This document shows, in pieces, positions 1 through 64,000 of a stretch of 64,000 nucleotides of DNA (the stretch's first letter is position 1; each line of letters begins with the position of its first letter). Position numbers and translations under genes: made by a program. The stretch spans positions 868,001 to 932,000 of the forward strand of contig NZ_CP095042.1 in NCBI RefSeq assembly GCF_022919715.1, given 5' to 3'. The notes beneath the pieces are model-generated. The model worked only from the letters and a program-made list of their open reading frames with translations, ran no database searches and was not told the origin of the DNA. The stretch is from Agromyces sp. H17E-10. GTDB taxonomy: Bacteria; Actinomycetota; Actinomycetes; Actinomycetales; Microbacteriaceae.

Positions 1-387
1 GCCGTAGAACGTCTGGCCGACGTTCACGATCGAGAGGTACAGCACCCACAGCGCGAGGAAGACGGCGAGCGGCAGCCAGGGCGGGCCCGCCTGCGGCAGG
101 CCGATGACGAGGGATGCCGCGAGCACGACGCCCGACACGGCGACCGCCACGAGCCCCCGGTCGGTGTAGCCCCAGCGGAAGATCGTCGGACCGCGCAGCC
201 TGGCGCCCGGAGCGTTCGCCCGGCGGAGCAGCGCGGGCACGGGCAGGAGCCCGTGCTCGCCGAGCAGGGGCCGGAACTGGTTCAGCGTCGAGACGAACGC
301 GACCACCGCGAGCGCCGCGACGCCGCGCTGCAGCACCTGGCGGGCGACCTCGTAGTCGTTCGCGTCGAACCAGGCGGTCCAGTCCAC
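1..387 (-). CDS. Lipase maturation factor family membrane protein (3' end outside window)
   Basis: The visible 129 residues read VDWTAWFDANDY, then hydrophobic stretches, then LNQFRPLLGEHGLLPVP and YLSIVNVGQTFYG. This pattern is typical of bacterial LMF1/DUF1222 proteins, which are multi-pass membrane proteins. In vertebrates LMF1 helps lipases fold in the ER; the bacterial role is not established. The GTG start is the only one available because an in-frame TAG lies four codons upstream. A TAGCGT box sits exactly six bases before it, so the message is probably leaderless. The frame runs off the window without a stop. Family call is good; cellular role unknown. Confidence 0.85.
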   Translation of the reverse strand, partial: MDWTAWFDANDYEVARQVLQRGVAALAVVAFVSTLNQFRPLLGEHGLLPVPALLRRANAPGARLRGPTIFRWGYTDRGLVAVAVSGVVLAASLVIGLPQAGPPWLPLAVFLALWVLYLSIVNVGQTFYG

Positions 388-393
388 GCCTCC

Positions 394-399
394 ACGCTA
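394..399 (-). promoter_or_regulatory. -10 box TAGCGT of leaderless LMF gene
   Basis: TAGCGT lies six bases before the GTG start at 387. That spacing puts transcription initiation at or next to the start codon. Confidence 0.5.
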
Positions 400-410
400 C
401 GCCCGACCCT

Positions 411-495
411 GGTCGGTCGAGTAGGCGCGAAGCGCCGTATCGAGACCACCGACGGAGTGGCCTCGACACGGTCCTTCGCCGCTCCTCGACCGACG
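411..495. repeat. REP-like intergenic repeat, inverted pair
   Basis: A reverse unit (GGTCGGTCGAGTAGGC to CGAGACCACC, 411-450) faces a forward unit (GGCCTCGACACGG to CTCCTCGACCGACG, 459-495). Together they can fold into a large hairpin between two genes. Related units lie near 4.9, 38.0, 40.2, 44.2 and 63.9 kb. Confidence 0.7.
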
Positions 496-502
496 TTTCC
501 TG

Positions 503-1963
503 CTACCCGACGCCGAACCGCTCCTTCAGCGCGAGCTTCGCGGCGTACCACCCGTTCATGCCGTGCACGGCCGGCCCGGGCGGCGTCGCGCTCGAGCACA
601 GGTAGACCCCGTCGACGGGCGTGCGCCACGGTGCGGTCGACACGACGGGCCGCTTCACGAGCTGCGCGAACGTCAACTCGCCCGAGTAGATGTCTCCGCC
701 GACGTAGTTCGCGTTGTAGGCGCCGACCTCGGCCGCCGAGCTCGCCGCCGACGCGAGCACGACGTCGCGGAATCCGGGCGCGAAACGCTCGACGGCGGCG
801 GTCACGAGCTCGGTCGCGTCGAGCGTCGACCCTGCCGGCACATGCGTGTAGGCCCACAGCACGTGCTTGCCCTCGGGCGCGCGCGTCGGGTCGACGACGC
901 TCGGCTGGCAGACGAGCACGTAGGGATGCCTCGGCGCGCCGCCGGCCCCGGCGCCGTGCACGTTCACCCCGGGCTGGAGGCCGTGCGCGACCGCGTTCTC
1001 GGCGAGCGCGATCTCACGGCGGCTGCCGCCGATGTGCACGGTCGGCGCGAGCCCGACGGCCGGGTTCGCCCACGGCACGGGTCCGTCGAGCGCGAAATCG
1101 ACCTTCGCGACGCCCGAACCGTACCGGTAGCGGCGCAGTGCCCGTTCGTAGCGGCGGGGCAGCTCGGCCGAGAACAGCAGTTCGGGCGAGGTGTCGAGCA
1201 GCACCGCACGCGAGTCGCCGACCTCGTCGAGGCTCCGCACCGGGGCATCCGTCTCGATCTCGGCGCCGTGGTCGCGCAGCTCGGCGACGAGGGCGTCGGC
1301 GATCGCCTGCGAGCCGCCGACGGGAAGGCCCCAGCCGACCCCGTGGCCGTGCATCGCGAGCAGCAGGCCCGCGCCGGCCGAGGCGAGCGACGGCATGCGC
1401 CCCGCCGCGTGCGCGACGACCCCGGTGAGCAGCGCGGGCGCGACGTCGCCGCTGAAGCGGGAGTTCCATGCCCCCGTGCCCTGCTCGAGCGCGCGAAGCC
1501 CGAATCGCACCGCGGCGATCGGGTCGCGCGGCACCTGCAGCAGCTGCGAGCCCGTGAACGCCACGACGCCGCGCTGTCGCGCGAGCAGGGGGGCGACGAG
1601 ACGGCGCCAGGAGGGCCCGTCGGCGCCGAGGCCGTCGACCGTGCGGTCGAGGTCGCGCCAGGCGATGCCCGCCCGCCCACCCGGCAGCGGGTGGGCGTAC
1701 GAGACGTCGGGCACGATCCACTCGGGTGCCCGAGGCCCGTCGAGGAGGCCCAGCTTGCGGAACACCGGCGAGGCGAGCGCAGCGGGGTGCACGGCCGAGC
1801 AGACGTCGTGGCGGAACCCGGGAAGGGTGAGTTCGGCCGTGCGGACGCCGCCGCCGAGCGTCGGCGCGGCCTCGAGCACGCGCACCGAGAGTCCGGCGCG
1901 GGCGGCCAGCACCGCGGCGACGAGACCGTTCGGTCCCGACCCCACGACGGTGACGTCGACCAC
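503..1963 (-). CDS. Phytoene-desaturase-like FAD-dependent oxidoreductase
   Basis: This 486-residue flavoprotein opens with a Rossmann motif GSGPNG (residues 8-13) and an acidic residue, E31, at the end of the second beta strand, as expected for FAD binding. The C-terminus (LCSSATPPGPAVHGMNGWYAA) matches the FAD-contacting end of the phytoene desaturase/amine oxidase superfamily. The substrate is not visible: no carotenoid genes are nearby, so carotenoid desaturation should not be assumed. The start is GTG at 1963, two bases past the Nudix stop codon, so the two genes probably form one transcript with coupled translation. Confidence 0.85.
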   Translation of the reverse strand: MVDVTVVGSGPNGLVAAVLAARAGLSVRVLEAAPTLGGGVRTAELTLPGFRHDVCSAVHPAALASPVFRKLGLLDGPRAPEWIVPDVSYAHPLPGGRAGIAWRDLDRTVDGLGADGPSWRRLVAPLLARQRGVVAFTGSQLLQVPRDPIAAVRFGLRALEQGTGAWNSRFSGDVAPALLTGVVAHAAGRMPSLASAGAGLLLAMHGHGVGWGLPVGGSQAIADALVAELRDHGAEIETDAPVRSLDEVGDSRAVLLDTSPELLFSAELPRRYERALRRYRYGSGVAKVDFALDGPVPWANPAVGLAPTVHIGGSRREIALAENAVAHGLQPGVNVHGAGAGGAPRHPYVLVCQPSVVDPTRAPEGKHVLWAYTHVPAGSTLDATELVTAAVERFAPGFRDVVLASAASSAAEVGAYNANYVGGDIYSGELTFAQLVKRPVVSTAPWRTPVDGVYLCSSATPPGPAVHGMNGWYAAKLALKERFGVG

Positions 1964-1965
1964 GC

Positions 1966-2655
1966 TCAGAACTCGCGCTCGTAGACCCAGGGCAGCCGCT
2001 CCATGAGCAGCCGGTGCCGGTGGCCGCGTGCGCCGGCGACCTCGTCGTCCTCCTGCCAGAGCACCATGCGCCGTGCGTCGTCGCGGCGGGCGACGTACTC
2101 GAGGACATCGCCGGCTGCGAACGAGGCGAGGGCGGCGTCGACCGACGTCGCGCCGGCGAGCCCGTGCAGCGTGACCCAGGTCGGCGGCCAGAGCGTGAGC
2201 TCGCCGGCCGCATGCCGCTCGAGGGCGTCGGCGGGCCGCAGCCAGTCGACGGCGACGACCTCGTCGGCCGCGAGCCGGAAGTCGCCGTCGGGGACGCGCA
2301 CCGCGAAGAACGTGGTCGTGAGCTGCTTGGGGGCACCGCTCGGCGGCGTCCATCGCGAGAACGGCACGAGCTCCGTGGCATCCACGACCAGCCCGACCTC
2401 TTCGGCGACCTCCCGCACGGCCGCACGCCGGGCCGCGTCGACGCCGTCGCGTGCGTCGCCGAGCAGGTCGTCGTCGTCGACGGCGCCGCCCGGGAACACC
2501 CAGGCGCCCGCGAACGAACCGCGGTCGCTCGGACGCTCGGCCAGCAGCACCTCGACGCCGAGCTCGCCGTCGCGCAGCAGCACGACGGTGGCGGCGGAGC
2601 CGGCGATCGGTCGGTCGGCGACGGAGGTGGACGGAGATTCGGGCACGCTGTCCAT
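1966..2655 (-). CDS. Nudix hydrolase
   Basis: This 229-residue protein carries a Nudix signature: GGAVDDDD around residues 56-63, then REVAEEVGL at 81-89 with the metal-binding glutamates. The longer body and the AWVFPGGAVD motif resemble the NUDT19/RNR-type subgroup that cleaves CoA-like diphosphates, but the substrate is inferred. A TAGGCT box six bases upstream of ATG suggests a leaderless message. It is the first gene of a two-gene unit with the flavoprotein downstream. Confidence 0.88.
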   Translation of the reverse strand: MDSVPESPSTSVADRPIAGSAATVVLLRDGELGVEVLLAERPSDRGSFAGAWVFPGGAVDDDDLLGDARDGVDAARRAAVREVAEEVGLVVDATELVPFSRWTPPSGAPKQLTTTFFAVRVPDGDFRLAADEVVAVDWLRPADALERHAAGELTLWPPTWVTLHGLAGATSVDAALASFAAGDVLEYVARRDDARRMVLWQEDDEVAGARGHRHRLLMERLPWVYEREF

Positions 2656-2661
2656 CCCTTC

Positions 2662-2667
2662 AGCCTA
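2662..2667 (-). promoter_or_regulatory. -10 box TAGGCT of leaderless Nudix gene
   Basis: TAGGCT lies six bases before the ATG at 2655. The intervening GAAGGG is too close to the start to act as a normal ribosome-binding site. Confidence 0.5.
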
Positions 2668-2757
2668 GGCCGGTGATCGGAGCACGGGCCAGCCTTCCCA
2701 CGCCCCGGTTGGCGCCGACCCACACCGATCGACGGATTCCCCGAGCCGACCCGTCGA

Positions 2758-2763
2758 TACACT
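2758..2763 (+). promoter_or_regulatory. -10 box TACACT of leaderless MBL gene
   Basis: TACACT lies six bases before the ATG at 2770, and no Shine-Dalgarno sequence is present between them. Confidence 0.5.
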
Positions 2764-2769
2764 GCCGAC

Positions 2770-3624
2770 ATGGAGGAGCCCACCGCACCGACGCACGTCG
2801 ACCCGTCGGGGCCGACGCGGTTCGCCCGCGCCGTACTCGCACCGAACCCCGGCCCGATGACCCTCGACGGCACGAACAGCTACCTGTTGCAGGCGCCGGG
2901 CACGCGGTCGACGATCGTCGTCGATCCAGGCCCGGCGGACGCCGGCCACCTCGAGCTGCTCGCGGCGCTGCCCGTCGAGCTCGTGCTCATCACGCACCAT
3001 CACGCCGACCACACCGAGGCGATCGACGCGTTCGCCCGCATGACCGGCGCACCGGTGCGAGCGATCGACCCGGCCTTCTGCCGCGACGCCGACCCGCTCA
3101 TCGACGGCGAACGCATCACGGCGGCCGGGATCGAGCTCGAGGTCGTGGCGACGCCCGGGCACACGGCCGACTCGGCGTGCTTCGCGCTCGTCGGCGAGGC
3201 GCCCGCGGCCCCCGGCACAGGCGTCGTGCCCGCTGCACCGCCATCACCGCTCGCCGTGCTCACGGGCGACACCGTGCTCGGCCGCGGCACGACGATCATC
3301 GCCGACCCCGACGGCGCGCTCGGCGCCTACCTCGACTCGCTCGAGCGGCTGCGTTCGCTCGGCACGCCCGGCCCCGTCGCGGTGCTGCCGGGGCACGGGC
3401 CTGCGCTGCCCGATCTCGCGGCGATCTGCGGCGCCTACCTCGCGCACCGGGCCGAGCGGCTCGACCAGGTGCGTGCCGCGCTCGCCCGGCTCGGCGTCGA
3501 TGCCGCGGCGGCCTCGGTCGGCGCCGTCACCGACGTCGTCTACGCCGACACGGATGCTGCGGTGCGAGGTGCCGCCGAGGCATCCATGCGGGCGCAGCTG
3601 AAGTACCTGCGCGACCGCCGCTGA
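2770..3624 (+). CDS. MBL-fold metallo-hydrolase (LACTB2/glyoxalase-II-like)
   Basis: The 284-residue protein has the metallo-beta-lactamase metal motif THHHADH at residues 75-81, a TPGHT histidine site, LTGDTVLG and a final PGHGP histidine. These are the usual ligands for two metal ions. The TLDGTNSYL start and C-terminal helical tail resemble the LACTB2-like branch, which includes nucleases and thioesterases, so the substrate cannot be fixed from sequence. It is divergent from the Nudix gene and both starts look leaderless. Confidence 0.88.
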   Translation: MEEPTAPTHVDPSGPTRFARAVLAPNPGPMTLDGTNSYLLQAPGTRSTIVVDPGPADAGHLELLAALPVELVLITHHHADHTEAIDAFARMTGAPVRAIDPAFCRDADPLIDGERITAAGIELEVVATPGHTADSACFALVGEAPAAPGTGVVPAAPPSPLAVLTGDTVLGRGTTIIADPDGALGAYLDSLERLRSLGTPGPVAVLPGHGPALPDLAAICGAYLAHRAERLDQVRAALARLGVDAAAASVGAVTDVVYADTDAAVRGAAEASMRAQLKYLRDRR

Positions 3625-3640
3625 CGCCCGCCGGATACGC

Positions 3641-3676
3641 CGAGTCGCCCGCCTCCGTTCGGAAGCGGGCGACTCG
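3641..3676. terminator. Bidirectional terminator hairpin
   Basis: Perfect 12-bp arms CGAGTCGCCCGC and GCGGGCGACTCG enclose a 12-base loop between two convergent genes. No T-run follows, which is usual in such GC-rich genomes. Confidence 0.7.
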
Positions 3677-3699
3677 TTCGGTTCAGCGCTGTGCTGGGC

Positions 3700-4272
3700 T
3701 CAGGCCGCGACGGCGAAGCCGCCGGTCCAGCCGATCTTCTCCTGCACCGCGAGGGTGAGCTGGAGGAAGCCGATCGACTCGAGCTCGCGGGCGCGCTTGA
3801 GGGCACCAGCGTCGATCGCCTTGACGCCACCGGCGCGCACCACGTCGATGAGCGCCTGCTTGGCCACGGCGTCGTCGCCGGCCACGAGCACCGTGGTCTC
3901 CTCCTCGCCGACCGACTTCGAGGCCAGGGTCGCGGCGAAGTTGGTGTTGAAGGCCTTGAGCACGCGCGACTCGGGCAGGAGCTCGGCGAGCTCGGCGGCC
4001 TTCGAGCTGTCGGATGCGGGAACGAGCGAGTCGAAGGTCTCGAAGTTCAGCGGGTTGGTGATGTCGACGACGATCTTGCCGGCGAGCTCGGCGCGGCGGG
4101 CCTCGGCGATCTCGGCGATCGCGAAGTGGGGCACGGCGAGCACGACGATGTCGCCCGTGACGGGCTTCGCGAGATCGCGGCCGAGCACCTCGACGCTGTT
4201 GCCGCCCGCGGCGACGATGCCGCCGATCGCCTGACCCATGTTGCCGTTGCCGATGATGCTGACCGTGGTCAT
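3700..4272 (-). CDS. NADPH-dependent F420 reductase-like oxidoreductase
   Basis: This 190-residue protein has an N-terminal dinucleotide-binding motif GNGNMG (residues 8-13). It follows the compact layout of the F420:NADP oxidoreductase-like family (COG2085), with VDITNPL and VLKAFNTNFA blocks. It should bind NADP(H); use of F420 or of another hydride acceptor is not decided by sequence. It is transcribed divergently from a MarR repressor, and two inverted repeats in the shared 101-bp intergenic region imply MarR control, perhaps induced by redox-active or phenolic compounds (inference). Confidence 0.85.
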   Translation of the reverse strand: MTTVSIIGNGNMGQAIGGIVAAGGNSVEVLGRDLAKPVTGDIVVLAVPHFAIAEIAEARRAELAGKIVVDITNPLNFETFDSLVPASDSSKAAELAELLPESRVLKAFNTNFAATLASKSVGEEETTVLVAGDDAVAKQALIDVVRAGGVKAIDAGALKRARELESIGFLQLTLAVQEKIGWTGGFAVAA

Positions 4273-4306
4273 TGTCTTTCCTCCCCGCGCCGTTCGACGC
4301 GATTAC

Positions 4307-4354
4307 TTGTTTCGACAACCATCACTGTACGCCAATTCAGTTGTTCCGTCAACT
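4307..4354. promoter_or_regulatory. Two MarR-type operators
   Basis: TTGTTTCGACAA (4307-4318) and AGTTGTTCCGTCAACT (4339-4354) are inverted repeats matching at 10 of 12 core positions. Their centres are 34 bp apart, about three helical turns. They lie between divergent marR and reductase genes. Confidence 0.7.
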
Positions 4355-4361
4355 ATTGCGG

Positions 4362-4367
4362 TAGACT
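4362..4367 (+). promoter_or_regulatory. -10 box TAGACT of marR
   Basis: TAGACT lies six bases before the ATG at 4374. The second operator ends eight bases upstream of it, so bound repressor would block this promoter. Confidence 0.55.
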
Positions 4368-4373
4368 GAGGAC

Positions 4374-4898
4374 ATGACCGACGACACGAAGTGGCTGAGC
4401 ACGGAGGAATCGGCGGCGTGGGTTCGCCTCATCGCCGTCGCCGAACTGCTGCCGGGCGCGCTCGACACGCAGCTGCTGCGCGACGCCGGAATCACCCACT
4501 TCGAGTACGTCGCGCTCATGGCGCTGGCCGACGAACCCGGCCGCACACTGCGCATGACCGAGCTCGCCTCGCGCACCAATGCGACGCTCCCCCGGCTCTC
4601 GCACGTCGCCCGCCGGCTCGAGGAGCGCGGGCTCATCCGGCGGTTCCCGTGCCCCGAAGACCGCCGCGCCACGAACGCGACGATCACCGAAGCGGGCCTC
4701 GACCTCATGGCCGCGGCGGCACCCGGCCACGTCGGCACCGTACGCGCCAACGTGCTCGACGCGCTCACGCCCGAGCAGCTCGAGCAGCTCTACGTGATCG
4801 CGGGCGCCGTGCTGTCGAAGCTCGACCCCGACGAGCGCCTGAGCGCGACCTCGTGCCAGTACAGCGAGGGGCCGGTCGCGCGGGAGCTCGCGGGCTAG
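4374..4898 (+). CDS. MarR family transcriptional regulator
   Basis: The 174-residue protein has the winged helix-turn-helix of MarR: LRMTELASRTNATLPRLSHVARRLEERGLIRR with the wing residues PEDRRATNATITEAG, flanked by dimerisation helices. The extra C-terminal tail after residue ~150 is unusual but short. It faces an NADP-binding oxidoreductase across two matching inverted repeats, the classical arrangement for a repressor that controls itself and its neighbour. A -10 box six bases before ATG suggests a leaderless transcript. The inducing ligand is unknown. Confidence 0.92.
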   Translation: MTDDTKWLSTEESAAWVRLIAVAELLPGALDTQLLRDAGITHFEYVALMALADEPGRTLRMTELASRTNATLPRLSHVARRLEERGLIRRFPCPEDRRATNATITEAGLDLMAAAAPGHVGTVRANVLDALTPEQLEQLYVIAGAVLSKLDPDERLSATSCQYSEGPVARELAG

Positions 4899-4940
4899 GT
4901 CTCGAGACGCGTCGCCGCTCCGCGTCGGCGCTCCTCGACC
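4898..4940. repeat. REP-like intergenic repeat unit
   Basis: A forward unit begins GGTCTCGAGACGCG and ends CGCTCCTCGACC. It starts at the last base of the marR stop codon and may double as a transcription stop. Confidence 0.65.
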
Positions 4941-4980
4941 TGCGGAAAGAGCGCGCCGGCGCTCCTCCTCAGCCCGCTCA

Positions 4981-5003
4981 GTCTGCCGAGAGCAGCACTG
5001 CTC
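4981..5003. promoter_or_regulatory. Palindrome upstream of clpP pair (PopR-box-like)
   Basis: AGAGCAG-CA-CTGCTCT (4988-5003) is a perfect 7-bp inverted repeat. It overlaps TCTGCC-GAG-AGCAGC (4981-4995), which resembles the Streptomyces PopR box, TCTGCC-N3-GGCAGA as I recall it, in all of the left half and four of six right-half bases. It sits 49 bp before the clpP start. Confidence 0.5.
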
Positions 5004-5051
5004 TGAGCAGCGTCCGCCCCACCTGAGCCCGCCGCAGCGCAGGCTGGGGTC

Positions 5052-5672
5052 ATGAGCGAACAGACCCCGGCGATCCAGCCGATCGACGCCGAGCTCACCG
5101 CCCGGCTCTTCCACGAACGCATCATCGTGCTCGGCGACGAGCTCGACCAGCAGGGCGGCAACCGGCTCTGCGCGCAGCTCGTCACCCTCGCCGGTGACGA
5201 CCCCCGTCGCGACATCCGATTCTGGATCAACTCGCCGGGCGGCTCGGTCTCGGCCATGCTCGCGATCGCCGACCTGATGCGGTCCATCCCGAACGACGTC
5301 GCGACGATCGCGTACGGCATCGCGGCGAGCGCAGGGCAGTTCCTGCTGAGCGCCGGCACGCCGGGCAAGCGGTTCGCGCTGCCGCACGCGCGCATCCTCA
5401 TGCACCAGGGTTCGGCGGGCATCGGCGGCACCGCGGTCGACGTCGAGCTGCAGGCCGACGACCTTCGGTACACCCGCGACACGGTGCTCGGCATCACGGC
5501 CGAGAACACCGGGCAACCGCTCGCGAAGATCGCCGAGGACTCGTTGCGCGACCGCTGGTACACGGCGGCGGAGTCGGTCGACTACGGCTTCATCGACCGC
5601 GTCGTCGACGGCTTCGACGAGATGTTCCCGAGGGCCGAGCGCCCCCAGACCGGATTGCGAGCGAGCGCATGA
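5052..5672 (+). CDS. clpP: ATP-dependent Clp protease proteolytic subunit (ClpP, catalytic)
   Basis: This 206-residue ClpP keeps the complete catalytic triad: S93 in GIAASAGQF, H118 in LMHQGSAG and D167 in SLRDRWYT. ClpP subunits form seven-membered rings that stack into a barrel fed by ClpX or ClpC. The gene overlaps the next clpP by four bases (ATGA), so the two subunits are co-translated and probably assemble together. A ClgR/PopR-like activator gene is convergent just downstream. In Streptomyces a second, normally silent clpP3-clpP4 pair is switched on by PopR, and this looks like a comparable accessory pair. Confidence 0.93.
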   Translation: MSEQTPAIQPIDAELTARLFHERIIVLGDELDQQGGNRLCAQLVTLAGDDPRRDIRFWINSPGGSVSAMLAIADLMRSIPNDVATIAYGIAASAGQFLLSAGTPGKRFALPHARILMHQGSAGIGGTAVDVELQADDLRYTRDTVLGITAENTGQPLAKIAEDSLRDRWYTAAESVDYGFIDRVVDGFDEMFPRAERPQTGLRASA

Positions 5673-6304
5673 CCAGCTCCAGCTACACCATCCCGTACGT
5701 CATCGAGCGTCGCGGCAACAGCGAACGCTCGCTCGACGTGTACAGCCGCCTGCTCTCGGAGCGCATCGTCTACCTCGGCACCGAGATCGACGACGGCGTC
5801 GCGAACGTGCTCATCGCGCAGTTCCTGCACCTCGCGTCGGAGTCGAGCGACACTCCCATCAGCCTCTACCTCAACTCCCCCGGCGGCTCGCCTGGCGCGG
5901 CGCTCGCGGTCTACGACACGATGCAGCACATCCGCCCCGATGTCGCGACGACGTGCGTCGGCCAGGCCGGCGGGCCCGCCGCCGTGCTGCTCGCGGGCGG
6001 CGCGAAGGGACAGCGGGCGATCCTGCCGCACGGGCGGGTCGTGCTGCACCAGCCGTCGACGCAGGGCCGGGGCACCATCCCCGACCTCATCATCCACGCG
6101 GATGAGGTGGTGCGCGTGCGCGCCGAGCTCGAAGCGGCCCTCGCGGCCGATACCGGCCACGACGTGGCGACGCTGCGTCACGACACCGACCGCGACCTCA
6201 TCCTGCCGGCCGCGGCGGCCGTCGAGTACGGCCTCGCCGACCACGTGCTGACGGCACGCGTGTCGGTCGGCTCGGGTGTCGGGGCCTACGCCGCGAGCAG
6301 GTAG
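5669..6304 (+). CDS. ClpP-family subunit lacking the catalytic serine (ClpR-like)
   Basis: The 211-residue protein aligns with ClpP along its length (LNSPGGSPG, VLHQPSTQGRG, AVEYGLAD). Where ClpP has G-Q-A-A-S, this protein reads GQAGGPA, so the nucleophile is replaced by G102. The triad partners H127 (VLHQP) and D176 (TDRD) remain. By analogy with ClpR of cyanobacteria and plastids, it should be a non-catalytic ring partner for the upstream subunit; that role is inference. It overlaps the upstream clpP by 4 bp and the convergent regulator by 19 bp. Confidence 0.9.
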   Translation: MTSSSYTIPYVIERRGNSERSLDVYSRLLSERIVYLGTEIDDGVANVLIAQFLHLASESSDTPISLYLNSPGGSPGAALAVYDTMQHIRPDVATTCVGQAGGPAAVLLAGGAKGQRAILPHGRVVLHQPSTQGRGTIPDLIIHADEVVRVRAELEAALAADTGHDVATLRHDTDRDLILPAAAAVEYGLADHVLTARVSVGSGVGAYAASR

Positions 6305-6768
6305 ACGCCGCCGGGCGGCGCGGCGGCCGTCGCGCCGCCGTCGGCGATCACCACCGGGGGCCCGTCGACGTCGAGCACGAGCACGGTGCCGAGATCGACG
6401 GCCGGATGCCTCGCCGGCAGGTCGGACCGGAACGCGAACGCCCGCTCGCGCTCGAGCGACTCGCGCCGCTCGTCGTCGCGGCGCTCGGCCTCGTGGCGGG
6501 TCCCGAGCAGCTCGCCGACCCGGTGCGCGACCTCGAAGAGCTCGAGCCCGAGCGCCTCGGTGACGGCGCCGAGCACCTCGCTCGACGGCTCCTTGCGGCC
6601 GCGTTCGATCTCGGAGAGGTACTGCGGCGAGACGCCGGCCGTCGCCGCGACCTCGGTGAGGATCCGCTCCTGCGCGAGCCGTTCGCCGCGCAGCACCTCG
6701 CCGAGCACGTCGCGCCAGAGCGGCTTCGACCGCTTCTTCACCTTCGGGAACTCGACGACCTTGCCCAT
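6286..6768 (-). CDS. ClgR/PopR-like XRE-family activator of Clp genes
   Basis: This 160-residue protein carries a Cro/C1 helix-turn-helix (residues 38-60, TEVAATAGVSPQYLSEIERGRKE) preceded by LWRDVLGEVLRGERL, a combination characteristic of ClgR and PopR. Those regulators activate clp genes and are themselves degraded by Clp; degradation signals are at the C-terminus, and this protein ends in YLLAA, a hydrophobic Ala-Ala tail of that kind. It is convergent with the clpP pair and overlaps it by 19 bp. A TAGCCT box six bases before ATG suggests a leaderless message. Confidence 0.85.
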   Translation of the reverse strand: MGKVVEFPKVKKRSKPLWRDVLGEVLRGERLAQERILTEVAATAGVSPQYLSEIERGRKEPSSEVLGAVTEALGLELFEVAHRVGELLGTRHEAERRDDERRESLERERAFAFRSDLPARHPAVDLGTVLVLDVDGPPVVIADGGATAAAPPGGVYLLAA

Positions 6769-6774
6769 GTCGAG

Positions 6775-6780
6775 AGGCTA
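6775..6780 (-). promoter_or_regulatory. -10 box TAGCCT of leaderless clgR/popR-like gene
   Basis: TAGCCT lies six bases before the ATG at 6768, with no Shine-Dalgarno sequence between. Confidence 0.5.
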
Positions 6781-6885
6781 ACCGCGGCGGCGGCGCTGCG
6801 ACAGGGTCATCCGCTCACAGCAGAATGCGCGCCTGCGCAGACGTCGCAGGCGACGCGGGACCCGAACCCGCGCCGCCTGCGCCCA

Positions 6886-6913
6886 CCGACTCGACGCCTC
6901 GGCGTCGAGTCGG
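6886..6913 (-). terminator. Terminator hairpin after discoidin-domain gene
   Basis: Perfect 13-bp arms CCGACTCGACGCC and GGCGTCGAGTCGG with a two-base centre lie six bases past the end of the leftward gene. Confidence 0.7.
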
Positions 6914-6918
6914 GGCCT

Positions 6919-8031
6919 TCATCGGCGGATGCCGCCGATGTTGATCTCCGCAGCACCGCCGAACGCGTTACCGGCGATCGAGTTCAGGCCGACGAGCTTC
7001 ACGTAGCGACCGGCGGTCGCCGCGAATGCCACGCGCTGCGGGCCGAGGTCGGCCGTGAACGAACCGGTCGCGACCGGATCGCCCCACGTCGTGCCGTCGG
7101 CCGAGACGTAGACCTGGTAGTCCTTCATCCGACCGTTGACCGCGTTCTGCCGCGTCACGTACTCGAGGCCGGTCACGTCGTACTCGGCGCCGAGGTCGAT
7201 CGTGATGTGGTGCGGGTACGGGCGGGCGCCGTCGCGGTAGGCGGTGTGCCAGATGGTGTTCGTGTCGCCGTCGATCGCGTTGGTCGCCGGCGTGCGCTCC
7301 GAAACCGTCTCCTCGCTCGAGACGTCGGCGATCGACAACGTCGACTGGTCGATGAGGTTCGGCATGGGCGGGATCGTCGGGATCGAGACCGTCTCGGTCG
7401 CAGTCCCCGCACCGTCGCCGCCGCGGTACTCGGCGGTCGCGGTGAAGACCCGCAGCGCGTAGCCGGGTCGCTTCTCGGGAATGCGGATCTGGAAGGCGGC
7501 CGACTCGTCGTCGCCGGGCGCGATGCGTCCGAGGTCGTCGTCGACGGCGACGACCTGCCAGCCGATCGGACCCGCGAACGACACGCCGACCTTGGTCATC
7601 GCCTTCGCCGAGTCGTTCTGCACGGTGACCTCGACGTCGAGGATCGCCGGGCCGTCGAGGCTGATCTCCGAGATCGAGACGGCGATGTCGGGTTCGGCGG
7701 GCGGCTCCTCCTCGGCGGCCTCGACGGGCGTCGGGGCCGCGGCCGGGCCGCTCGAACCGGATGCCCCGGGCGCGACGGCCTCCGGGGCGGGAACGTCGGC
7801 CGACGGCGCGTCCGTCGACGGGGCTTCGGTCGACGGGGCTTCGGTCGACGGCGCCGCTCCGTCGGGCTCGGGCGCGGGCGACGACTCGGGAACCGCCGGC
7901 GCGGGGGTGCTCGTCGCGACCGGTTCGGTCGCGTCATCCGGGGTGCTGGCGAACGCGGGCTGGACCGCGAGCGCGAGCGTCGAGGCGAGGGCGAGCGCGA
8001 GTGCGCCGCGCCGGACGGTCTTCGATGACAT
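6919..8031 (-). CDS. Secreted protein with NPCBM-associated and F5/8 type C domains
   Basis: The 370-residue protein has a signal peptide (to about residue 28, PAFA-S), a Pro/Ala/Ser/Thr-rich linker with TEAPS repeats, and a beta-sandwich similar to the NEW3/NPCBM-associated domain (residues ~115-215). It ends in a discoidin-type carbohydrate-binding domain (from ~230; NAIDGDTNTIWHTAY, YVKLVGLNSIAG). It has no catalytic domain, so it probably binds glycans outside the cell. It is the second gene after the GH109 enzyme, 22 bp downstream on the same strand, and the pair probably works on one polysaccharide or glycoprotein. Confidence 0.85.
   Translation of the reverse strand: MSSKTVRRGALALALASTLALAVQPAFASTPDDATEPVATSTPAPAVPESSPAPEPDGAAPSTEAPSTEAPSTDAPSADVPAPEAVAPGASGSSGPAAAPTPVEAAEEEPPAEPDIAVSISEISLDGPAILDVEVTVQNDSAKAMTKVGVSFAGPIGWQVVAVDDDLGRIAPGDDESAAFQIRIPEKRPGYALRVFTATAEYRGGDGAGTATETVSIPTIPPMPNLIDQSTLSIADVSSEETVSERTPATNAIDGDTNTIWHTAYRDGARPYPHHITIDLGAEYDVTGLEYVTRQNAVNGRMKDYQVYVSADGTTWGDPVATGSFTADLGPQRVAFAATAGRYVKLVGLNSIAGNAFGGAAEINIGGIRR
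7814..7853 (-). repeat. 15-bp tandem repeat coding TEAPS units
   Basis: GTCGACGGGGCTTCG occurs twice in tandem (7814-7828, 7829-7843) followed by a partial third copy. It encodes the Thr/Pro/Ser-rich linker of the secreted protein and is likely to vary in copy number. Confidence 0.75.
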
Positions 8032-8053
8032 GTCTGTTCCTCTCTCGTCGGCG

Positions 8054-9511
8054 TCAGGCGACGGCGGGCATGGTCGTGCGGACGGAGTCGAGGCCGAGGC
8101 GGAGCTTCTTCCACTCGCCCCGTGTGAAGTCGGGCACCTCGACCGGGCGGCCGTTCTTCTCGATCGACATCACGCTGAGCGGCACCGGGGCGCACCACGC
8201 CGCCGAGTCGTACACGTCGATGTCGGGCACCTGGCCGGTGCGCATCAGCTGCACGATGCGCCACTGGAGCACGTAGTCCATGCCACCGTGGCCGCCGCCC
8301 GACGCGGGACCCTCGAGGTCCTTCCAGAGCCAGTGGTCGTACTCGGTGCGCAGGGCGCTCGCGCCGCGCCAGGTGTCACCGCTGTGCAGCGGCTCGACGT
8401 AGATCCGGGCTCCGGTCGCGTCGCTGCCGGCATAGTCCTCGAAGAGGCCGCGGCTGCCCTCGAGCGTGTTGATGCGGCTGTACGGGCGCGGCTGGCTGAC
8501 GTTGTGCTCGGCCCGGATCGTGCGGCCCTTCGCCGTGTTGATCATGCAGGTCACCAGGTCGCCGTTGACGTACTCCTCCTTCCACGACCGGTGGTCGCGC
8601 GGCACGAAGCGCTCGCGGTAGTCGGCGAGGCCGCGCGGTGCGGTGGTCGTCGCGGAGAGCGTCGTGAACCGGTCGCCGCGGTTGATGTCCATGGCGGCGG
8701 CGATCGGTGCGAGTCCGTGCATCGGGTAGAAGCTCGCGACGCTCTTCGTGTGCCAGATGCGTCGCCAGTCGTCGGTGTAGTAGCCGTCGTTGAAGAGCAG
8801 TGCCCGGAGGTCGTGCAGGTAGCCGCCGTGGCCGCTCGTGATGTCGCCGAACACGCCGTCGTGCGCCATCTTGAGCATCGCGAGCTCGTTGCGGCCGTAC
8901 GAGCAGTTCTCCATCAGCCACAGGTGCTTGCGGGTCTGCTCGCTCGTGTCGACGAGGTCCCACAGCTCGTCGAGCTCGGTCGCGATCGGCAGTTCGACGC
9001 CGACGTGGGCGCCGGCGCGGAGGGCGGCCTTGCCCTGCGGGTAGTGGAACTCCCAGGGGGTCGCGATGTAGACGAGGTCGAGTTCTTCGGTGTCGAGCAT
9101 CTTCTGGAACGAGGTGTCGGCACCGCCGTACTCGCGCGGGCGGGTCTTGCCCGCGGCTGCGACGCGATCGGCGGCGCGCGTCGCCCGATCGGCTCGGATG
9201 TCGCAGACGGCGACGACCTCGGCGCCGGGCACCGCGACCCAGCTGCCGAGCATGCCCATGCCTCGGTTGCCGAGGCCGATCAGGCCGATCTTCACGGTGT
9301 CGACGGCCTCGAACGGCACGTTCGCCATCGACTTCGCACCCGAGGCGCGCATCGGTGCGAGGGCGCCGGCGGGTCCGGCCGACGCGGCCGTCGCGATGGC
9401 CACGCCGGCCAGCGCGCCGCCGATGAGATTGCGTCGAGTGAAGCCCGACGGCATCGACTCGAGTCCGGCCGCCGGCCGGGTTCGCTCACGAGAACTGGTC
9501 AAGAAACGCAT
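8054..9511 (-). CDS. Tat-exported Gfo/Idh/MocA family glycosidase (GH109-like)
   Basis: The 485-residue enzyme has a twin-arginine signal (FTRRNLIGG, residues 24-32) and hydrophobic core, then an NAD-binding motif GLGNRGMG (79-86). It also has the GH109 blocks WEFHYPQGKAALRAGAHV, ENCSYGRNELA and GHGGYLHDLR. GH109 enzymes cleave alpha-N-acetylgalactosamine by an NAD-dependent redox mechanism, and Tat export suits folding with NAD inside the cell. Specificity is inferred from family. The ATG at 9511 is chosen because AGGAGTG precedes it at good spacing; an earlier in-frame start would lie within the promoter region. Confidence 0.85.
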   Translation of the reverse strand: MRFLTSSRERTRPAAGLESMPSGFTRRNLIGGALAGVAIATAASAGPAGALAPMRASGAKSMANVPFEAVDTVKIGLIGLGNRGMGMLGSWVAVPGAEVVAVCDIRADRATRAADRVAAAGKTRPREYGGADTSFQKMLDTEELDLVYIATPWEFHYPQGKAALRAGAHVGVELPIATELDELWDLVDTSEQTRKHLWLMENCSYGRNELAMLKMAHDGVFGDITSGHGGYLHDLRALLFNDGYYTDDWRRIWHTKSVASFYPMHGLAPIAAAMDINRGDRFTTLSATTTAPRGLADYRERFVPRDHRSWKEEYVNGDLVTCMINTAKGRTIRAEHNVSQPRPYSRINTLEGSRGLFEDYAGSDATGARIYVEPLHSGDTWRGASALRTEYDHWLWKDLEGPASGGGHGGMDYVLQWRIVQLMRTGQVPDIDVYDSAAWCAPVPLSVMSIEKNGRPVEVPDFTRGEWKKLRLGLDSVRTTMPAVA

Positions 9512-9553
9512 CGTTGCACTCCTGGCGTCAGTGGGTAGGTCACTTGGGGAGCA

Positions 9554-9613
9554 CACTCTCGCGAATGATCGCTGGATGTCAAGAGTTGATTCAAAAGTGA
9601 TCGAAATGATCAC
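9554..9613 (-). promoter_or_regulatory. Promoter and operator of GH109 operon
   Basis: TTGACA (9577-9582) and AGAGTG (9554-9559) are spaced by 17 bp on the minus strand. Just upstream, GTGATC-GAAAT-GATCAC (9597-9613) is a perfect 6-5-6 inverted repeat in an AT-rich patch. It probably binds a sugar-responsive regulator encoded elsewhere. Confidence 0.6.
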
Positions 9614-9651
9614 AAACGCGCAATGGAGTTGACCGCCAACTCCGCACGGAC

Positions 9652-9685
9652 AACGGGCCGCCCCGCGTCAGCGGAACGGCCCGTT
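9652..9685 (-). terminator. Terminator hairpin after DUF1540 gene
   Basis: AACGGGCCG and CGGCCCGTT form 9-bp arms around a 16-base loop, 13 bases after the DUF1540 stop codon. Confidence 0.55.
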
Positions 9686-9697
9686 CGTCGAAAAGGG

Positions 9698-10000
9698 TCA
9701 GGCGACTTCGTACGTCAGGCAGTCGGCGTCATCGGCCCCTGCGCCGATGCGCACCGCGGCCGCGGTGCACTCGAGCTTCGAGTTGTGGATGCACTCGGAG
9801 CGCTGGCAGGCGCCGACATGGGTGAGCACCTTGTCGAGTCCACCCTTCGAGCCGAGCGGGATGAACGTCGCGCACTCCGCGTCGCCGGGCGAGCCGGCGA
9901 TCGTCACGGCCGCCGCATGGCAGTGCGAGTGGTCGTTGTAGGAGCACCCGGCGACCGAGCACTCGGCGACTGCGGGCATCTCGTCGAGCGTCATGCTCAT
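9698..10000 (-). CDS. DUF1540 cysteine-rich small protein
   Basis: This 100-residue protein is built of two DUF1540 repeats. Each has the pattern C-x4-C-x7/8-C-x-A-x(n)-DAEC/DADC (CSVAGCSYNDHSHCHAAAV, then CQRSECIHNSKLECTAAAV). The eight cysteines plus histidines suggest metal binding, but no function is known for the family. A GGAGGTCACC ribosome-binding site precedes ATG. About 115 bp upstream is a sequence resembling a DtxR/IdeR iron box, which hints at iron control. Confidence 0.85.
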   Translation of the reverse strand: MSMTLDEMPAVAECSVAGCSYNDHSHCHAAAVTIAGSPGDAECATFIPLGSKGGLDKVLTHVGACQRSECIHNSKLECTAAAVRIGAGADDADCLTYEVA

Positions 10001-10114
10001 GGTGACCTCCTGAAGTGGGTGCTGACCGTGCGAGTATCTGGATGGTAGCCCCGCATCACGTCGGAACGCAGCACTTCGAGGGACGATTTCCGCAGATCAG
10101 TGCCGAGTTTCTTC

Positions 10115-10133
10115 TGAGGATTGCCTTACCTTT
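10115..10133 (-). promoter_or_regulatory. Possible DtxR/IdeR-like iron box
   Basis: On the minus strand the site reads AAAGGTAAGGCAATCCTCA. It agrees with the consensus TTAGGTTAGGCTAACCTAA at 13 of 19 positions, including the AGGT and CCT cores. It lies upstream of the DUF1540 gene. Confidence 0.4.
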
Positions 10134-10164
10134 CCGGGCCGATCCGGGACCCGGGGCGTCGACG

Positions 10165-10368
10165 TCAACCGGGTGCGTTGTCGGGGTCGACGGTCTCGAT
10201 CGTGTCCTCCTCGACCGGGTTGTCGGCCTCCACGTCGTTCGCGTCGGGCCCGGGCTCGCCGCCCTCGGGCGATTCCGCCGGGTCGCCCTCACGATCGAGT
10301 CGCTGCGTCGCGTCGTCCGTCTCGTCGGGATCCGTCGGTGTCGGGTCGGGTCCTCGTTCGTCGGTCAT
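10165..10368 (-). CDS. Small acidic hypothetical protein
   Basis: This 67-residue, strongly acidic, proline-rich and probably disordered protein has no recognisable domain (MTDERGPDPTPTDPDETDD start). The start at 10368 is supported by GAGGAGGGCGAG directly upstream; a longer frame to 10443 would include the tandem DNA repeat. Codon positions show the usual high third-position GC. Function unknown. Similar short acidic proteins are common in actinobacteria but are not characterised. Confidence 0.6.
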   Translation of the reverse strand: MTDERGPDPTPTDPDETDDATQRLDREGDPAESPEGGEPGPDANDVEADNPVEEDTIETVDPDNAPG

Positions 10369-10377
10369 CTCGCCCTC

Positions 10378-10413
10378 CTCCACGATCGAGTTCGTCTCCA
10401 CGATCGAGTTCGT
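10378..10413. repeat. Perfect 18-bp tandem duplication
   Basis: CTCCACGATCGAGTTCGT occurs twice head-to-tail directly upstream of the ribosome-binding site of the small acidic gene. Each copy contains CGATCG. Confidence 0.85.
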
Positions 10414-10476
10414 CGATTCGAGCGTGCGCGGGCCACGAGGCATCCGTCAACGCCTTGACTCAGGCGACGCGCAGCC

Positions 10477-11529
10477 TCAGTACTCGAGCACGTGGCTGTG
10501 GTGCGTGTTGGCGACCACGTAGCCGAGAGCCGTGTAGAGCCCCAGCGCACCGGTCGGGCTCTCGGCATCGACGTCGAGGATCGATTGATCGAGGCCCGCT
10601 GCGCGACAGGCCTCGAGGTGCCGGGCGAGCAGCGCCTGCGCGATGCGTCGCCCGCGCTGCTCGCGGACCACGCCGACGAGCTGCACGTACGACGAGCTGA
10701 ACCCCTGACCCGGCCAGTCTCCCGGGTTGCAGAGCGCCAGCACGAACCCGACGACGCGATCGCCGCGCGCACCGGCCGCACCGCGCTCGACGGCGACGAA
10801 CGAGAGCGACGGTGCGAAGTGCTCGGCACCGACGATGCGACCCCAGGTCTCGGGCCCGGTCGACTGGCTGCCCCAGTGGTCGGCGAAGGCCTCGTTGCGG
10901 GCGAGGCGGGTCGACTCGGTCCACTCGGTCGCCCACGGCACGAGATCGACGTCGTCGGTGCGCGGCTCGATCGGCTCGATCGGCAGCGAGACGTCGCGGC
11001 CGAGCGTGAAGAAGTGACGGCGCTGCGGCAACCCGGCCCGCTCGAGCAGCGCGCCCGCGTCGGGTGCGCGCTCCTCGGCGTAGGCGACGATCCAGCCCGG
11101 CAGTGGGTCGTCGAACCCCGCGAGCCGTTCGCGAGCCCGCTCGAGCTGCCAGTCGAGCAACGCCCGGCCGATGCCTCGACCGCGCGCGTCGGGACGCACG
11201 GCGCCGAGCGCGATGGCCCGGATGAGCGTCTCACGCCCCGTCGGCACGACGACGGAGCCCGACGCGAGAACGCGCCCGCTCGCGTCGATGCCGAGCATCG
11301 TGTCGCGGGAGGGATCGATGTGCGAGGCCTCGAACGCCTCCATCACTTCGTCGCGCGTCTCGATCCACTCGGGGTGGTCGGCGGCCGCGACGTCGGCGTG
11401 GAATGCGAGCAGTTCGTCGACATCGGCCGCTGTCGCCGCGCGCCAGTTCGCGACGTCGGGATGAGTCGGGAGCTGCGGCTCGGGCGACGGGCCGACGCGG
11501 CGAGAAAGCGGGAGCTCGGGGGCGGGCAT
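10477..11529 (-). CDS. Two-domain GNAT acetyltransferase (mycothiol-synthase-like layout)
   Basis: The 350-residue protein contains two GNAT folds. The N-terminal one has VRPDARGRGIGRALLDW (acetyl-CoA loop R-G-x-G-x-G/A) and the C-terminal one VREQRGRRIAQALLARHLEAC with GLYTALGYV near the end. Mycothiol synthase shares this tandem layout, but the protein lacks enough recognisable specificity to call it MshD. ATG at 11529 follows GAGGATCT; an earlier ATG at 11601 is less likely because the extra residues are low in conservation character. It stands alone. Confidence 0.82.
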   Translation of the reverse strand: MPAPELPLSRRVGPSPEPQLPTHPDVANWRAATAADVDELLAFHADVAAADHPEWIETRDEVMEAFEASHIDPSRDTMLGIDASGRVLASGSVVVPTGRETLIRAIALGAVRPDARGRGIGRALLDWQLERARERLAGFDDPLPGWIVAYAEERAPDAGALLERAGLPQRRHFFTLGRDVSLPIEPIEPRTDDVDLVPWATEWTESTRLARNEAFADHWGSQSTGPETWGRIVGAEHFAPSLSFVAVERGAAGARGDRVVGFVLALCNPGDWPGQGFSSSYVQLVGVVREQRGRRIAQALLARHLEACRAAGLDQSILDVDAESPTGALGLYTALGYVVANTHHSHVLEY

Positions 11530-11618
11530 GCCCAGATCCTCGCACGAACCGGCGCACGATGCTGGAGTTCGGTTCGGCTCCGAGAGCAGAATGGGTGCCA
11601 CGCACTCGGAGGTGGACG

Positions 11619-11729
11619 ATGTCGATCGAACAGATCTTGTGGTCGGTGCTCGCGGTGATCGCGACGGTGGGTGGGATCGGGCTGCTCGCGAGCCTCTGGG
11701 CGCTCGTGCGCCGGCCGCGCCAGCAATGA
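11619..11729 (+). CDS. 36-residue single-pass membrane peptide
   Basis: MSIEQILWSVLAV continues into a hydrophobic helix (about residues 5-27) and ends ALVRRPRQQ, giving one transmembrane segment with a positive cytoplasmic tail. A strong GGAGGTG ribosome-binding site lies five bases before ATG, which is the main reason for calling it. The organisation recalls small membrane peptides such as KdpF-like or stress peptides, but no partner genes are nearby. Function unknown. Confidence 0.6.
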   Translation: MSIEQILWSVLAVIATVGGIGLLASLWALVRRPRQQ

Positions 11730-11770
11730 CCTGAACCCTGCCCCGGCGACCTCTCGGCGGGTCGGGCCGG

Positions 11771-12409
11771 TCAGCGGATCGCGTCGACGATCGGCGTCGA
11801 TCCCACGTTGAAGCGGATCGTCCGGCCGATGGTCGCCGGCTCTTCGAGCACGGCGGCCGCGACGGCGGCGACGTCGGCCCGGTCGACCGTCAGGCTCTCG
11901 GATGCCTCGGCGTCGATGCCGCCCGTGCCGTCGCCGTCGGTGAGCCGACTCGGACCGAGGATCGTCCAGTCGAGCGGCGTCGTCGCGAGGTGCTCGTCGG
12001 CGGCGGCCTTCGCCTCGGCGTAGGCGTGGAACGAGTCGCCCTCGGGCACCGTGTGATCGGGCGAGCGGAAGTACGACACCATGACGTACCGGCGGACATC
12101 GGCGAGTTCGGCAGCGGCCATCGACCGCAGGGCGGCGTCGCGGTCGACCGCGTACGTGCGACGAGGGTCGCCGCCGCCCGCGCCGGCCGACCACACGACG
12201 GCGTCGTGGCCGCGCACGAGGTCGACGAAGCCGTCGACGTCGAGCGTCTCGATGTCGGCGACCACCGGTTTCGCGCCCGTCTCGATCACGTCAGCGGCGT
12301 GCTCGGGGTTGCGGATGACGGCGTCGACCTCGTCGCCGCGCGCGACGAGCAGCCGTTCGAGCAGCAGGGCGACCTTGCCGTGACCGCCGATGAGTACGAT
12401 GCGTGCCAT
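11771..12409 (-). CDS. NAD(P)H-binding atypical SDR
   Basis: This 212-residue protein starts with a GGHGKVA dinucleotide-binding loop, followed by VVWSAGAGGGD and a YVMVSYFRSPDHT strand. The layout is that of the NmrA/YwnB-like atypical short-chain dehydrogenase group, which often lacks the classical YxxxK activity. An AAGGAG ribosome-binding site sits before ATG. Substrate unknown; it may be a redox sensor or an isomerase. It is divergent from a Nudix gene. Confidence 0.82.
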   Translation of the reverse strand: MARIVLIGGHGKVALLLERLLVARGDEVDAVIRNPEHAADVIETGAKPVVADIETLDVDGFVDLVRGHDAVVWSAGAGGGDPRRTYAVDRDAALRSMAAAELADVRRYVMVSYFRSPDHTVPEGDSFHAYAEAKAAADEHLATTPLDWTILGPSRLTDGDGTGGIDAEASESLTVDRADVAAVAAAVLEEPATIGRTIRFNVGSTPIVDAIR

Positions 12410-12475
12410 GGGCGACTCCTTCGCATGTCCCGGTCCACGCTACCGGTCGGGTCTGCCGCCGCAAGGGGGTCGACC

Positions 12476-12952
12476 GTGGCGGTGACGAGCGCGGGCGTGC
12501 TGCTGCACCGCGACCTCGGGCCGGGCACCGAGGTGTTCATCGCGCACATGGGCGGGCCGTTCTGGGCCCGCAAGCACGAGGGCGCGTGGACCGTACCGAA
12601 GGGCGAGTACCTCGCCGCGACCGAGCACCCGCTGCTCGCCGCGCGCCGTGAGTTCGGCGAGGAGATCGGCGTCGCGCCGCCCGAGCTCGACTACGTCGAC
12701 CTGGGCGAGTTCCGCTACGCGTCGGGCAAGCTCATCCGGGTGTTCGCCGGCGAGGCGCCGGAGTTCGACGTGGTCGGCGTCGACAGCAACACGTTCGAGC
12801 TCGAGTGGCCGCCGCGGTCGGGGCGCGTGCAGTCCTTTCCCGAGGTCGACGATGCACGCTGGGTCGCCCTCGGCGAGGCGCGCGTGCTCGTGACCAAGGG
12901 CCAGGTGCAGGTGCTCGACGCGCTCGAGTCGTGGTTGGCGAGGCGCGACTAG
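12476..12952 (+). CDS. Nudix hydrolase (small, GGPFWARKHEGAW type)
   Basis: This 158-residue protein has the conserved HMGGPFWARKHEGAWTVPKGEY block and a Nudix helix ARREFGEEIGV, with one extra residue in the usual GX5EX7REUXEEXGU spacing. Members act on nucleotide-like diphosphates. GTG at 12476 is preferred over the ATG at 12425 because AGGGGG lies seven bases ahead and homologues begin at this point. It overlaps the convergent sirtuin gene by four bases. Confidence 0.85.
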   Translation: MAVTSAGVLLHRDLGPGTEVFIAHMGGPFWARKHEGAWTVPKGEYLAATEHPLLAARREFGEEIGVAPPELDYVDLGEFRYASGKLIRVFAGEAPEFDVVGVDSNTFELEWPPRSGRVQSFPEVDDARWVALGEARVLVTKGQVQVLDALESWLARRD

Positions 12953-13632
12953 CGCAACTCGTCGCACCAGTCGGGCACGACGATGCTCGCGGGCCCGTGG
13001 CGCACCTCGTCGAACAGCGGCGTGATCTCGCTCGCCGCGAGGTTCAGCTCGATCGTGCGCGCGCCGTGCTCGGCAGCGGTGACGACGAAGCCCGCGGCCG
13101 GGTACACGGCACCCGACGTGCCGATCGCGGCGAACACGTCGCACGATGCCAGGGCCTGCTCGATCTCGTCGAGCCCGTAGGGCATCTCGCCGAACCAGAC
13201 GACGTCGGGGCGCAGCATCCGCTCACCGCATGCTGGGCAGGCCGGCCGGTCGATCAGGTCGCCGGGCACCGGTGAGCGCGCCCCACAGGCCGTGCACCTG
13301 GCGACGGAGAGCTCGCCGTGCATGTGCAGCACCCGCTGCGAGCCGGCTCGTTCGTGCAGGCCGTCGATGTTCTGGGTGACGACGAGCAGGTCGTCGCCGA
13401 GCGCACGCTCGAGCCCGGCGAGCGCGTCGTGCGCGGGGTTCGGCTCGGCGAGGGCGACCGCGTGCCGCCGGGCGTCGTAGAACCGCTGCACCGTGTCGGA
13501 GTCGCGCGCGAACGCCTCGGGCGTCGCGACGTCCTCGACGCGGTGCCCCTCCCAGAGCCCGCCGGCGTCGCGGAACGTCGGCACCCCGCTCTCCGCCGAG
13601 ATGCCGGCGCCCGTGAGCACGACGACCTTCAT
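12949..13632 (-). CDS. cobB: Sir2-family NAD-dependent protein deacylase
   Basis: The 227-residue sirtuin has TGAGISAESGVPTFRD (NAD site), TQNIDGLHERAG, the catalytic histidine in HMHGELSVARC, and a zinc site formed by two CxxC pairs (CTACG, CPACG). It also has GTSGAVYPAAGF. It removes acyl groups from lysines using NAD. An alanine-rich replacement of the usual substrate-selecting Y-x-x-R motif is not obvious (FYDARRHAVA is present), so acetyl versus succinyl preference stays open. ATG at 13632 is preferred over an upstream TTG. Confidence 0.9.
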   Translation of the reverse strand: MKVVVLTGAGISAESGVPTFRDAGGLWEGHRVEDVATPEAFARDSDTVQRFYDARRHAVALAEPNPAHDALAGLERALGDDLLVVTQNIDGLHERAGSQRVLHMHGELSVARCTACGARSPVPGDLIDRPACPACGERMLRPDVVWFGEMPYGLDEIEQALASCDVFAAIGTSGAVYPAAGFVVTAAEHGARTIELNLAASEITPLFDEVRHGPASIVVPDWCDELR

Positions 13633-13687
13633 GGCTCCATGATCCACGCCCTGTCGCAATCGCGCACGATCTTGCAGGATGGGCGGT

Positions 13688-14590
13688 ATGCCCGCCGATG
13701 CGCTCGTCGACGAGGCGGCGGCGCTCTACGCGCTCCGTCCCGACGAGTTCACCGCTGCCCGCAACACCCGCGCCCGCGAGCTGCGCGACGACGACCGCGA
13801 GCTCGCCGACGCCGTCGGGGCGCTCAAGCGCCCCTCCCCCGCGGCCTGGCTCGCGAACCAGCTCGTGCGGCATCGCGGCGACGAGGTCGAGCAGTTGCTC
13901 GAACTCGGCGAGGAGTTGCGCGACGCCCAGGACGACCTCGACGCCGTCTCGCTCGCGCGATTCGCGAAGGAGCGGCGCCGCCTCGTCGCGGCGCTGGCCC
14001 AGGAGGCGGGCGGTCTCGCCGACGAGCTCGGCAGCCCGGTGCGGCAACCCGTGCTCGACGAGCTCGCCCAGACGCTGCAGGCGGGCATGGCGGATGCCGC
14101 GGCCGCCGAAGCGGTGCGCAGCGGCCGGCTCGTGCGCGGCCTCGAGGCGGTCGGCGTCGAGGTCGACCTCGACGGCGCCGTCGCGGGCGAGCCGGGCGAC
14201 GTCGAGGCCGCGTCGAGGCGACGCACCTCATCGAGCAGCCGGTCCAGGCGAGCCGGTGCGGATGCCGCGACCGAAGCCCGGGAACGGGCCGAACGCGAAC
14301 AGGAGGAGCGCCGGGAGCGCGAACGCGCGGCATCGGCAGCCGAGGAGCGCGCGGCCGAGGCATCCGCCGCCCTCGACGACCTCGAACACGAGCTCTCCGA
14401 TATCGACGACCGCATGGCCGCCGACACCGAACGCCGCGACGAGCTCGACGACGAACTGCGCGAGCTCGAGGAGCGCTTGGCCGAGTCGGGGCGCGAGCGG
14501 CGGCGGCTCGCGCGCGACCGCGACCGCGCCGCACGGGCGGCCGAGTCGGCCCGCGACGAGGCGACCGCGGCGCGCGACGCGCTCGACTAG
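13688..14590 (+). CDS. Actinobacterial coiled-coil protein of unknown function
   Basis: The 300-residue protein begins MPADALVDEAAALYALRPDEFTAARN and has a conserved ALKRPSPAAWLANQLVR helix. A Ser/Arg-rich hinge near residue 180 follows, then a long heptad-rich, highly charged coiled coil (about residues 190-300). I recognise the N-terminal pattern from uncharacterised actinobacterial proteins. There is no enzyme motif or signal peptide. It ends in a TAG that overlaps the -10 box of the next gene. A structural or nucleic-acid-associated role is possible but not shown. Confidence 0.8.
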   Translation: MPADALVDEAAALYALRPDEFTAARNTRARELRDDDRELADAVGALKRPSPAAWLANQLVRHRGDEVEQLLELGEELRDAQDDLDAVSLARFAKERRRLVAALAQEAGGLADELGSPVRQPVLDELAQTLQAGMADAAAAEAVRSGRLVRGLEAVGVEVDLDGAVAGEPGDVEAASRRRTSSSSRSRRAGADAATEARERAEREQEERRERERAASAAEERAAEASAALDDLEHELSDIDDRMAADTERRDELDDELRELEERLAESGRERRRLARDRDRAARAAESARDEATAARDALD

Positions 14591-14593
14591 CCT
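14588..14593 (+). promoter_or_regulatory. -10 box TAGCCT overlapping a stop codon
   Basis: TAGCCT begins at the upstream gene's TAG and lies six bases before the ATG at 14600, so the next gene has its own leaderless start. Confidence 0.5.
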
Positions 14594-14599
14594 TGCGGC

Positions 14600-15679
14600 A
14601 TGCACGCCGCCTCCGACGATTCCGACCTCCACCCCGACACCGTCGCCGTCGTGGCAGGTCGACCCGCGCATGCGCCCGACGCCCCGATGAACGTGCCCGT
14701 GCACCTGACCTCGACGTACGTCGCCGGCGGCGACATCGCGTACGGACGGTACGGCAATCCGAGCTGGACCGCGTTCGAAGACGTGCTCGGCGCCCTCGAG
14801 GGCGGCCGCTGCGTCTCGTTCGCCTCGGGCATGGCGGCGATCTCGGCGGTGCTCGACCTCGTCGAGCCCGGTGGACTCGTGGTGGCGCCGCGGCACTCGT
14901 ACACCGGCACGGTCGCGCTCCTCGAGGAGCGCGCCCAGCAGGGGCGGCTGCGCGTCGAGTTCGTCGACATCGCCGACACTGCCGCGGTGGCGGCCGCGTG
15001 CGAGGGTGCGGCCATGGTGTGGTTCGAGACGCCGACGAACCCGGCGCTCGAGGTCGCCGACATCGCCGCGATCGCCGCGGCCGCGCACGCGCACGGCGCA
15101 CTCGTCGCGGTCGACAACACCTTCGCGACGCCGTTGCTGCAGCGGCCGCTCGCGCTCGGCGCCGACCTGGTCGTGCACTCGGCGACGAAGTACCTCTCGG
15201 GGCACAGCGACGTGGTCATGGGCGCCGCGATCGCCGCGTCCGCCGAGCACGAAGCCGCGCTCGTACAACGCCGCACCCTGGGCGGAGCGATCCCCGCGCC
15301 GCTCGAGACGTATCTCGCGCTGCGCGGCATACGCACCCTCGCCGTCCGGCTCGAGCGCGCACAGGCGAACGCGCAGGAGCTCGTACGCCGGCTCGACGGC
15401 CACCCCGCCCTCGACGAGGTGCGGTACCCGGGCTTCGGCGCGATCGTGTCGATCGTCGTGCGCGGCGGCGCCGGGCCGGCCGACGCGCTCGTGGAGCGCA
15501 CCCGGTTGTGGGTCCACGCGACGAGCCTCGGCGGCGTCGAATCGACCTTCGAGCGGCGGCGGCGCTGGCCCGCCGAGCAGCCGACCATCCCCGAGGGCCT
15601 CGTGCGACTCTCGGTCGGCATCGAGCAGGTCGACGACCTCTGGCGCGATCTCTCGGCGGCGCTCGACACGATCGGCTGA
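14600..15679 (+). CDS. Cys/Met metabolism PLP-dependent enzyme (trans-sulfuration family)
   Basis: The 359-residue protein shows the fold-type I family signature: YGRYGNPSW, SFASGMAAISA, FETPTNP and DNTFATPLLQRPLALGADLVVHSATKYLSGHSD with the PLP lysine K197. These features place it with cystathionine gamma-synthase/lyase and related enzymes. It is about 20-30 residues shorter than typical members. Product specificity (synthase, gamma-lyase or methionine gamma-lyase) cannot be settled, and no sulfur genes adjoin it. Confidence 0.88.
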   Translation: MHAASDDSDLHPDTVAVVAGRPAHAPDAPMNVPVHLTSTYVAGGDIAYGRYGNPSWTAFEDVLGALEGGRCVSFASGMAAISAVLDLVEPGGLVVAPRHSYTGTVALLEERAQQGRLRVEFVDIADTAAVAAACEGAAMVWFETPTNPALEVADIAAIAAAAHAHGALVAVDNTFATPLLQRPLALGADLVVHSATKYLSGHSDVVMGAAIAASAEHEAALVQRRTLGGAIPAPLETYLALRGIRTLAVRLERAQANAQELVRRLDGHPALDEVRYPGFGAIVSIVVRGGAGPADALVERTRLWVHATSLGGVESTFERRRRWPAEQPTIPEGLVRLSVGIEQVDDLWRDLSAALDTIG

Positions 15680-15695
15680 CCTCCGCCGCAGGCGC

Positions 15696-16529
15696 TCAGC
15701 CGAGCCGTTCGAGCAGCCAGTCCATCGCGTCGGGAACGGTGTCGAGCACCGAGACGTGTCCGTCGTCGAGGCGCATCCAGAGCGAGGCGTTCGGCAACCG
15801 GGCGAGCATCGAGACCGCGTGCCGTCGCGGCACGATGCGGTCGCCCTCGCCCTGCACGAGCAGGACGGGCGCCGCGACCTGCTCGAGCTCGAAGCCCCAC
15901 GGTTCGACGAAGGCGACGTCGTCGTCGACGAGCCCGCCTCGCCCCTCGCGATCGGCGCGGGCGGCGTCGGCCCCGAGCGAGTCCCACCGGCGCTCGAGGG
16001 CCACGAGGTCGACCGGCAGGAACACCTCCGGGTCGAACTCCTCGGTCTCGGCGAACCGCGCCCGAGCGGCTCGGCCCTCGCGCGCGGCGCGGAGGGCACC
16101 CGGCGCGTGCATGCCCTCGAACCAGTCGAACGCCTCGGTGAACGGCGCGACGCCCGCGAGCGTGACGACGCCGAGCACCCGGTCGGGAGCGAGGGCGGCG
16201 CCTGCGAGGGCATGCGGACCGCCGCCCGACGCGCCCATCGACGCGAACCGCTCGACGCCGAGCGCGTCGGCCACCGCGACCGCGTCGGCAGCCGAGGAGG
16301 CGACGTCGCGCCCCGGGTTCGGCGAGGAGCCGCCGTACCCGGGGCGCGCGTACGAGACGAGGCGGATGCCGCGCGTCGACGCCGCCTCGAGCACCGGGTC
16401 GAGCAGCCGACCGGTCTGCGGCGAGCCGTGATGCCACATGAGGGTGAGCCGGGTCGCGGCATCCGGCCCCGAGTCGTAGGCGCGCAGGACGCGCCCGTCG
16501 CCGACCTCGACGTCGTGTGCGGTGACCAT
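15696..16529 (-). CDS. Alpha/beta hydrolase
   Basis: This 277-residue serine hydrolase has an oxyanion HHGSPQTG loop, YARPGYGGSSP and the nucleophile elbow GASGGG with S101. A C-terminal acid (VQGEGDRIVP) and H in DDGHVSVLD complete the triad. No signal peptide is present, so it acts in the cytoplasm. A GGAGG ribosome-binding site lies upstream of ATG. The substrate is unknown; the arrangement resembles proline-iminopeptidase-like or esterase members. Confidence 0.88.
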   Translation of the reverse strand: MVTAHDVEVGDGRVLRAYDSGPDAATRLTLMWHHGSPQTGRLLDPVLEAASTRGIRLVSYARPGYGGSSPNPGRDVASSAADAVAVADALGVERFASMGASGGGPHALAGAALAPDRVLGVVTLAGVAPFTEAFDWFEGMHAPGALRAAREGRAARARFAETEEFDPEVFLPVDLVALERRWDSLGADAARADREGRGGLVDDDVAFVEPWGFELEQVAAPVLLVQGEGDRIVPRRHAVSMLARLPNASLWMRLDDGHVSVLDTVPDAMDWLLERLG

Positions 16530-16555
16530 GCGAACCTCCGTGTCGCCACCCAGCC

Positions 16556-16561
16556 TAGGCT
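16556..16561 (+). promoter_or_regulatory. -10 box TAGGCT of leaderless EI24 gene
   Basis: TAGGCT lies six bases before the GTG at 16568. Confidence 0.5.
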
Positions 16562-16567
16562 TGGCGC

Positions 16568-17365
16568 GTGGTCGGCGGATTCTTCTCGGGCGTGGCGATG
16601 CTCGCGCGCGGTTTCGGGTTCTGGGGCAGGCGGCCGGGTGTGATGTTCCTCGGTCTCATCCCGGCGGCGATCGTCTTCCTCGTGGTCGTCGCCGCCCTCG
16701 TCGGGCTCGGGTTCGGGCTGCCGTCGATCACCGACTGGCTCACGCCGTTCGCCGACGACTGGCCCGACCCGTGGCCGGGCGTCGTGCGCGGGGTGCTCGG
16801 CGCCGTCGTGCTCGCGGCTGCGGTGGTGCTCGCCGCGGTGACGTTCACGGCCGTCACGCTCGCCGTCGGCGATCCCTTCTACGAGCGCATCTGGCGCGCG
16901 GTCGAGACCGAACTGGGCGGCGACGTTCCCGAGCAGGGCGCCGGGTTCTGGCGCGCGGTCGGCGACTCGCTCGCGCTCATCGGCGTCGGTGCGCTCATCG
17001 CGATGGGCGTGGGTCTGGTCGGGTTCGTGCCGCTCGTCGGCGCCGTCGTCGGGCCGGTGCTCGGGATCGTGCTCTCGGGGCGGCTCCTCGCCGCCGAGCT
17101 CGTCTCACGGGCCTTCGCCGCACGCGACCTGTACGGCGCCGATCGGCGCCGGTTGCTGCGCGGCCATCGTGCGGCGATGTTCGGCTTCGGCGTCGCGACC
17201 CAGCTGTGCTTCATGGTGCCGCTCGGTGCGGTGTTCACGATGCCGGCAGCGGTGGCCGGGTCGACGATGCTCGCCCGGGCGGCGCTCGGCGCGGCGAAGC
17301 CCGACGGCCCCCCGCCCGCCGCGGGGGCGACCGTCACTCCCCCGGCGCCCGGCCCTCGAACATGA
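16568..17365 (+). CDS. EI24-domain (CysZ-like) membrane protein
   Basis: The 265-residue protein has four to six hydrophobic segments. It also carries the EI24 hallmarks GFWGRRPGVMFLGLIPA, AVGDPFYERIWRAVE and FVPLVGAVVGPVLGIVLSG, plus a late DRRRLLRGHRAAMFGFG block. EI24/CysZ relatives are linked to sulfate uptake, but many actinobacterial members have no assigned function. The last 32 bp overlap the convergent methyltransferase gene. The C-terminal Pro/Ala tail looks disordered. Confidence 0.87.
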   Translation: MVGGFFSGVAMLARGFGFWGRRPGVMFLGLIPAAIVFLVVVAALVGLGFGLPSITDWLTPFADDWPDPWPGVVRGVLGAVVLAAAVVLAAVTFTAVTLAVGDPFYERIWRAVETELGGDVPEQGAGFWRAVGDSLALIGVGALIAMGVGLVGFVPLVGAVVGPVLGIVLSGRLLAAELVSRAFAARDLYGADRRRLLRGHRAAMFGFGVATQLCFMVPLGAVFTMPAAVAGSTMLARAALGAAKPDGPPPAAGATVTPPAPGPRT

Positions 17366-17927
17366 GGATCGGGACCGGCCCGAACGGCAGCGACCTCGCG
17401 CGGAACCGCCGGACGTCGGTGCCGACGAATCCCGCGTCGACGAGCGCCTGCTCGGTCTCGCGATCCCAGTGGCAGCCGTGGCACCACCGCTTCGAGATCG
17501 GCGTGGCGAGGCGCTGGATCGCCCGCTTCGCCGTGCCGTGCGGTGCGGCGACGTGGTCGACGAAGACCACCCGGCCGCCGGGTACGAGCACCCGCCGGAC
17601 CTCGGCGAGCGCGACGGCCTGATCGGCCACCGAGCAGAGGACGTACGTGCCGACGACCGCGTCGACGGAGTGGTCGGGCAACGGGATCGCCTCGGCGACG
17701 GCGTCGAGGGGCTCTGCGTCGTGCCGCCATTCGCGGGCCCTGGTGGCGAGTTCGACGCGGCGATCGGCGTCGGGCTCGAGCCCGATCCACTCGACGTCGA
17801 GGGCGAAGGCACCGAAGTTCTCGCCCTCGCCGGCGCCGATCTCGAGCACGCGGCCGCGCACGCGCCCGATGAGCTCGCGCTCGAGGTCGTCGAGCGAGTC
17901 GCGGTCGACCGGTCGGGGTGAGGTCAC
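17334..17927 (-). CDS. Class I SAM-dependent methyltransferase
   Basis: The 197-residue enzyme has motif I VLEIGAGEGENF, an acidic end of beta2 (GLEPDA), DAVVGTYVLCSV, and VRRVLVPGGRVVFVDHV. It resembles the METTL7/UbiE-type group. H/C-rich KRWCHGCHWDRETE and the closing VPILMFEGRA are shared with small-molecule methyltransferases in actinobacteria. The acceptor is unknown. The GTG start at 17927 has TAGCGT six bases upstream, suggesting a leaderless transcript. Confidence 0.87.
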   Translation of the reverse strand: MTSPRPVDRDSLDDLERELIGRVRGRVLEIGAGEGENFGAFALDVEWIGLEPDADRRVELATRAREWRHDAEPLDAVAEAIPLPDHSVDAVVGTYVLCSVADQAVALAEVRRVLVPGGRVVFVDHVAAPHGTAKRAIQRLATPISKRWCHGCHWDRETEQALVDAGFVGTDVRRFRARSLPFGPVPILMFEGRAPGE

Positions 17928-17933
17928 CCCGGC

Positions 17934-17939
17934 ACGCTA
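17934..17939 (-). promoter_or_regulatory. -10 box TAGCGT of leaderless methyltransferase gene
   Basis: TAGCGT lies six bases before the GTG at 17927. Confidence 0.5.
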
Positions 17940-17989
17940 CCGCGCTCGGCCGACGCTGTCACCGGGCAGGCGGATGCCGACCGCATTCG

Positions 17990-18571
17990 TCAGCGGTCGA
18001 GCCCGGCTGTCCGGGTGGCGGCGGCGACGAACGACGGACGCACGCGCTCCCAGCCGTCGAGGTACCCCCCGACCATCGCGGCGTCGCGGAGGAGCACGAG
18101 CTGGCCGGCCGCACCCTCGGGGTCGTCGGCCTCCGCGGCCTCGAGCACGTGCTCGAGCTCGGAGCGGAACCACTCGCGGTGCTCGGCGACCGCCTTGCGG
18201 ACGCCGCTCGCCGGGTCGGGGTACTCGGCCGCGGCGTTGATGAATGGGCACCCGCGCGTGTGGTGACGCGAGACGTCGTCGGCGAGGCCGTCGATGACGA
18301 GGCCGACGAGCTCCTTCGGCTCGGCCCCCGACTCCTCGGCGGCGGCGAACGCGCCGCGGATGTTCGCGTCCTCGACCCCGAGGTAGGCCTCGACGAGGTC
18401 CTCCTTGCTCGGGAAGTGCCGGTAGAACGTGGCGCGGGTCACGCCGGCCTCGGCGATGATGCGGTCGACGCCCACGGCGTGGATGCCCTCCCGGTAGAAG
18501 AGCTCCGACGCGGTCTGGAGCAGTCGTTCGCGCGCCGCTGAGGCGCCGGTGGAGGTGGTTCGTGCTGCCAT
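17990..18571 (-). CDS. TetR family transcriptional regulator
   Basis: The 193-residue protein has the TetR DNA-binding helices (ARERLLQTASELFYREGIHAVGVDRIIAEAGVTRATFYRHFPSKEDLVEAYL). Its C-terminal ligand domain contains HHTRGCPFINAAAEYPDP, typical of the TetR_C_33/LmrA-like group. It is divergent from an alpha/beta hydrolase. The palindrome TAGAACGATCGTTCTA beyond its start and a degenerate copy next to its own ATG indicate autorepression and control of the hydrolase. ATG at 18571 is chosen; upstream codons lie in the operator region. Confidence 0.92.
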   Translation of the reverse strand: MAARTTSTGASAARERLLQTASELFYREGIHAVGVDRIIAEAGVTRATFYRHFPSKEDLVEAYLGVEDANIRGAFAAAEESGAEPKELVGLVIDGLADDVSRHHTRGCPFINAAAEYPDPASGVRKAVAEHREWFRSELEHVLEAAEADDPEGAAGQLVLLRDAAMVGGYLDGWERVRPSFVAAATRTAGLDR

Positions 18572-18582
18572 ACCGAAAATGA

Positions 18583-18598
18583 TAGAACGATCTTTCTC
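18583..18598. promoter_or_regulatory. TetR operator, degenerate copy
   Basis: TAGAACGATCTTTCTC repeats the left half of the perfect site at 18653 and sits 12 bases from the tetR start codon. Confidence 0.6.
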
Positions 18599-18605
18599 TT
18601 TTTGC

Positions 18606-18635
18606 TTGACATCCGTTCCGCCCTGGGCGTACATT
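18606..18635 (+). promoter_or_regulatory. Promoter of TetR-controlled hydrolase gene
   Basis: TTGACA (18606-18611) is followed after 18 bp by TACATT (18630-18635), pointing at the hydrolase gene. The perfect operator lies just downstream of the expected start site. Confidence 0.6.
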
Positions 18636-18652
18636 CTGGGAATAGAAAGAGA

Positions 18653-18668
18653 TAGAACGATCGTTCTA
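18653..18668. promoter_or_regulatory. TetR operator, perfect 16-bp palindrome
   Basis: TAGAACGATCGTTCTA is a perfect palindrome placed immediately after the -10 box of the hydrolase promoter, a position where a bound repressor would block transcription. Confidence 0.8.
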
Positions 18669-18715
18669 CTTCACATCGAAGCATCCACCGCATCGCACCA
18701 GAAGGAGCAGGAACC

Positions 18716-19558
18716 ATGAACACCACCGACGCCGACCGCAGCAAGGCCACCATCGTCCTCGTCCACGGCCTCTGGATGACCCCGAAGAGCTGGGACACCT
18801 GGGCCGAGTACTTCCGGGCCCGCGGCCACGAGGTGATCGTCCCTGGCTGGCCCGGCATCGACGACCGCGAGGTCGCCGACATCCGCTCGAACCCCGAGGC
18901 GCTCAAGGGCATCGGCCTGAAGCAGATCGTGGACCACTACGAGCGCATCATCCGCGCCCTCCCCGCCAAGCCGATCATCATGGGCCACTCGTTCGGCGGC
19001 GTGATCACCCAGATGCTCGCCGACCGCGGCCTCGGCGCCGCGTACGTGGGCGTCGAGCCCGGCCAGACCGCCGGCATCACGACGCTGCCGCCCTCGACGC
19101 TGCGCACGGGCTTCCCGATCCTCGCGAACCCGTTCGACAAGAACGGCGCGAAGCCGATCTCGAAGGGGCACTTCCACTTCACCTTCGGCAACGACCTCCC
19201 CCGCGAGGCCTCCGACCGCATCTGGGAGGAGTACGCGGTGAACTCGTACAACCGGGTGTTCTTCGAGGGCGTCGCCTCGACGCTCAACGAGAAGGGCGGC
19301 GTGACGCACGTCGACTACGCCCGAGCCGACCGCGCGCCGCTCCTCGTCATCACCGGCGAGATCGACCACGTCGTGCCCCCGGCCATCGGCCGGGCCATCG
19401 TGAAGAAGTACACCTCGAGCGGCAGCCCCGCGGTCGTCGACTACCGCGAGTTCGCGGGGCGCACGCACCGCATCGTCAGCCAGGACGGCTGGGAGGAGGT
19501 CGCCGAGTACGCGCTGAACTGGGCGACCGAGCACGCCCGGGCGGCGCAGGTCGCCTGA
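18716..19558 (+). CDS. Alpha/beta hydrolase under TetR control
   Basis: This 280-residue hydrolase shows VLVHGLWMTPKSWDTW, the nucleophile elbow GHSFGG (S92), an acid in VITGEIDHVVPP, and H in AGRTHRIVSQDGWEEV. These features fit the esterase/haloperoxidase-like branch. AGAAGGAGCAGG gives a clear ribosome-binding site. A TetR repressor is divergent and palindromic operators lie in between, so the gene is likely induced by its substrate or a related xenobiotic (inference). No signal peptide. Confidence 0.88.
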   Translation: MNTTDADRSKATIVLVHGLWMTPKSWDTWAEYFRARGHEVIVPGWPGIDDREVADIRSNPEALKGIGLKQIVDHYERIIRALPAKPIIMGHSFGGVITQMLADRGLGAAYVGVEPGQTAGITTLPPSTLRTGFPILANPFDKNGAKPISKGHFHFTFGNDLPREASDRIWEEYAVNSYNRVFFEGVASTLNEKGGVTHVDYARADRAPLLVITGEIDHVVPPAIGRAIVKKYTSSGSPAVVDYREFAGRTHRIVSQDGWEEVAEYALNWATEHARAAQVA

Positions 19559-19583
19559 TCCCGGGTCGCTCCCGGCCCACGCG

Positions 19584-19615
19584 GAAGGCGCGGATCCGAT
19601 CGGATCCGCGCCTTC
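19584..19615 (+). terminator. Terminator, 32-bp perfect palindrome
   Basis: Arms GAAGGCGCGGATCCGA and TCGGATCCGCGCCTTC form a perfect palindrome 25 bases after the hydrolase stop codon. Confidence 0.8.
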
Positions 19616-19637
19616 GCCCGTTTCCACCGCACCGCAC

Positions 19638-19672
19638 GCGGATGCCGCGAGCGATTCGCTCGCGGCATCCGC
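19638..19672 (-). terminator. Terminator hairpin with GGATGCC stem
   Basis: GCGGATGCCGCGAGCGA and its exact complement TCGCTCGCGGCATCCGC flank a single T, 15 bases past the end of the leftward epoxide hydrolase gene. Confidence 0.8.
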
Positions 19673-19687
19673 GGTGCCGTTCGGCGC

Positions 19688-20857
19688 TCAGGCCTCGCGC
19701 AACCCGGAGAAGAAGGCCCGGATGTCGCCGACGACGAGCTCGGGCACCTCGAGCGCGGCGAAGTGGCCGCCCCGGTCGAACCGGCTCCAGTGCACGATGT
19801 TCGAGTTGTCACGCTCGGCGAACACCCTGATCGTCTGGAAGTCGTCGGCGAACACGGCGACACCGGTCGGCGCCGCGTTCACCTGCGGCTCCTCCCCTGC
19901 CGCGCTCGCGGCCGCCGCCGCCCGCGCGTTGTCGAGGTAGGCACGGCTCATCCCGGCCGCGGCGTTCGCGAACCAGTTGACGCTCACCTCCATGAGGATC
20001 GCGTCGAGCGGCACGAGCGAGGTGCCGTTGCCGAACGAGTTGAACAGCTCGCTGTACGCGAGCAGGCCGACGGGCGAGTCGCTGAGCCCCACGGCGACGG
20101 TCTGCGGGCGGCTCGCGTTCATCGTGTTATAGCCGCCGACCGACTGGAACCACTGCATGTGCTCGAGCCCGGCGTAGTCCTGCGGCTCGAGCCGCTCGAA
20201 CTCGGCGGGGTCGCCCGACGGGAACGAGAACAGCTGCAGCACGTGCAGGCCGAGGAAGCCCTCGGGGTTCAGGAGCCCCAGGTCGCGGGCGACGAGCGCG
20301 CCGTTGTCGGAGCCGTGGATGCCGTACTCCGCGTAGCCGAGCCGGCGCATGAGGGTGTCGTAGGCCCGGGCGACGCGAGCGGTCGTCCAGCCGGTCTCGG
20401 CGACGGGGTTCGAGAACCCGAAACCCGGCGCGTCGGGCACGACGACGTCGAAGGCGTCCTCGGCGCGGCCGCCGTGGGCGACGGGGTCGACGAGCGGTCC
20501 GATGAGGTCGAGGTAGTCGACGGAAGACCCGGGGTAGGTGTGCGCGAGGAGCAGGGGCGTCGCGCCGGCGTGCGGCGAGCGCACGTGGATGAAGTGGATC
20601 GGCTGGCCGTCGACCTCGGTCATGAAATGCGGCACCTCGTTGATGCGCGCCTCGACCGCGCGCCAGTCGAAGCCCGAGCGCCAGCGCTCGACGGCCTCGC
20701 GGAGGTAGGAGTTCGGCGTACCGGCATCCCAGTCGTCGACCGGGGCAGGCTGCGGGAGGCGGGTGCGCGCGAGGCGCTCGTGCAGGTCGTCGATCTCGGC
20801 CTGGGCGACCTCGATGCGGAAGGGGCGGATCTCGGTGGAAGCGGTGGTGGAGTTCAT
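19688..20857 (-). CDS. Epoxide hydrolase family protein
   Basis: The 389-residue protein has the epoxide-hydrolase N-terminal domain (IRPFRIEVAQAEIDDLHERLARTRLP), then an alpha/beta hydrolase core with HTYPGS, and HGSDNGALV carrying the nucleophilic aspartate D184. A late GGHFAALE gives the catalytic histidine, and a Tyr-rich cap region is present. Members open epoxides or hydrolyse related esters. It is divergent from a WYL regulator, and a CAGGAA/TTCCTG inverted repeat separates them. Both genes carry CGGAGAC right before ATG. Confidence 0.9.
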   Translation of the reverse strand: MNSTTASTEIRPFRIEVAQAEIDDLHERLARTRLPQPAPVDDWDAGTPNSYLREAVERWRSGFDWRAVEARINEVPHFMTEVDGQPIHFIHVRSPHAGATPLLLAHTYPGSSVDYLDLIGPLVDPVAHGGRAEDAFDVVVPDAPGFGFSNPVAETGWTTARVARAYDTLMRRLGYAEYGIHGSDNGALVARDLGLLNPEGFLGLHVLQLFSFPSGDPAEFERLEPQDYAGLEHMQWFQSVGGYNTMNASRPQTVAVGLSDSPVGLLAYSELFNSFGNGTSLVPLDAILMEVSVNWFANAAAGMSRAYLDNARAAAAASAAGEEPQVNAAPTGVAVFADDFQTIRVFAERDNSNIVHWSRFDRGGHFAALEVPELVVGDIRAFFSGLREA

Positions 20858-20864
20858 GTCTCCG

Positions 20865-20870
20865 ACGGTA
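20865..20870 (-). promoter_or_regulatory. -10 box TACCGT of epoxide hydrolase gene
   Basis: TACCGT lies seven bases before the ATG at 20857. Only CGGAGAC intervenes. Confidence 0.4.
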
Positions 20871-20879
20871 CGGTCGATA

Positions 20880-20898
20880 CAGGAATGGATCGTTCCTG
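20880..20898. promoter_or_regulatory. WYL-regulator operator
   Basis: CAGGAA-TGGATCG-TTCCTG is a perfect 6-7-6 inverted repeat midway between the divergent epoxide hydrolase and WYL-regulator genes. Confidence 0.65.
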
Positions 20899-20920
20899 AT
20901 TCTGGAAGAATCTCGGAGAC

Positions 20921-21889
20921 ATGACCGACACCGCCGCACGCCTGCTCGCGCTGCTGTCGCTGCTGCAGTCGCGACCCGACTGGACGGGGACCGAACTCGC
21001 CGGCCGCCTCGGCGTCACGACCCGCACCATCCGCAACGACATCGACCGCCTGCGGGAGCTCGGCTACCCAGTCGATGCGACGCGGGGCACGACCGGCGGG
21101 TACCGACTCGGTGCAGGGGCCAAGCTGCCGCCCCTGCTGCTCGACGACGAGGAGGCGATCGCCGTCGCGGTCGGTCTTCGCGCGGCGACCGGGATCGCCG
21201 GCATCCACGAGTCGAGCGGCCGGGCGCTCGCCAAGCTCGAGCAGGTGCTGCCCGCCCGCCTGCGTCCGACCGTCGACGCGCTCCGGAGCACCGTCGACCG
21301 CGGGCCGGAGAACATCGACACCGACGCCCCCGACCCCGAGGTCGACCCCGCGGTGCTCCAGGCGGTGGCCGCGGCGATCCGCGACGTCGAGTGGCTGCGC
21401 TTCGATTTCAAGGGCGACGCAGTGCTCGTCGAGCCGTACCGCCTGCTCAGCTGGCAGCGGCGCTGGCACCTCGTCGCGCGCGACCCGCGCAGCGGCGAGT
21501 GGGGCACCTTCCGGGTCGACTGGATCGAGCCCCGCATGCCGACCCGTCGACGGTTCGAGCCGCAGCCCGTGCCCGGCGGCGACCCGACCGCGTTCGCGAT
21601 GCGCACGATCGCCGCGACCGGCTGGAACGTGCACGCACGCCTGCGCGTCGCCGCCCCGGCGGAGACCGTGCTGGCACGGATCAACCCCACGGTCGGGGTC
21701 GTCGAGCCCGTCGACGAGCGGACCAGCGTGCTCGTCACGGGCGCTGACAGTCTCGACACCGTCGCGGCGTACATCGGCATGCTGGGCATGGACTTCACGG
21801 TCGAGTCGCCCGATGAGCTCCGTCCACTCCTCATCGCCTACGCCGAGCGGTACCGGCGAGCGGCGATCGGAGAGCTCGGCAGCCGGTGA
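20921..21889 (+). CDS. WYL-domain transcriptional regulator with HTH_11
   Basis: This 322-residue regulator has an N-terminal DeoR-like HTH (ARLLALLSLLQSRPDWTGTELAGRLGVTTRTIRNDIDRLRELGYPV). A WYL ligand domain follows (residues ~145-225, VEPYRLLSWQRRWHLVARD) and then a WCX C-terminal domain. WYL domains are thought to bind nucleotides or small ligands. The divergent epoxide hydrolase and the inverted repeat between them point to local control. The stop codon lies within a series of 16-bp tandem repeats. Confidence 0.92.
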   Translation: MTDTAARLLALLSLLQSRPDWTGTELAGRLGVTTRTIRNDIDRLRELGYPVDATRGTTGGYRLGAGAKLPPLLLDDEEAIAVAVGLRAATGIAGIHESSGRALAKLEQVLPARLRPTVDALRSTVDRGPENIDTDAPDPEVDPAVLQAVAAAIRDVEWLRFDFKGDAVLVEPYRLLSWQRRWHLVARDPRSGEWGTFRVDWIEPRMPTRRRFEPQPVPGGDPTAFAMRTIAATGWNVHARLRVAAPAETVLARINPTVGVVEPVDERTSVLVTGADSLDTVAAYIGMLGMDFTVESPDELRPLLIAYAERYRRAAIGELGSR

Positions 21890-21935
21890 GCTCGGCAGCC
21901 GATGAGCTCGGCGACCGGTGAGCCCGCCGACCGGC
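21872..21935. repeat. Four 16-bp imperfect tandem repeats across a stop codon
   Basis: GAGCTCGGCAGCCGGT, GAGCTCGGCAGCCGAT, GAGCTCGGCGACCGGT and GAGCCCGCCGACCGGC follow head-to-tail. The first copy contains the end of the WYL gene and the TGA begins in it. Confidence 0.85.
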
Positions 21936-21973
21936 CACGGCCGACATCGGCCACGGGGCATCCGCCTCGGAGG

Positions 21974-22501
21974 TCAGCCGAGCCCGATGCGGTCGGGCAC
22001 GGCGCTCGCGACCGTCGGCAGCCAGGCGTCCACCTCGGGCCACGCCCGAGCGGCGGGCAGCCGCCGCAGCAGTTGCGCGAGCGACTCGTCGGCAGCGGGC
22101 CACGGGATGACGCGGCTGGGCGACGCGCTCGAGAGCACGCCGAGCCACCAGTGCTTCCACGTGATCTGCAGGTGCTCGGGATGGATCACGACGTAGTAGT
22201 CGGGTACGTCGAGCTCGTGGCGGCCGGCCGCCTCGAGCGCACGTGCGATCTCGAGCTCGAGCACCCCGTAGGTCGACAGGTCGTCGAAGAACTCGACCCA
22301 CGCGGCAGCGACGTGCGCGAGCGGATCGTGGTCGTGCACGACGTACGGTGCGGCCGACACCGACGACCAGCGCGCGACCTCGGCGTCGGAGGCATCCGTC
22401 AGCGAGGCCGCCTGCACGTTCGCGAAGCCCTCGAGCGCGTGGATGGCGCTCGTCGTCTCGTCACCGACGACGACCAGCGTGGTGCTCGTCGAGGCCTCCA
22501 T
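21974..22501 (-). CDS. Hypothetical protein
   Basis: The 175-residue protein has no motif I can name. It begins MEASTSTTLVVVGDETTSAIHALEGFANV. The middle part is rich in aromatic and histidine residues (VVHDHDPLAHVAAAWVEFF, DYYVVIHPEHLQITWKHWWLG), which suggests a folded globular domain. There is no signal peptide or membrane helix. A TAGACT box six bases before ATG indicates a leaderless start. It lies 32 bp downstream of, and on the same strand as, the siderophore-interacting protein, so it might share iron regulation. Confidence 0.72.
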   Translation of the reverse strand: MEASTSTTLVVVGDETTSAIHALEGFANVQAASLTDASDAEVARWSSVSAAPYVVHDHDPLAHVAAAWVEFFDDLSTYGVLELEIARALEAAGRHELDVPDYYVVIHPEHLQITWKHWWLGVLSSASPSRVIPWPAADESLAQLLRRLPAARAWPEVDAWLPTVASAVPDRIGLG

Positions 22502-22507
22502 TTCCGC

Positions 22508-22513
22508 AGTCTA
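22508..22513 (-). promoter_or_regulatory. -10 box TAGACT of leaderless hypothetical gene
   Basis: TAGACT lies six bases before the ATG at 22501. Confidence 0.5.
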
Positions 22514-22533
22514 CGTCCGCGGACGGGGCGCGG

Positions 22534-23325
22534 TCAGCGGGCGCGCCAGTACCCGCAGAACGACACGTTGTGCTTGGGCACACCGCGCTCGCTCACGAGG
22601 TGGCGTCGCGCGCCGGTCGCGAGCTTGGACTCACCGGCCGCGAACGCGTAGACCGATCCGTCGGGGAAGGGCAGCTCGCGCAGGTGGTCGAGCGCGCCCC
22701 GCCCTGCCGGCGCGCCGGGCCGTCGGATGACCCAGTGCACGTCGAACCCCGCGGGCGCGTCGACGTGCTGGAAGTCGTCGGCGTCGGGGATCTCGACGAT
22801 CGCGTGGCCCCGGGCGTCGCGCGGCAGGTCGCGCAGGATGCCCAGCACCGCGGGCAGGGCGCTCTCGTCGCCGACGAGGAGCGTCCAGTCGGACTCGACC
22901 GGCTGGAAGCCGCAGCCCTGGTCGATGAGTGCGACGTGCGCACCGACGGGCAGGTCGTTCGCCCACGGCCCGGCGACGCCGTCGTCGCCGTGCACGACGA
23001 AGTCGATGTCGAGTTCGCCGAGCTCGGGCCGGAACTCGCGCACCGTGTAGTTGCGGATGACGGGCCGCGTCGCCTTCGGCAGCGTGAGGTAGCGGAGGTA
23101 CCCGGCCATGTCGTACGTGTCGGCGAGGTTGTCGAACCGCGTGTCGCCGGCGGTCGGCACTGCGAGCCGGAACCACTGGTCGAACCCGAGGTGACGCCAG
23201 TCGGCGAGCTGGTCACCGGCGACGGTCAGCCGCACGAAGTGGGGCGAGACGCGCTCGGCCCGGATCACCTCGGCCTCGACCAGACCGGTCGAGGCGTGAG
23301 TCACGGCGATGTTGCTGACGGCCAC
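22534..23325 (-). CDS. Siderophore-interacting protein (FAD-dependent ferric reductase)
   Basis: This 263-residue protein follows the SIP/ViuB layout. An FAD-binding barrel contains RNYTVREFRPELGELDIDFVVHGDDGVAGPWA, and the NAD(P)-binding half has LLVGDESALPAVLGIL and YAFAAGESKLATGARRHLVSERGV. Such enzymes reduce ferric siderophores in the cytoplasm to release iron. The GTG start follows AAGGAG. A DtxR/IdeR-type box overlaps the promoter, so expression should rise when iron is scarce. No siderophore transporter lies in the window. Confidence 0.93.
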   Translation of the reverse strand: MAVSNIAVTHASTGLVEAEVIRAERVSPHFVRLTVAGDQLADWRHLGFDQWFRLAVPTAGDTRFDNLADTYDMAGYLRYLTLPKATRPVIRNYTVREFRPELGELDIDFVVHGDDGVAGPWANDLPVGAHVALIDQGCGFQPVESDWTLLVGDESALPAVLGILRDLPRDARGHAIVEIPDADDFQHVDAPAGFDVHWVIRRPGAPAGRGALDHLRELPFPDGSVYAFAAGESKLATGARRHLVSERGVPKHNVSFCGYWRAR

Positions 23326-23340
23326 GAACGCTCCTTCGAT

Positions 23341-23359
23341 TTAGGTAATCCTTACCTTA
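23341..23359. promoter_or_regulatory. DtxR/IdeR iron box
   Basis: TTAGGTAATCCTTACCTTA matches TTAGGTTAGGCTAACCTAA at 14 of 19 positions and lies 16-34 bases upstream of the siderophore-interacting protein start. Confidence 0.75.
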
Positions 23360-23562
23360 CTCACACGAGACTCGTCCGCGCACCCCGTCAGCTGGGCGAG
23401 GGTGCGACGACCTCGCTCGGGCTCGGTTCGAGAGGATCCCTGACGAATTCCGCGAACCCGCGTCATGATTCGGCCCCCGCCACGTCTCTTCAATCGAGTG
23501 GATGCATCGTGTGCCCGCACGACCCACCCCGTCCCCCGTCAGCAACACAGAGAGCTCGAACC

Positions 23563-25476
23563 GTGAAGCCCCATCGAATTCGACGCGCCCTCCGCACGGG
23601 CGCGAGCATCGCCGCCGCAGGAACCCTGGCCGTGATCGGCGCCGTCGCACTCGCGACCGCCACGCCGGCCGCACCCGCGAACGCGGCCGAACCGCTGCCG
23701 ATCTGCCCGCCCGACGGCGGCGCACCCCCGATCGGCCCCGGCCCGACCTACACCGACACGAACGTCGCGGTCTACGCCGGCGGCGACTTCCGGGCCGGTG
23801 CGTCCGCCGCCGAGTCCGAGGGGCTGCTGCTCGTGCGCGGTGACGCCGTCTTCGACAAGCCGAGCGGCGGAGTCTTCAACGTCGGCGTCGTCGGCGCCGG
23901 TTCGGGCATCGTCCCGCCCGGCGGCAGCACCATGCTCGCCGTCGGCGGCGAACTCACGGTCGCACCGACCACTACCGTCGACGTCGGCGCGAACATCACG
24001 GGTGGCGGCGCCGTGCAGGTCGGCGGGCAGGCCAGCGGTACCGTCGTGACGAACGGCGGCGGCATCGAGACCGGGCTCGGCCAAGCCGCCGCGATGGCCC
24101 CGAACGCCGACTTCCAGACGGTCATCGCCGATGCCTCGGCCGACATCGCCGCCTACCCCGACACGGGCACCGGCCTGATCGCGGCCAACCGCATCGAGTT
24201 CACCGGAACTCCCGGCGACGACCCGCAGGTGTTCACGGTCGCCGCGGGTGCGCTCTCGGCGATCACCGAGGTGACGTTCGTCTCGCTTCCCGCCGACGTA
24301 CCGGTCGTGATCAACGTCGTCGGCTCGGCCGACATCGCGTTCTCGCCGAACTACGTGGCGATCGACGGCGTGCGCGTCGACGACCTGGCGAGCCCCGAGT
24401 TCGGCAACGCGGCCTCGCGCATCCTCTGGAACTTCACCGACACGACCTCGCTGCTCATCGGCGGCACGAGCCAGTTCATGGGCTCGATCCTCGCGCCGAA
24501 CGCCGACACCGACATCACCGCGTCGACGAACGGCCGCGTGCACGTCGGCGGCGACCTCACGACGCGCGGCGTCGGCAACGAGCTCCACAACTACCCGTGG
24601 ACCGGCGGCGGTCCCCTCGGCTGCCAGCAGGTGGGCGGCTTCTCGGCGGCCAAGGTCGTCACCGGCCCCCAGGCCGGCAGCGTCCCCGCCGACACCGAGT
24701 TCACGCTCGAGTACTCGTACGACCTCGACGGCGAGACGGTGACGGGAGAGCTCACGCTGCTCGCCGACGGCACCGTCGTCGACGGCCCGCAGGACCTGCC
24801 CGTCGGCACGGTCGTCGACTTCACCGAGACCGACCTGCCCGCCATCCCGGGCGTCGAATGGGGCACCCCCGCGATCAGCCCGGCGCAGGTGACGATCGCC
24901 GACGACGAGAACACCCGCGTCACCGTCACGAACCGCACGTCCTCGGCCGTGCTCGCGACCGGCGGCTTCTCGGTCGCGAAGGCCGTCGAAGGGGATGCCG
25001 CCTCGGTGGTGCCCGACGACACCGAGTTCACCGTCGACTACGCGTACACGGTCGACGGCACCGAGCAGGCCGGTTCGCTCACGGTCACCGCCGACGGAAC
25101 CGTCGTCGACGGACCGCAGGATCTCCCGGCCGGCACCGTCGTCGAGTTCACCGAGACCGACCTGCCGGTGATCGAGGGCGTCGAGTGGGGCGAGCCGACG
25201 TTCAGCCCCGACACGGTCGTGATCGCCGACGGCGAGAACGTGCTGGTCACGGTGACGAACACCGCGAACGTGCCCGTCGGCCCCACGCCCTCGCCCGGCC
25301 CGAGCCCGTCGCCGAACCCCGGCCCGAGCCCCGCCCCGACGCCGGGGTCGACGAGCGGTGACGGCGACCTCGCCGAGACCGGCGTGCAGGGCCTCGTGCC
25401 CGCCCTCGCCGGTGCGGCCCTGTTGATCGCCGCGGGCGTCGCCGCGCTGGTCGTGCGCCGTCGCCGCAGCGCCTGA
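23563..25476 (+). CDS. Choice-of-anchor A surface protein, LPxTG-like sorted
   Basis: The 637-residue secreted protein has a signal peptide (cleavage near ANA-AE, residue 41) and a collagen-binding/choice-of-anchor A domain (residues ~60-345; NVAVYAGGDF, QFMGSILAPNADTDI). Two ~100-residue DUF5979-like repeats follow (about 357-460 and 466-567), sharing VVDGPQDLPxGTVVxFTETDLP. A Pro/Ser linker, LAETG at 603-607, a hydrophobic helix and RRRR complete it. Sortase would attach it to the wall; no sortase gene is in the window. The GTG start is weakly supported by GAGAG. It probably acts in adhesion (inference). Confidence 0.88.
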   Translation: MKPHRIRRALRTGASIAAAGTLAVIGAVALATATPAAPANAAEPLPICPPDGGAPPIGPGPTYTDTNVAVYAGGDFRAGASAAESEGLLLVRGDAVFDKPSGGVFNVGVVGAGSGIVPPGGSTMLAVGGELTVAPTTTVDVGANITGGGAVQVGGQASGTVVTNGGGIETGLGQAAAMAPNADFQTVIADASADIAAYPDTGTGLIAANRIEFTGTPGDDPQVFTVAAGALSAITEVTFVSLPADVPVVINVVGSADIAFSPNYVAIDGVRVDDLASPEFGNAASRILWNFTDTTSLLIGGTSQFMGSILAPNADTDITASTNGRVHVGGDLTTRGVGNELHNYPWTGGGPLGCQQVGGFSAAKVVTGPQAGSVPADTEFTLEYSYDLDGETVTGELTLLADGTVVDGPQDLPVGTVVDFTETDLPAIPGVEWGTPAISPAQVTIADDENTRVTVTNRTSSAVLATGGFSVAKAVEGDAASVVPDDTEFTVDYAYTVDGTEQAGSLTVTADGTVVDGPQDLPAGTVVEFTETDLPVIEGVEWGEPTFSPDTVVIADGENVLVTVTNTANVPVGPTPSPGPSPSPNPGPSPAPTPGSTSGDGDLAETGVQGLVPALAGAALLIAAGVAALVVRRRRSA

Positions 25477-25494
25477 GCTCGGCGCGCGAAGCGA

Positions 25495-25531
25495 GACGGA
25501 TGCCTCGGGCTTCATGCCCGGGGCATCCGTC
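25495..25531. terminator. Bidirectional terminator hairpin with GGATGCC stem
   Basis: GACGGATGCCTCGGGC and GCCCGGGGCATCCGTC form 16-bp arms (one G-U pair) around TTCAT, between the surface protein and the convergent dioxygenase. Confidence 0.75.
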
Positions 25532-25534
25532 GTC

Positions 25535-26437
25535 TCACACCCCGATGGTGAGCGCCGCGGTGTAGCCGTTCGCGACCGAGCCCGACATGCTCGCGATCTG
25601 GTGGATGCCGCCGTCGTCGCCGAAGACCATGTCGCGGCTGAGGCTCGTCTGCGCCAGGTTGCGCACGCTCTGCTCGTAGCCCGAGGTCGCGTAGACGAGC
25701 GCGTTCGCCTCTTCGGGCAGCGCGATCTGCGAGGTCTTCACGATCGGCCCCGAGGCGACGGCGTTGTCGACGTCGGCGTACACCTCGAAGTGGATGTGCG
25801 GCCAGCGTCCCGAGTAGCAGGCCGGGTAGATCGAGGTGAACCGTACGGTGCCCGTCTCGTCGGTCGCCTGCACGCCGCGCAGGTAGTTCTCATTCTCGAC
25901 CCCGGGTGAGTACAGCGAGTAGCTGCCACCGCGGTCGCAGTGCCAGAGGTAGACCCCGGCACCGACGAGCGCGCTGCCCGTCGCGGCGTCGCGCACCGTG
26001 AGCGCGATCTCAAGCGGCACCCCCTCGGCGACCGTGGTCGACGAGCCGAACGACGAGCGGATGTCGCGGCGCACGATGCCCGAGTCGTCGAGCACGTTGA
26101 CGCCGTTCGAGCCGTCGCCCGGGTACGGCCCGCCGGTCTCGTCGGGGACCTCGTCGAGGGGGCCGGTGGCCCCGGCCGCCGCACTGCTCGACGGCGTCGG
26201 CGTGGCGGTTGCGGATGCCCCCGCCGAGGCATCCGTCGTCGCGGTCGCCGTGGGCGACGACCCGCCGGCGCAGGCCGCGAGCAGCGAGGTGAGCCCGATG
26301 CCGCCGAAGATGCCGAGCGCCCGGCGGCGGTCGACCAGGGTGCGGATGTCGTAGACGAGGCCGCGGTGGTCCTCGTCGATCTCGTTGCCGTCGGCGTCGA
26401 GCCAGCGGGGGTCGGTGGTGCGGTCGCGGTCGGTCAT
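25535..26437 (-). CDS. Intradiol ring-cleavage dioxygenase-like lipoprotein
   Basis: This 300-residue protein has a hydrophobic N-terminal segment ending in a lipobox-like SLLAAC (C56), a low-complexity Ala/Thr/Ser linker, then an intradiol dioxygenase fold. The non-heme iron ligands are visible: Y173 (GGSY), Y208 (PACYSGR), H214 and H216 (WPHIHF). Cytoplasmic relatives cleave catechols; this exported form belongs to the less studied extracellular group. The N-terminus before the helix is unusually long (about 40 residues), so Tat or internal signal use is possible. Confidence 0.88.
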   Translation of the reverse strand: MTDRDRTTDPRWLDADGNEIDEDHRGLVYDIRTLVDRRRALGIFGGIGLTSLLAACAGGSSPTATATTDASAGASATATPTPSSSAAAGATGPLDEVPDETGGPYPGDGSNGVNVLDDSGIVRRDIRSSFGSSTTVAEGVPLEIALTVRDAATGSALVGAGVYLWHCDRGGSYSLYSPGVENENYLRGVQATDETGTVRFTSIYPACYSGRWPHIHFEVYADVDNAVASGPIVKTSQIALPEEANALVYATSGYEQSVRNLAQTSLSRDMVFGDDGGIHQIASMSGSVANGYTAALTIGV

Positions 26438-26499
26438 GTCGGGCTCCTCACGTCGTCATCGAGCATGACCCGGATGCCTCGCCGGGGGCTGTGCGGCCG

Positions 26500-27060
26500 C
26501 TATGCCCCGGCCATGAGCGCTCGCACCGCACGCTCGAGGAGCGGGCGCGCGTCGAGCACGGGGTCGACGGTGAGCCGGTGCAGGACCAGGCCGTCGCCGA
26601 GCGCCATGACGGTCTTCGTCGCGGTCGCCGGGTCGGGCATGCCGAACCCGACCAGGAACGCCTCAGTCCACCGTTCGAACTCGAGTCGCTGCCGCCGCAG
26701 CGGGGCGCCGAGCTCGGGGTCGTCGCCGAGCTCGAGCCAGAGCGAGTATCGGGCACGGGTTCGTGCTGCGAGCGGCCCGGTCTCGAGGTCGAAGACCAGA
26801 CAGAGGCCGTCGACGAACTCGTCGGGCGTGCGCGGTGCGGGCGCCCCCGACGAGTCGAAGTCGGCGCGTTCCTGCTCGGCGAGGTGGTCGACGCACCCGG
26901 CGAGCAGCGCCCTGCGGGTGCGGAACCAGTTCGAGGTGCTGCCGGCCGGCAGTCCGGCGGCCGCGTCGACCCGCGCGTGGGTGAGCGCCCGCACCCCCTC
27001 GGTGCCGAGCAGGAGGAGCGCCGCATCGAGAGCACGGTCTCGGGTCGTGGCCATGTACAC
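26500..27060 (-). CDS. TetR family transcriptional regulator
   Basis: The 186-residue protein has a TetR helix-turn-helix (TRDRALDAALLLLGTEGVRALTHARVDAAAGLPAGSTSNWFRTRRALLAGCVDHLA) and an all-helical C-terminal domain. SNWF in the recognition helix is a variant of the common SYYF/TYYH. It is divergent from two paralogous alpha/beta hydrolases. Two perfect palindromes of the same type lie in the 71-bp gap, so local repression of both operons is very likely. Confidence 0.9.
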   Translation of the reverse strand: MYMATTRDRALDAALLLLGTEGVRALTHARVDAAAGLPAGSTSNWFRTRRALLAGCVDHLAEQERADFDSSGAPAPRTPDEFVDGLCLVFDLETGPLAARTRARYSLWLELGDDPELGAPLRRQRLEFERWTEAFLVGFGMPDPATATKTVMALGDGLVLHRLTVDPVLDARPLLERAVRALMAGA

Positions 27061-27077
27061 CTCGCTCGATCAGGGGT

Positions 27078-27109
27078 ACTATGAACATAGTCCTACTACG
27101 AACGTAGTA
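27078..27109. promoter_or_regulatory. Paired TetR operators
   Basis: ACTATG-AA-CATAGT (27078-27091) and TACTACG-AA-CGTAGTA (27094-27109) are perfect palindromes sharing ACTAYG-AA-CRTAGT. Their centres are 17 bp apart between divergent tetR and hydrolase genes. Confidence 0.82.
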
Positions 27110-27131
27110 ATGCTGCGACGAAGGAGTCGTC

Positions 27132-28055
27132 ATGGACACGCCCGCTTCCCAGAAGGTCGCCGCCGACGCTGAGACGTGGTCGCCGCCGCTGCCCGAGGCT
27201 CTCGGCTTCGAGCATTCGATCGTCGAGACCCCCGGCCTGCGCACGCACGTCGCGACCATCGGCGAGGGCGAGCCGGTCGTGCTGCTGCACGGGTTCCCCG
27301 AGCACTGGTGGATGTGGCGTGACGTCGCGCCCCGGCTCGCGAAGGCCGGGTACCGCGCCGTCTGCCCGGACCTGCGCGGCACCGGCTGGACGGAGGCCGA
27401 CGACCCCCGCATCGGCGCCGAGTCGTACGTCGCCGACCTCGTCGCACTCCTCGACGCGCTCGACCTCGAGCGACCCCGCTTCCTCGCCCATGACATGGGC
27501 GCGATTCCGGCGATGCAGCTCGCCTACCGGCATCCCGAGCGCGTGCGCTCACTGGTGCAGCTCTCGGTGCCGCCGTTCTTCATGGGGTTCAGCGCCGAGC
27601 TCGTGCCGGGGTTCCGGCACATGCCGCGCCTGCTCCTGCATCGCCGGGGCGGATCGCTCGACTGGCTGTACGACGACGCGCACACCGCGCACCGGCCGTC
27701 GGCCCAGACGATCGCGACCTACCTGGCGCCGTTGTCACGACCTGAGGTGGACAGTGCCGTCCGGCGGATCTTCGGCGGCATGGCGATCCCGATGTCGCTG
27801 CGCTTCGCCCGCGGCGACTACCGTCGCCGGCGGTTGCAGCCGCCGACGCTCATCGCCTTCGGGCGGCTCGACCACCCGTGGGACGAAGCGCTCATCAGGC
27901 GCCTGTGCCGCGGCGCCGACCGGTACGCCGACGACCTCGAGCTCGCATTCGTCGACGACGCCGCCCACTTCATCGTCGACGACGCCCCCGGGGCGGTCGC
28001 CGAACTCGTACTCGACTGGTTCGGGCGCACCGGCGCATCCGACCGCACCGAATAG
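27132..28055 (+). CDS. Alpha/beta hydrolase, epoxide-hydrolase/dehalogenase-like (copy 1)
   Basis: The 307-residue protein has HGFPEHWWMWRDVAP (residues 53-67), PDLRGTGWTEAD and the nucleophile elbow AHDMGA with D121. Aspartate as nucleophile is typical of epoxide hydrolases and dehalogenases. The histidine is in DDAAHFIVDD, and a FGRLDHPWDE acid region is present. It starts 12 codons of near identity with the next gene (MDTP, ETWSPPLP). AAGGAG precedes ATG. The two genes are a tandem duplication under one TetR repressor. Confidence 0.9.
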   Translation: MDTPASQKVAADAETWSPPLPEALGFEHSIVETPGLRTHVATIGEGEPVVLLHGFPEHWWMWRDVAPRLAKAGYRAVCPDLRGTGWTEADDPRIGAESYVADLVALLDALDLERPRFLAHDMGAIPAMQLAYRHPERVRSLVQLSVPPFFMGFSAELVPGFRHMPRLLLHRRGGSLDWLYDDAHTAHRPSAQTIATYLAPLSRPEVDSAVRRIFGGMAIPMSLRFARGDYRRRRLQPPTLIAFGRLDHPWDEALIRRLCRGADRYADDLELAFVDDAAHFIVDDAPGAVAELVLDWFGRTGASDRTE

Positions 28056-28067
28056 CCGGAGGCCACC

Positions 28068-28973
28068 ATGGACACCCCACTGCTCCGCAGCATCCCCGCT
28101 GACGAGGCGACCTGGTCGCCGCCCCTGCCGCCCGCGGCCGGCTTCGAGCACCTCGTCGTCGAGACCCCCGGACTGCGCACCCACGTCGCCGCGATCGGCG
28201 AGGGCGCCCCGATCGTGCTGCTGCACGGGTTCCCGCAGCACTGGTGGCAGTGGCGCGAGGTCGCACCCCGCCTCGCCGAACACGGGTACCGGGCGATCTG
28301 CCCCGACCTGCGCGGCGCGGGCTGGACCGAGGCCGACGACCCGCGCATCGGGCGCGAGACGCGGCTGCACGACCTCGTCGCGCTGCTCGACGCACTCGAG
28401 CTCGAGCGCGTACGCCTGCTCTGCCACGACATGGGGGCGATCACCGGCTGCCAGCTCGCGTACGCCCACCCCGAGCGCGTCGAGTCGATGGTCATGCTCT
28501 CGGTGCCGCCGACGTTCATCTCGTTCAGCCCGAAGCTGTTGAGCGGTCTCAGTCACCTGCCGCCGCTCAGCCTGCACCGGCGCGGTCGTTCACTCGCCTG
28601 GCTCTTCACCGACGAGTACGCCGTGAACGGTTTCGACCCCGAGACGATCGAGTCCTATCTCGCGCCGACGCAGCGACCCGAGATCGATGCCGCGATCGGC
28701 CGGCTGTACCGGGGCATGGTCCTTCCCGAGGCGGGGCGGATCATGGGCGGCGCCTACAAGCGGCAGCGCCTGCACCCGCCGGCCCTCGTCGTGTTCGGCC
28801 GTCGCGACGAGCCGTTCACCGAAGACCTCGTGCGACGGATCTCGGGCGACCCCCGCGAGCATGCCGACCGTCTCGAGTTCGCCTTCGTCGACGACGCCGC
28901 GCACTTCATCACCGACGACCGGCCCCAGGAGGTCGTCGATCTCACGCTCGACTGGTTCGCCCGAACGGGCTGA
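28068..28973 (+). CDS. Alpha/beta hydrolase, epoxide-hydrolase/dehalogenase-like (copy 2)
   Basis: This 301-residue paralogue lies 12 bp after copy 1 and shares its framework: TWSPPLPPAAGFEH, HGFPQHWWQWREVAPRLA, PDLRGAGWTEADDPRIG and D121 in CHDMGA. The catalytic histidine is in DDAAHFITDD. Differences cluster in the cap region (about residues 150-240: KLLSGLSHLPPLSLHRRGRSLAWLF against the other's ELVPGFRHMPRLLLHRRGGSLDWLY), so the copies may differ in substrate. GGAGG precedes ATG and the genes form one operon. Confidence 0.9.
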   Translation: MDTPLLRSIPADEATWSPPLPPAAGFEHLVVETPGLRTHVAAIGEGAPIVLLHGFPQHWWQWREVAPRLAEHGYRAICPDLRGAGWTEADDPRIGRETRLHDLVALLDALELERVRLLCHDMGAITGCQLAYAHPERVESMVMLSVPPTFISFSPKLLSGLSHLPPLSLHRRGRSLAWLFTDEYAVNGFDPETIESYLAPTQRPEIDAAIGRLYRGMVLPEAGRIMGGAYKRQRLHPPALVVFGRRDEPFTEDLVRRISGDPREHADRLEFAFVDDAAHFITDDRPQEVVDLTLDWFARTG

Positions 28974-28976
28974 CGC

Positions 28977-29402
28977 TCACATCGCCTGGGTGCCGTCGCT
29001 CATCACGGGGGTGATGAGGCCGAAGAGGTTGCCGTCGGGGTCGTGCAGGTAGGCGCCGCGGCCGACACCCTCCATGTCTTCGGGCGGCAGGGCCTCGGTC
29101 GCGCCGAGCTCGATGCCGCGCGCGAAGAGCGCGTCGACGTCGTCGACGCCCACCACGATGTTGCAGCCGTTGATCGGTGCACCCTGCTGGGGCGGCGGCC
29201 CCTGCCGCTGGGTGAGCCCGCCGTTGATACCCATGCCCGGCTGGCCCGCGACGTTGCCGATGGCGCCCTCACCGGTGTCGATCACCCAGTACGGGGTGTC
29301 GCCGAACTGCGTGAACCGCCAGCCGAGCAGCTGGGAGTAGAAGTCGACGAGCCGCTGCGGCTCGCTCGCGTGGATCTCGAAATGCACGACCAGGTTGGCC
29401 AT
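28977..29402 (-). CDS. VOC family protein (glyoxalase/bleomycin-resistance fold)
   Basis: The 141-residue protein shows the paired beta-alpha-beta-beta-beta modules of VOC proteins: VVHFEIHASEPQRLVDFYSQLLGWRF, then CNIVVGVDDVDALFARGIELGATEALPPEDMEGVGRGAYLHDPDGNLFGLI. The H in VHFEIH and the E/D in DPDGNLFG sit at usual metal-ligand positions. ATG at 29402 follows GGAG. Substrate unknown. It is convergent with the hydrolase pair. Confidence 0.88.
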   Translation of the reverse strand: MANLVVHFEIHASEPQRLVDFYSQLLGWRFTQFGDTPYWVIDTGEGAIGNVAGQPGMGINGGLTQRQGPPPQQGAPINGCNIVVGVDDVDALFARGIELGATEALPPEDMEGVGRGAYLHDPDGNLFGLITPVMSDGTQAM

Positions 29403-29471
29403 GATGGCTCCGTCCGTCTCTTCGTCTGCGTTTCGATCGGCCGCCGCCCGCGACCGGTCACGCGGCACAGG

Positions 29472-30341
29472 CTACGCCCGGCCTGCGACATCCTCGAGCC
29501 CCGCCGAGCGATCGACGACGAGTCGACGCCCCTTCTCGGGCACCCGCAGCCGGTCGGCCTCGCCGCCGTAGCCGAACACGAGCTCGAGACGTTCGAGCGT
29601 CTCGGAGAAGTGCGCCCACCCCTCCGCGTGGATCGGCACGATGAGCGCGTCGCCCAGGGCGACCGCCGCTTCGAGGGCGGTGCGCGCGTTGAGGGTGACG
29701 TCGACGTCACCGAATCGACCGGGATTCGCAGCGCCCGTGAACAGGATCGCCACGTCGATCGGACCGACCCGGCCGGCGATCTCGCGAACGAGCTCGACCG
29801 AGGCGTTGTCGCCCGACACGTAGACGACGGGCACACCCGGAGCGCGCAGCACGAAGCCCGTCACGACGCCGCTCTGCGCCTCGGCCCCCTCCGGTCCGTG
29901 CAGCGCGGGCACCGCCGTGATCTCGGCCTCGCCGATCGACACCGCCTGCCAGGCCTCGAGGCCCGTGACTCCCTCGATGCGACCGGCCGCGTCGGGCGTC
30001 GAGAGCACGGTGTCGACCGTCGCGAGCAGTTCCCGGCCGGCGCGGTCGAGATTGTCGAAGTGCTGGTCGTGCGAGAGGAGGACGACGTCGATCGGCCCGA
30101 GCTCGTCGGGGCGCACGGCCGGCCCCGTGAGCTTGTGCAGCGCGATCGCCCCTTCGTAGTCGCCCGGCTCGTCGAACGTCGGGTCGGTGAGGAAGGCCAG
30201 CCCGGCGTACCGGAAGTGCAGCGTCGGACCGCCGACGAGCAGGGCCTCGAAGCGGTGGACCTCGCGCTGACCCCGCGAGGTCGCCGCGGCGCCGGATCGG
30301 GTGGGGGTCGTGGTCACGTCGGATGTCGTCATGTCGACCAT
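29472..30341 (-). CDS. UlaG-like MBL-fold metal-dependent hydrolase
   Basis: This 289-residue protein has the UlaG-type metal motif LLSHDQHFDNLD (H-x-x-H-x-D-N; the middle histidine of SHDHHDN is Q), then VPALHGPEG, VYVSGDN and VPIHAEGWAHF. It lacks the fuller HxHxDH motif of lactamases. Cleavage of lactone or phosphoester-like substrates is expected. The start may be ATG at 30341 or 30332. It is divergent from a GlxA-type regulator, with an AGTGGCC/GGCCACT palindrome between the genes. Confidence 0.85.
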   Translation of the reverse strand: MVDMTTSDVTTTPTRSGAAATSRGQREVHRFEALLVGGPTLHFRYAGLAFLTDPTFDEPGDYEGAIALHKLTGPAVRPDELGPIDVVLLSHDQHFDNLDRAGRELLATVDTVLSTPDAAGRIEGVTGLEAWQAVSIGEAEITAVPALHGPEGAEAQSGVVTGFVLRAPGVPVVYVSGDNASVELVREIAGRVGPIDVAILFTGAANPGRFGDVDVTLNARTALEAAVALGDALIVPIHAEGWAHFSETLERLELVFGYGGEADRLRVPEKGRRLVVDRSAGLEDVAGRA

Positions 30342-30367
30342 GCTGCCCGCCGCACCGCCGCCGCGAA

Positions 30368-30385
30368 AGTGGCCCGAAGGCCACT
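30368..30385. promoter_or_regulatory. Operator for GlxA-type regulator
   Basis: AGTGGCC-CGAA-GGCCACT is a perfect 7-4-7 inverted repeat between the divergent MBL and glxA-like genes, 7 bases before the TAAGAT -10 box. Confidence 0.65.
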
Positions 30386-30391
30386 CTTCGG

Positions 30392-30397
30392 TAAGAT
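30392..30397 (+). promoter_or_regulatory. -10 box TAAGAT of glxA-like gene
   Basis: TAAGAT lies six bases before the ATG at 30404. Confidence 0.55.
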
Positions 30398-30403
30398 CGG
30401 GCC

Positions 30404-31363
30404 ATGCACTCCGTCGCGGTCGTCGCCTTCGACGGCATCAGCCCGTTCCACCTCTCGGTGCCAACACTCGTCTTCGGCGCCGCCGGCATCGACAGCGCCG
30501 CTGCGCAGTACGACGTGCAGGTCTGCGCCGAGCACCCGGGCCCGCTCGCCACCGCCGCGGGCTATCGCATCGTCGTCGATGCGGGCTTGGAGGCCCTCGC
30601 CGACGCCGACATGATCGTCATCCCGAGCTGGAAGGCGGGCCTCGTGCCGTCGCCCGAACTGCTCGCCGCGGTGCGCACGGCGCACGGCCGCGGCGCTCGC
30701 ATCGTCGGCCTCTGCCTCGGATCGTTCGTCGTCGCGGCCAGCGGCGTCGCCGACGGCCGAGAGGTGGCGACGCACTGGTCGGCGGCCGACCGGCTGGCAC
30801 GCGAGCACCCGGAGGTCGTGGTGCGCCGCGACATCCTCTGGTCCGATCTCGGCGACGTCGTCACATCGGCCGGCGTCGCCGCCGCCCTCGACTGCTGCCT
30901 GCACCTCACCCGCCGCGACCGCGGCAGCGCGGTCGCGGCCGACCTCGCGCGGGCCCTCGTGCTCGCACCGCACCGCACCGGCTCGCAGGCCCAGTACATC
31001 CCGGTGCCCATGGCGGCCTCGAACGGCGACGACGATCCGATCGAGCGCGCGATGGTGTGGGCGCGGGCGAGCCTCGCCGACCCCGTCGATCTCGACCGCT
31101 GGGCGGGCGTCGCGCACCTCTCACGGCGCACCTTCACGCGCCACTTCCGCGACCGCACGGCGACGAGCCCGCAGCAGTGGCTGCTGGACCAGCGCGTCGA
31201 CCACGCGCGGCTGCTCCTCGAGCAGGGCGATGATCCGGTCGAGGCGATCGCCGCACGATCGGGCTTCGGCAGCGCCGTGAACCTGCGGCATCACTTCCAG
31301 CGGCGCCTCGGAGTCAGCCCGGCCGCCCACCGTGCGGCGTTCCGCGGGCCCGAGGCCGCCTGA
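30404..31363 (+). CDS. GlxA family (DJ-1/PfpI + AraC) transcriptional regulator
   Basis: The 319-residue regulator joins an N-terminal DJ-1/PfpI domain (residues ~1-170; FDGISPFHLSVP, LCLGSFVVAASG with cysteine at the nucleophile elbow) to a C-terminal AraC double HTH (about 215-315; RHFRDRTATSPQQWLLDQRVDHARLLLEQ, ARSGFGSAVNLRHHFQRRLGVSP). GlxA-like proteins sense small metabolites. The neighbouring MBL hydrolase and the operator-like palindrome suggest it controls that gene. Leaderless start inferred. Confidence 0.92.
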   Translation: MHSVAVVAFDGISPFHLSVPTLVFGAAGIDSAAAQYDVQVCAEHPGPLATAAGYRIVVDAGLEALADADMIVIPSWKAGLVPSPELLAAVRTAHGRGARIVGLCLGSFVVAASGVADGREVATHWSAADRLAREHPEVVVRRDILWSDLGDVVTSAGVAAALDCCLHLTRRDRGSAVAADLARALVLAPHRTGSQAQYIPVPMAASNGDDDPIERAMVWARASLADPVDLDRWAGVAHLSRRTFTRHFRDRTATSPQQWLLDQRVDHARLLLEQGDDPVEAIAARSGFGSAVNLRHHFQRRLGVSPAAHRAAFRGPEAA

Positions 31364-31369
31364 CCGCCG

Positions 31370-31924
31370 CTACTTGATGTCGGCGCCGCGCCTCCGGTGG
31401 TAGTGCCGGTACGCCTTGTCGCGGTTGCCGCACATCTCCATCGAGCACCAACGACGAGCATGGTTGCGGCTCGTGTCGACGAACAGCCAGCCGCAGCTCG
31501 GGCACTCCTTCACGCGGGCGAGCCGCTCGCCCGTGAGCTCGTCGACGGCCGACTCCGCGAAGCGCGCGGCGAGGGCGTCGGCGCTCCAGCGCTCGGGCCA
31601 GGCTCGCGAGACGGATGCCCCGTCGACGACGTACCCGTACGCGTCGAGGCCGCGCGCGTGAGCGTCGGTGATGCTCCGCACGGCGGCGGCGTCGGCGGGA
31701 TCGCCGGCGGCCACCGCGCCGAACACCCGGGTGATCGCCGCGCGCAGATCGGTGAGCACCCCGCGCCCGCGGTCGTCGAGCGGCGCGTCGAGCGGCAGGT
31801 CGAGCGAGTCGGCCCAAGCCGCCGCGACCGCCGGTTCGGCCAGCCAATCGGTCGTGTGCTCGCGGTCGGTGACCGAGTTCACGAGCTCGAGGGCGAGCGA
31901 GTTGGCGACGTGTTCGAAGTCCAC
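31370..31924 (-). CDS. ABATE/CGNR zinc-finger regulator
   Basis: This 184-residue protein has an N-terminal ABATE-type helical domain (LALELVNSVTDREHTTDWLAEP). Its C-terminal CGNR zinc finger includes CPSCGWLFVDTSRNHARRWCSMEMCGNRDKAYRHYHRRR, with four cysteines for zinc and the CGNR motif. Such proteins are presumed transcription regulators. It is divergent from an MFS exporter. The direct repeat TCTCACCAGT occurs near both starts, so it probably controls the transporter. Confidence 0.9.
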   Translation of the reverse strand: MDFEHVANSLALELVNSVTDREHTTDWLAEPAVAAAWADSLDLPLDAPLDDRGRGVLTDLRAAITRVFGAVAAGDPADAAAVRSITDAHARGLDAYGYVVDGASVSRAWPERWSADALAARFAESAVDELTGERLARVKECPSCGWLFVDTSRNHARRWCSMEMCGNRDKAYRHYHRRRGADIK

Positions 31925-31934
31925 GCTCTCATTC

Positions 31935-31990
31935 TCTCACCAGTGCAAGCCGATTGACAGGTTAGTCGCCAGGTGCGTAGTCTCACCAGT
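31935..31990. promoter_or_regulatory. Leaderless promoter and direct repeats between CGNR and MFS genes
   Basis: TTGACA (31954-31959) and TAGTCT (31978-31983) form a near-ideal promoter ending seven bases before the MFS ATG. TCTCACCAGT occurs at 31935-31944 and 31981-31990, and the second copy covers the -10 end and start site. Confidence 0.7.
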
Positions 31991-33295
31991 ATGAGGAGTT
32001 TCACCGGTGAGACAGCGGCGACGAGGTCGTTCCGCTGGTTGTGGGCGGGCGCCGGCGCCGCCAACCTGGGCGACGGCGTCATGCTCACGGCGATGCCGCT
32101 CGTCGCACTCGCCGCCGGCGCCTCCCCCGGCGAGATCGCCCTCGTCGCCACCGTCGCGACGATCGCCTGGCCGCTGTTCGGCCTGCACGCCGGGTGGATC
32201 GTCGACCGGATCGCAGCGCCTCGCCTGCTCATGAGCGTCAACGCGGTGCGGATGCTCGCCTTCGCCGGCCTCGCCGCCGTCATCCTGTTCGACGGCCCCG
32301 TCGTGACTGCCGTGCTCGCCGCCGCGTTCGTGTACGGCGTCGCCGAGACGCTCGTCGACACGTCGCTCGTCGCCGCGGTGCCGACGATCGTGCCGGGCGG
32401 CGCGCTCACGGGCGCGAACGCCCGGCTCGAGGCGACGGTGAACGTCGCGAACCAGCTCGTGGGCCCACCGCTCGCCGGGTGGCTCGTCGGCGTCTCGGCG
32501 GCGCTGTCGGCGGCGACGGGCAGCGCGCTCTACGCGCTCGCCGGCCTCGCGGCGATCGGCCTCGCCACGGGCTGGCAGCGGGCGCGGTCGCGCATCGCCG
32601 CAGCGGCGGAGGCCGTCGCGGCCACGGGCGGCGGAGCCGGCGCGACGTCCGCGGTTCCGACGGGCCGGGTCCGCGACGGCATCGTCTTCCTCTGGCGGCA
32701 TCCCCTGCAGCGATCGCTCACCGTGCTCACAGCGGCGATGAATCTCGTGTGGGGCATGTGGCTCGCGGTATTCGTCGTGCACGCGGTCGCCCCGGGACCG
32801 CTCGGTCTCTCGCCCGCGGGCTACGGCTGGCTGCTGACCGCGATGGCCGCCGGCGGCATCGGCGCCTCGATGGTCACGAGCGCGCTGCAGCGGCGTCTCG
32901 GCGACGGCGTTCTGCTCTTCGCCGACTGCCTCGGCACGATCGCGCTCGTGGCACCCTCGGCGCTCGGGGCACCGGTCTGGGTCGTCGCCGCGGGCGTCGT
33001 CGCCGCCGGCGCGGGGTCGAGCGTCTGGCGCATCGTGGTCGCGGTCATCCGCCAGCAGACGACGCCCGCCGACCTCATCGGTCGGGTCTACGCCGCCTCA
33101 CGGGTGATCAGCTGGGGTGCGCTGCCGCTCGGGTCGGCACTCGCCGGCGCCGGCGCCGCCGCGTTCGGGGTCCAGGCCGTGTTCCTGGCGGCGACCGCCG
33201 TGGCGCTCATCGCGACTGCCGGGTACGTCGTCGTCTGGCGCGCACGGCTGGCCGGACGGGCGACCTCGGCGGAGGCATCCGGTTCGGATCTGTAG
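31991..33295 (+). CDS. MFS transporter
   Basis: The 434-residue protein has twelve predicted hydrophobic segments. The first half starts RSFRWLWAGAGAANLGDGVMLTAMPLVAL, typical of the MFS_3/enterobactin-exporter (EntS)-like drug efflux branch. Loop GWIVDRIAAPRLL corresponds to motif A, and DLIGRVYAASRVISWGALPLG is the conserved helix 10-11 region. Export of a drug or metabolite is inferred. ATG at 31991 has no ribosome-binding site but an excellent promoter ending 7 bases upstream, so translation is probably leaderless. CGNR regulator is divergent. Confidence 0.9.
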   Translation: MRSFTGETAATRSFRWLWAGAGAANLGDGVMLTAMPLVALAAGASPGEIALVATVATIAWPLFGLHAGWIVDRIAAPRLLMSVNAVRMLAFAGLAAVILFDGPVVTAVLAAAFVYGVAETLVDTSLVAAVPTIVPGGALTGANARLEATVNVANQLVGPPLAGWLVGVSAALSAATGSALYALAGLAAIGLATGWQRARSRIAAAAEAVAATGGGAGATSAVPTGRVRDGIVFLWRHPLQRSLTVLTAAMNLVWGMWLAVFVVHAVAPGPLGLSPAGYGWLLTAMAAGGIGASMVTSALQRRLGDGVLLFADCLGTIALVAPSALGAPVWVVAAGVVAAGAGSSVWRIVVAVIRQQTTPADLIGRVYAASRVISWGALPLGSALAGAGAAAFGVQAVFLAATAVALIATAGYVVVWRARLAGRATSAEASGSDL

Positions 33296-33509
33296 GAACT
33301 TCCGCGCGCCACGCCGGTCGCTGCGGGCGCCCGGCCGCGTGTCGCCCGAGCGTTCCTCCATTCGGTGCATGCGGGTGCGCGGGCGTCGAGCAGGGGTTCC
33401 GTTCGAGCCGCGGGGGGCGAATGATGGTGATGTGCGAGGCGCGCACCCGCGACCCGCCGTCGCCGACGAGCCGGGCCGCCGTGCCGACCGGTACGTGAAG
33501 GAGCCGACC

Positions 33510-34115
33510 ATGGGCATCATCGCCGCAGACCTGTTCGTCACGCTCGACGGGGTGTACCAGGCCCCGGGCGGGCCCGGCGAAGACGAAGACGGCGGCTTCC
33601 CCTACGGAGGCTGGCAGGCGCCGTACCTCGACGACGAGAACGGCGCCGACATCATGGCCGGCATCGACCGCCTCGACGCGTTGCTGCTCGGCCGCAAGAC
33701 CTACGACATCTTCGCGTCGTACTGGCCGAAGCAGTCCGACCCGATCGGCGACAAGTTCAACGCGGTGCCGAAGTTCGTCGTCTCGCGCACGCTCGGCGAG
33801 CCGACGTGGGCGGGTACGACCGTGATCGGCGACCCGGTGCGCGAGCTGCCCGGCCTGAAGGAGCGTTTCGACGAGATCCACACCATCGGCAGCGGCGACC
33901 TGTTGCAGACGCTCCTCGACGACGACCTCGTCGACCGGCTGAACCTGTACCTGTACCCGGTCGCGTTCGGCACGGGCAAGCGGATGTTCCGCGACGGGGT
34001 GCATCCCGCGGCGTTCCGCCTCGCGCAGCCCGCCCGCACCTACGCCAGCGGCGCCGTCGGGCTGGTCTACGACCGCGCGGGCGAGCCGGTCACCGGCATC
34101 ACGATCGGCGAATGA
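33510..34115 (+). CDS. Dihydrofolate-reductase-like (RibD C-terminal) protein
   Basis: This 201-residue protein has the RibD_C/DHFR-like fold: DLFVTLDGVYQAPGGPGEDEDGGFPYGGWQAP, LLLGRKTYDIFASYWP, KFVVSRTL and IGSGDLLQTLLDDDLVDRLNLYLYPVAFGTGKRMF. Members bind NADPH, but most, like this one, have no known substrate. AAGGAG precedes ATG. The stop codon overlaps a possible ATG of the next gene (ATGA), so the two are likely co-transcribed. Confidence 0.88.
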   Translation: MGIIAADLFVTLDGVYQAPGGPGEDEDGGFPYGGWQAPYLDDENGADIMAGIDRLDALLLGRKTYDIFASYWPKQSDPIGDKFNAVPKFVVSRTLGEPTWAGTTVIGDPVRELPGLKERFDEIHTIGSGDLLQTLLDDDLVDRLNLYLYPVAFGTGKRMFRDGVHPAAFRLAQPARTYASGAVGLVYDRAGEPVTGITIGE

Positions 34116-34156
34116 GCCCGGGGCTACGCGGCGGGCGAGCAGGCGAGGAGGGCGAA

Positions 34157-34480
34157 TTGGGCACGCGTGACGAGGGGTTCGAGCTCCTCGAGCAGGTGGC
34201 GACCGAGCTGCTCGCGGAGCCCGACGTGGGCTTCGGCCGCATGTTCGGCTCCGAGGGCCTGTCGGTGCGCGGCAAGTTCTTCGCGTTCGTCTCGTCGCAG
34301 GGCGACCTCGTCGTGAAGCTCGCCGAGGACCGCATCGCGGAGGCCGGGCTCGACAACATGGTGATGCGCGGACGCCCGATGCGGGAGTGGGCGGTCGTGC
34401 CGGTCGCCGAGGGCGTCGACCGATGGCGCACGGTCGCCCGCGAGGCGTACGCGTTCGTCGACTCGATCACGCCCAGCTGA
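34157..34480 (+). CDS. TfoX N-terminal-domain protein
   Basis: The 107-residue protein matches the TfoX/Sxy N-terminal domain: VGFGRMFGSEGLSVRGKFFAFVSSQGDLVVKLAEDRIAE, then MREWAVVPV and a final helix. In Proteobacteria TfoX drives competence; actinobacterial stand-alone domains have no proven role. TTG at 34157 is chosen because GAGGAGGGCG lies just upstream; the in-frame ATG at 34112, overlapping the previous stop, would add 15 low-complexity residues. Confidence 0.82.
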   Translation: MGTRDEGFELLEQVATELLAEPDVGFGRMFGSEGLSVRGKFFAFVSSQGDLVVKLAEDRIAEAGLDNMVMRGRPMREWAVVPVAEGVDRWRTVAREAYAFVDSITPS

Positions 34481-34552
34481 GCGGGGTCGCAGACGGTCGG
34501 CTCGCGTCGGCTCGCAGCGGCGCCGCGTCGGCCCCGCAGTCGCGCCGGCGCC

Positions 34553-36394
34553 TCACCGGCCCGGGTACAGCGGCAGCAGCCAGGGCACCATGGTGATCGC
34601 CACGATCATGACGATGAGGGCGAACGGGGTGCCGATGCGTGCGAAGTCCGAGAACCGGTAGCGCCCCGGCCCGAGCACGAGCGTGTTCACGGGCGACGAC
34701 ACCGGTGTCATGTACGCGGCCGACGCCGCGAGCATGACGACCATCGCGAACGGGTAGGGCGAGGCCCCGAGCTTCTCGGCCATCACGATCGCGACCGGCC
34801 CCATCAGCACCGCCGTCGCCGTGTTCGACACGAACAAGCCGATCAGGGCGGTCGTGATGAACAGTCCGGCGAGCAGCACGGTCGGGCTCCCCTCGCCGAG
34901 CACGCCGGTGAGCGCGTCGACGGCGAGGTCGATGCCGCCCGTGCGTTCGAGGGCGAGCGCGAAGGGCAGCATGCCGACGATGAGCAGGAGCGTCGGCCAG
35001 TGGATCGCCCGGTACGCGCTCGACATGTCGATGCAGCCGAACAGGCCCATCATGAGGCAGGCGATGAGCGCGGCGATCACGTTCGGCACGATGCCGGTGA
35101 CCATCAGCACGACCATGACGACCACGCTGAGGAGCGCGAACGGCGCGCGGTTCGCGGCCGGCGACTGCTCGCGCACCTCGGCCGGCAGCTCGAGCGCCAC
35201 GAAGTCGGCACTGCGTGCGGGCAGCCGCTGCACGTCCTCCCACGCGCCCACGACGAGCAGGGTGTCCCCGAGCCGCACACGCTCGGCGGCGAGCGAGCCC
35301 GACAGCGCCTCGGTGCCGCGACGCAGGCCCATCACGTCGACGCGGTAGAGCTCCCGGGTGCGCAGCTCGCCGACCGTCCGGCCGAGCGCGGCCGAGTTCG
35401 GCGGTGGCATCACCTCGCCGAGTCCGACCTCGCGCGACCGCTCGGCGAGGAACCCGTCGTCGACGGGCCGGGTGCGCAGGCGCAGCCGCCGCAGGTACCC
35501 CTCGAGCTCGTCGCGACGCGCGAAGACGTCGACGAGCAGCACGTCGCCGCGGCCGATCACGGCCGACGGGGCGGTCGCGGTGACCTCGAGGGTGCGCCGC
35601 AGCCACCGTCGGCGCTCGACGGCGATCACCCGCATGCCGTGCCGGCGCAGGTCGACCTCGCCGAGGCTCCGGCCGATGAGCGGCGAACCCCGTCCGACCT
35701 GCAGCCGCCGATCGCGATCGGCGAGGCGGTAGTCGGTCATGAGGTGTCCGTACGTGCGGTCGGCGCCGATCGGCTCCGCGTCGGCGTCGTCGCCGAGGAA
35801 CCGGCGCGCGACGAGCATGTAGCCGATGCCGAGTGCGAGCACGACGAGTCCGAACGGGGTGATCGAGAAGAACCCGAACCCCTGCTCGCCCGCGCGCACG
35901 AGTTCGGCGTCGATCACGAGGTTCGGCGCGGTCGCGATGAGCGTGAGCATGCCGCTGATGAGTGCGGCGAAGCTGAGCGGCATCATGAGCCGGCGTGGCG
36001 AGACGCCGAGCCGCGCGGCGATGCTGAGCACGACGGGGATGAAGATCGCCACGACCCCGGTCGAGCTCATGAAGGCCCCGAGCAGCGCGACGGTGAGCAT
36101 GAGCAGCACGATGAGCCGCGTGGTGCTCGTGCCGGCTCGCGCCGAGAGCCAGTCGCCGAGCCGGTAGGTGAGCCCGGTGCGCGAGAGGCCCTCGCCGATC
36201 ACGAACAGCGCGGCGATGAGCACGACGTTGGGGTCGGAGAACCCCGACAGCGTCTCGGGCACGGTCAGCACGCCGGTGAGCGGCAGGGCGACGAGCAGCG
36301 CCACGGCGACCACGTCCATGCGCGGTCGATTGATCGCGAACATCACGATGGATGCGACGAGCAATGCGAGCACAACCAGCAGCTGCCAGTCCAC
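34553..36394 (-). CDS. SLC13/DASS-family permease with two RCK-C domains
   Basis: This 613-residue transporter has an N-terminal membrane half (about residues 1-200) with SSTGVVAIFIPVV and TAPNLVI, then two TrkA-C (RCK_C) regulatory domains in the central loop (about 225-320 and 325-410). A second membrane half follows with VSNTATAVLMGPV and MTPVSSPVNTLVLGPG. The two SNT/STG-type hairpin motifs are those of divalent anion/sodium symporters (CitT/SLC13). The substrate may be sulfate or a dicarboxylate. The GTG start has TACTGT six bases upstream. Confidence 0.9.
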   Translation of the reverse strand: MDWQLLVVLALLVASIVMFAINRPRMDVVAVALLVALPLTGVLTVPETLSGFSDPNVVLIAALFVIGEGLSRTGLTYRLGDWLSARAGTSTTRLIVLLMLTVALLGAFMSSTGVVAIFIPVVLSIAARLGVSPRRLMMPLSFAALISGMLTLIATAPNLVIDAELVRAGEQGFGFFSITPFGLVVLALGIGYMLVARRFLGDDADAEPIGADRTYGHLMTDYRLADRDRRLQVGRGSPLIGRSLGEVDLRRHGMRVIAVERRRWLRRTLEVTATAPSAVIGRGDVLLVDVFARRDELEGYLRRLRLRTRPVDDGFLAERSREVGLGEVMPPPNSAALGRTVGELRTRELYRVDVMGLRRGTEALSGSLAAERVRLGDTLLVVGAWEDVQRLPARSADFVALELPAEVREQSPAANRAPFALLSVVVMVVLMVTGIVPNVIAALIACLMMGLFGCIDMSSAYRAIHWPTLLLIVGMLPFALALERTGGIDLAVDALTGVLGEGSPTVLLAGLFITTALIGLFVSNTATAVLMGPVAIVMAEKLGASPYPFAMVVMLAASAAYMTPVSSPVNTLVLGPGRYRFSDFARIGTPFALIVMIVAITMVPWLLPLYPGR

Positions 36395-36400
36395 GGTGCC

Positions 36401-36406
36401 ACAGTA
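36401..36406 (-). promoter_or_regulatory. -10 box TACTGT of leaderless SLC13 gene
   Basis: TACTGT lies six bases before the GTG at 36394. Confidence 0.5.
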
Positions 36407-36448
36407 TCGCGCACGAACGGGCGCGATCGGGAGGAGCCGGTCGGCCCG

Positions 36449-37978
36449 TCAGCCGCGCAGCAGCGCGCGCAGCGTCTGGATCGTGTCGGCGTCGCCCGGC
36501 CGCTTGTCGTCGCGGTAGCCCTTCACGCGCGCGAAGCGCAGGGCGATGCCGCCCGGGTACCGGCTCGACCGCTGCACGCCGTCGATCGCGATCTCGACGA
36601 CCGTGATCGGCTCGACCCAGACCGTGTGCGGGGTGCGGCGCACCTCGATCTCTTGGAATCGCTCGGTCTGCCAGCGCAGCAGCTCGTCGGTGAGCCCCTT
36701 GAACGTCTTGCCGACCATGACGTAGCCGCCCGGCTCGCCGTACTCGCCGTCGGGGTCGAGCGCGCCGAGGTGCAGGTTCGAGAGCCAGCCGGTGCGCCGC
36801 CCCGAGCCCCACTCGCACGCGAGCACGACGAGGTCGTACGTGTGCACGGGCTTGACCTTGACCCAGCTCGACCCGCGCCGGCCCGCCGCGTACGGCGAGC
36901 CGATCGCCTTGACGACGACGCCCTCCTGGCCTGCGGCGAGCGCCTCGGCCGAGACTCGTTCGGCGACCTCGGGGTCGGCCGTCACCTCGCCCGGGATGCG
37001 ATGGGCCGGCGCGATGCGCTCGAGCTCGGCGAGCCGGATCGCGAGCGGTTCGTCGAGCAGGTCACGACCGTCGACGTGCAGCACGTCGAAGAACCAGGGA
37101 TGCAGCACGGTCTCTCGCGCGTGCTCGGCGCCGAACCTCGACATCGTCTCTTGGAACGGCCGCGGCGCGCCGTCTTCGTCGAGCGAGAGCGTCTCGCCGT
37201 CGAGGATGACGTCGCGGACCGGCAGGCCCCGAACGACCTCGACGACCTCGGGCAGCCGGTGGGTCACGTCGGCGAGGTTGCGGGTGAAGACGCGCACGTC
37301 GTCGCCGTTGCGGTGCACCTGGATGCGCGCGCCGTCGAGCTTGTACTCGACGGATGCCTCGCCCGTGAGCTCGATCGCGGCCGTCGGCGTCGCCGCGGTC
37401 GCCGCGAGCATCGGCAGCACGGGCCGCCCGACGACGAGCTCGACCGCCTCGAGTTCGGCCTCGGAACCGGTGAGCGCGAGCCGTGCGGTCTCGCCGAGGT
37501 CGCCCGACAGCATCGCGGCGCGGCGCACGACGTCGCCCGGCCGGTCGGCGGCTCGGGCGATCGCGTCGGTGAGCACGCCCTCGAGCGCGCCGGTGCGGAG
37601 CTCGCCGAGCAGCACTCCGCCGATGAAATGCTGCTCGCGATCGGTCGCGCGGCCGAGCAGCTCGGCGAGCTCGCGGGCGCGGTCGCCCGACGACCCCGCG
37701 CCGCCGGCCCCGGCCAACCGGTCGAGGGCTGCGTTGAGGTCGTCGACCGTGAGCGAGGGCTCGTCGGCCGCGGGCGTCGCGTCGACCGCTGCGGCGAGTC
37801 CGCGCCACCCGACGCCCACCCGACCCTGTCGTGGCTTGGCGACGAGGAACCCGACCGCGGGCGCGATCTCGTCGGGTTCGAGGCGGCGCAGCAACGCCGC
37901 GAGGGCGTCGACCTTCGCGAGGCGCGAACGGGTCGACCCGACGGCATCGGATGTGGTGACGAGCTCTTCGAGCAGCAC
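36449..37978 (-). CDS. ligB: ATP-dependent DNA ligase
   Basis: The 509-residue ligase has an N-terminal DNA-binding domain, then motif I VEYKLDGARIQVH with the adenylated lysine K213. ILDGETLSL (motif III), GQEGVVVKAIGSPYAAGRRGSSWVKVKP (motifs IV-V) and the OB-fold end LRFARVKGYRDDK are also visible. Length and layout match mycobacterial LigB. It seals nicks using ATP and is accessory to the NAD-dependent LigA. The GTG start at 37978 is favoured by homology and by a CAGACT box six bases before it. It is divergent from a DNA-glycosylase-like gene. Confidence 0.93.
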   Translation of the reverse strand: MLLEELVTTSDAVGSTRSRLAKVDALAALLRRLEPDEIAPAVGFLVAKPRQGRVGVGWRGLAAAVDATPAADEPSLTVDDLNAALDRLAGAGGAGSSGDRARELAELLGRATDREQHFIGGVLLGELRTGALEGVLTDAIARAADRPGDVVRRAAMLSGDLGETARLALTGSEAELEAVELVVGRPVLPMLAATAATPTAAIELTGEASVEYKLDGARIQVHRNGDDVRVFTRNLADVTHRLPEVVEVVRGLPVRDVILDGETLSLDEDGAPRPFQETMSRFGAEHARETVLHPWFFDVLHVDGRDLLDEPLAIRLAELERIAPAHRIPGEVTADPEVAERVSAEALAAGQEGVVVKAIGSPYAAGRRGSSWVKVKPVHTYDLVVLACEWGSGRRTGWLSNLHLGALDPDGEYGEPGGYVMVGKTFKGLTDELLRWQTERFQEIEVRRTPHTVWVEPITVVEIAIDGVQRSSRYPGGIALRFARVKGYRDDKRPGDADTIQTLRALLRG

Positions 37979-37984
37979 GCGCCC

Positions 37985-37990
37985 AGTCTG
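37985..37990 (-). promoter_or_regulatory. -10-like box CAGACT of ligase gene
   Basis: CAGACT lies six bases before the GTG at 37978. It is a one-base variant of the TAGACT boxes elsewhere in the window. Confidence 0.4.
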
Positions 37991-38016
37991 GCAGGTGCCG
38001 CCGACACGCGACCGGT

Positions 38017-38051
38017 GGTCTCGATCCGCGCTCCGCGGTACCCGAGCGACC
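38017..38051. repeat. REP-like intergenic repeat unit, degenerate
   Basis: It begins GGTCTCGATCCGCGCTCCGC and ends GAGCGACC. It lies in the divergent gap of ligase and glycosylase genes. Confidence 0.5.
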
Positions 38052-38067
38052 GACCGACCGACCGACC
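38047..38067. repeat. CGAC tetranucleotide microsatellite
   Basis: Five consecutive CGAC units followed by a C lie 21 bases upstream of the glycosylase-like gene start, next to its promoter. Confidence 0.85.
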
Positions 38068-38075
38068 ACGGAACG

Positions 38076-38081
38076 TACCCT
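38076..38081 (+). promoter_or_regulatory. -10 box TACCCT of glycosylase-like gene
   Basis: TACCCT lies six bases before the ATG at 38088. Confidence 0.5.
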
Positions 38082-38087
38082 TGAAGG

Positions 38088-38972
38088 ATGACCACCCTGC
38101 TCGCCGCCGCCGACTGGCGCGCCCGCGCCGCGGCGCACGCCGAGCGGGCCGACGCGCTCACGGCCGGTCATCGCGCACGGGCTGCGGCGCGAGAGCAGCA
38201 CCCGATCGAGGACTTCCTCTTCACGTACTACTCGTACTCGCCGAGCCTGCTGCGCCGCTGGCACCCGGGTCCCGGCATCGAGCTCGACCGCGCAGCGGCC
38301 ACCGAGCGCGCGGGCTGGCGCTGGTACGCGCCGGGCGCGGCATCCGGCTCGCTCGTGGTCGATCGCGAGGCGATGACGGCCGAGAAGGGCCCCATGCTCG
38401 CGTCGGTCGAGCGCATGCTGCGGCTCACGGCGCGGCGCGCCGGCTCGTTCGGATGCTTCGGGCTGCACGAGTGGGCGATGGTCTACCGCCAGGGCGCGCA
38501 TCGGCACCCCGTGCCGCTGCGACTCGGCCAGGCCGCGACCGATCAGGTCGTCGAGGCGCACGAGCTGCGCTGCACGCACATCGACGCGTTCCGCTTCTTC
38601 ACGCCCGACGCGGTGCCGCGCAACCGCTTCGAGCCGACCCGCGAGTCGCAGCCGCAGCTCGAGCAGCCCGGTTGCCTGCACGCCAACATGGACGTCTACA
38701 AGTGGGCGGTGAAGCTCGGTCCGCTCGTGCCCGGCGAACTCCTGCTCGACGCGTTCGAGCTCGCCCGCGACATCCGCTTTCTCGACATGCAGGCGTCGCC
38801 CTACGACATGGAGCCGTGGGGCGGCGAGCCCGTGCGCATCGAGACGCCCGAGGGCAAGGCCGAGTACGTGCGCCGGCAACGCGGGTTCGCCGAGCGCGCG
38901 AACGGCCTGCGGCGCAGCATCCTGGATGCCGCGTTCGCGACGCCCACTCTGGCGGCGCTGCCGGTCGGGTGA
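38088..38972 (+). CDS. 3-methyladenine DNA glycosylase-like protein
   Basis: The 294-residue protein has an all-purpose conserved body: HPIEDFLFTYYSYSPSLLRRWHPGPGI, GCFGLHEWAMVYR, THIDAFRFFTPDA, QPGCLHANMDVYKWAVKLGP and RDIRFLDMQASPYDM. I recognise this as a family commonly annotated in actinobacteria as 3-methyladenine DNA glycosylase. No helix-hairpin-helix or classical AAG/Tag motif is visible, so the activity is uncertain. The divergent ATP-dependent ligase gives mild support for a repair role. Confidence 0.8.
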   Translation: MTTLLAAADWRARAAAHAERADALTAGHRARAAAREQHPIEDFLFTYYSYSPSLLRRWHPGPGIELDRAAATERAGWRWYAPGAASGSLVVDREAMTAEKGPMLASVERMLRLTARRAGSFGCFGLHEWAMVYRQGAHRHPVPLRLGQAATDQVVEAHELRCTHIDAFRFFTPDAVPRNRFEPTRESQPQLEQPGCLHANMDVYKWAVKLGPLVPGELLLDAFELARDIRFLDMQASPYDMEPWGGEPVRIETPEGKAEYVRRQRGFAERANGLRRSILDAAFATPTLAALPVG

Positions 38973-39013
38973 CTTCGCGTGGTCGTGCGGCCCGGCGTCA
39001 TCCACTCCGGGGA

Positions 39014-39075
39014 GGCCGACCACAATTCCACATGACCACACCCTGGCCGACCACAATTCCACATGACCACACCCT
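39014..39075. repeat. 31-bp perfect tandem duplication
   Basis: A unit beginning GGCCGACCACAATTCC and ending GACCACACCCT occurs at 39014-39044 and again at 39045-39075 without change. It is AT-richer than its surroundings. The recent duplication lies in the 296-bp gene-free stretch 38973-39268. Confidence 0.9.
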
Positions 39076-39104
39076 CCGAAGAGGGATGCCTGCTGACGCG
39101 CCGG

Positions 39105-39235
39105 CAGAGCGGCAGCGGGAGGGCAGCGGGGCCAACACCAGCGCCAGCGGGGGCATCAGTGGCAGTGCGAACGGCAGTGACAGCGCGAACGGCAGCGGCA
39201 GCAGCGGCAGCAGGGCAGCAGTGGCAGCGGGATCC
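39105..39235. repeat. GGCAGYG low-complexity repeat tract
   Basis: The tract is made of irregular GGCAGCG, GGCAGTG and GCGAACGGCAGTG units. In one forward frame it would read as Gly/Ser/Asn-rich peptide, but that frame continues through the antisense of the next gene and has no ribosome-binding site, so I do not call a gene. Confidence 0.7.
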
Positions 39236-39268
39236 GCTGGCATACCGGCCCGCCCGACGGAGCGCGGC

Positions 39269-40195
39269 TCAGGGCACCTGGTAGCCCGCGGCGCGGAACA
39301 GCTCGTACCACTCGGGGCGCGTGAGCGGCACCGCCGAACCGGCTGCGGCGTCGGCGACGCGCGTCGGGTTCGTCGTGCCGAGCACGACCTGCATGTTCGC
39401 GGGGTGTCGGGTGATCCACGCGGTGGCGATCGCGATGGGCGTGACGTCGTACTTCTCGGCGAGCCGGTCGATGGCCGCGTTGAGCTCGGGGTAGTCGGCC
39501 GACCCGAGGAAGACGCCGTTGAAGAAGCCCGCCTGCAGCGGTGACCACGCCTGGATCGTGATGCCGTTCATGCGGCAGTAGTCGACCACTCCCCCGTCGA
39601 GCATCGTCGACTGCCAGAAGCCCTGCATGTTCGCCGAGATGCCCTGGGCGATGATCGGCGCGTGCGTGATCGACAGTTGCAGCTGGTTCGCGACGATCGG
39701 CTGGCGCACCGAGCGGCGCAGCAGCTCGATCTGGCTCGGCGTGTGGTTCGAGACGCCGAAGGCGCGCACCTTGCCGGATGCCTCGAGCTCGTCGAACGCG
39801 CGGGCGACCTCGTCGGGCTCGACGAGGGCGTCGGGCCGGTGCAGCAGCAGGATGTCGAGGTAGTCGGTCTCGAGCGCCGCGAGCGAGCCGTCGACCGACT
39901 CCATGATGTGCTCGTACGAGAAGTCGAAGTACGGACCGTCCTTCACGATGCCGCACTTCGTCTGCAGCGTGACCTGCTCGCGCTCGGACGACGAGAGCTG
40001 CATCGCCTCGGCGAACCGTCGCTCGCACGCGTGCAGCGTCTCGCCGTAGATGTCGGCGTGGTCGAAGAAGTCGATGCCCGCGTCGCGGGCCGTGCCGATG
40101 AGGGTGCGCACCTCGTCGTCGCCGAGCTGCTCGATGCGCATGAGTCCGAGCACGACGTTGGGCGCCGCGATGCCGGCGAGATCGATGGTCTTCAC
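39269..40195 (-). CDS. Aldo/keto reductase
   Basis: The 308-residue protein is a TIM-barrel aldo/keto reductase close to the YdhF type. It has GIDFFDHADIYGE (catalytic D and Y of the tetrad), LQTKCGI (catalytic K), DYLDILLLHRPDAL (H), GVSNHTPSQIELL, and QAWSPLQAG with AIATAWITRHP for NADPH binding. It reduces carbonyls with NADPH; substrate unknown. GTG at 40195 is preferred over an upstream TTG because AGGG lies at suitable distance and the product then starts like homologues. Confidence 0.92.
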   Translation of the reverse strand: MKTIDLAGIAAPNVVLGLMRIEQLGDDEVRTLIGTARDAGIDFFDHADIYGETLHACERRFAEAMQLSSSEREQVTLQTKCGIVKDGPYFDFSYEHIMESVDGSLAALETDYLDILLLHRPDALVEPDEVARAFDELEASGKVRAFGVSNHTPSQIELLRRSVRQPIVANQLQLSITHAPIIAQGISANMQGFWQSTMLDGGVVDYCRMNGITIQAWSPLQAGFFNGVFLGSADYPELNAAIDRLAEKYDVTPIAIATAWITRHPANMQVVLGTTNPTRVADAAAGSAVPLTRPEWYELFRAAGYQVP

Positions 40196-40215
40196 GAGTG
40201 TCAACCCTAGCGACG

Positions 40216-40258
40216 GGTCTCGATACGCGCGCTCCTTCGTCGCGCGCTACTCGGCCAC
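40216..40258. repeat. REP-like intergenic repeat unit, canonical
   Basis: It begins GGTCTCGATACGCGCGCTCC and ends GCTACTCGGCCACC with an internal GCGCGC inverted repeat. It runs into the stop codon of the downstream SDR gene. This is the best example of the family. Confidence 0.75.
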
Positions 40259-40999
40259 CGGGGTTCCAGCCACCCACTCGTCGAACGTCTGCCGGGCGCG
40301 CACCGCGTCGGGGCCGGGCAGCGTCGCGCCCGAACGCATCGCCGCGAACTGCTTGCCCGGCATCGACACGGCGATCACCGGCCCGCGAAGCGCCCGCGCC
40401 CGGGCGAGTTTGCGGATCATCTCCTCGAGCCGCTCCTCGCGCGGACCGGCGAGATCGGCCACGTGCCCGGCCGGCCCCGCCTCGGCGACCGCGACGAGCC
40501 GCTCGCCGACCTCTCGTGCCGCGACGGGCGCGGTGCGCAACTTGGGCGCGAGGTGCAGGCCCGCGAACGACATGCCGTCGAGCATCTGCGCCGCGAACTC
40601 GTGGAACTGGGTCGCGCGCTGGATCGTCCACGGCACGTCGCCCTGCTCGACGACGCGCTCCTGCGCCACCTTCGCGGCGTAGTAGCCGTACGGTGCCCGG
40701 TCGATGCCGACGATCGAGAGCAGCACGTGGTGACGCACGCTCGCGGCGGCCTCGGCGGCGAGCAGGTTGCGCGATCCGGTCGTGAAGAACCGTTCGGCCT
40801 TCTTCGCGTCGAGCGTCACCAGGTTGCTCGTGTCGACGACCGCCTCGACGCCTCGCAATGCCGCGGCGAGTCCCTGCCCCGTGATCACGTCGACGCCGGC
40901 CGACCGCGTGAGGACGACGACCTCGTGTCCGCGTTCCCGGGCGACGTCCACGACGTGGCGTCCGACCGTTCCGGTTCCTCCGGCGACGGCGATCTTCAT
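40247..40999 (-). CDS. NmrA-like NAD(P)-binding SDR, likely SigJ partner
   Basis: This 250-residue atypical SDR has the motif GGTGTVGRHVV (residues 7-17), then VDTSNLVTLDAKKAERFFTTGSRNLLAA, LLSIVGIDRAPYGYYAAKVAQE (YxxxK with Y and K) and PWTIQRATQFHEF. This pattern is that of epimerase/oxidoreductase genes that often stand next to ECF41 sigma factors. A SigJ/ECF41 gene is divergent 129 bp away, so it is a probable target. GAGGAG precedes ATG. Confidence 0.88.
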   Translation of the reverse strand: MKIAVAGGTGTVGRHVVDVARERGHEVVVLTRSAGVDVITGQGLAAALRGVEAVVDTSNLVTLDAKKAERFFTTGSRNLLAAEAAASVRHHVLLSIVGIDRAPYGYYAAKVAQERVVEQGDVPWTIQRATQFHEFAAQMLDGMSFAGLHLAPKLRTAPVAAREVGERLVAVAEAGPAGHVADLAGPREERLEEMIRKLARARALRGPVIAVSMPGKQFAAMRSGATLPGPDAVRARQTFDEWVAGTPVAE

Positions 41000-41128
41000 G
41001 GTGAGCTCCTCGTTCGGGCCGCGGGTGCGGCGACGGCGGGGCATCCGTTTCGCCCCTTCACCAGTCCGACGACACGGCCGGCCCGAATGCAAGGTGCCGC
41101 TCGCGTCGCCACGTGCGAGGCTGAGGGC

Positions 41129-42061
41129 ATGCCCGAAGCGCCCACCGCCCCCACCGACGCGCGCGATGCCGAGGTCGAGGCCGAACGCCCGGCCCTCGTG
41201 GGCCTCGCCTACCGCATGCTCGGCACGGTCGCGGATGCGGAGGACGCGGTGCAGGAGGGCTTCGCCCGCTGGTATCGGATGCCGCTCGAGGAGCGCGACG
41301 CGATCGAGCGACCTGGCGCCTGGCTCATGCGGGTGGTGAGCCGCGTCTGCCTCGACCAGCTCGGGTCCGCCCGCCACCGGCACGAACGCTACGTCGGCGA
41401 GTGGCTGCCCGAACCGCTGCCGACGGCGGATGCCGCGCGCTTCGCGGTGCGCTCGGCCGACGACCCCCTCGACCGCGCGATGCTCGACGAGTCGGTCTCG
41501 ACGGCGCTGCTCGTCGTGCTCGAGTCGCTGACGCCCGCCGAGCGCGTCGCGTTCGTGCTGCACGACGTGTTCGCCATGTCGTTCGCCGAGATCGCCGAGG
41601 TGGTCGGCCGCACGCCGGCGGCGTGCCGGCAGCTCGCCGCCTCCGCCCGCCGGCATGTCCGCGAACGCCGCGAGGGCGTCGTGAGCCGCGAACGCCACGA
41701 CGAGGTCGTGCGCGCGTTCGTCGCCGCAGCCGGATCGGGGCGGCTCGATTCGCTGATCTCGCTGCTCGACCCCGACGTGGTGCTCGTCTCCGACGGCGGC
41801 GGGTTCGCGACGGCGGCGCGCCGGCGCGTACTCGGGCCCGATCACGTGGCCCGTTTCGTCGCCGGCATCCTCACGCAGCGGGGGCCGGCGCTCGAGTGGT
41901 CGCTGCACGAGACCGCCGACGGCCTCACGCTCGCGTTCGGCGAGGAGGGCGTCGTCGACACGGTCGCCGTCGTCGAGGTGCGGGGCGACCGGGTCTCGCA
42001 GACCTGGATCATGCGCAACCCCGAGAAGCTGCGGCGCTGGAACGCACCACCCGTATCCTGA
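41129..42061 (+). CDS. sigJ: SigJ/ECF41-type RNA polymerase sigma factor
   Basis: The 310-residue protein joins sigma region 2 (LVGLAYRMLGTVADAEDAVQEGFARWYR), region 4 (LLVVLESLTPAERVAFVLHDVFAMSFAEIAEVVGRTPAACRQLAASARRHV) and a C-terminal SnoaL-like domain of about 120 residues. The last is the hallmark of ECF41 factors, where it tunes activity without an anti-sigma factor. The linker GEWLPEPLP is diagnostic of the group. The divergent SDR matches the known genetic partners of this group (carboxymuconolactone decarboxylases, oxidoreductases, epimerases). Confidence 0.92.
   Translation: MPEAPTAPTDARDAEVEAERPALVGLAYRMLGTVADAEDAVQEGFARWYRMPLEERDAIERPGAWLMRVVSRVCLDQLGSARHRHERYVGEWLPEPLPTADAARFAVRSADDPLDRAMLDESVSTALLVVLESLTPAERVAFVLHDVFAMSFAEIAEVVGRTPAACRQLAASARRHVRERREGVVSRERHDEVVRAFVAAAGSGRLDSLISLLDPDVVLVSDGGGFATAARRRVLGPDHVARFVAGILTQRGPALEWSLHETADGLTLAFGEEGVVDTVAVVEVRGDRVSQTWIMRNPEKLRRWNAPPVS
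42054..42059 (+). promoter_or_regulatory. -10 box TATCCT of leaderless DUF1905 gene
   Basis: TATCCT lies inside the end of sigJ and six bases before the ATG at 42066. Confidence 0.5.
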
Positions 42062-42065
42062 GCCG

Positions 42066-42356
42066 ATGGAGTTCGACTTCAGCGGCGAGCTGTGGTTCTG
42101 GCGGGGCCCCGCGCCGTGGCACTTCGTGACCGTCCCGCCCGCCGCGTGCGACGACCTCGCCGCGGTCGCTCCGCTCGTCAGCTACGGCTGGGGCATGGTG
42201 CCGGCGACGGTGCGCATCGGCGGCAGCGAGTGGCCGACCGCGCTCTGGCCGAAGGACGGCGGCTACATCGTGCCCGTCAAGGCGTGGGTGCGCGCCGCCG
42301 AGTCGCTCGAGGTCGGCGACCTCGTCGAGGTGCGGCTGACGGTCGGAGCGCCCTGA
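42066..42356 (+). CDS. DUF1905 domain protein
   Basis: The 96-residue protein is a single DUF1905 domain: MEFDFSGELWFWRGPAPWHFVTVP, SYGWGMVPATVRIGGSEWPTALWPKDGGYIVPVKAWVR and VEVRLTVG. It forms a small beta-barrel in known structures; the function is unknown. It follows sigJ by four bases, so it may be co-transcribed, and it also has its own apparent -10 box. Confidence 0.9.
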   Translation: MEFDFSGELWFWRGPAPWHFVTVPPAACDDLAAVAPLVSYGWGMVPATVRIGGSEWPTALWPKDGGYIVPVKAWVRAAESLEVGDLVEVRLTVGAP

Positions 42357-42388
42357 CACCTGGCGGGCGCCTCACGCGCTGCCGGCGA

Positions 42389-44170
42389 TCAGATCTCGGT
42401 GTGCCCGAGCGCCGGCCCCGCCACGAGCCGCACCGTCGGGTCGGCGAACGACTCGAACTCGAGCACGACGACCGTGTTGCGGCCCGAACGAACGACGGGG
42501 CCCGGCACGTAGAGCGTCTGCTGCGGCCCGCGCCGCCAGTACCGACCGAGCATGAACCCGTTGATCCAGGCGATGCCCTTGCCCCAGCCCGCCGTGTCGA
42601 TGAAGAGGTCGGTCGGCTCGTCGAGGTCGAACTCGGCGATCGCGAGCGACGGGCCTACGACCGACTCCACGCCGGGAGCATCCGCGGAGCCCGCGACCGT
42701 CTCTGCGGCGAGCGCCGGCACCCGGTCGAGGTCGAGCGGCGTGGCCCGCCAGCCGGTGAGCTCGCGACCCGCGAGCTGCACGCCGCCGACGAGCCCCTTC
42801 GGCTCGCCGATGCGTCGGCCGTAGTTCACGCGGCCCTGGTCTTCGACCACGAGCGTCAGCCGACCGCGGGGGTCGGCGATGCGGATCGCCCGCTCGTGCG
42901 CATCGCGCGCCAGCACGCCGACCGGCACACCGTCGACGAGCGCCCAGCACCGGTCGCGCACCTCGTCGCCGATCGTGAGCGTCGCCGGACCGTCGTGGTC
43001 GATCGTCGTCGAGAACACGACCACTCCGCCGTCATGGTCGAGTTCGTCGAACGTCGGCATCGACTCGACGTCGACGGCGTCGCCGAGCCGCTCGGCCACG
43101 TCGAGGAGGGCCGGTCCGTGGCGCAACGGCGCTTCGAGCACGGGCGCCGTGGTCGCCGCAGGCGGCACCTCGTCGGGCACGGGGGCGTACTTCGCGATGA
43201 CCTCGCGGAAGGCGAAGAACTTCTCGGTCGGATGCCCCGCCTCGTCGAGCGGTGCGTCGTAGTCGTAGCTCGTCGTGATGGGGGCGTACCGACCCTTGTC
43301 GTTCGCTCCGTTCGTGAGCCCGAAGTTCGTGCCGCCGTGGAACATGTAGACGTTGACCGAGGCGCCCGCCGCGAGCAGCGCGTCGAGCTCGGCCGCCGAC
43401 GCCGCGACATCGGTCGTGTGGTGGTGCGAGCCCCAGTCGTCGAACCAGCCGCACCAGAACTCCATGCACATGAGCGGCCCGCGCGGCTGGAACTCGCGGA
43501 GCGCGGCCAGCCGTTCGACCGAGCGCGAGCCGAACGACGCGGTGAGGTGGAGTCCGGGCAGGCTGCCGTCGGCGAGCATCTGCGGCACCGGCTGATCGAT
43601 CGTCGTGAGCGGCACGGTGATGCCCGCATCGCGCGTGACGTCGACGAGGTGCTGCAGGTAGGCCTTGTCGGCGCCGTACGCTCCGTACTCGTTCTCGATC
43701 TGCACGAGCACGACCGGTCCGCCCGCGTCGACCTGCCGGGGCGCGACGATCTCGTAGACACGACGCAGGTACTCGCCAACGGCCGCGAGATAGCGCGGCT
43801 CCGACCGGCGCACACCGACGACGGGATCGCGCAGCAACCACGCGGGCAGGCCGCCGTTGTCCCACTCGGCGCAGATGTACGGCCCCGGCCGCACGATCGC
43901 GTGCAGTCCCTCGGCGGCGACGAGGTCGAGGAACCGGCCGAGGTCGAGCCCGCCCTCGGCGCTCCATTCGCCCCGCCGGGGCTCATGGGCGTTCCAGGCG
44001 ACGTACGTCTCGATCGTGTTGAGCCCCATGAGCCTCGCCTTGCGGATGCGATCGGCCCACAGGTCGGGGTGCACCCGGAAGTAGTGCAGTGCGCCCGCGA
44101 TGACGCGGTGCGGCCGGCCGTCGAGCTCGAAGTCGGACTCGCCGATGGCGAAGCGGGAAGGGGCGGTCAC
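42389..44170 (-). CDS. Glycoside hydrolase family 35 beta-galactosidase
   Basis: This 593-residue enzyme has the GH35 TIM barrel: GALHYFRV, MGLNTIETYVAWNAHEP, RPGPYICAEWDNGGLPAWL, QIENEYGAYG with acid/base E161, and MEFWCGWFD with nucleophile E237. YMFHGGTNFG follows, then beta-rich C-terminal domains. No signal peptide is present, so it acts on imported galactosides. It is the last gene of the sugar-uptake unit that begins at 47632, with a REP-like hairpin between it and the solute-binding protein gene. GTG start; weak ribosome-binding site. Confidence 0.93.
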   Translation of the reverse strand: MTAPSRFAIGESDFELDGRPHRVIAGALHYFRVHPDLWADRIRKARLMGLNTIETYVAWNAHEPRRGEWSAEGGLDLGRFLDLVAAEGLHAIVRPGPYICAEWDNGGLPAWLLRDPVVGVRRSEPRYLAAVGEYLRRVYEIVAPRQVDAGGPVVLVQIENEYGAYGADKAYLQHLVDVTRDAGITVPLTTIDQPVPQMLADGSLPGLHLTASFGSRSVERLAALREFQPRGPLMCMEFWCGWFDDWGSHHHTTDVAASAAELDALLAAGASVNVYMFHGGTNFGLTNGANDKGRYAPITTSYDYDAPLDEAGHPTEKFFAFREVIAKYAPVPDEVPPAATTAPVLEAPLRHGPALLDVAERLGDAVDVESMPTFDELDHDGGVVVFSTTIDHDGPATLTIGDEVRDRCWALVDGVPVGVLARDAHERAIRIADPRGRLTLVVEDQGRVNYGRRIGEPKGLVGGVQLAGRELTGWRATPLDLDRVPALAAETVAGSADAPGVESVVGPSLAIAEFDLDEPTDLFIDTAGWGKGIAWINGFMLGRYWRRGPQQTLYVPGPVVRSGRNTVVVLEFESFADPTVRLVAGPALGHTEI

Positions 44171-44207
44171 GAGGCATCCGTTTCTGGGTTGTTCGGGAAT
44201 TCAGGGT

Positions 44208-44289
44208 GGGTTGAGGAGGCGACGAAGGTGCCGTCTCGAAACCGCGGGGTTTCGAGACGCGTCCTCCTTCGTCGGGCGCTCCTCAACCC
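44208..44289. repeat. Nested REP-like hairpin in sugar operon
   Basis: Outer arms GGGTTGAGGAG and CTCCTCAACCC enclose GACGAAGG/CCTTCGTC. An inner perfect hairpin GTCTCGAAACC-GCGG-GGTTTCGAGAC (44233-44258) sits in the centre. It lies between the solute-binding protein and GH35 genes and may attenuate or stabilise the transcript. Confidence 0.8.
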
Positions 44290-44298
44290 ACGAACGGG

Positions 44299-45639
44299 CT
44301 ACTGGTTGACCGTGAAGCCCTGCTCGTTGCCGTAGTCGACGAGCTGCTCCTGCCAGGCGGCGAGGCCGTCGTCGAGGCTCGTCTTGTTCGCGTAGGCCTG
44401 GCCGACGGTGTCGCCGTAGATGCTGTTCGCGTAGACCTGGTACGGCAGGTACTGCCAGCCGCTCGAGACGTCCTTCGAGGCCTGCGTCAGCACCTCGTTG
44501 ATCTTCTGGCCGCCGAAGTACTCCGACTCGTAGCCGACGAAGTCGGGGTCCTCGAGGTCGGCGGTCGTCGAGGGGAAGCCGCCCTTCTCGAGGAAGATCG
44601 AGATCGACTCGGGGTCGCTGTTGAGCCAGCGCAGGAAGGCCGCGGCGAGCGCCGGGTTCTTCGACTGCTTGACGACCGACTGTCCGCCGCCGCCGTTCTC
44701 CGAGGCGACGGGCGTGCCGTCGTAGGTCGGCATCGGCGCGACGCGCCAGTCGCCGGCCGCGTCGGCGACGCTCGACTCGAGCACGCCCGGCATCCAGGCG
44801 CCGATCACGAGCGACGCGATGGTGCCGTCGCCGAGGCCCTTGTACCACTCGTCGCTCCACCCGGGGATCGGTGCGACGAGGTCGTTCTCGATGAGCTGGT
44901 TCCAGACGCCGGTCCACTTCTTCGTGCCCTCGTCGGCGAAGTCGATCGTGACGTCGGTGCCGTCGGTCGCGAAGGGGCGACCGCCGGCCTGCCAGATCAT
45001 GCTCGTCGTGAAGCCCGAGTCGCCGGTGTCGCTCGTGATGTACTTCGTCGGGTCGGCGGCGTGCAGCTTCTCGGCGGCGGCGACGTACTCGTCCCACGTC
45101 GTCGGCACCTCGATGCCGTACTGGTCGAAGACGGCCTGGTTGTAGAAGAGGGCCATGGGGCCCGAGTCCTGCGGCAGGCCGACGAGCTTGCCGCCGACGT
45201 TGACCGAGCCCCACGTCGAGGCGCTGTACTCGTCCTCGAGGCTGTCGAGACCGTACTGCGACAGGTCGACGAGCGAGTCGGAGAGGGCGAACTGCGGGAT
45301 CGCGTAGTACTCGATCTGCACGACGTCGGGGGCGCCCGAGCCGGCCTTGATCGCGTTCTGCAGCTTCGTGTACTCCTCGGTGTTGGTGCCCGCGTTGACG
45401 AGTTCGACGTCGACGTTCGGGTACGCCTTCTCGAAGGCCGCGACCTGCGCCTCGGCGCTCGGGGTCCAGCTCCAGTAGGTGAGCTCGCCGCCCTGCTCGA
45501 GGGCGGCGTCGAGGTCGTCGGCCGAACCGGATGCCTCGGTGCCGCCGCCGCTCGGGGAGCAGGCGGCGAGCGTGCCGACGGCGAGCGCGGCGGTGGCGGC
45601 GATCGTCAGCGCGCGACGCGCGGTGCGTGAGATGGCCAT
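44299..45639 (-). CDS. ABC transporter sugar-binding lipoprotein
   Basis: The 446-residue protein has a lipoprotein signal with lipobox LAAC (cysteine at about residue 27). It follows the extracellular solute-binding protein family 1 pattern: LTYWSWTPSAEAQVAAFEKAYPNVDVELVNAGTNTEEYTKLQNAIKAGSGAPDVVQIEYYAIP and later NPALAAAFLRWLNSD. It captures an oligosaccharide outside the cell for the two permeases upstream in the operon. The GH35 neighbour suggests a beta-galactoside. ATG at 45639 follows AAGGGAAA. Confidence 0.93.
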   Translation of the reverse strand: MAISRTARRALTIAATAALAVGTLAACSPSGGGTEASGSADDLDAALEQGGELTYWSWTPSAEAQVAAFEKAYPNVDVELVNAGTNTEEYTKLQNAIKAGSGAPDVVQIEYYAIPQFALSDSLVDLSQYGLDSLEDEYSASTWGSVNVGGKLVGLPQDSGPMALFYNQAVFDQYGIEVPTTWDEYVAAAEKLHAADPTKYITSDTGDSGFTTSMIWQAGGRPFATDGTDVTIDFADEGTKKWTGVWNQLIENDLVAPIPGWSDEWYKGLGDGTIASLVIGAWMPGVLESSVADAAGDWRVAPMPTYDGTPVASENGGGGQSVVKQSKNPALAAAFLRWLNSDPESISIFLEKGGFPSTTADLEDPDFVGYESEYFGGQKINEVLTQASKDVSSGWQYLPYQVYANSIYGDTVGQAYANKTSLDDGLAAWQEQLVDYGNEQGFTVNQ

Positions 45640-45695
45640 GTGGGGTTTCCCTTCACTTCGTTGTGCCGTGTGGTGGTGCGTGGGACGGGTGCGCG

Positions 45696-46634
45696 TCATT
45701 GCTTGACGCTGCCGGCGCTGAGCCCCGACTGCCAGAACCGCTGCAGGCCGAGGAACGCGACGACGATGGGGATGATCGTGAGGAGCGACCCCGTGATCAC
45801 CAGGTTGTAGATGGGCTGCGCGGCGACGCCCGAGGCCTGCGCGCTCCACTGGTTCAGGCCGACCGTGAGCGGATACCACGTCGGGTCGCTCAGCATGATC
45901 AGCGGGAGGAAGTAGTTGTTCCAGGTCGCGACGACGGTGAACAGCAGCACCGTGACGATGCCGGGTGCGAGCAGCCGGATCGTGATCGTGAAGAACGTGC
46001 GGAACTCCCCCGCGCCGTCCATCCGGGCCGCCTCGAGGATCTCGGTCGGCACGGAGTCGACCGCGTAGACCCAGATCAGGTAGAGCCCGAACGGGCTGAT
46101 GAGCGACGGGATGATGACCGCCCACGGCGTGTTCGTGAGCCCGAGCTGGCTGAACATGAGGAAGGTCGGCACGGCCAGCGCGGTACCCGGCACGGCGATC
46201 GCCCCGAGCACGACGGCGAAGATCGCGCGCCGGCCGGCGAACCGGAACTTCGCGAGCCCGTACCCGGCGAGCGTCGCGAGCAGGGTGGCGCCGCCGGCGC
46301 CGACGACGACGTAGAGCAGGGTGTTGCCGAGCCAGCGCACGAAGATGCCGTCGCGGTAGGTGAGCGTCTCCCAGACGTTCTGGAAGAACACGAAGTCATC
46401 GTCGAACCAGAGCCCGAAGCTCGAGAACAGGCCGGCCTGGGTCTTCGTGGAGTTGATGACGAGCCAGGCGAGCGGCACGAGCGCGTAGAGCGCGAGCAGC
46501 GACATGAGCACGGTGAACGCGATCGACTTGCGCGGGCGCAGCGCCGAGGTGCTGCGGCGGGGGCGGCGCGACGCCCGGGCGCGGCCTCGGCCCGAGGCAT
46601 CCGCCGTCGTCATCGCCTCGGTGAGCGTGCTCAT
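45696..46634 (-). CDS. Carbohydrate ABC transporter permease (MalG type)
   Basis: The 312-residue protein has six membrane segments and the EAA loop EILEAARMDGAGEFRTFFTITIRLLAPGI typical of MalG-like subunits, with YGLAKFRFAGRRAIFAVVL before it. The N-terminal 35 residues are basic and probably cytoplasmic. Its start overlaps the stop of the upstream permease by four bases (ATGA). No ATPase gene is present; actinobacteria commonly share one MsiK-type ATPase among such transporters. Confidence 0.93.
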   Translation of the reverse strand: MSTLTEAMTTADASGRGRARASRRPRRSTSALRPRKSIAFTVLMSLLALYALVPLAWLVINSTKTQAGLFSSFGLWFDDDFVFFQNVWETLTYRDGIFVRWLGNTLLYVVVGAGGATLLATLAGYGLAKFRFAGRRAIFAVVLGAIAVPGTALAVPTFLMFSQLGLTNTPWAVIIPSLISPFGLYLIWVYAVDSVPTEILEAARMDGAGEFRTFFTITIRLLAPGIVTVLLFTVVATWNNYFLPLIMLSDPTWYPLTVGLNQWSAQASGVAAQPIYNLVITGSLLTIIPIVVAFLGLQRFWQSGLSAGSVKQ

Positions 46635-47632
46635 CGTTCCTCCTTGCGCGAGCCGCGCAGCTGCACGACGTAGGCGATCACGGCGGTGATGACGCCCATG
46701 ACGATGGCCACGGTCGCGGCCTGGTTGTACTGCTGGCCCGAGAACGACAGGTTGTAGGCGTACATGTTGGGCGTGAAGAACGTCGTGATGATGTTCGGAG
46801 CGAGCGTGCGCAGGATGTTCGGCTCGTTGAACAGCTGGAAGCTGCCGATGATCGAGAAGATCGTCGCGATGACGATCGCGCCGCGCAGGGCCGGCAGCTT
46901 GATTCCGGTGACCACCCGGAACGGTCCGGCGCCGTCGAGCTCGGCGGCCTCGTAGAGGTCGGTCGGGATGACGCGGAGGGCCGAGTAGAAGATCAGCATG
47001 TTGTAGCCGACGAACTCCCAGGTGACGATGTTGCCGATCGAGACGAGGATGAACTCGCGCGAGAACGGGGCGAAGACGGTCGAGCCGAGCCAGTCGTTGA
47101 GGTTCGCGACGAGCCCGAACTGGTCGCCGTAGATGAAGCCCCACATGAGCACCGCGACGACCGCCGGGACCGCGTACGGCAGGAAGATCGCGATGCGGAA
47201 GAAGCCCGACGCGTGCAGGCGGGCGCTGTCGATGGCGAGGGCGGCGACGAGGGCGATGCCGAGCATGATGGGCACCTGGATGAGCAGGAAGAGCACGACG
47301 CGCCCGAACCCGTCCCAGAACTGCGGGTCGACGGCGAGCTCGAGGTAGTTGTCGAGGCCGACGAAGGCGTTGCCGCCGATGAGCTGCTCGCGGAACAGGC
47401 TGAGGTAGATCGAGTAGACCACCGGGGCGATGAACACGAGCAGGAAGACGACGAGGAAGGGTGCCGTGAAGGCGAGGCCCTTCCACTCGTTGCGGTGGCC
47501 GGCTCGGCGGCGGCGGGTGCGGCCGGCATTCGGCGCACCGGATGCCCCGGGCTCTCGTGCCCCGCGGGATGCGCCGGGCGCGGTCGCGGCCGAGCTCGGG
47601 CGCATCGGCTGCGGTGCGGACGTCGTTGTCAT
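46631..47632 (-). CDS. Carbohydrate ABC transporter permease (MalF type)
   Basis: This 333-residue permease has FTAPFLVVFLLVFIAPVVYSIYLSLF, the early periplasmic FVGLDNYLELAVDPQFWDGFGRVVLF, and the EAA loop YEAAELDGAGPFRVVTGIKLPALRGAI that contacts the ATPase. The long N-terminus (about 50 residues) is Ala/Arg-rich. It is the first gene of the sugar operon and starts 20 bp downstream of two LacI-type operators that separate it from lacI. Confidence 0.93.
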   Translation of the reverse strand: MTTTSAPQPMRPSSAATAPGASRGAREPGASGAPNAGRTRRRRAGHRNEWKGLAFTAPFLVVFLLVFIAPVVYSIYLSLFREQLIGGNAFVGLDNYLELAVDPQFWDGFGRVVLFLLIQVPIMLGIALVAALAIDSARLHASGFFRIAIFLPYAVPAVVAVLMWGFIYGDQFGLVANLNDWLGSTVFAPFSREFILVSIGNIVTWEFVGYNMLIFYSALRVIPTDLYEAAELDGAGPFRVVTGIKLPALRGAIVIATIFSIIGSFQLFNEPNILRTLAPNIITTFFTPNMYAYNLSFSGQQYNQAATVAIVMGVITAVIAYVVQLRGSRKEER

Positions 47633-47651
47633 CGGTTTCTTCCAATCGGGA

Positions 47652-47706
47652 GCATGTTCACGTCAACATGCGATGCGGACACCGTAGCATGTTGACGTGA
47701 ACATGC
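47652..47706. promoter_or_regulatory. Two LacI-family operators between sugar operon and lacI
   Basis: GCATGTTCACGTCAACATGC (47652-47671) and GCATGTTGACGTGAACATGC (47687-47706) are exact reverse complements of each other. Each is nearly palindromic around the central ACGT, and the centres are 35 bp apart. Confidence 0.85.
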
Positions 47707-47743
47707 GCCAGTGGGCAGCATGGACTCGTCAGAAGGAGCGAAC

Positions 47744-48787
47744 ATGACGATGGCCGACCGCCACGAGACGCCAGCCCCGACCGCACGTCGGCGCGGGCCG
47801 TCGATGGCCGACGTCGCCCGCGAGGCGGGCGTCTCGGGCCAGACGGTCTCACGCGTGTCGAACGGCCGCGACAACGTCGACCCCGAGACGCGCGACCGCG
47901 TGCTCGAGGCCATGCGGGCGCTCGGCTACCGGCCGAACAGCGCCGCGCGGGCGTTGCGCTCGGGGCGCTTCCACAGCATCGGGGTCATCATGTTCACCCT
48001 GTCGAGCTTCGGCAACATGCGCACGCTCGACGCGATCGCCGTCGCGGCCGCCGACGCGGGGTACTCGATCAACCTCATCCCCGTGCCGCACCCCACCCAG
48101 GGCGAGGTGTCGGTCGCGTTCGACCGGCTGAGCGAAGAGGCCGTCGACGGCGTCATCATCATCGTCGAGGCGCACCTGCTCGACGAGAGCGACGTCGAAC
48201 TGCCGCCGGGGCTGCCCGTCGTCGTCGTCGACTCGACCGCCGGCGACCGCTACCCCGTCGTCGACACCGACCAGGCCCACGGCGCGCGACTCGCGACCGA
48301 GCACCTGCTCTCGCTCGGCCACCGCACGGTCTGGCACGTCGCCGGCCCCGAGCGCTCGTACTCGGCGACGCATCGCCGTGAGGCGTGGGAGGCGACGCTG
48401 CGCGCCCACGGCGCCGACGTGCCGCCCGTGCTCGTGGGCGACTGGTCGAGCGAGTCGGGTCACGAGCTCGGGCTGCGGCTCGCCGCCGTCCCCGCGGTCA
48501 CCGCGATCTTCGCTGCGAACGACCAGATGGCGCTCGGCGTGCTGCGCGCGCTCCACGAGACCGGTCGAGCCGTGCCCGGCGAGGTCAGCGTGGTCGGCTT
48601 CGACGACATGGAGGAGTCGCGCAGCTTCTGGCCGCCGCTCACCACCGTGCGGCAGTTCTTCGACGAAGTCGGCCGACGCTCGGTCGAGACGCTCCTGCTC
48701 GAGGTCGAGACCGGAGGCGACGCGACCAGCATCCTCGTGCCGACCGAGCTGATCGTGCGCGCGAGCACCGCTCAGCCGCGCGGCTGA
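47744..48787 (+). CDS. LacI family transcriptional regulator of galactoside locus
   Basis: The 347-residue repressor has a LacI HTH (SMADVAREAGVSGQTVSRVSNGRDNVDPETRDRVLEAMRALGYRPNSAARALRSGR) with the YRPNSAAR hinge helix, and a periplasmic-binding-like sensor domain (TDQAHGARLATEHLLSLGHRTVWHVAGP, IFAANDQMALGVLRAL, VVGFDDME). It is divergent from the sugar ABC/GH35 operon and convergent with GH30. Matching operators lie upstream of both. ATG at 47744 has AAGGAG at correct spacing; earlier GTG/ATG codons overlap the operator region. The inducer is probably a galactose-containing sugar. Confidence 0.93.
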   Translation: MTMADRHETPAPTARRRGPSMADVAREAGVSGQTVSRVSNGRDNVDPETRDRVLEAMRALGYRPNSAARALRSGRFHSIGVIMFTLSSFGNMRTLDAIAVAAADAGYSINLIPVPHPTQGEVSVAFDRLSEEAVDGVIIIVEAHLLDESDVELPPGLPVVVVDSTAGDRYPVVDTDQAHGARLATEHLLSLGHRTVWHVAGPERSYSATHRREAWEATLRAHGADVPPVLVGDWSSESGHELGLRLAAVPAVTAIFAANDQMALGVLRALHETGRAVPGEVSVVGFDDMEESRSFWPPLTTVRQFFDEVGRRSVETLLLEVETGGDATSILVPTELIVRASTAQPRG

Positions 48788-48817
48788 GCACCCGCCCGGC
48801 CGACCCCGGGCAGACGA

Positions 48818-48851
48818 CGGGATGCCGCGGGCGTGCACCCGGGGCATCCCG
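48818..48851. terminator. Bidirectional terminator hairpin with GGATGCC stem
   Basis: CGGGATGCCGCGGG and CCCGGGGCATCCCG form 14-bp arms (one mismatch) around GCGTGC, between the convergent lacI and GH30 genes. Confidence 0.75.
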
Positions 48852-48868
48852 CCGATGAGCCCGCGCCC

Positions 48869-51800
48869 CTACTCCGGCTTCCGGGCGTTGGCGGCGAGCA
48901 CCCGCTGCGCGGGGGTCTCGGCCGTCGCGGCGGCAACGCCGTCGGCCGACACGGTGACCTCGACGCTCAGCAGCTTGCCCGCGTCCCTCGTGACGGGGGT
49001 GTAGGTCGCCTCGGTCGCACCGTCGATCGGCTCGCCGTTGCTGAGCCACCGGTACGCGATCTCGCCGTCGACCGGGTCGAGGACGCCCACGCTCGCGACG
49101 GGTGTTCCGACGCGCGGCCGGTCGGCCAGGGTGAGCTCGTCGATCGTGGCGTGCCGGCGGATCGTGACCGTGTAGACCGCATTCACCGAGCCGTCGGCCG
49201 ACGTCACTCCGACCGTGCCGACCCAACCCTTCGCGGCGGCCGGCTGCGACACGCGCACCGTCGCGTCGCGGTCGAGCGCGATCGCGTCGACGACCGGCAG
49301 GCGCCCGCCGGCGACGTCGACCGCGTAGTCGTGCGTCTCGGGGTCGAAGCCGTCGATCGTCACGCCGTCGATCCGCAGCGCGGCGAGGTCGGCGATCGCG
49401 GCCGGCGACGGCACCGACTCGAACACCTTCACCTCCGACACGATGAGGTGCGTGTTCGGGTACGCGTTCATGACGACGCGAACGCCGGTCGCCGTGACCG
49501 GATCGAACGACGCCACGACGGTCGGCGCGCTGCCGTCGGCGGGCGACGCCACCGGCTGGAACGACTCCCATCCCGGTGCGGGCAACCAGGTGCCGTCGGC
49601 CGCGCGCAACAGCACCTGCATGGTCTGCGCCCAGCTCGTAGTGCCGTCGCGGTAGAACTGCACCGAGACCTGCTCCACCTGATGCGCAGCGGCGTACGCG
49701 TAGGTGAGCGTCGACTGGGCCGGCTTGTTCGACGAGACCCAGTTCGACCAGCCCTTGTCGCCCTCCACGCCGTTGCGGGTGCGGTCGACGGGGTAGCCCG
49801 ACTCGGTCGAGCTCGCCGAGGCGGTCGTGCCCGGGTCGGGGTTGACGTTGCGCAGACTGCCCTCGGTGACGATCACCGACAGCGTCGCCGCGAGCGTCGT
49901 TCCGTCGGCGGATGCCTCGCCCGGTACCCGCACGACGCCGACCTCGTCGAAGGCCCCGTCGGGCAGGCTCGACCAGTCCCACGTCACCGGAACGTCGAAC
50001 GTGTTCTCCGACGCCCCGATCCGGGCCGGCACCGTCGTGGGCGCGGCCGACTCGACGCCGTTCGGCGCCGCACCGACCGCGACGGTCATCGAGACCGGGT
50101 CGGTCGCAGTGAGTCCGCCGACGTCGACGAGGGCCGTGACGGCGACCTGCCCGCCGAAGACGTCGGTCGCGGTGCCGGGCACCTCGACGCGGCCGGGCTC
50201 CGCCCACGCACGCTCGTCGGGCTGCCGCCAGATCACGGGGACGGGCACGCCGGCCCCCCATGCGTAGCGCGGAACGACCGTCTCCGGCAGGACCGGCGGG
50301 GTACCGACCGCGGTGCGCGCGGCGACCGTCTGGCCGTCGAGCGGTGCCAGGTCGCGCGGATCCCACGTCTGGTTGGCGCCGCCGTTCGAGCCGTAGACGC
50401 CGACCGTCGCACCGTTCGCGGTCGACTGCCCGTTCACGTCGAGGGCGACCGCGAGCTTCTCGTTGACGAGCGAGTAGCCGCGTCCGTCGGTCGTGTTGAC
50501 GACCCACCGGGTCGCGGGGTCGGCCGCTGCGGCGTCGATGCCCGCGGTACGCAGGTCCGTGCCGGCGTTCGTCGCCCCCAGCACCCGGCCGTCGGAGGCC
50601 TCGAGCACCACCCGGTGGGTCGCTTCGCGCTCCCCGGCGTCGACGGCATGCACCGTCCACGTCTGGGGGGGCTGCTGCGGCGGCATCCGTCGCCAGATCG
50701 CGGATGGCGGTGGCTGCCCCGGTGGTGCCGGCCGTGAGCGCCTTGCCGCTCTGGAGCCCCACGAACTGGTAGTCGTGGCCGTCGCGAAGGGCGGGCGCGG
50801 CGCCGGCGACGCCGGAGACGCCGTCGATGACGAACGTGGTGACCGATTTCGCCGGCACCGTGAGCGTCGCAGTGCCCGCCTCGCGATCGATCGCGACGGG
50901 CTCACCGGCGACGAGGGCGTTCGCCGTGGGGGCGTCGGCCGAATCGGCCTGCGTCGTCGTGACGGGGGTCACGCGCGCATCCGCGGCGATCTCACCGAAG
51001 TTGGACAGGTCGAGCGTGACCTGCTGCGACGAGGCGGCCGTGTTGCGGTGCACGATCGTCGCGCCCGTTCCGTCGCCTCGCACCGCCGCCGTGCTCGACG
51101 GATCGTCGACGGCGATGAGGTGGTCGCCTTCGTGGATGTACTTCGTGAAGTTGCGGATCGCGTTGAACTTCGAGTTGATCGAGACGCCGCACTCGGGCAC
51201 CGCGGTCGAGTCGCCGCCCGCGTCGGCCACGCGTCGCTCCGACTTCCACACCGTCTCGCCGCCCTCCGCGTACGGCTTGCAGTCGAGGTCGATGAAGATC
51301 GATCCCCAGTTGAGGTTCTCGCCCTGCGGTTGCATGTTGTAGAGGTCTTCGACGGGCTGCCAGAGCACCCACGCCTTCGGCTCGAGCTCGCGCAGGTCGT
51401 CCTGGATGCGGCCGGCGATGCCGAGTCCGTTCTCCATGCTGAGCGGGTTCCACGAGCCGCCCCAGTTGCCCTCGATCTCGCTCATCCAGAGGTCGGTGTC
51501 GGCCTGCTTGGCGAGATCGCGCACGACGAGCCGGCCCGACGTGCCGTAGGTGTGCACGTTCATGCGTGCGATCGCGTCGCGGGTCTGCTGCGGGTAGGCG
51601 GCCCAGTCGGTCGCGAAGATGCCCGGGTTCGTCTCGTCCATCGCGGAGACACCGGCATCGGTCGTCGTGCCGGCCTCGGCGAGCTCGGCGTGGACGGCGT
51701 CCACGAGCTGCGCCTGCCGCACGGGGCCGACGTGCATGCCCTCCTGCCGGCCGCCGACGGGTACGCCGTCCTGCAGTCGCGTGCCCCAGTAGTTCGTATT

Positions 51801-52520
51801 CGGCTCGTTGAGGGGGTCGATCGTGTCGACCTCGATACCGTACTCGTCCTCGAGGCGCTCGGTGACGTTGACGAGATAGCTCGCGAACGCCGGGATCGCG
51901 GCGGGCTTCAACTGCTCGGCCGACGCGTCGAAGCCGCCGGACACGTATCCGCTCTCGGTCATGAAGTACGGCGCCGAGTTGGCGAACGTCTCCCAGTGCG
52001 TGATGCGGTCGTCGGCGGCGAGCCGCTCGACCCACCATCGCTGGGTCGCGTCGGCCTCCCAGTCGTACGACGCGGGGTCGTCGGGGTCCCAGGCGGCGAG
52101 CAGTGCGTCCCGATCGGCGAGGTCGGTCGAGACGCCGCCGTAGGCGCCGGCGTCGCCGTCGGGGTTCTCCGCCCACCAGCCGTCGACCGCGCCGCCGGCA
52201 CGCAGGTAGTCGCCGACATCGCTCGCGTTGCCGCCCCCGATGTTGTAGCGCGCGATGTTCAGGTCGAGGCCGTCTTCGCCGAACACCGCCTGGTACAGCT
52301 CCTCGCGCAATTCATCGGGGTAGCCGCCGGTCGCGTTGGCGAACCAGACGAGGCTCGTACCCCAGCCTTCGAACGCCTCGCCCGCGTACGCGGGATTCGG
52401 GGTGATGGTCGTGCCGTCCGCCGCTTCGGCCGCAGCCGTCGCGAGCGGTACGACCAGTGCGCCGGCGAGCGCGCCGGTCGCGATGAGCGCGGTGATTCGT
52501 CTTCCGCGTGACATCTTCAT
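48869..52520 (-). pseudogene. Secreted multidomain GH30 glycosidase interrupted by a one-base frameshift
   Basis: From ATG at 52520 (AAAGGA upstream) it encodes a signal peptide (to ~residue 34), a GH30 domain with acid/base E239 (LNEPN) and nucleophile E348 (LWMSEIEGNWG), and a beta-rich part. FEGWGTSLVWFANATGG and YNIGGGN resemble endo-beta-1,6-galactanases of GH30 subfamily 5. A ricin-type lectin domain begins (GLQSGKALTAGTTG), but at the C7 tract (50665-50671) the frame changes. The other frame continues the lectin domain, then two Ig-like Big_4 domains, a discoidin domain, a cadherin-like and a final Ig-like domain to 48869. Removing one C restores about 1,216 residues. Sequencing error, phase variation or true inactivation are all possible. 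Confidence 0.85.
50665..50671 (-). other. C7 homopolymer at frameshift point of GH30 gene
   Basis: Seven Cs on the coding strand lie where the lectin domain switches frame. With six Cs the codons read through as Ala-Ala-Ala-Pro-Gln-Thr-Trp-Thr into the downstream frame. Confidence 0.8.
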
Positions 52521-52557
52521 CGATGCCGTCCTTTCCGCCGTCAAGATGGACCAAGGA

Positions 52558-52607
52558 TGTTGACGTCAACACTCCTCGCCGCGAGGTTACATGTTCACGT
52601 CAACATT
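52558..52607. promoter_or_regulatory. Two LacI-family operators upstream of GH30 gene
   Basis: TGTTGACGTCAACA (52558-52571) is a perfect palindrome and CATGTTCACGTCAACATT (52590-52607) is nearly identical to the lacI-proximal sites. Centres are 34 bp apart, like the pair at 47.65-47.71 kb. Confidence 0.82.
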
Positions 52608-52748
52608 TGGAAGCCCGGGGGTCCGGGCGCACTCGTCGGCGGCATCCGGCGGTCAGACGGAGGAGACCCCCGACGCGACATGCGTCAGGGGTCTCGGCGT
52701 CCGTGAGGACGGGTCGCGGTATCACCATCGGTCACGACGGCGATGCGG

Positions 52749-53381
52749 TCACGCCGGGGCGGTCTGCGATGCCGGTGCCCATGCGAACCCGTCGGGGTCG
52801 GTGACCGCGCCGCCGGTGCCGGCGATCACGAGCCGGTGCGAACCCGTGCCCTCCTCCGGCACACCCGCGTCCTTGGCGAGCGCGCGCCGCTTGTAGAGGC
52901 CGAGGCCGATCGGGCTGCCCGGCGTCTCGAAGTCGACGTAGCTGCCGAAGCTCTTGCCGACGGTGAAGCCCTGCTCGGCGTAGAAGCGCTTGCTGGCGCC
53001 GACGTCCTCGACGCCGAGCAGCAGCACCATGCGGTCGAACGCCCGGCTGACGGGCTCGGTGTCCTTCTTGGCCGAGGTGGCGAACTTCCAGATGGCACCG
53101 TCGGGCGCCTGCACGGAGCCGCCGACGCCCCAGAGCGACTTCGCGATGGGCTTCAGCACGGTCGCACCGGCGGCGACGGCCGCGTCGAAGAGCGCCTGGG
53201 CGTTGCCGGGCTGCGGCACGACGAGCGAGAGGGTGTAGCCGCGGAAGCCGCTCGTGTGCTGGTCGGCGGCCCGGGTGCGCACTCGGCCGTCGAGCGCGTC
53301 GAGCGCGAACGCGTCGGCGTAGAAGCGGTCGGCGGCGGCGGTGTCCTGGACTTCGAGGGTGATGGATTCGATCGTTGACAT
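52749..53381 (-). CDS. Two-domain VOC family protein
   Basis: The 210-residue protein contains two VOC halves: SIESITLEVQDTAAADRFYADAF-type (residues ~1-95, STIESITLEVQDT) and FDRMVLLLGVEDVGASKRFYAEQGFTVGKSFGSYVDF (about 110-205). It ends HRLVIAGTGGAVTDPDGFAW. Such two-module proteins bind or convert small hydrophobic molecules; no substrate is evident. ATG at 53381 is chosen because TAGCGT lies seven bases upstream (leaderless), rather than the ATG two codons earlier. Confidence 0.87.
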   Translation of the reverse strand: MSTIESITLEVQDTAAADRFYADAFALDALDGRVRTRAADQHTSGFRGYTLSLVVPQPGNAQALFDAAVAAGATVLKPIAKSLWGVGGSVQAPDGAIWKFATSAKKDTEPVSRAFDRMVLLLGVEDVGASKRFYAEQGFTVGKSFGSYVDFETPGSPIGLGLYKRRALAKDAGVPEEGTGSHRLVIAGTGGAVTDPDGFAWAPASQTAPA

Positions 53382-53388
53382 GCCCATC

Positions 53389-53394
53389 ACGCTA
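53389..53394 (-). promoter_or_regulatory. -10 box TAGCGT of VOC gene
   Basis: TAGCGT lies seven bases before the ATG at 53381. Confidence 0.45.
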
Positions 53395-53481
53395 CGAGCG
53401 TGGCGACGACCCCTGCTTCTCGAATCCTGACCGATCGTGCGCGGGTGCGCCGGCGCCGCGTCGCGCGCCTGAGCGGCTCGA

Positions 53482-55821
53482 TCATGCAGCGGGCTCGTCG
53501 CGGCCGCCAGCCGCGTCACGCTCGTCAGCTTCGGCCGGTTCGGCAGGTTCGTCCGGTTGGGCCACCGGCAGGCCGTGCGGGCCGCCCAGCCGCTCGATCA
53601 TCCGGTCGACGTAGTCGCCGACCGTGCGCTCCTCGCGTTCGTCGGGCCGCCAGAACATTGCGGACGCAAGCTCGTCGACCAGTGTGTCGCGGTCCTGGGC
53701 GTGCTCGTCGCACAGCGTCCGCACCGTGTGCCGGTCGTCGTCGAGCAGCGCACGTGCGGCGCGAAGTCGCGCCCAGTGCTCGCGATCGGCGTCGCGTCCG
53801 TCGAACCGGTCGGGGACCAGGTCGCACTCGGTCGTCATCACCGCATGCAGGATGCGCGCCGCGTCGGCGAGCGACGTCACCTCGTCGAAGTCGAGGTCCG
53901 AACGCAGCACCACCCGGCTCTGCGTCGCCGGGACGACGAGGTCCTGCGGTGTACGCACGCCGGCACGCTCGAGCGGCACTCTGACCCTGCGGAACCGTTC
54001 GATCTGCCAGGCGTCGTTCATGTCGAGCAGCACGGCATCGCGCATCCTGATCCGGCGTGCCCGGTCGCCGCGCGGGTCGACGAGCGGGGCGAGCTCGGGA
54101 TCTGCGAGGGCGAGCTGCCGGTACTCGTCGTCTCCGCAGACGGCGCCGAGCTGCGCGACGATGAACTCGAAGTCGGCGTCGTCGTCGGCCCACCCCTCGG
54201 CGATGCGCCGGCTCTCGTAGCACGCCACCGAGTACTTCACCTCGACGAGGCCCGATCGCTTGGCGATGTTCTTCCAGCCGGTCGCGAGCTCGACCCGCTG
54301 CCGCAGGCGCGCGGACGCCTCCGCGTCGTCGACAGCGGCCGTGTCGGCCGCAGTGCGGCTCTTCATGCGTTCGTCGTTGAGCAGCAGCAGGCCGAGGGCC
54401 GCGCGCTGCTCCATACGCTCGAGCGACGTTCGCTGCTTGGCATACTGCGCCCTGCGCTGCTTCGCATCCGCCTCTCGCTTCAACTCGTCGAGGGCGGCGA
54501 CGAGCTCGGCGGCGACGATGGTCGCGCGCTCGAGCCGCTCGGGCCGATCCGCGTGCCCGCCCGCCGCGTCGTCCTTCGCCGAGCCGTCGGCCGCCACGAG
54601 CCAGTTGCGAATGGTCATCAGGTAGTAGCTCTGCAGCCGCAGCATGAGCATCGGCGGCTCGACGTAGCGGCGGCCCGACCATCGGGCGCCGGACGCATCC
54701 GCCTCGGGCTTCCCCGGTTCGCTCCGGGTCCCAGTCGCGCCGGTGACCGACTCGTCCTCCGTGCCGATCCCCGCGATCGGCCGCCCGGCCTGCAGCGCCG
54801 CGGACGCGATCATGGGTTCGAGCCGTTCGATGAGTTCGCGCAGCCGTCGGGCATCGGTCGCTCCGGCGTATCGGTGGTAGACGTCCTCGTACTCGACGAG
54901 GATGCTGTCGGGGTCCACCTCTCGTGCCCGCGCGATGTACCGCTCGCGGAGCGCAGGGTCGTCGGTGCCGCGGGCGACGCCGATGAGTCCGAGGCCCCGC
55001 CAGTCGTTCGTGTTGTAGAAGCCGACGATGTCTGGGTACTCGTGCGCGACCGTCACGGCGGCGAACGCCGCTGCGAGCGTGAGCAGTTCGCCGGGGTGCC
55101 CGCCGTCGGCGGGCGGCGCGGGCAGCTGGAGCGATGCGTCGTCGACGACCCGGCCGTTGCGGCGGAGACGTGCCACGCCGGACACGGAATTGAACACGGT
55201 GACCTCGAGCCGCCAGGGAGTCAGGTTGAACAGCATCGACACCGCTCCGCCGACGAGCGCGACCGCCCAGTTGTCGGTGCGGTCGGCGATCGCGACGAGC
55301 TCGTTGAGGTCGGATCCGTCGGGGCGTTCGATGCGCCCCTTCGGGTTGTCGGCGTTGAGCTCGCGCATGCGCACCGTGACCTCGGTGGCCCACGCGTCGT
55401 TCGTCGCGCCGCCCGTGCCGGTCACGGTGATGCGGAGCCACGGAGTGGTCGCCATCCCGAATGCCAGCACCACGATGCCGACGGTTGCGATGACCCCGAC
55501 GCCGATCCAGGCGACGACGAGCCAGGGTGCGATGAGGCTCGTGATGCTGCCGACCACGACGAACGCGAACGCGGCGAGCGCGGTCACTCCGGCGCCGACC
55601 AGCTTCGCCTCCGTGCTGCTGCTGCGGGTGACGGGCTTCCGAGTCCAGAGCTTCCAGATCGAGAGCAGCCGGGCCGCAACGACCGTCACGAGCCAGACGG
55701 CCACCCACACGAGAGCATGGTCGACGAACCAGCTGATGAACCCCGACTGGAAGAGGCTCCAGTCGGACGGGTCGGCAGCGTCGGCGGCGAGGGGCACGAG
55801 CGTTGCGAGATGGCCGTCCAC
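53482..55821 (-). CDS. Large membrane protein of unknown function (779 residues)
   Basis: I do not recognise this protein. It has three hydrophobic segments near the N-terminus (about residues 34-55, 74-92, 98-123), then a long soluble region. That region holds a domain with DRTDNWAVALVGGAVSMLFNLTPWRLEVTVFNS, a helix-rich part (VAHEYPDIVGFYNTNDWRGLGLIGVARG, YIARAREVDPDSILVEYEDVYHRYAG), a charged coiled coil near 475-515 (ELKREADAKQRRAQYAKQ) and an acidic tail. No catalytic motif is evident. GTG at 55821 is preferred over the ATG at 55869 because GGGAGGAC precedes it. Stand-alone gene, flanked by hairpins. Confidence 0.8.
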   Translation of the reverse strand: MDGHLATLVPLAADAADPSDWSLFQSGFISWFVDHALVWVAVWLVTVVAARLLSIWKLWTRKPVTRSSSTEAKLVGAGVTALAAFAFVVVGSITSLIAPWLVVAWIGVGVIATVGIVVLAFGMATTPWLRITVTGTGGATNDAWATEVTVRMRELNADNPKGRIERPDGSDLNELVAIADRTDNWAVALVGGAVSMLFNLTPWRLEVTVFNSVSGVARLRRNGRVVDDASLQLPAPPADGGHPGELLTLAAAFAAVTVAHEYPDIVGFYNTNDWRGLGLIGVARGTDDPALRERYIARAREVDPDSILVEYEDVYHRYAGATDARRLRELIERLEPMIASAALQAGRPIAGIGTEDESVTGATGTRSEPGKPEADASGARWSGRRYVEPPMLMLRLQSYYLMTIRNWLVAADGSAKDDAAGGHADRPERLERATIVAAELVAALDELKREADAKQRRAQYAKQRTSLERMEQRAALGLLLLNDERMKSRTAADTAAVDDAEASARLRQRVELATGWKNIAKRSGLVEVKYSVACYESRRIAEGWADDDADFEFIVAQLGAVCGDDEYRQLALADPELAPLVDPRGDRARRIRMRDAVLLDMNDAWQIERFRRVRVPLERAGVRTPQDLVVPATQSRVVLRSDLDFDEVTSLADAARILHAVMTTECDLVPDRFDGRDADREHWARLRAARALLDDDRHTVRTLCDEHAQDRDTLVDELASAMFWRPDEREERTVGDYVDRMIERLGGPHGLPVAQPDEPAEPAEADERDAAGGRDEPAA

Positions 55822-55873
55822 GTGTCCTCCCGATGGTCGGCGCCGCAGTGCGGCGGGGGTTCGAGCCATCTGG

Positions 55874-55893
55874 ATGATAGAACCTCAGGTTCT
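55874..55893 (-). promoter_or_regulatory. -10 box and palindrome upstream of the 779-residue gene
   Basis: TATCAT (55874-55879) overlaps the perfect 7-1-7 palindrome AGAACCT-C-AGGTTCT (55879-55893). The palindrome occupies the spacer between -10 and -35 positions, as a repressor site would. Confidence 0.6.
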
Positions 55894-55937
55894 GGCGCGG
55901 CCTCCGGGCTGGCACCGATTCGTCGGCGGCCGACGAG

Positions 55938-55971
55938 GGATGCCTCGGGGCTGCGCAGCCCCGAGGCATCC
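55938..55971 (-). terminator. Terminator, 34-bp perfect palindrome with GGATGCC stem
   Basis: GGATGCCTCGGGGCTGC and its exact complement GCAGCCCCGAGGCATCC adjoin without a loop, 18 bases past the serine hydrolase stop codon. Confidence 0.8.
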
Positions 55972-55989
55972 GTATCGCCCGCAATCGAC

Positions 55990-58813
<2,824 letters not shown>

Positions 58814-58815
58814 AC

Positions 58816-59463
58816 ATGATCGGCATGATGTCAAGCGCGCCCACGACCCGAGCCCGCAAGCCGCCGGCCGAGCGACGCGCCGAGATCGTCGCGGCTGCGG
58901 CGGCGATCGCCCTCGACGACGGCCTCGAGGGCATCACGCTGCGCGCGGTCGCCGACCGCCTGGGGGTGCGGCCCGGCCTCATCAGCCACTACTTCCCCGT
59001 CGCGGAGGACCTCGTGATCGCCGCGTTCGTGCACGCCGTGAGCGACGAGCGCGAGACCCTCGTGCCCGAGGGCGGCGAGCCGCTCGAGCGCATGGCTCGC
59101 CTCGTCTCGCGGGTCGAGAGTCCCGGGGCGCGACCCATTTCTCGGCTGTGGCTGAACGCGCGCCACCTCAGCCGGTTCCGCCCCGCGCTCGACGACGCGC
59201 TCGAGGAGCAGGAGTCGCTCGACCGCGCGAAGCTCACCGAGCTGGTCGAGGAGGGCATCGCCGCCGGGGTGTTCGCCTGCGACGACGCGCTGGTCGCGTG
59301 CGTGCGCATCTTCATCGCGATCGACGGATTCGGGGCGTACGCCAACAACACCGGCACCTTCACACCCGACGCCTACGCGCGGTTCGTCACCGACGCCGCC
59401 GAGTGGGCGCTCGGGCTCGAGCCGGGTCGCCTGCGCGCCGCGGTCGCGGCGCTCGCCGACTGA
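58816..59463 (+). CDS. TetR family transcriptional regulator (BetI-like)
   Basis: The 215-residue protein has a TetR HTH (AEIVAAAAAIALDDGLEGITLRAVADRLGVRPGLISHYFPVAEDLVIAAFV; the SHYF recognition helix is typical of BetI/RutR-like members) and a helical C-terminal domain. The start could be the ATG at 58816, 58825 or 58828; all lie within 13 bp after the operators. Divergence from an NCS1 permease operon suggests that a nitrogen compound is the ligand. RutR, a pyrimidine sensor, is a known functional parallel. Confidence 0.9.
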   Translation: MIGMMSSAPTTRARKPPAERRAEIVAAAAAIALDDGLEGITLRAVADRLGVRPGLISHYFPVAEDLVIAAFVHAVSDERETLVPEGGEPLERMARLVSRVESPGARPISRLWLNARHLSRFRPALDDALEEQESLDRAKLTELVEEGIAAGVFACDDALVACVRIFIAIDGFGAYANNTGTFTPDAYARFVTDAAEWALGLEPGRLRAAVAALAD

Positions 59464-59501
59464 CACGCTCCGCGAGGCGTGCGCGCGACGTGCGGGCTCG
59501 C

Positions 59502-59587
59502 GTTCGCAACTCAGGATGCCTCGGGCGACACGCCGCTCGGACGGCCAGAGCCGCGGCGTGTCGAGCCCGGCATCCTGAGTTGCGAAC
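59502..59587. repeat. 86-bp inverted-repeat element
   Basis: Thirty-five-base arms start GTTCGCAACTCAGGATGCC and end with GGCATCCTGAGTTGCGAAC, nearly perfectly complementary, around a 16-base loop. It lies between convergent genes. It is larger and more structured than the simple terminators nearby and may be a mobile or REP-type element. Confidence 0.85.
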
Positions 59588-59610
59588 AGCCCGGCGCGCT
59601 TCGATGAGCG

Positions 59611-60258
59611 CTATTCAGGGTCGACGTCGAACGCGACCGCCCGCACGGGCGCCCCGTCGAGGTCGACCCGCAGCGGGAAGAACCCGACCCGCACGCGCGC
59701 AGGCAGCCCGTCGAGGCCCGCGACGTTCTCGACGATGAGCCGGTCGGCGCCGAGCACCGCTTCGTGCACCGGGAATCCGCCGTCGCCGCCTGTGAGGTCG
59801 GGGCTCAAGGTGTCGACGGCGAGCACGTGCATGCCGCGTCGCACGAGCTCGGCCGCGGCCTCCGCGTCGAGCGCGGGGTGGTCGAGCGCGGCATCGGTCT
59901 CGAAGTGCTGCGCCCACCCCGTGTCGACGATCACGATCGGCTCGACCTGCTCGGCGAGCGGCCCGCCGAGCGCCGCCTCGATCTCGGCGAGCCCGTAGAC
60001 CTCGCGCGGCTCGAGGCCCGTCAGGTGCACGACGAGCGCCTCCCCCACGAGCTCGTCGAGCCCGATGCGACCGGTCGTGCGTCCGCCCGGCACCGTGTGC
60101 GACGGCGCGTCGAGGTGCGTGCCGGTGTGCGAGCCGAGGCGCAGGAGCGCGACGTCGACGCCGTCGGTCGCGACCTCGAGCGCCGGCCCGATCGCGACCT
60201 CGGGGTCGCCCGGGTACACCCGCATGCCGCCCGAGACGAGCCTGCTGAGGTCACGCAT
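59611..60258 (-). CDS. Cyclase family metal-dependent hydrolase (kynurenine-formamidase/isatin-hydrolase-like)
   Basis: The 215-residue enzyme has the metal motif HTGTHLDAPSH (H44, H48, D50, H54). DLSRLVSGGMRVYPGDP at the N-terminus and IVDTGWAQHF are typical of the putative cyclase family (PF04199). Members open cyclic amides such as isatin or hydrolyse formamides. ATG at 60258 overlaps the end of the preceding permease gene by eight bases; GAGGA lies upstream. Co-transcription with NCS1 permease 2 suggests the permease imports its substrate. Confidence 0.9.
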   Translation of the reverse strand: MRDLSRLVSGGMRVYPGDPEVAIGPALEVATDGVDVALLRLGSHTGTHLDAPSHTVPGGRTTGRIGLDELVGEALVVHLTGLEPREVYGLAEIEAALGGPLAEQVEPIVIVDTGWAQHFETDAALDHPALDAEAAAELVRRGMHVLAVDTLSPDLTGGDGGFPVHEAVLGADRLIVENVAGLDGLPARVRVGFFPLRVDLDGAPVRAVAFDVDPE

Positions 60259-61657
60259 GGGCCGCGGCATCCTCGTCGCTCTGCTCGGTCGCGACCTCGG
60301 CGAGGTGCACGCTCGGTTCCCGTACGGTGCGCGCCCGCTCGGGCAGCATCGCGACGAGGTAGAGCACGAACGTGATGACGAACGCGGGGATCGTCGCGCC
60401 GACCGGGCTCGGCCACACGAAGACCATGAGGTACGACGCGAACGCGCCGATCGCCCAGGCGCCGACCGCGAACCAGTTGACGCCCGCGAGGTACCAGTAC
60501 CGGCCGCCGCGGTGCTCGAGCAGGTCGCGGGTGTACGACGACCGCTTGATCAGGTAGTAGTCGACGATCATGATCGCGAACACGGGCACGAAGAACGCGC
60601 CGATGATCGTGAGGAACGTCGTGAACTGGTCGAGCAGGGCCAGCCACGTCGAGCCGACGATCGAGATCACGCCCACGACGAGCGCGGTGGGCAGGAACCG
60701 CAGCTTCGCCCGGCCTGCGCTCGCGTTCACGATCGACGTGGTCATGCCGTAGACGACCATCGAGTTCGTCGCCATCACCGAGACGAAGATGACGATCGCG
60801 ATCGGCGCGCCGAACGCCGCGACGAGCACACCCGGGTCGAACGCGGCCGCGTCGCCGCCCGAGAGGATGACGTAGCCGATCGCGGTCGCGCCGAGCGTCA
60901 TGGCGATGACGGTCGAGAGCGTGTAGCCGATGCCCGAACCGAGTATGCCCGCGCGGCTCGACACCGCGAGGCGGTTGAAGTCAGCCGAGAGCACCGTCCA
61001 CGACACGGCGGTCGCGATGACGATGTCGAGCACGATCGCGGGTGTGTACCCGATCGACAGGTCGACCGGGATCGCCTGGTACTCGCCCGGCCCGAAGGTC
61101 GAGAACGCGACGAAGAAGATCCACGCGATGATCGCGAGCATGAGCACCGCGAGCCACGGCTCGACCCGGGCGATGCCGTCGTGGCCGAAGATCGCCAGGA
61201 TGACGACGATCGTCTGGCACAGCACCGAGAACAGGATCGGGCTCGAGAAGCCCGTGAGGCTCTCGACGAGGTAGTTCACCGTGACGCCCGCGAGCATCGC
61301 CTGCACCCAGCTCCAGCCCATGAGGATGATCACGTTCGCCGCCATCGGCAGGTAGCCGCCGCGGGTGCCGAACGCGCCGCGCGTGAGCGCCATCGTCGGC
61401 AGGCCCGTGCGGGTGCCGATGTTGCCGACGAGCGTGAGCACGACGGCGCCGCCGAGCGTGCCGAGCACGATCATCGTGATCGCGACGCCGTAGTCGACGG
61501 CCGGGATGAACAGGGTGCCGGTGAGCAGGGTCGTGACGACGAGGTTCGCCGCCAGCCAGATCATTCCGATGCGCGGCGTCGACAGGGTGCCGCGGACCGG
61601 CCCCGAGTTGTCGGCCTGCTGCGCCAATCGGCGGTCGAGACGGGTGTAGAGCGACAT
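60251..61657 (-). CDS. NCS1 family cytosine/purine-type permease (2)
   Basis: The 468-residue protein is a twelve-segment NCS1 transporter of the CodB-like branch: GMIWLAANLVVTTLLTGTLF, LVGNIGTRTGLPTMALTRGAFGTRGGYLPMAANVIILMGWSWVQAMLAG and VDYYLIKRSSYTRDLLEHRGGRYWYLAGVNWFAVGAW. It differs clearly from permease 1, so the two are not recent duplicates. CAGGAGAAGC precedes ATG. It lies between the NTF2-like gene and the cyclase in one leftward gene set. Confidence 0.92.
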   Translation of the reverse strand: MSLYTRLDRRLAQQADNSGPVRGTLSTPRIGMIWLAANLVVTTLLTGTLFIPAVDYGVAITMIVLGTLGGAVVLTLVGNIGTRTGLPTMALTRGAFGTRGGYLPMAANVIILMGWSWVQAMLAGVTVNYLVESLTGFSSPILFSVLCQTIVVILAIFGHDGIARVEPWLAVLMLAIIAWIFFVAFSTFGPGEYQAIPVDLSIGYTPAIVLDIVIATAVSWTVLSADFNRLAVSSRAGILGSGIGYTLSTVIAMTLGATAIGYVILSGGDAAAFDPGVLVAAFGAPIAIVIFVSVMATNSMVVYGMTTSIVNASAGRAKLRFLPTALVVGVISIVGSTWLALLDQFTTFLTIIGAFFVPVFAIMIVDYYLIKRSSYTRDLLEHRGGRYWYLAGVNWFAVGAWAIGAFASYLMVFVWPSPVGATIPAFVITFVLYLVAMLPERARTVREPSVHLAEVATEQSDEDAAAHA

Positions 61658-61693
61658 TGCTTCTCCTGTGGGGGTGGGAGTCGGCGTGGGCCG

Positions 61694-62116
61694 TCAGTCG
61701 GTGGATGCGTCGGCGTCGGCGCCGGGCATGGGTGAGAGGTGCTCGTGCACGGCGAGGAGTCCGTCACCGTCGACGCGGAAGACGATCGTCTCCCGCTCGG
61801 TGTACGCGTCCTCGCCGTCGCCGGTGTCGACGCGGGTCGCGACGTCGTGCGAGAACACGGCGCCGCCCGGGTAGGTCTGCACGAGTCGGTTGCTCGACTC
61901 GCAGGAGAGCACGCGCCAGCCGCCCCCCGTCCACTCCGCCCAGAGGGCCTCGTAGGCGGCGCGGTCGTCGAGCCGTGCGGCCTCGGTGTGGAACATGAAG
62001 CTCGCGTCGGGGGCGAAGCCCGCGAAGTAGCGGGGTCCGTCGGTCGCGGCGAACGCGTCGACGATCGCGTCGGCGGCGGCGAGCACCTCGTCGACGGTCG
62101 GTTCACGGGTGGTCAT
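61694..62116 (-). CDS. NTF2/SnoaL-like small protein
   Basis: This 140-residue protein has the alpha+beta cone of the NTF2-like superfamily: VDEVLAAADAIVDAFAATDGPRYFAGFAPDASFMFHTEAARLDDRAAYEALWAEWTG, and late VFRVDGDGLLAVHEHLSPMP with conserved HEH. Members include ketosteroid-isomerase-like enzymes and many unknowns. It sits 36 bp upstream of permease 2 in the same direction, so it probably handles an intermediate of that pathway. The strong AAGGAG precedes ATG. Confidence 0.87.
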   Translation of the reverse strand: MTTREPTVDEVLAAADAIVDAFAATDGPRYFAGFAPDASFMFHTEAARLDDRAAYEALWAEWTGGGWRVLSCESSNRLVQTYPGGAVFSHDVATRVDTGDGEDAYTERETIVFRVDGDGLLAVHEHLSPMPGADADASTD

Positions 62117-62152
62117 GTCGATCTCCTTCGATCGGGTGGGGGTTCGAGGGCC

Positions 62153-62216
62153 GCCACGATCTCGGCGATCGCCACGGAATCGGATGCATGTGCGCGATCC
62201 GGTCCGAGATCGTGGC
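62153..62216. repeat. 64-bp inverted-repeat element
   Basis: GCCACGATCTCGG (62153-62165) and CCGAGATCGTGGC (62204-62216) are perfect 13-bp arms around a 38-base loop in the gap between ureohydrolase and NTF2-like genes. The loop also contains GCGATCGC-like palindromic pieces. Confidence 0.75.
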
Positions 62217-62249
62217 GATCTCCGAGGTCATGGCGGTCGGGTCGCCGGG

Positions 62250-63206
62250 TCAGGCGCGGGGCGCCATCGCGCTGATGAGCTCGTAGGCGACGTGGGATGC
62301 CGCGACCGCCGTCAGCTGCGCGTGGTCGTAGGCCGGGGCGACCTCGACGACGTCGGCGCCGACGATGCGCTTGTCGGCGAGGGCGCGGATGATGCGGAGG
62401 AGCTCACGGCTCGTGAGCCCGCCCGCCTCGGGGGTGCCCGTGCCGGGCGCGTGCGCCGGGTCGAGCACGTCGATGTCGATCGAGATGTAGAGCGGCTTGT
62501 CGCCGATGCGGGCGCGGATGCGCTCGATCGCCGACTCGACGCCCTGCTCCTCGATGTCCTCGCTCGTGACGATCGCGAAGCCGAGTCGTGCGTCGTCGGT
62601 CAGGTCCTCGACGCCGTAGAGCGGGCCGCGGGTGCCGACGTGCATGCTCGCGGTGAGGTCGATGAGCCCCTCCTCCGACGCACGGCGGAACGGCGTGCCG
62701 TGCGTGATCGGGGCCCCGAAGTAGGTGTCCCACGTGTCGAGGTGGGCATCGAAGTGCAGCACTGCGACGGGGCCGTGCTGCGCCGTGACGGCGCGCAGCA
62801 GCGGCAGCGCGATCGTGTGGTCGCCGCCGATGACGACGAGCCGGTCGGCCTGCTCGGCGAGCGAGCGGGCGCCGGCCTCGACGTCGGCGACGGCCTCGGC
62901 GATGTCGAACGGGTTGACGGCGATGTCGCCCGCGTCGGCGACCTGCTGCACGGCGAAGGGCAGCACGCCCTGCGCCGGGTTGAACGGTCGCAGCAGGCGC
63001 GACGCCTCGCGCACGTGCGACGGGCCGAATCGCGCGCCGGGGCGGTAGCTCACGCCGCTGTCGAAGGGCACGCCCACGACGGCGATGTCGGCGTGCGGCA
63101 CCTCGTCGAGGCGGGGAAGGCGGGCGAACGTCGCGATGCCCGCGAAGCGCGGGACACGGCTGGCGTCGACGGGACCGATGGGTTCGGGCGAAACATCCGG
63201 TTGCAT
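62250..63206 (-). CDS. Agmatinase-family ureohydrolase
   Basis: The 318-residue enzyme has all manganese-binding motifs of the arginase/agmatinase family: GGDH (H130), DAHLD (D153, H155, D157) and [22 protein letters not shown] (D244, D246). It hydrolyses a guanidino or amidino group to urea. Agmatine is the default annotation, but guanidinobutyrate, guanidinopropionate and guanidine itself are used by close relatives. The NCS1 permease and cyclase nearby suggest a non-agmatine substrate. GGAGG precedes ATG. It is divergent from an XRE-cupin regulator. Confidence 0.92.
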
Positions 63207-63305
63207 ATTGCGAAACCTCCGATGTACTGGAGTAAACTTCGGGGCAATGCTACGACCGGCCCGCTACGGTGTCAACAGCCCGCCGTCGACCCCGAAGGAG
63301 CCCGC

Positions 63306-63893
63306 ATGCAACGACCGGTCCCGCCGTCGCCGAGCGACTCCCCCATGGCGATCGGCCCTCGCCTGCGCAACGCCCGCACCGCGCAGGGGCTCACCCTCGC
63401 GCAGGTCGCCGCAGCCGCCGGACTCACCAAGGGCTTCCTGAGCCGGCTCGAGCGCGACGAGACGTCGCCGAGCGTCGCGACGCTCGTGCAGCTCTGCCAG
63501 GTGCTCTCGATCTCGGTCGGCTCGCTGTTCGCCGAGCCCGAGATCCAGGTCGTCCAGCTCGCCTCTGCGCCCCGCATCAACCTCGGCGGCACGGGCGTCG
63601 CCGAGCACCTCATCTCGCCGCGCAGCGAGTCACGGGTGCAGATGATCCGCTCGGTCATGGAGCCCGGGGCGTCGGGCGGCGCCGAGCTCTACACGATCTC
63701 GAGCGACGTCGAGGTGCTGCACGTGCTCTCGGGCGCCGTGAGCGTGCGCTTCGTCGACCGCGAGGTGCCGCTCGTCGCGGGCGACTCGATGACCTTCCCC
63801 GGCCGCGAGCCGCACAACTGGCGCGCCGACGACGAACTCGGCGCCGAGGTCGTCTGGGTGATCGTGCCCGCGTCGTGGAGCGGCTCGAGCTGA
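63306..63893 (+). CDS. XRE family regulator with C-terminal cupin
   Basis: The 195-residue regulator has an N-terminal Cro/C1 HTH (LRNARTAQGLTLAQVAAAAGLTKGFLSRLERDETSPSVATLVQLCQVL) and a cupin domain (about residues 110-190; DVEVLHVLSGAVSVRFVDREVPLVAGDSMTFPGREPHNWR). Proteins of this layout, such as PuuR, sense polyamines or related nitrogen compounds. AAGGAG precedes ATG at 63306. It is divergent from the ureohydrolase, which it probably controls together with the permease/cyclase genes. Confidence 0.92.
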   Translation: MQRPVPPSPSDSPMAIGPRLRNARTAQGLTLAQVAAAAGLTKGFLSRLERDETSPSVATLVQLCQVLSISVGSLFAEPEIQVVQLASAPRINLGGTGVAEHLISPRSESRVQMIRSVMEPGASGGAELYTISSDVEVLHVLSGAVSVRFVDREVPLVAGDSMTFPGREPHNWRADDELGAEVVWVIVPASWSGSS

Positions 63894-63896
63894 ACC

Positions 63897-63975
63897 GGTC
63901 GGTCGAGTAGCGACGAAGGAGCGTTTCGAGACCACCCGCCGCGGCCTCGATACGGGGCTGCGCGCCTACTCGACC
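63897..63975. repeat. REP-like intergenic repeat, inverted pair
   Basis: A reverse unit (GGTCGGTCGAGTAGCG to CGAGACCACC, 63897-63936) is followed by a forward unit (GGCCTCGATACGGGG to CTACTCGACC, 63943-63975). The arrangement matches the pair at 411-495. No gene is visible from 63894 to the window end. Confidence 0.7.
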
Positions 63976-64000
63976 TGCGAGCCCCCGCCGAGCTCGCGCT

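Follow-up and report, generated by a model that had tools for sequence, protein, structure and literature searches.

The window, a 64,000-nucleotide stretch of an Agromyces genome (C1:868001-932000; the genome is a single contig of 4.25 Mb), carries what we read, with a probability of roughly 0.7, as the Agromyces version of the PopR-run backup protease ClpP3P4, in which one subunit (A) cuts, the other (B) docks or stabilises, and the active site of B has decayed repeatedly. The pair, its regulator and its backup role are already known from Streptomyces, and ClpR is the known case of an inactive ClpP paralogue. What is new, as far as the open literature shows, is that the ClpP4-type triad has been lost in many lineages of the class, with the triad of the partner kept in every readable locus sampled. 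The locus comprises the following features.

5052-5672, plus strand: clpP-A (ClpP3-type), 206 aa, PF00574 at 6.6e-59, predicted catalytic subunit
5669-6304, plus strand: clpP-B (ClpP4-type), 211 aa, PF00574 at 1.1e-59, predicted non-catalytic docking or structural subunit
5972-5974, plus strand: codon 102 of clpP-B, encoding Gly in place of the expected nucleophilic Ser (GQAGGPA)
6286-6768, minus strand: popR-like regulator (ClgR-family HTH; HTH_3), C-terminus YLLAA, a putative Clp degron
4982-5011, unstranded: predicted tandem PopR-type operator, two units with a 15 bp period, 40 bp 5' of the clpP-A start codon

The arrangement agrees with the original prediction: clpP-B starts within a 4 bp overlap (ATGA) with clpP-A, and a ClgR/PopR-type regulator ending in YLLAA faces the pair at 6286-6768 on the minus strand, convergent with clpP-B and overlapping its end by 19 bp. 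The pair had also been proposed to be an accessory one, and this is borne out by four PF00574 matches in the genome and by a separate canonical locus in the order tig-clpP1-clpP2-clpX at C1:3.78 Mb (gene names read from translations), so that the window pair is not the only one. We also looked for a Clp ATPase gene adjoining the pair; the nearest of the four ClpB_D2-small domains in the genome lies about 98 kb away, and one of the four is clpX, judged by its position.

The sequence of clpP-A contains a full triad (GIAAS with Ser93, His118 and Asp167), which is invariant across 28 aligned sequences. In clpP-B the expected GQAAS is replaced by GQAGG(102)PA, placing Gly102-Pro103 at the nucleophile position, so that the places of the catalytic Ser-His-Asp set are taken by Gly102, His127 and Asp176 and the triad is incomplete. 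Both the intact site of A and the loss of the nucleophile from B with retention of His127 and Asp176 had been claimed beforehand and hold on inspection of the sequence. A missing serine could be due to an error of sequencing or assembly, or the serine could be supplied from a neighbouring position, readings to which we give next to no weight. A further 59 genomes served as relatives, and 36 of them have the window's genus code. All 31 same-genus pairs (L006-L035 and L043) carry the glycine in B, in a GQAGGPA, GQAAGPA, GQAVGPA, GRAGGPA or GQVGGPV context, and no close orthologue has Ser; sequencing error is therefore rejected. Furthermore, there is no Ser or Thr in GQAGGPAAVLLAGG, which argues against a neighbouring serine, and nothing in support of either reading was found. 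In two of the 31 genus B subunits Asp is replaced by Glu in addition to the Gly substitution. The named relatives nearest to clpP-B, among the best 80 of 526, are mostly from Agromyces, and in the genus as a whole (37 genomes, the window's own included) 31 genomes have four ClpP matches and six have two.

Because the 80 named loci had been picked for their likeness to the window, we made a class-wide draw of 393 Actinomycetes genomes (completeness of at least 90 requested), which avoids this bias, and searched it using a profile built from 29 B subunits in both triad states. All 120 matches of at least 303 bits were fetched together with seven below that value as a check (127 loci, L130-L256). 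The counts below refer to 117 loci in 117 genomes, after dropping L227, L245 and L248, whose genomes have no other pair, and L250-L256, which score below 303 bits; for A they refer to 116 loci, since the stretch fetched for L179 stops at a contig edge with no A readable. The Ser-His-Asp triad of A is present in 116/116 readable loci. The triad of B is complete in 40 of 117 and incomplete in 77, and the 40 full triads indicate that loss is not obligatory. Among the 117, Ser is lost in 50, Asp in 25 and His in 21, with two residues lost in 19. Ser or His is missing in 70 of the B subunits and the other seven of the 77 differ at Asp alone, four of them with Asn in its place. Listeria ClpP1 has Asn at the Asp position and shows activity as part of a mixed complex (PMC9765437; here and below, literature is cited from the accessible parts of the papers), and thus the Asp-only B subunits, including the four with Asn, may still cut.

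Incomplete B triads occur in 10 of 14 family codes, and the residue that is lost differs between them. Ser is replaced by Gly in all nine loci of the window's family (f1), by Ala mainly in f33, f22 and f34, by Glu together with Asp to Asn or His in f36, and by Trp, in some cases together with Asp to Thr, in f41 and, among the named loci, in Nocardioides. His is replaced by Gly in 19/19 loci of f35 and in three named Streptomyces loci (L110, L114 and L123). Across the class this subunit has lost its triad in several ways, the Ser loss in the window's B being one of them. For a tree of B we removed the triad columns along with those next to them; 39 of its 117 inner branches are open. It needs at least six changes between intact and incomplete, at least five for loss of Ser or His and at least 21 in triad state; these counts cannot separate loss from gain, but the three outgroup pairs have full triads. 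With the 79 named rows (L061 was left off, since its B is cut before the Asp), a tree needs seven changes between intact and broken. Both B states are found within Cellulomonas, Actinotalea, Gordonia, Nocardia and Nocardioides among the named loci, where kinship within genera may not be vertical. A of the named loci has the full triad in 78 of 80; that of L105 is truncated where its contig ends, and the A gene of L092 (Microbacterium elymi, a complete chromosome) is split over two reading frames, with the three triad residues still encoded. Loss of the B triad thus appears to be recurrent in the class, via different residues in different lineages, and the variety of residues leans towards drift after an initial loss.

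As a control, we examined the canonical ClpP1 and ClpP2 in 30 of the 117 genomes, hand-picked for spread. Their triads are intact in 30/30 each; in the same genomes the triad is full in all 30 A subunits but in only 12 B subunits (Fisher p 1.9e-7 for B against canonical ClpP2, relatedness ignored). Within these 30 genomes only B shows the decay.

The housekeeping ClpP1P2 likewise has two dissimilar subunits, and in Streptomyces these divide their labour: ClpP1 cuts and ClpX, ClpC1 and ClpC2 dock on ClpP2, whose docking pocket has among its residues the counterparts of E. coli Tyr74, Tyr76 and Phe96; indeed, a mixed core with a ClpP2 serine mutant retains full activity (PMC9765437). The docking elements and a proline of the N-loop are described as conserved in actinobacterial ClpP2 and less so in ClpP1 (PMC4416901). 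The three pocket residues correspond to positions 60, 62 and 82 in mature E. coli numbering. Tyr62 is present in 117/117 B subunits, in 30/30 canonical ClpP2 and in 25/30 canonical ClpP1, and the same position in A (n=116) is Tyr in 49, Trp in 41, Ala in 14 and another residue in 12. Position 82 is Phe, Tyr or His in 117/117 B subunits (Phe or Tyr in 101, His in the window's B), whereas in A it is mostly Leu (80 of 116); the first pocket position is variable in both. In terms of column entropy, the Ser, His and Asp of A stand at 0 and its Tyr62 column at the 80th percentile, while in B Tyr62 stands at 0 and the Ser column at the 76th percentile. The N-loop proline (P9) is invariant in 29 aligned B subunits and has no counterpart in 28 A subunits. 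Docking by B is disfavoured by the variable first position, by the His at position 82 of the window's B and by a mean hydrophobicity over six pocket positions that is lower in B than in A (B 3.87, A 4.67, canonical ClpP2 4.90, canonical ClpP1 5.23). As a test for a docking subunit, this last measure does not discriminate and is given little weight, since canonical ClpP1, which is the non-docking subunit in Streptomyces, outscores the docking ClpP2.

The AlphaFold model of clpP-B (mean pLDDT 86.5) has an N-terminal hairpin and the fold of ClpP. It aligns with solved ClpP structures; across the 50 best matches listed the TM over the query is 0.83-0.88, and M. tuberculosis ClpP2 (4u0g_A) is one of these. 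On this model, clpP-B would be a member of the ClpP fold. Within the genus (Nei-Gojobori, 435 pairs, 30 loci) B has a median dN/dS of 0.28 and A one of 0.37, values that are rough given the high GC and simple counting, and clpP-B differs from that of the nearest genome by dN 0.014 and dS 0.29, consistent with purifying selection on clpP-B within the genus. B could instead be redundant and simply decaying on its way to a pseudogene, as the wide variation of its triad residues and the absence of the pair from 6 of 37 genus genomes might suggest. We consider this very improbable: a single open frame is kept in the 30 genus loci tested, the dN/dS of B is below that of A, Tyr62 does not vary in 117 B subunits nor the N-loop proline in 29, and the glycine itself is maintained in 31/31 genus pairs.

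The regulator scores 75 bits with the ClgR model NF041677, under its curated cut-off of 170; the best match elsewhere in the genome, at 99 bits, is also under it. In the class-wide set 106 of 117 loci have a regulator of this family, and in each of the 106 it is convergent with B; it is absent from seven loci with room to spare, and four others lie at contig ends. It ends in AA in 101 of these 106 and in 23 of 27 in the genus, where it is found in 27 of 30 loci and lacking in two despite room for it. C-terminal alanines are described in a review as a likely degradation signal, tested by ClgR and Lon mutants, and the same review quotes the PopR site as TCTGCC-3N-GGCGAATCTGCC-3N-GGCAGA (PMC9775585). 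We scored upstream regions against TCTGCC-N3-GGCRRA-TCTGCC-N3-GGCAGA, after that box. The site at 4982-5011 matches at 18 of 24 specified bases with the right spacing and is therefore a degenerate form. Scores of at least 18 are reached by 21 of 30 upstream regions in the genus (1 of 600 base shuffles) and by 89 of 116 class-wide (2 of 2320 base shuffles). With scores of just 14-16, 15 of 16 loci in f36 do not have the complete tandem site, and neither do nine other loci.

Rarity in the genome is a different matter. A stricter core (at most two mismatches) occurs at a single place in the window, against a dinucleotide-shuffle mean of 0.01. A looser core has three matches genome-wide, two of which are 4982-5011 on its two strands, compared to seven for a reversed-pattern control. 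The support for the operator thus comes from its place and recurrence, not from rarity. In the search for a wider regulon, one further place with the core was seen, at C1:4,230,984; because the control is commoner than the operator core, no further target is claimed.

In Streptomyces, the ClgR paralogue PopR activates clpP3clpP4 and is itself degraded by ClpP1P2, with the result that ClpP3P4 emerges upon failure of ClpP1P2 (PMC9765437, PMC12607617); Streptomyces ClpP1P2 is induced by ClgR, not by PopR (PMC9765437). The window resembles this system in having a pair beyond clpP1P2, a ClgR-family regulator ending in AA and a tandem TCTGCC-N3-GGC operator. The match means that a dedicated regulator had already been described, and the statement that no actinobacterial pair with one was known does not survive the accounts of Streptomyces clpP3clpP4/PopR in the accessible text of three papers (PMC9765437, PMC12607617, PMC9775585). 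The order A, B and convergent regulator is the same in the window, in the three named Streptomyces loci and in 19/19 f35 loci, although B of the latter two groups keeps its Ser and has lost His, in contrast to the Gly for Ser in the window. We infer that f35 is the Streptomyces family because it shares this His-less B signature with the named Streptomyces. In a FastTree tree of 299 rows, A forms one clade (99), B one clade (83) and canonical ClpP2 one clade (99), canonical ClpP1 is not a single clade (4 changes), and the window's A and B share clades with the f35 A and B proteins. By these sequence comparisons A and B appear orthologous to ClpP3 and ClpP4, and as the pair, the regulator, the operator-like site, the AA end and the clades all match Streptomyces, the locus is filed as a putative ClpP3P4/PopR system.

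By extension from Streptomyces, housekeeping ClpP1P2 would destroy the PopR-like protein through its AA degron. When ClpP1P2 fails or is overloaded, the PopR-like protein would accumulate, bind the tandem operator before clpP-A and turn on the A-B operon. A and B would be made by coupled translation and assemble into a joint hetero-tetradecamer, in which A, as the sole bearer of complete Ser-His-Asp sites, would cut and B would most likely form the ring on which ClpX or ClpC docks, stabilising A. This role is proposed for B because it lacks a nucleophile yet keeps a predicted Clp fold, an N-terminal loop and the docking tyrosine. Since cutting by one ring would be enough, the site of the docking subunit would be free to decay, repeatedly and via different residues. 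We note separately that canonical ClpP2 keeps its site in 30/30 genomes, which is unexplained if docking subunits need none and counts against this explanation. The 40 full B triads, the Asp-only B subunits that may still cut, the regulator's score under the ClgR cut-off, its absence from some loci with room for it and an operator core no rarer in the genome than its control count against it too.

We also considered that B might be a regulatory pseudo-subunit that inserts into ClpP1P2 cores or A rings and inhibits or retargets them, without a dedicated A-B core. There is a parallel for this in S. hawaiiensis, where ClpP_ADEP breaks up ClpP1 complexes activated by ADEP and, together with ClpP2, makes a functional core (PMC12607617), and the loss of the B site with retention of the canonical ClpP2 site would also fit. 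ClpP_ADEP is, like B, an accessory ClpP that remodels the Clp system, but it is closest to ClpP1 and the accessible text mentions no partner clpP gene of its own (PMC12607617). A adjoins B in 116 of 117 class-wide loci, L179 being the one at a contig edge, and the 4-bp overlap of A and B recurs in 84 of 116. The overlap speaks for joint production of A and B, and together these observations indicate A as the partner of B, making a pseudo-subunit unlikely.

A further possibility, compatible with the division into a cutting A and a docking B, is that the loss is adaptive, with fewer sites altering peptide length, processivity or sensitivity to the Clp inhibitors of competitors (ADEP, beta-lactones). 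ClpP3P4 is reported to be ADEP-insensitive and its expression accompanies the ADEP resistance of clpP1-defective S. lividans (PMC12607617), and beta-lactones are lethal to S. coelicolor without clpP3 and clpP4 (reviewed in PMC9775585). However, the full serine site of A would still be open to a beta-lactone, and the lost residue differs among lineages, which fits drift at least equally; we therefore regard adaptive loss as doubtful, if somewhat less so than a pseudo-subunit. We consider it about an even bet that PopR-controlled ClpP3P4 is asymmetric throughout the Actinomycetes, with a cutting ring of A and, in most lineages, a dead docking ring of B, a ClpP/ClpR-type architecture reached several times independently, in Streptomyces too, and that the emergency protease alone, not the housekeeping one, tolerates the loss or has it favoured by selection.

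In the open literature, which leaves most subscription papers and the primary PopR papers of 2000-2006 outside its scope, we found no report of triad loss in ClpP4-type subunits. A broken ClpP4 triad goes unmentioned in the accessible text, supplementary figures aside, of PMC9765437, PMC12607617, PMC9775585, PMC4673316, PMC4416901, PMC8182300 and PMC6508832, and the terms clpP, PopR and ClgR were not found in PMC4255298. The advantage of mixed Clp cores has been called unclear for cyanobacteria (PMC4673316). The related pairs with an intact or a broken B, alongside a housekeeping pair that is, unlike A-B, intact in both triads in 30/30 genomes, provide a natural comparison. It suggests that the site of the second ring is important to ClpP1P2 but not to the backup protease, and the purpose of half-active Clp machines thereby becomes testable.

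A mixed active and inactive core is the natural reading of a serine-less B, and A-B is best read as a recurrent actinobacterial counterpart of ClpP/ClpR, its assembly and activity being predicted. The cyanobacterial and plastid ClpP3/ClpR systems combine a catalytic ClpP with a triad-less paralogue in a mixed core, which the predicted A-B core would resemble; the cyanobacterial rings contain three P3 and four R subunits in alternation (PMC4673316), whereas the Streptomyces ClpP1P2 precedent suggests separate rings for A and B. Restoring the site of cyanobacterial ClpR made the ClpP3/R core no faster (PMC4673316), and chloroplast CLPP3 without its serine complements fully, so that its contribution is taken to be structural (PMC6508832). 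The two lineages differ, ClpR belonging to cyanobacteria and plastids and the window's pair to actinobacteria; our trees contained no ClpR row. The general ClpP model NF001368 gives clpP-B 232 bits, compared to 157 bits (cut-off 263) with NF009204, which we take to be the model covering ClpR.

The family of the window, f1, holds two distinct types of the second accessory ClpP subunit (B) without the catalytic serine: GQAIGPA is found in genus g23, and GQAGGPA and similar motifs are found in the window's own genus. We compared the f1 loci L238, L244 and L246 with L141, L152, L156, L162, L225 and L230 in a tree of class-wide B subunits, from which the triad columns and their neighbours had been left out, and the two types were placed in separate parts of this tree. 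These separate positions may reflect a horizontal transfer of the cassette. The outgroup of the tree was formed by L227, L245 and L248, each the sole ClpP pair of its genome (genomes G222, G064 and G067). These lone pairs are accessory-pair-like, and might bear on the origin of the accessory pair from ordinary ClpP1P2.

The tandem operator, a two-unit PopR-type site before the first subunit gene (A), was absent from 15 of the 16 loci of family f36 (e.g., L148, L174, L178 and L186), in which the B subunit has lost the Asp and frequently the Ser as well, and the best operator match in several loci of this family contained a single unit, TCTGCTNNNRGCAGA (L148, L174, L178, L186, L197, L205 and L214).

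In the complete chromosome of Microbacterium elymi (L092), the A gene is divided over two reading frames at about 3340-4000, whereas B is an open frame. The split could be either an assembly error or a true break.

At the end of the window, two features named by eye adjoin each other (62250-63893):

62250-63206, minus strand, agmatinase-like gene
ending at 63893, plus strand, HTH-cupin regulator frame

The latter matched the ClgR model (NF041677) weakly, at 38.5 bits, and looks like an unrelated XRE-cupin regulator.
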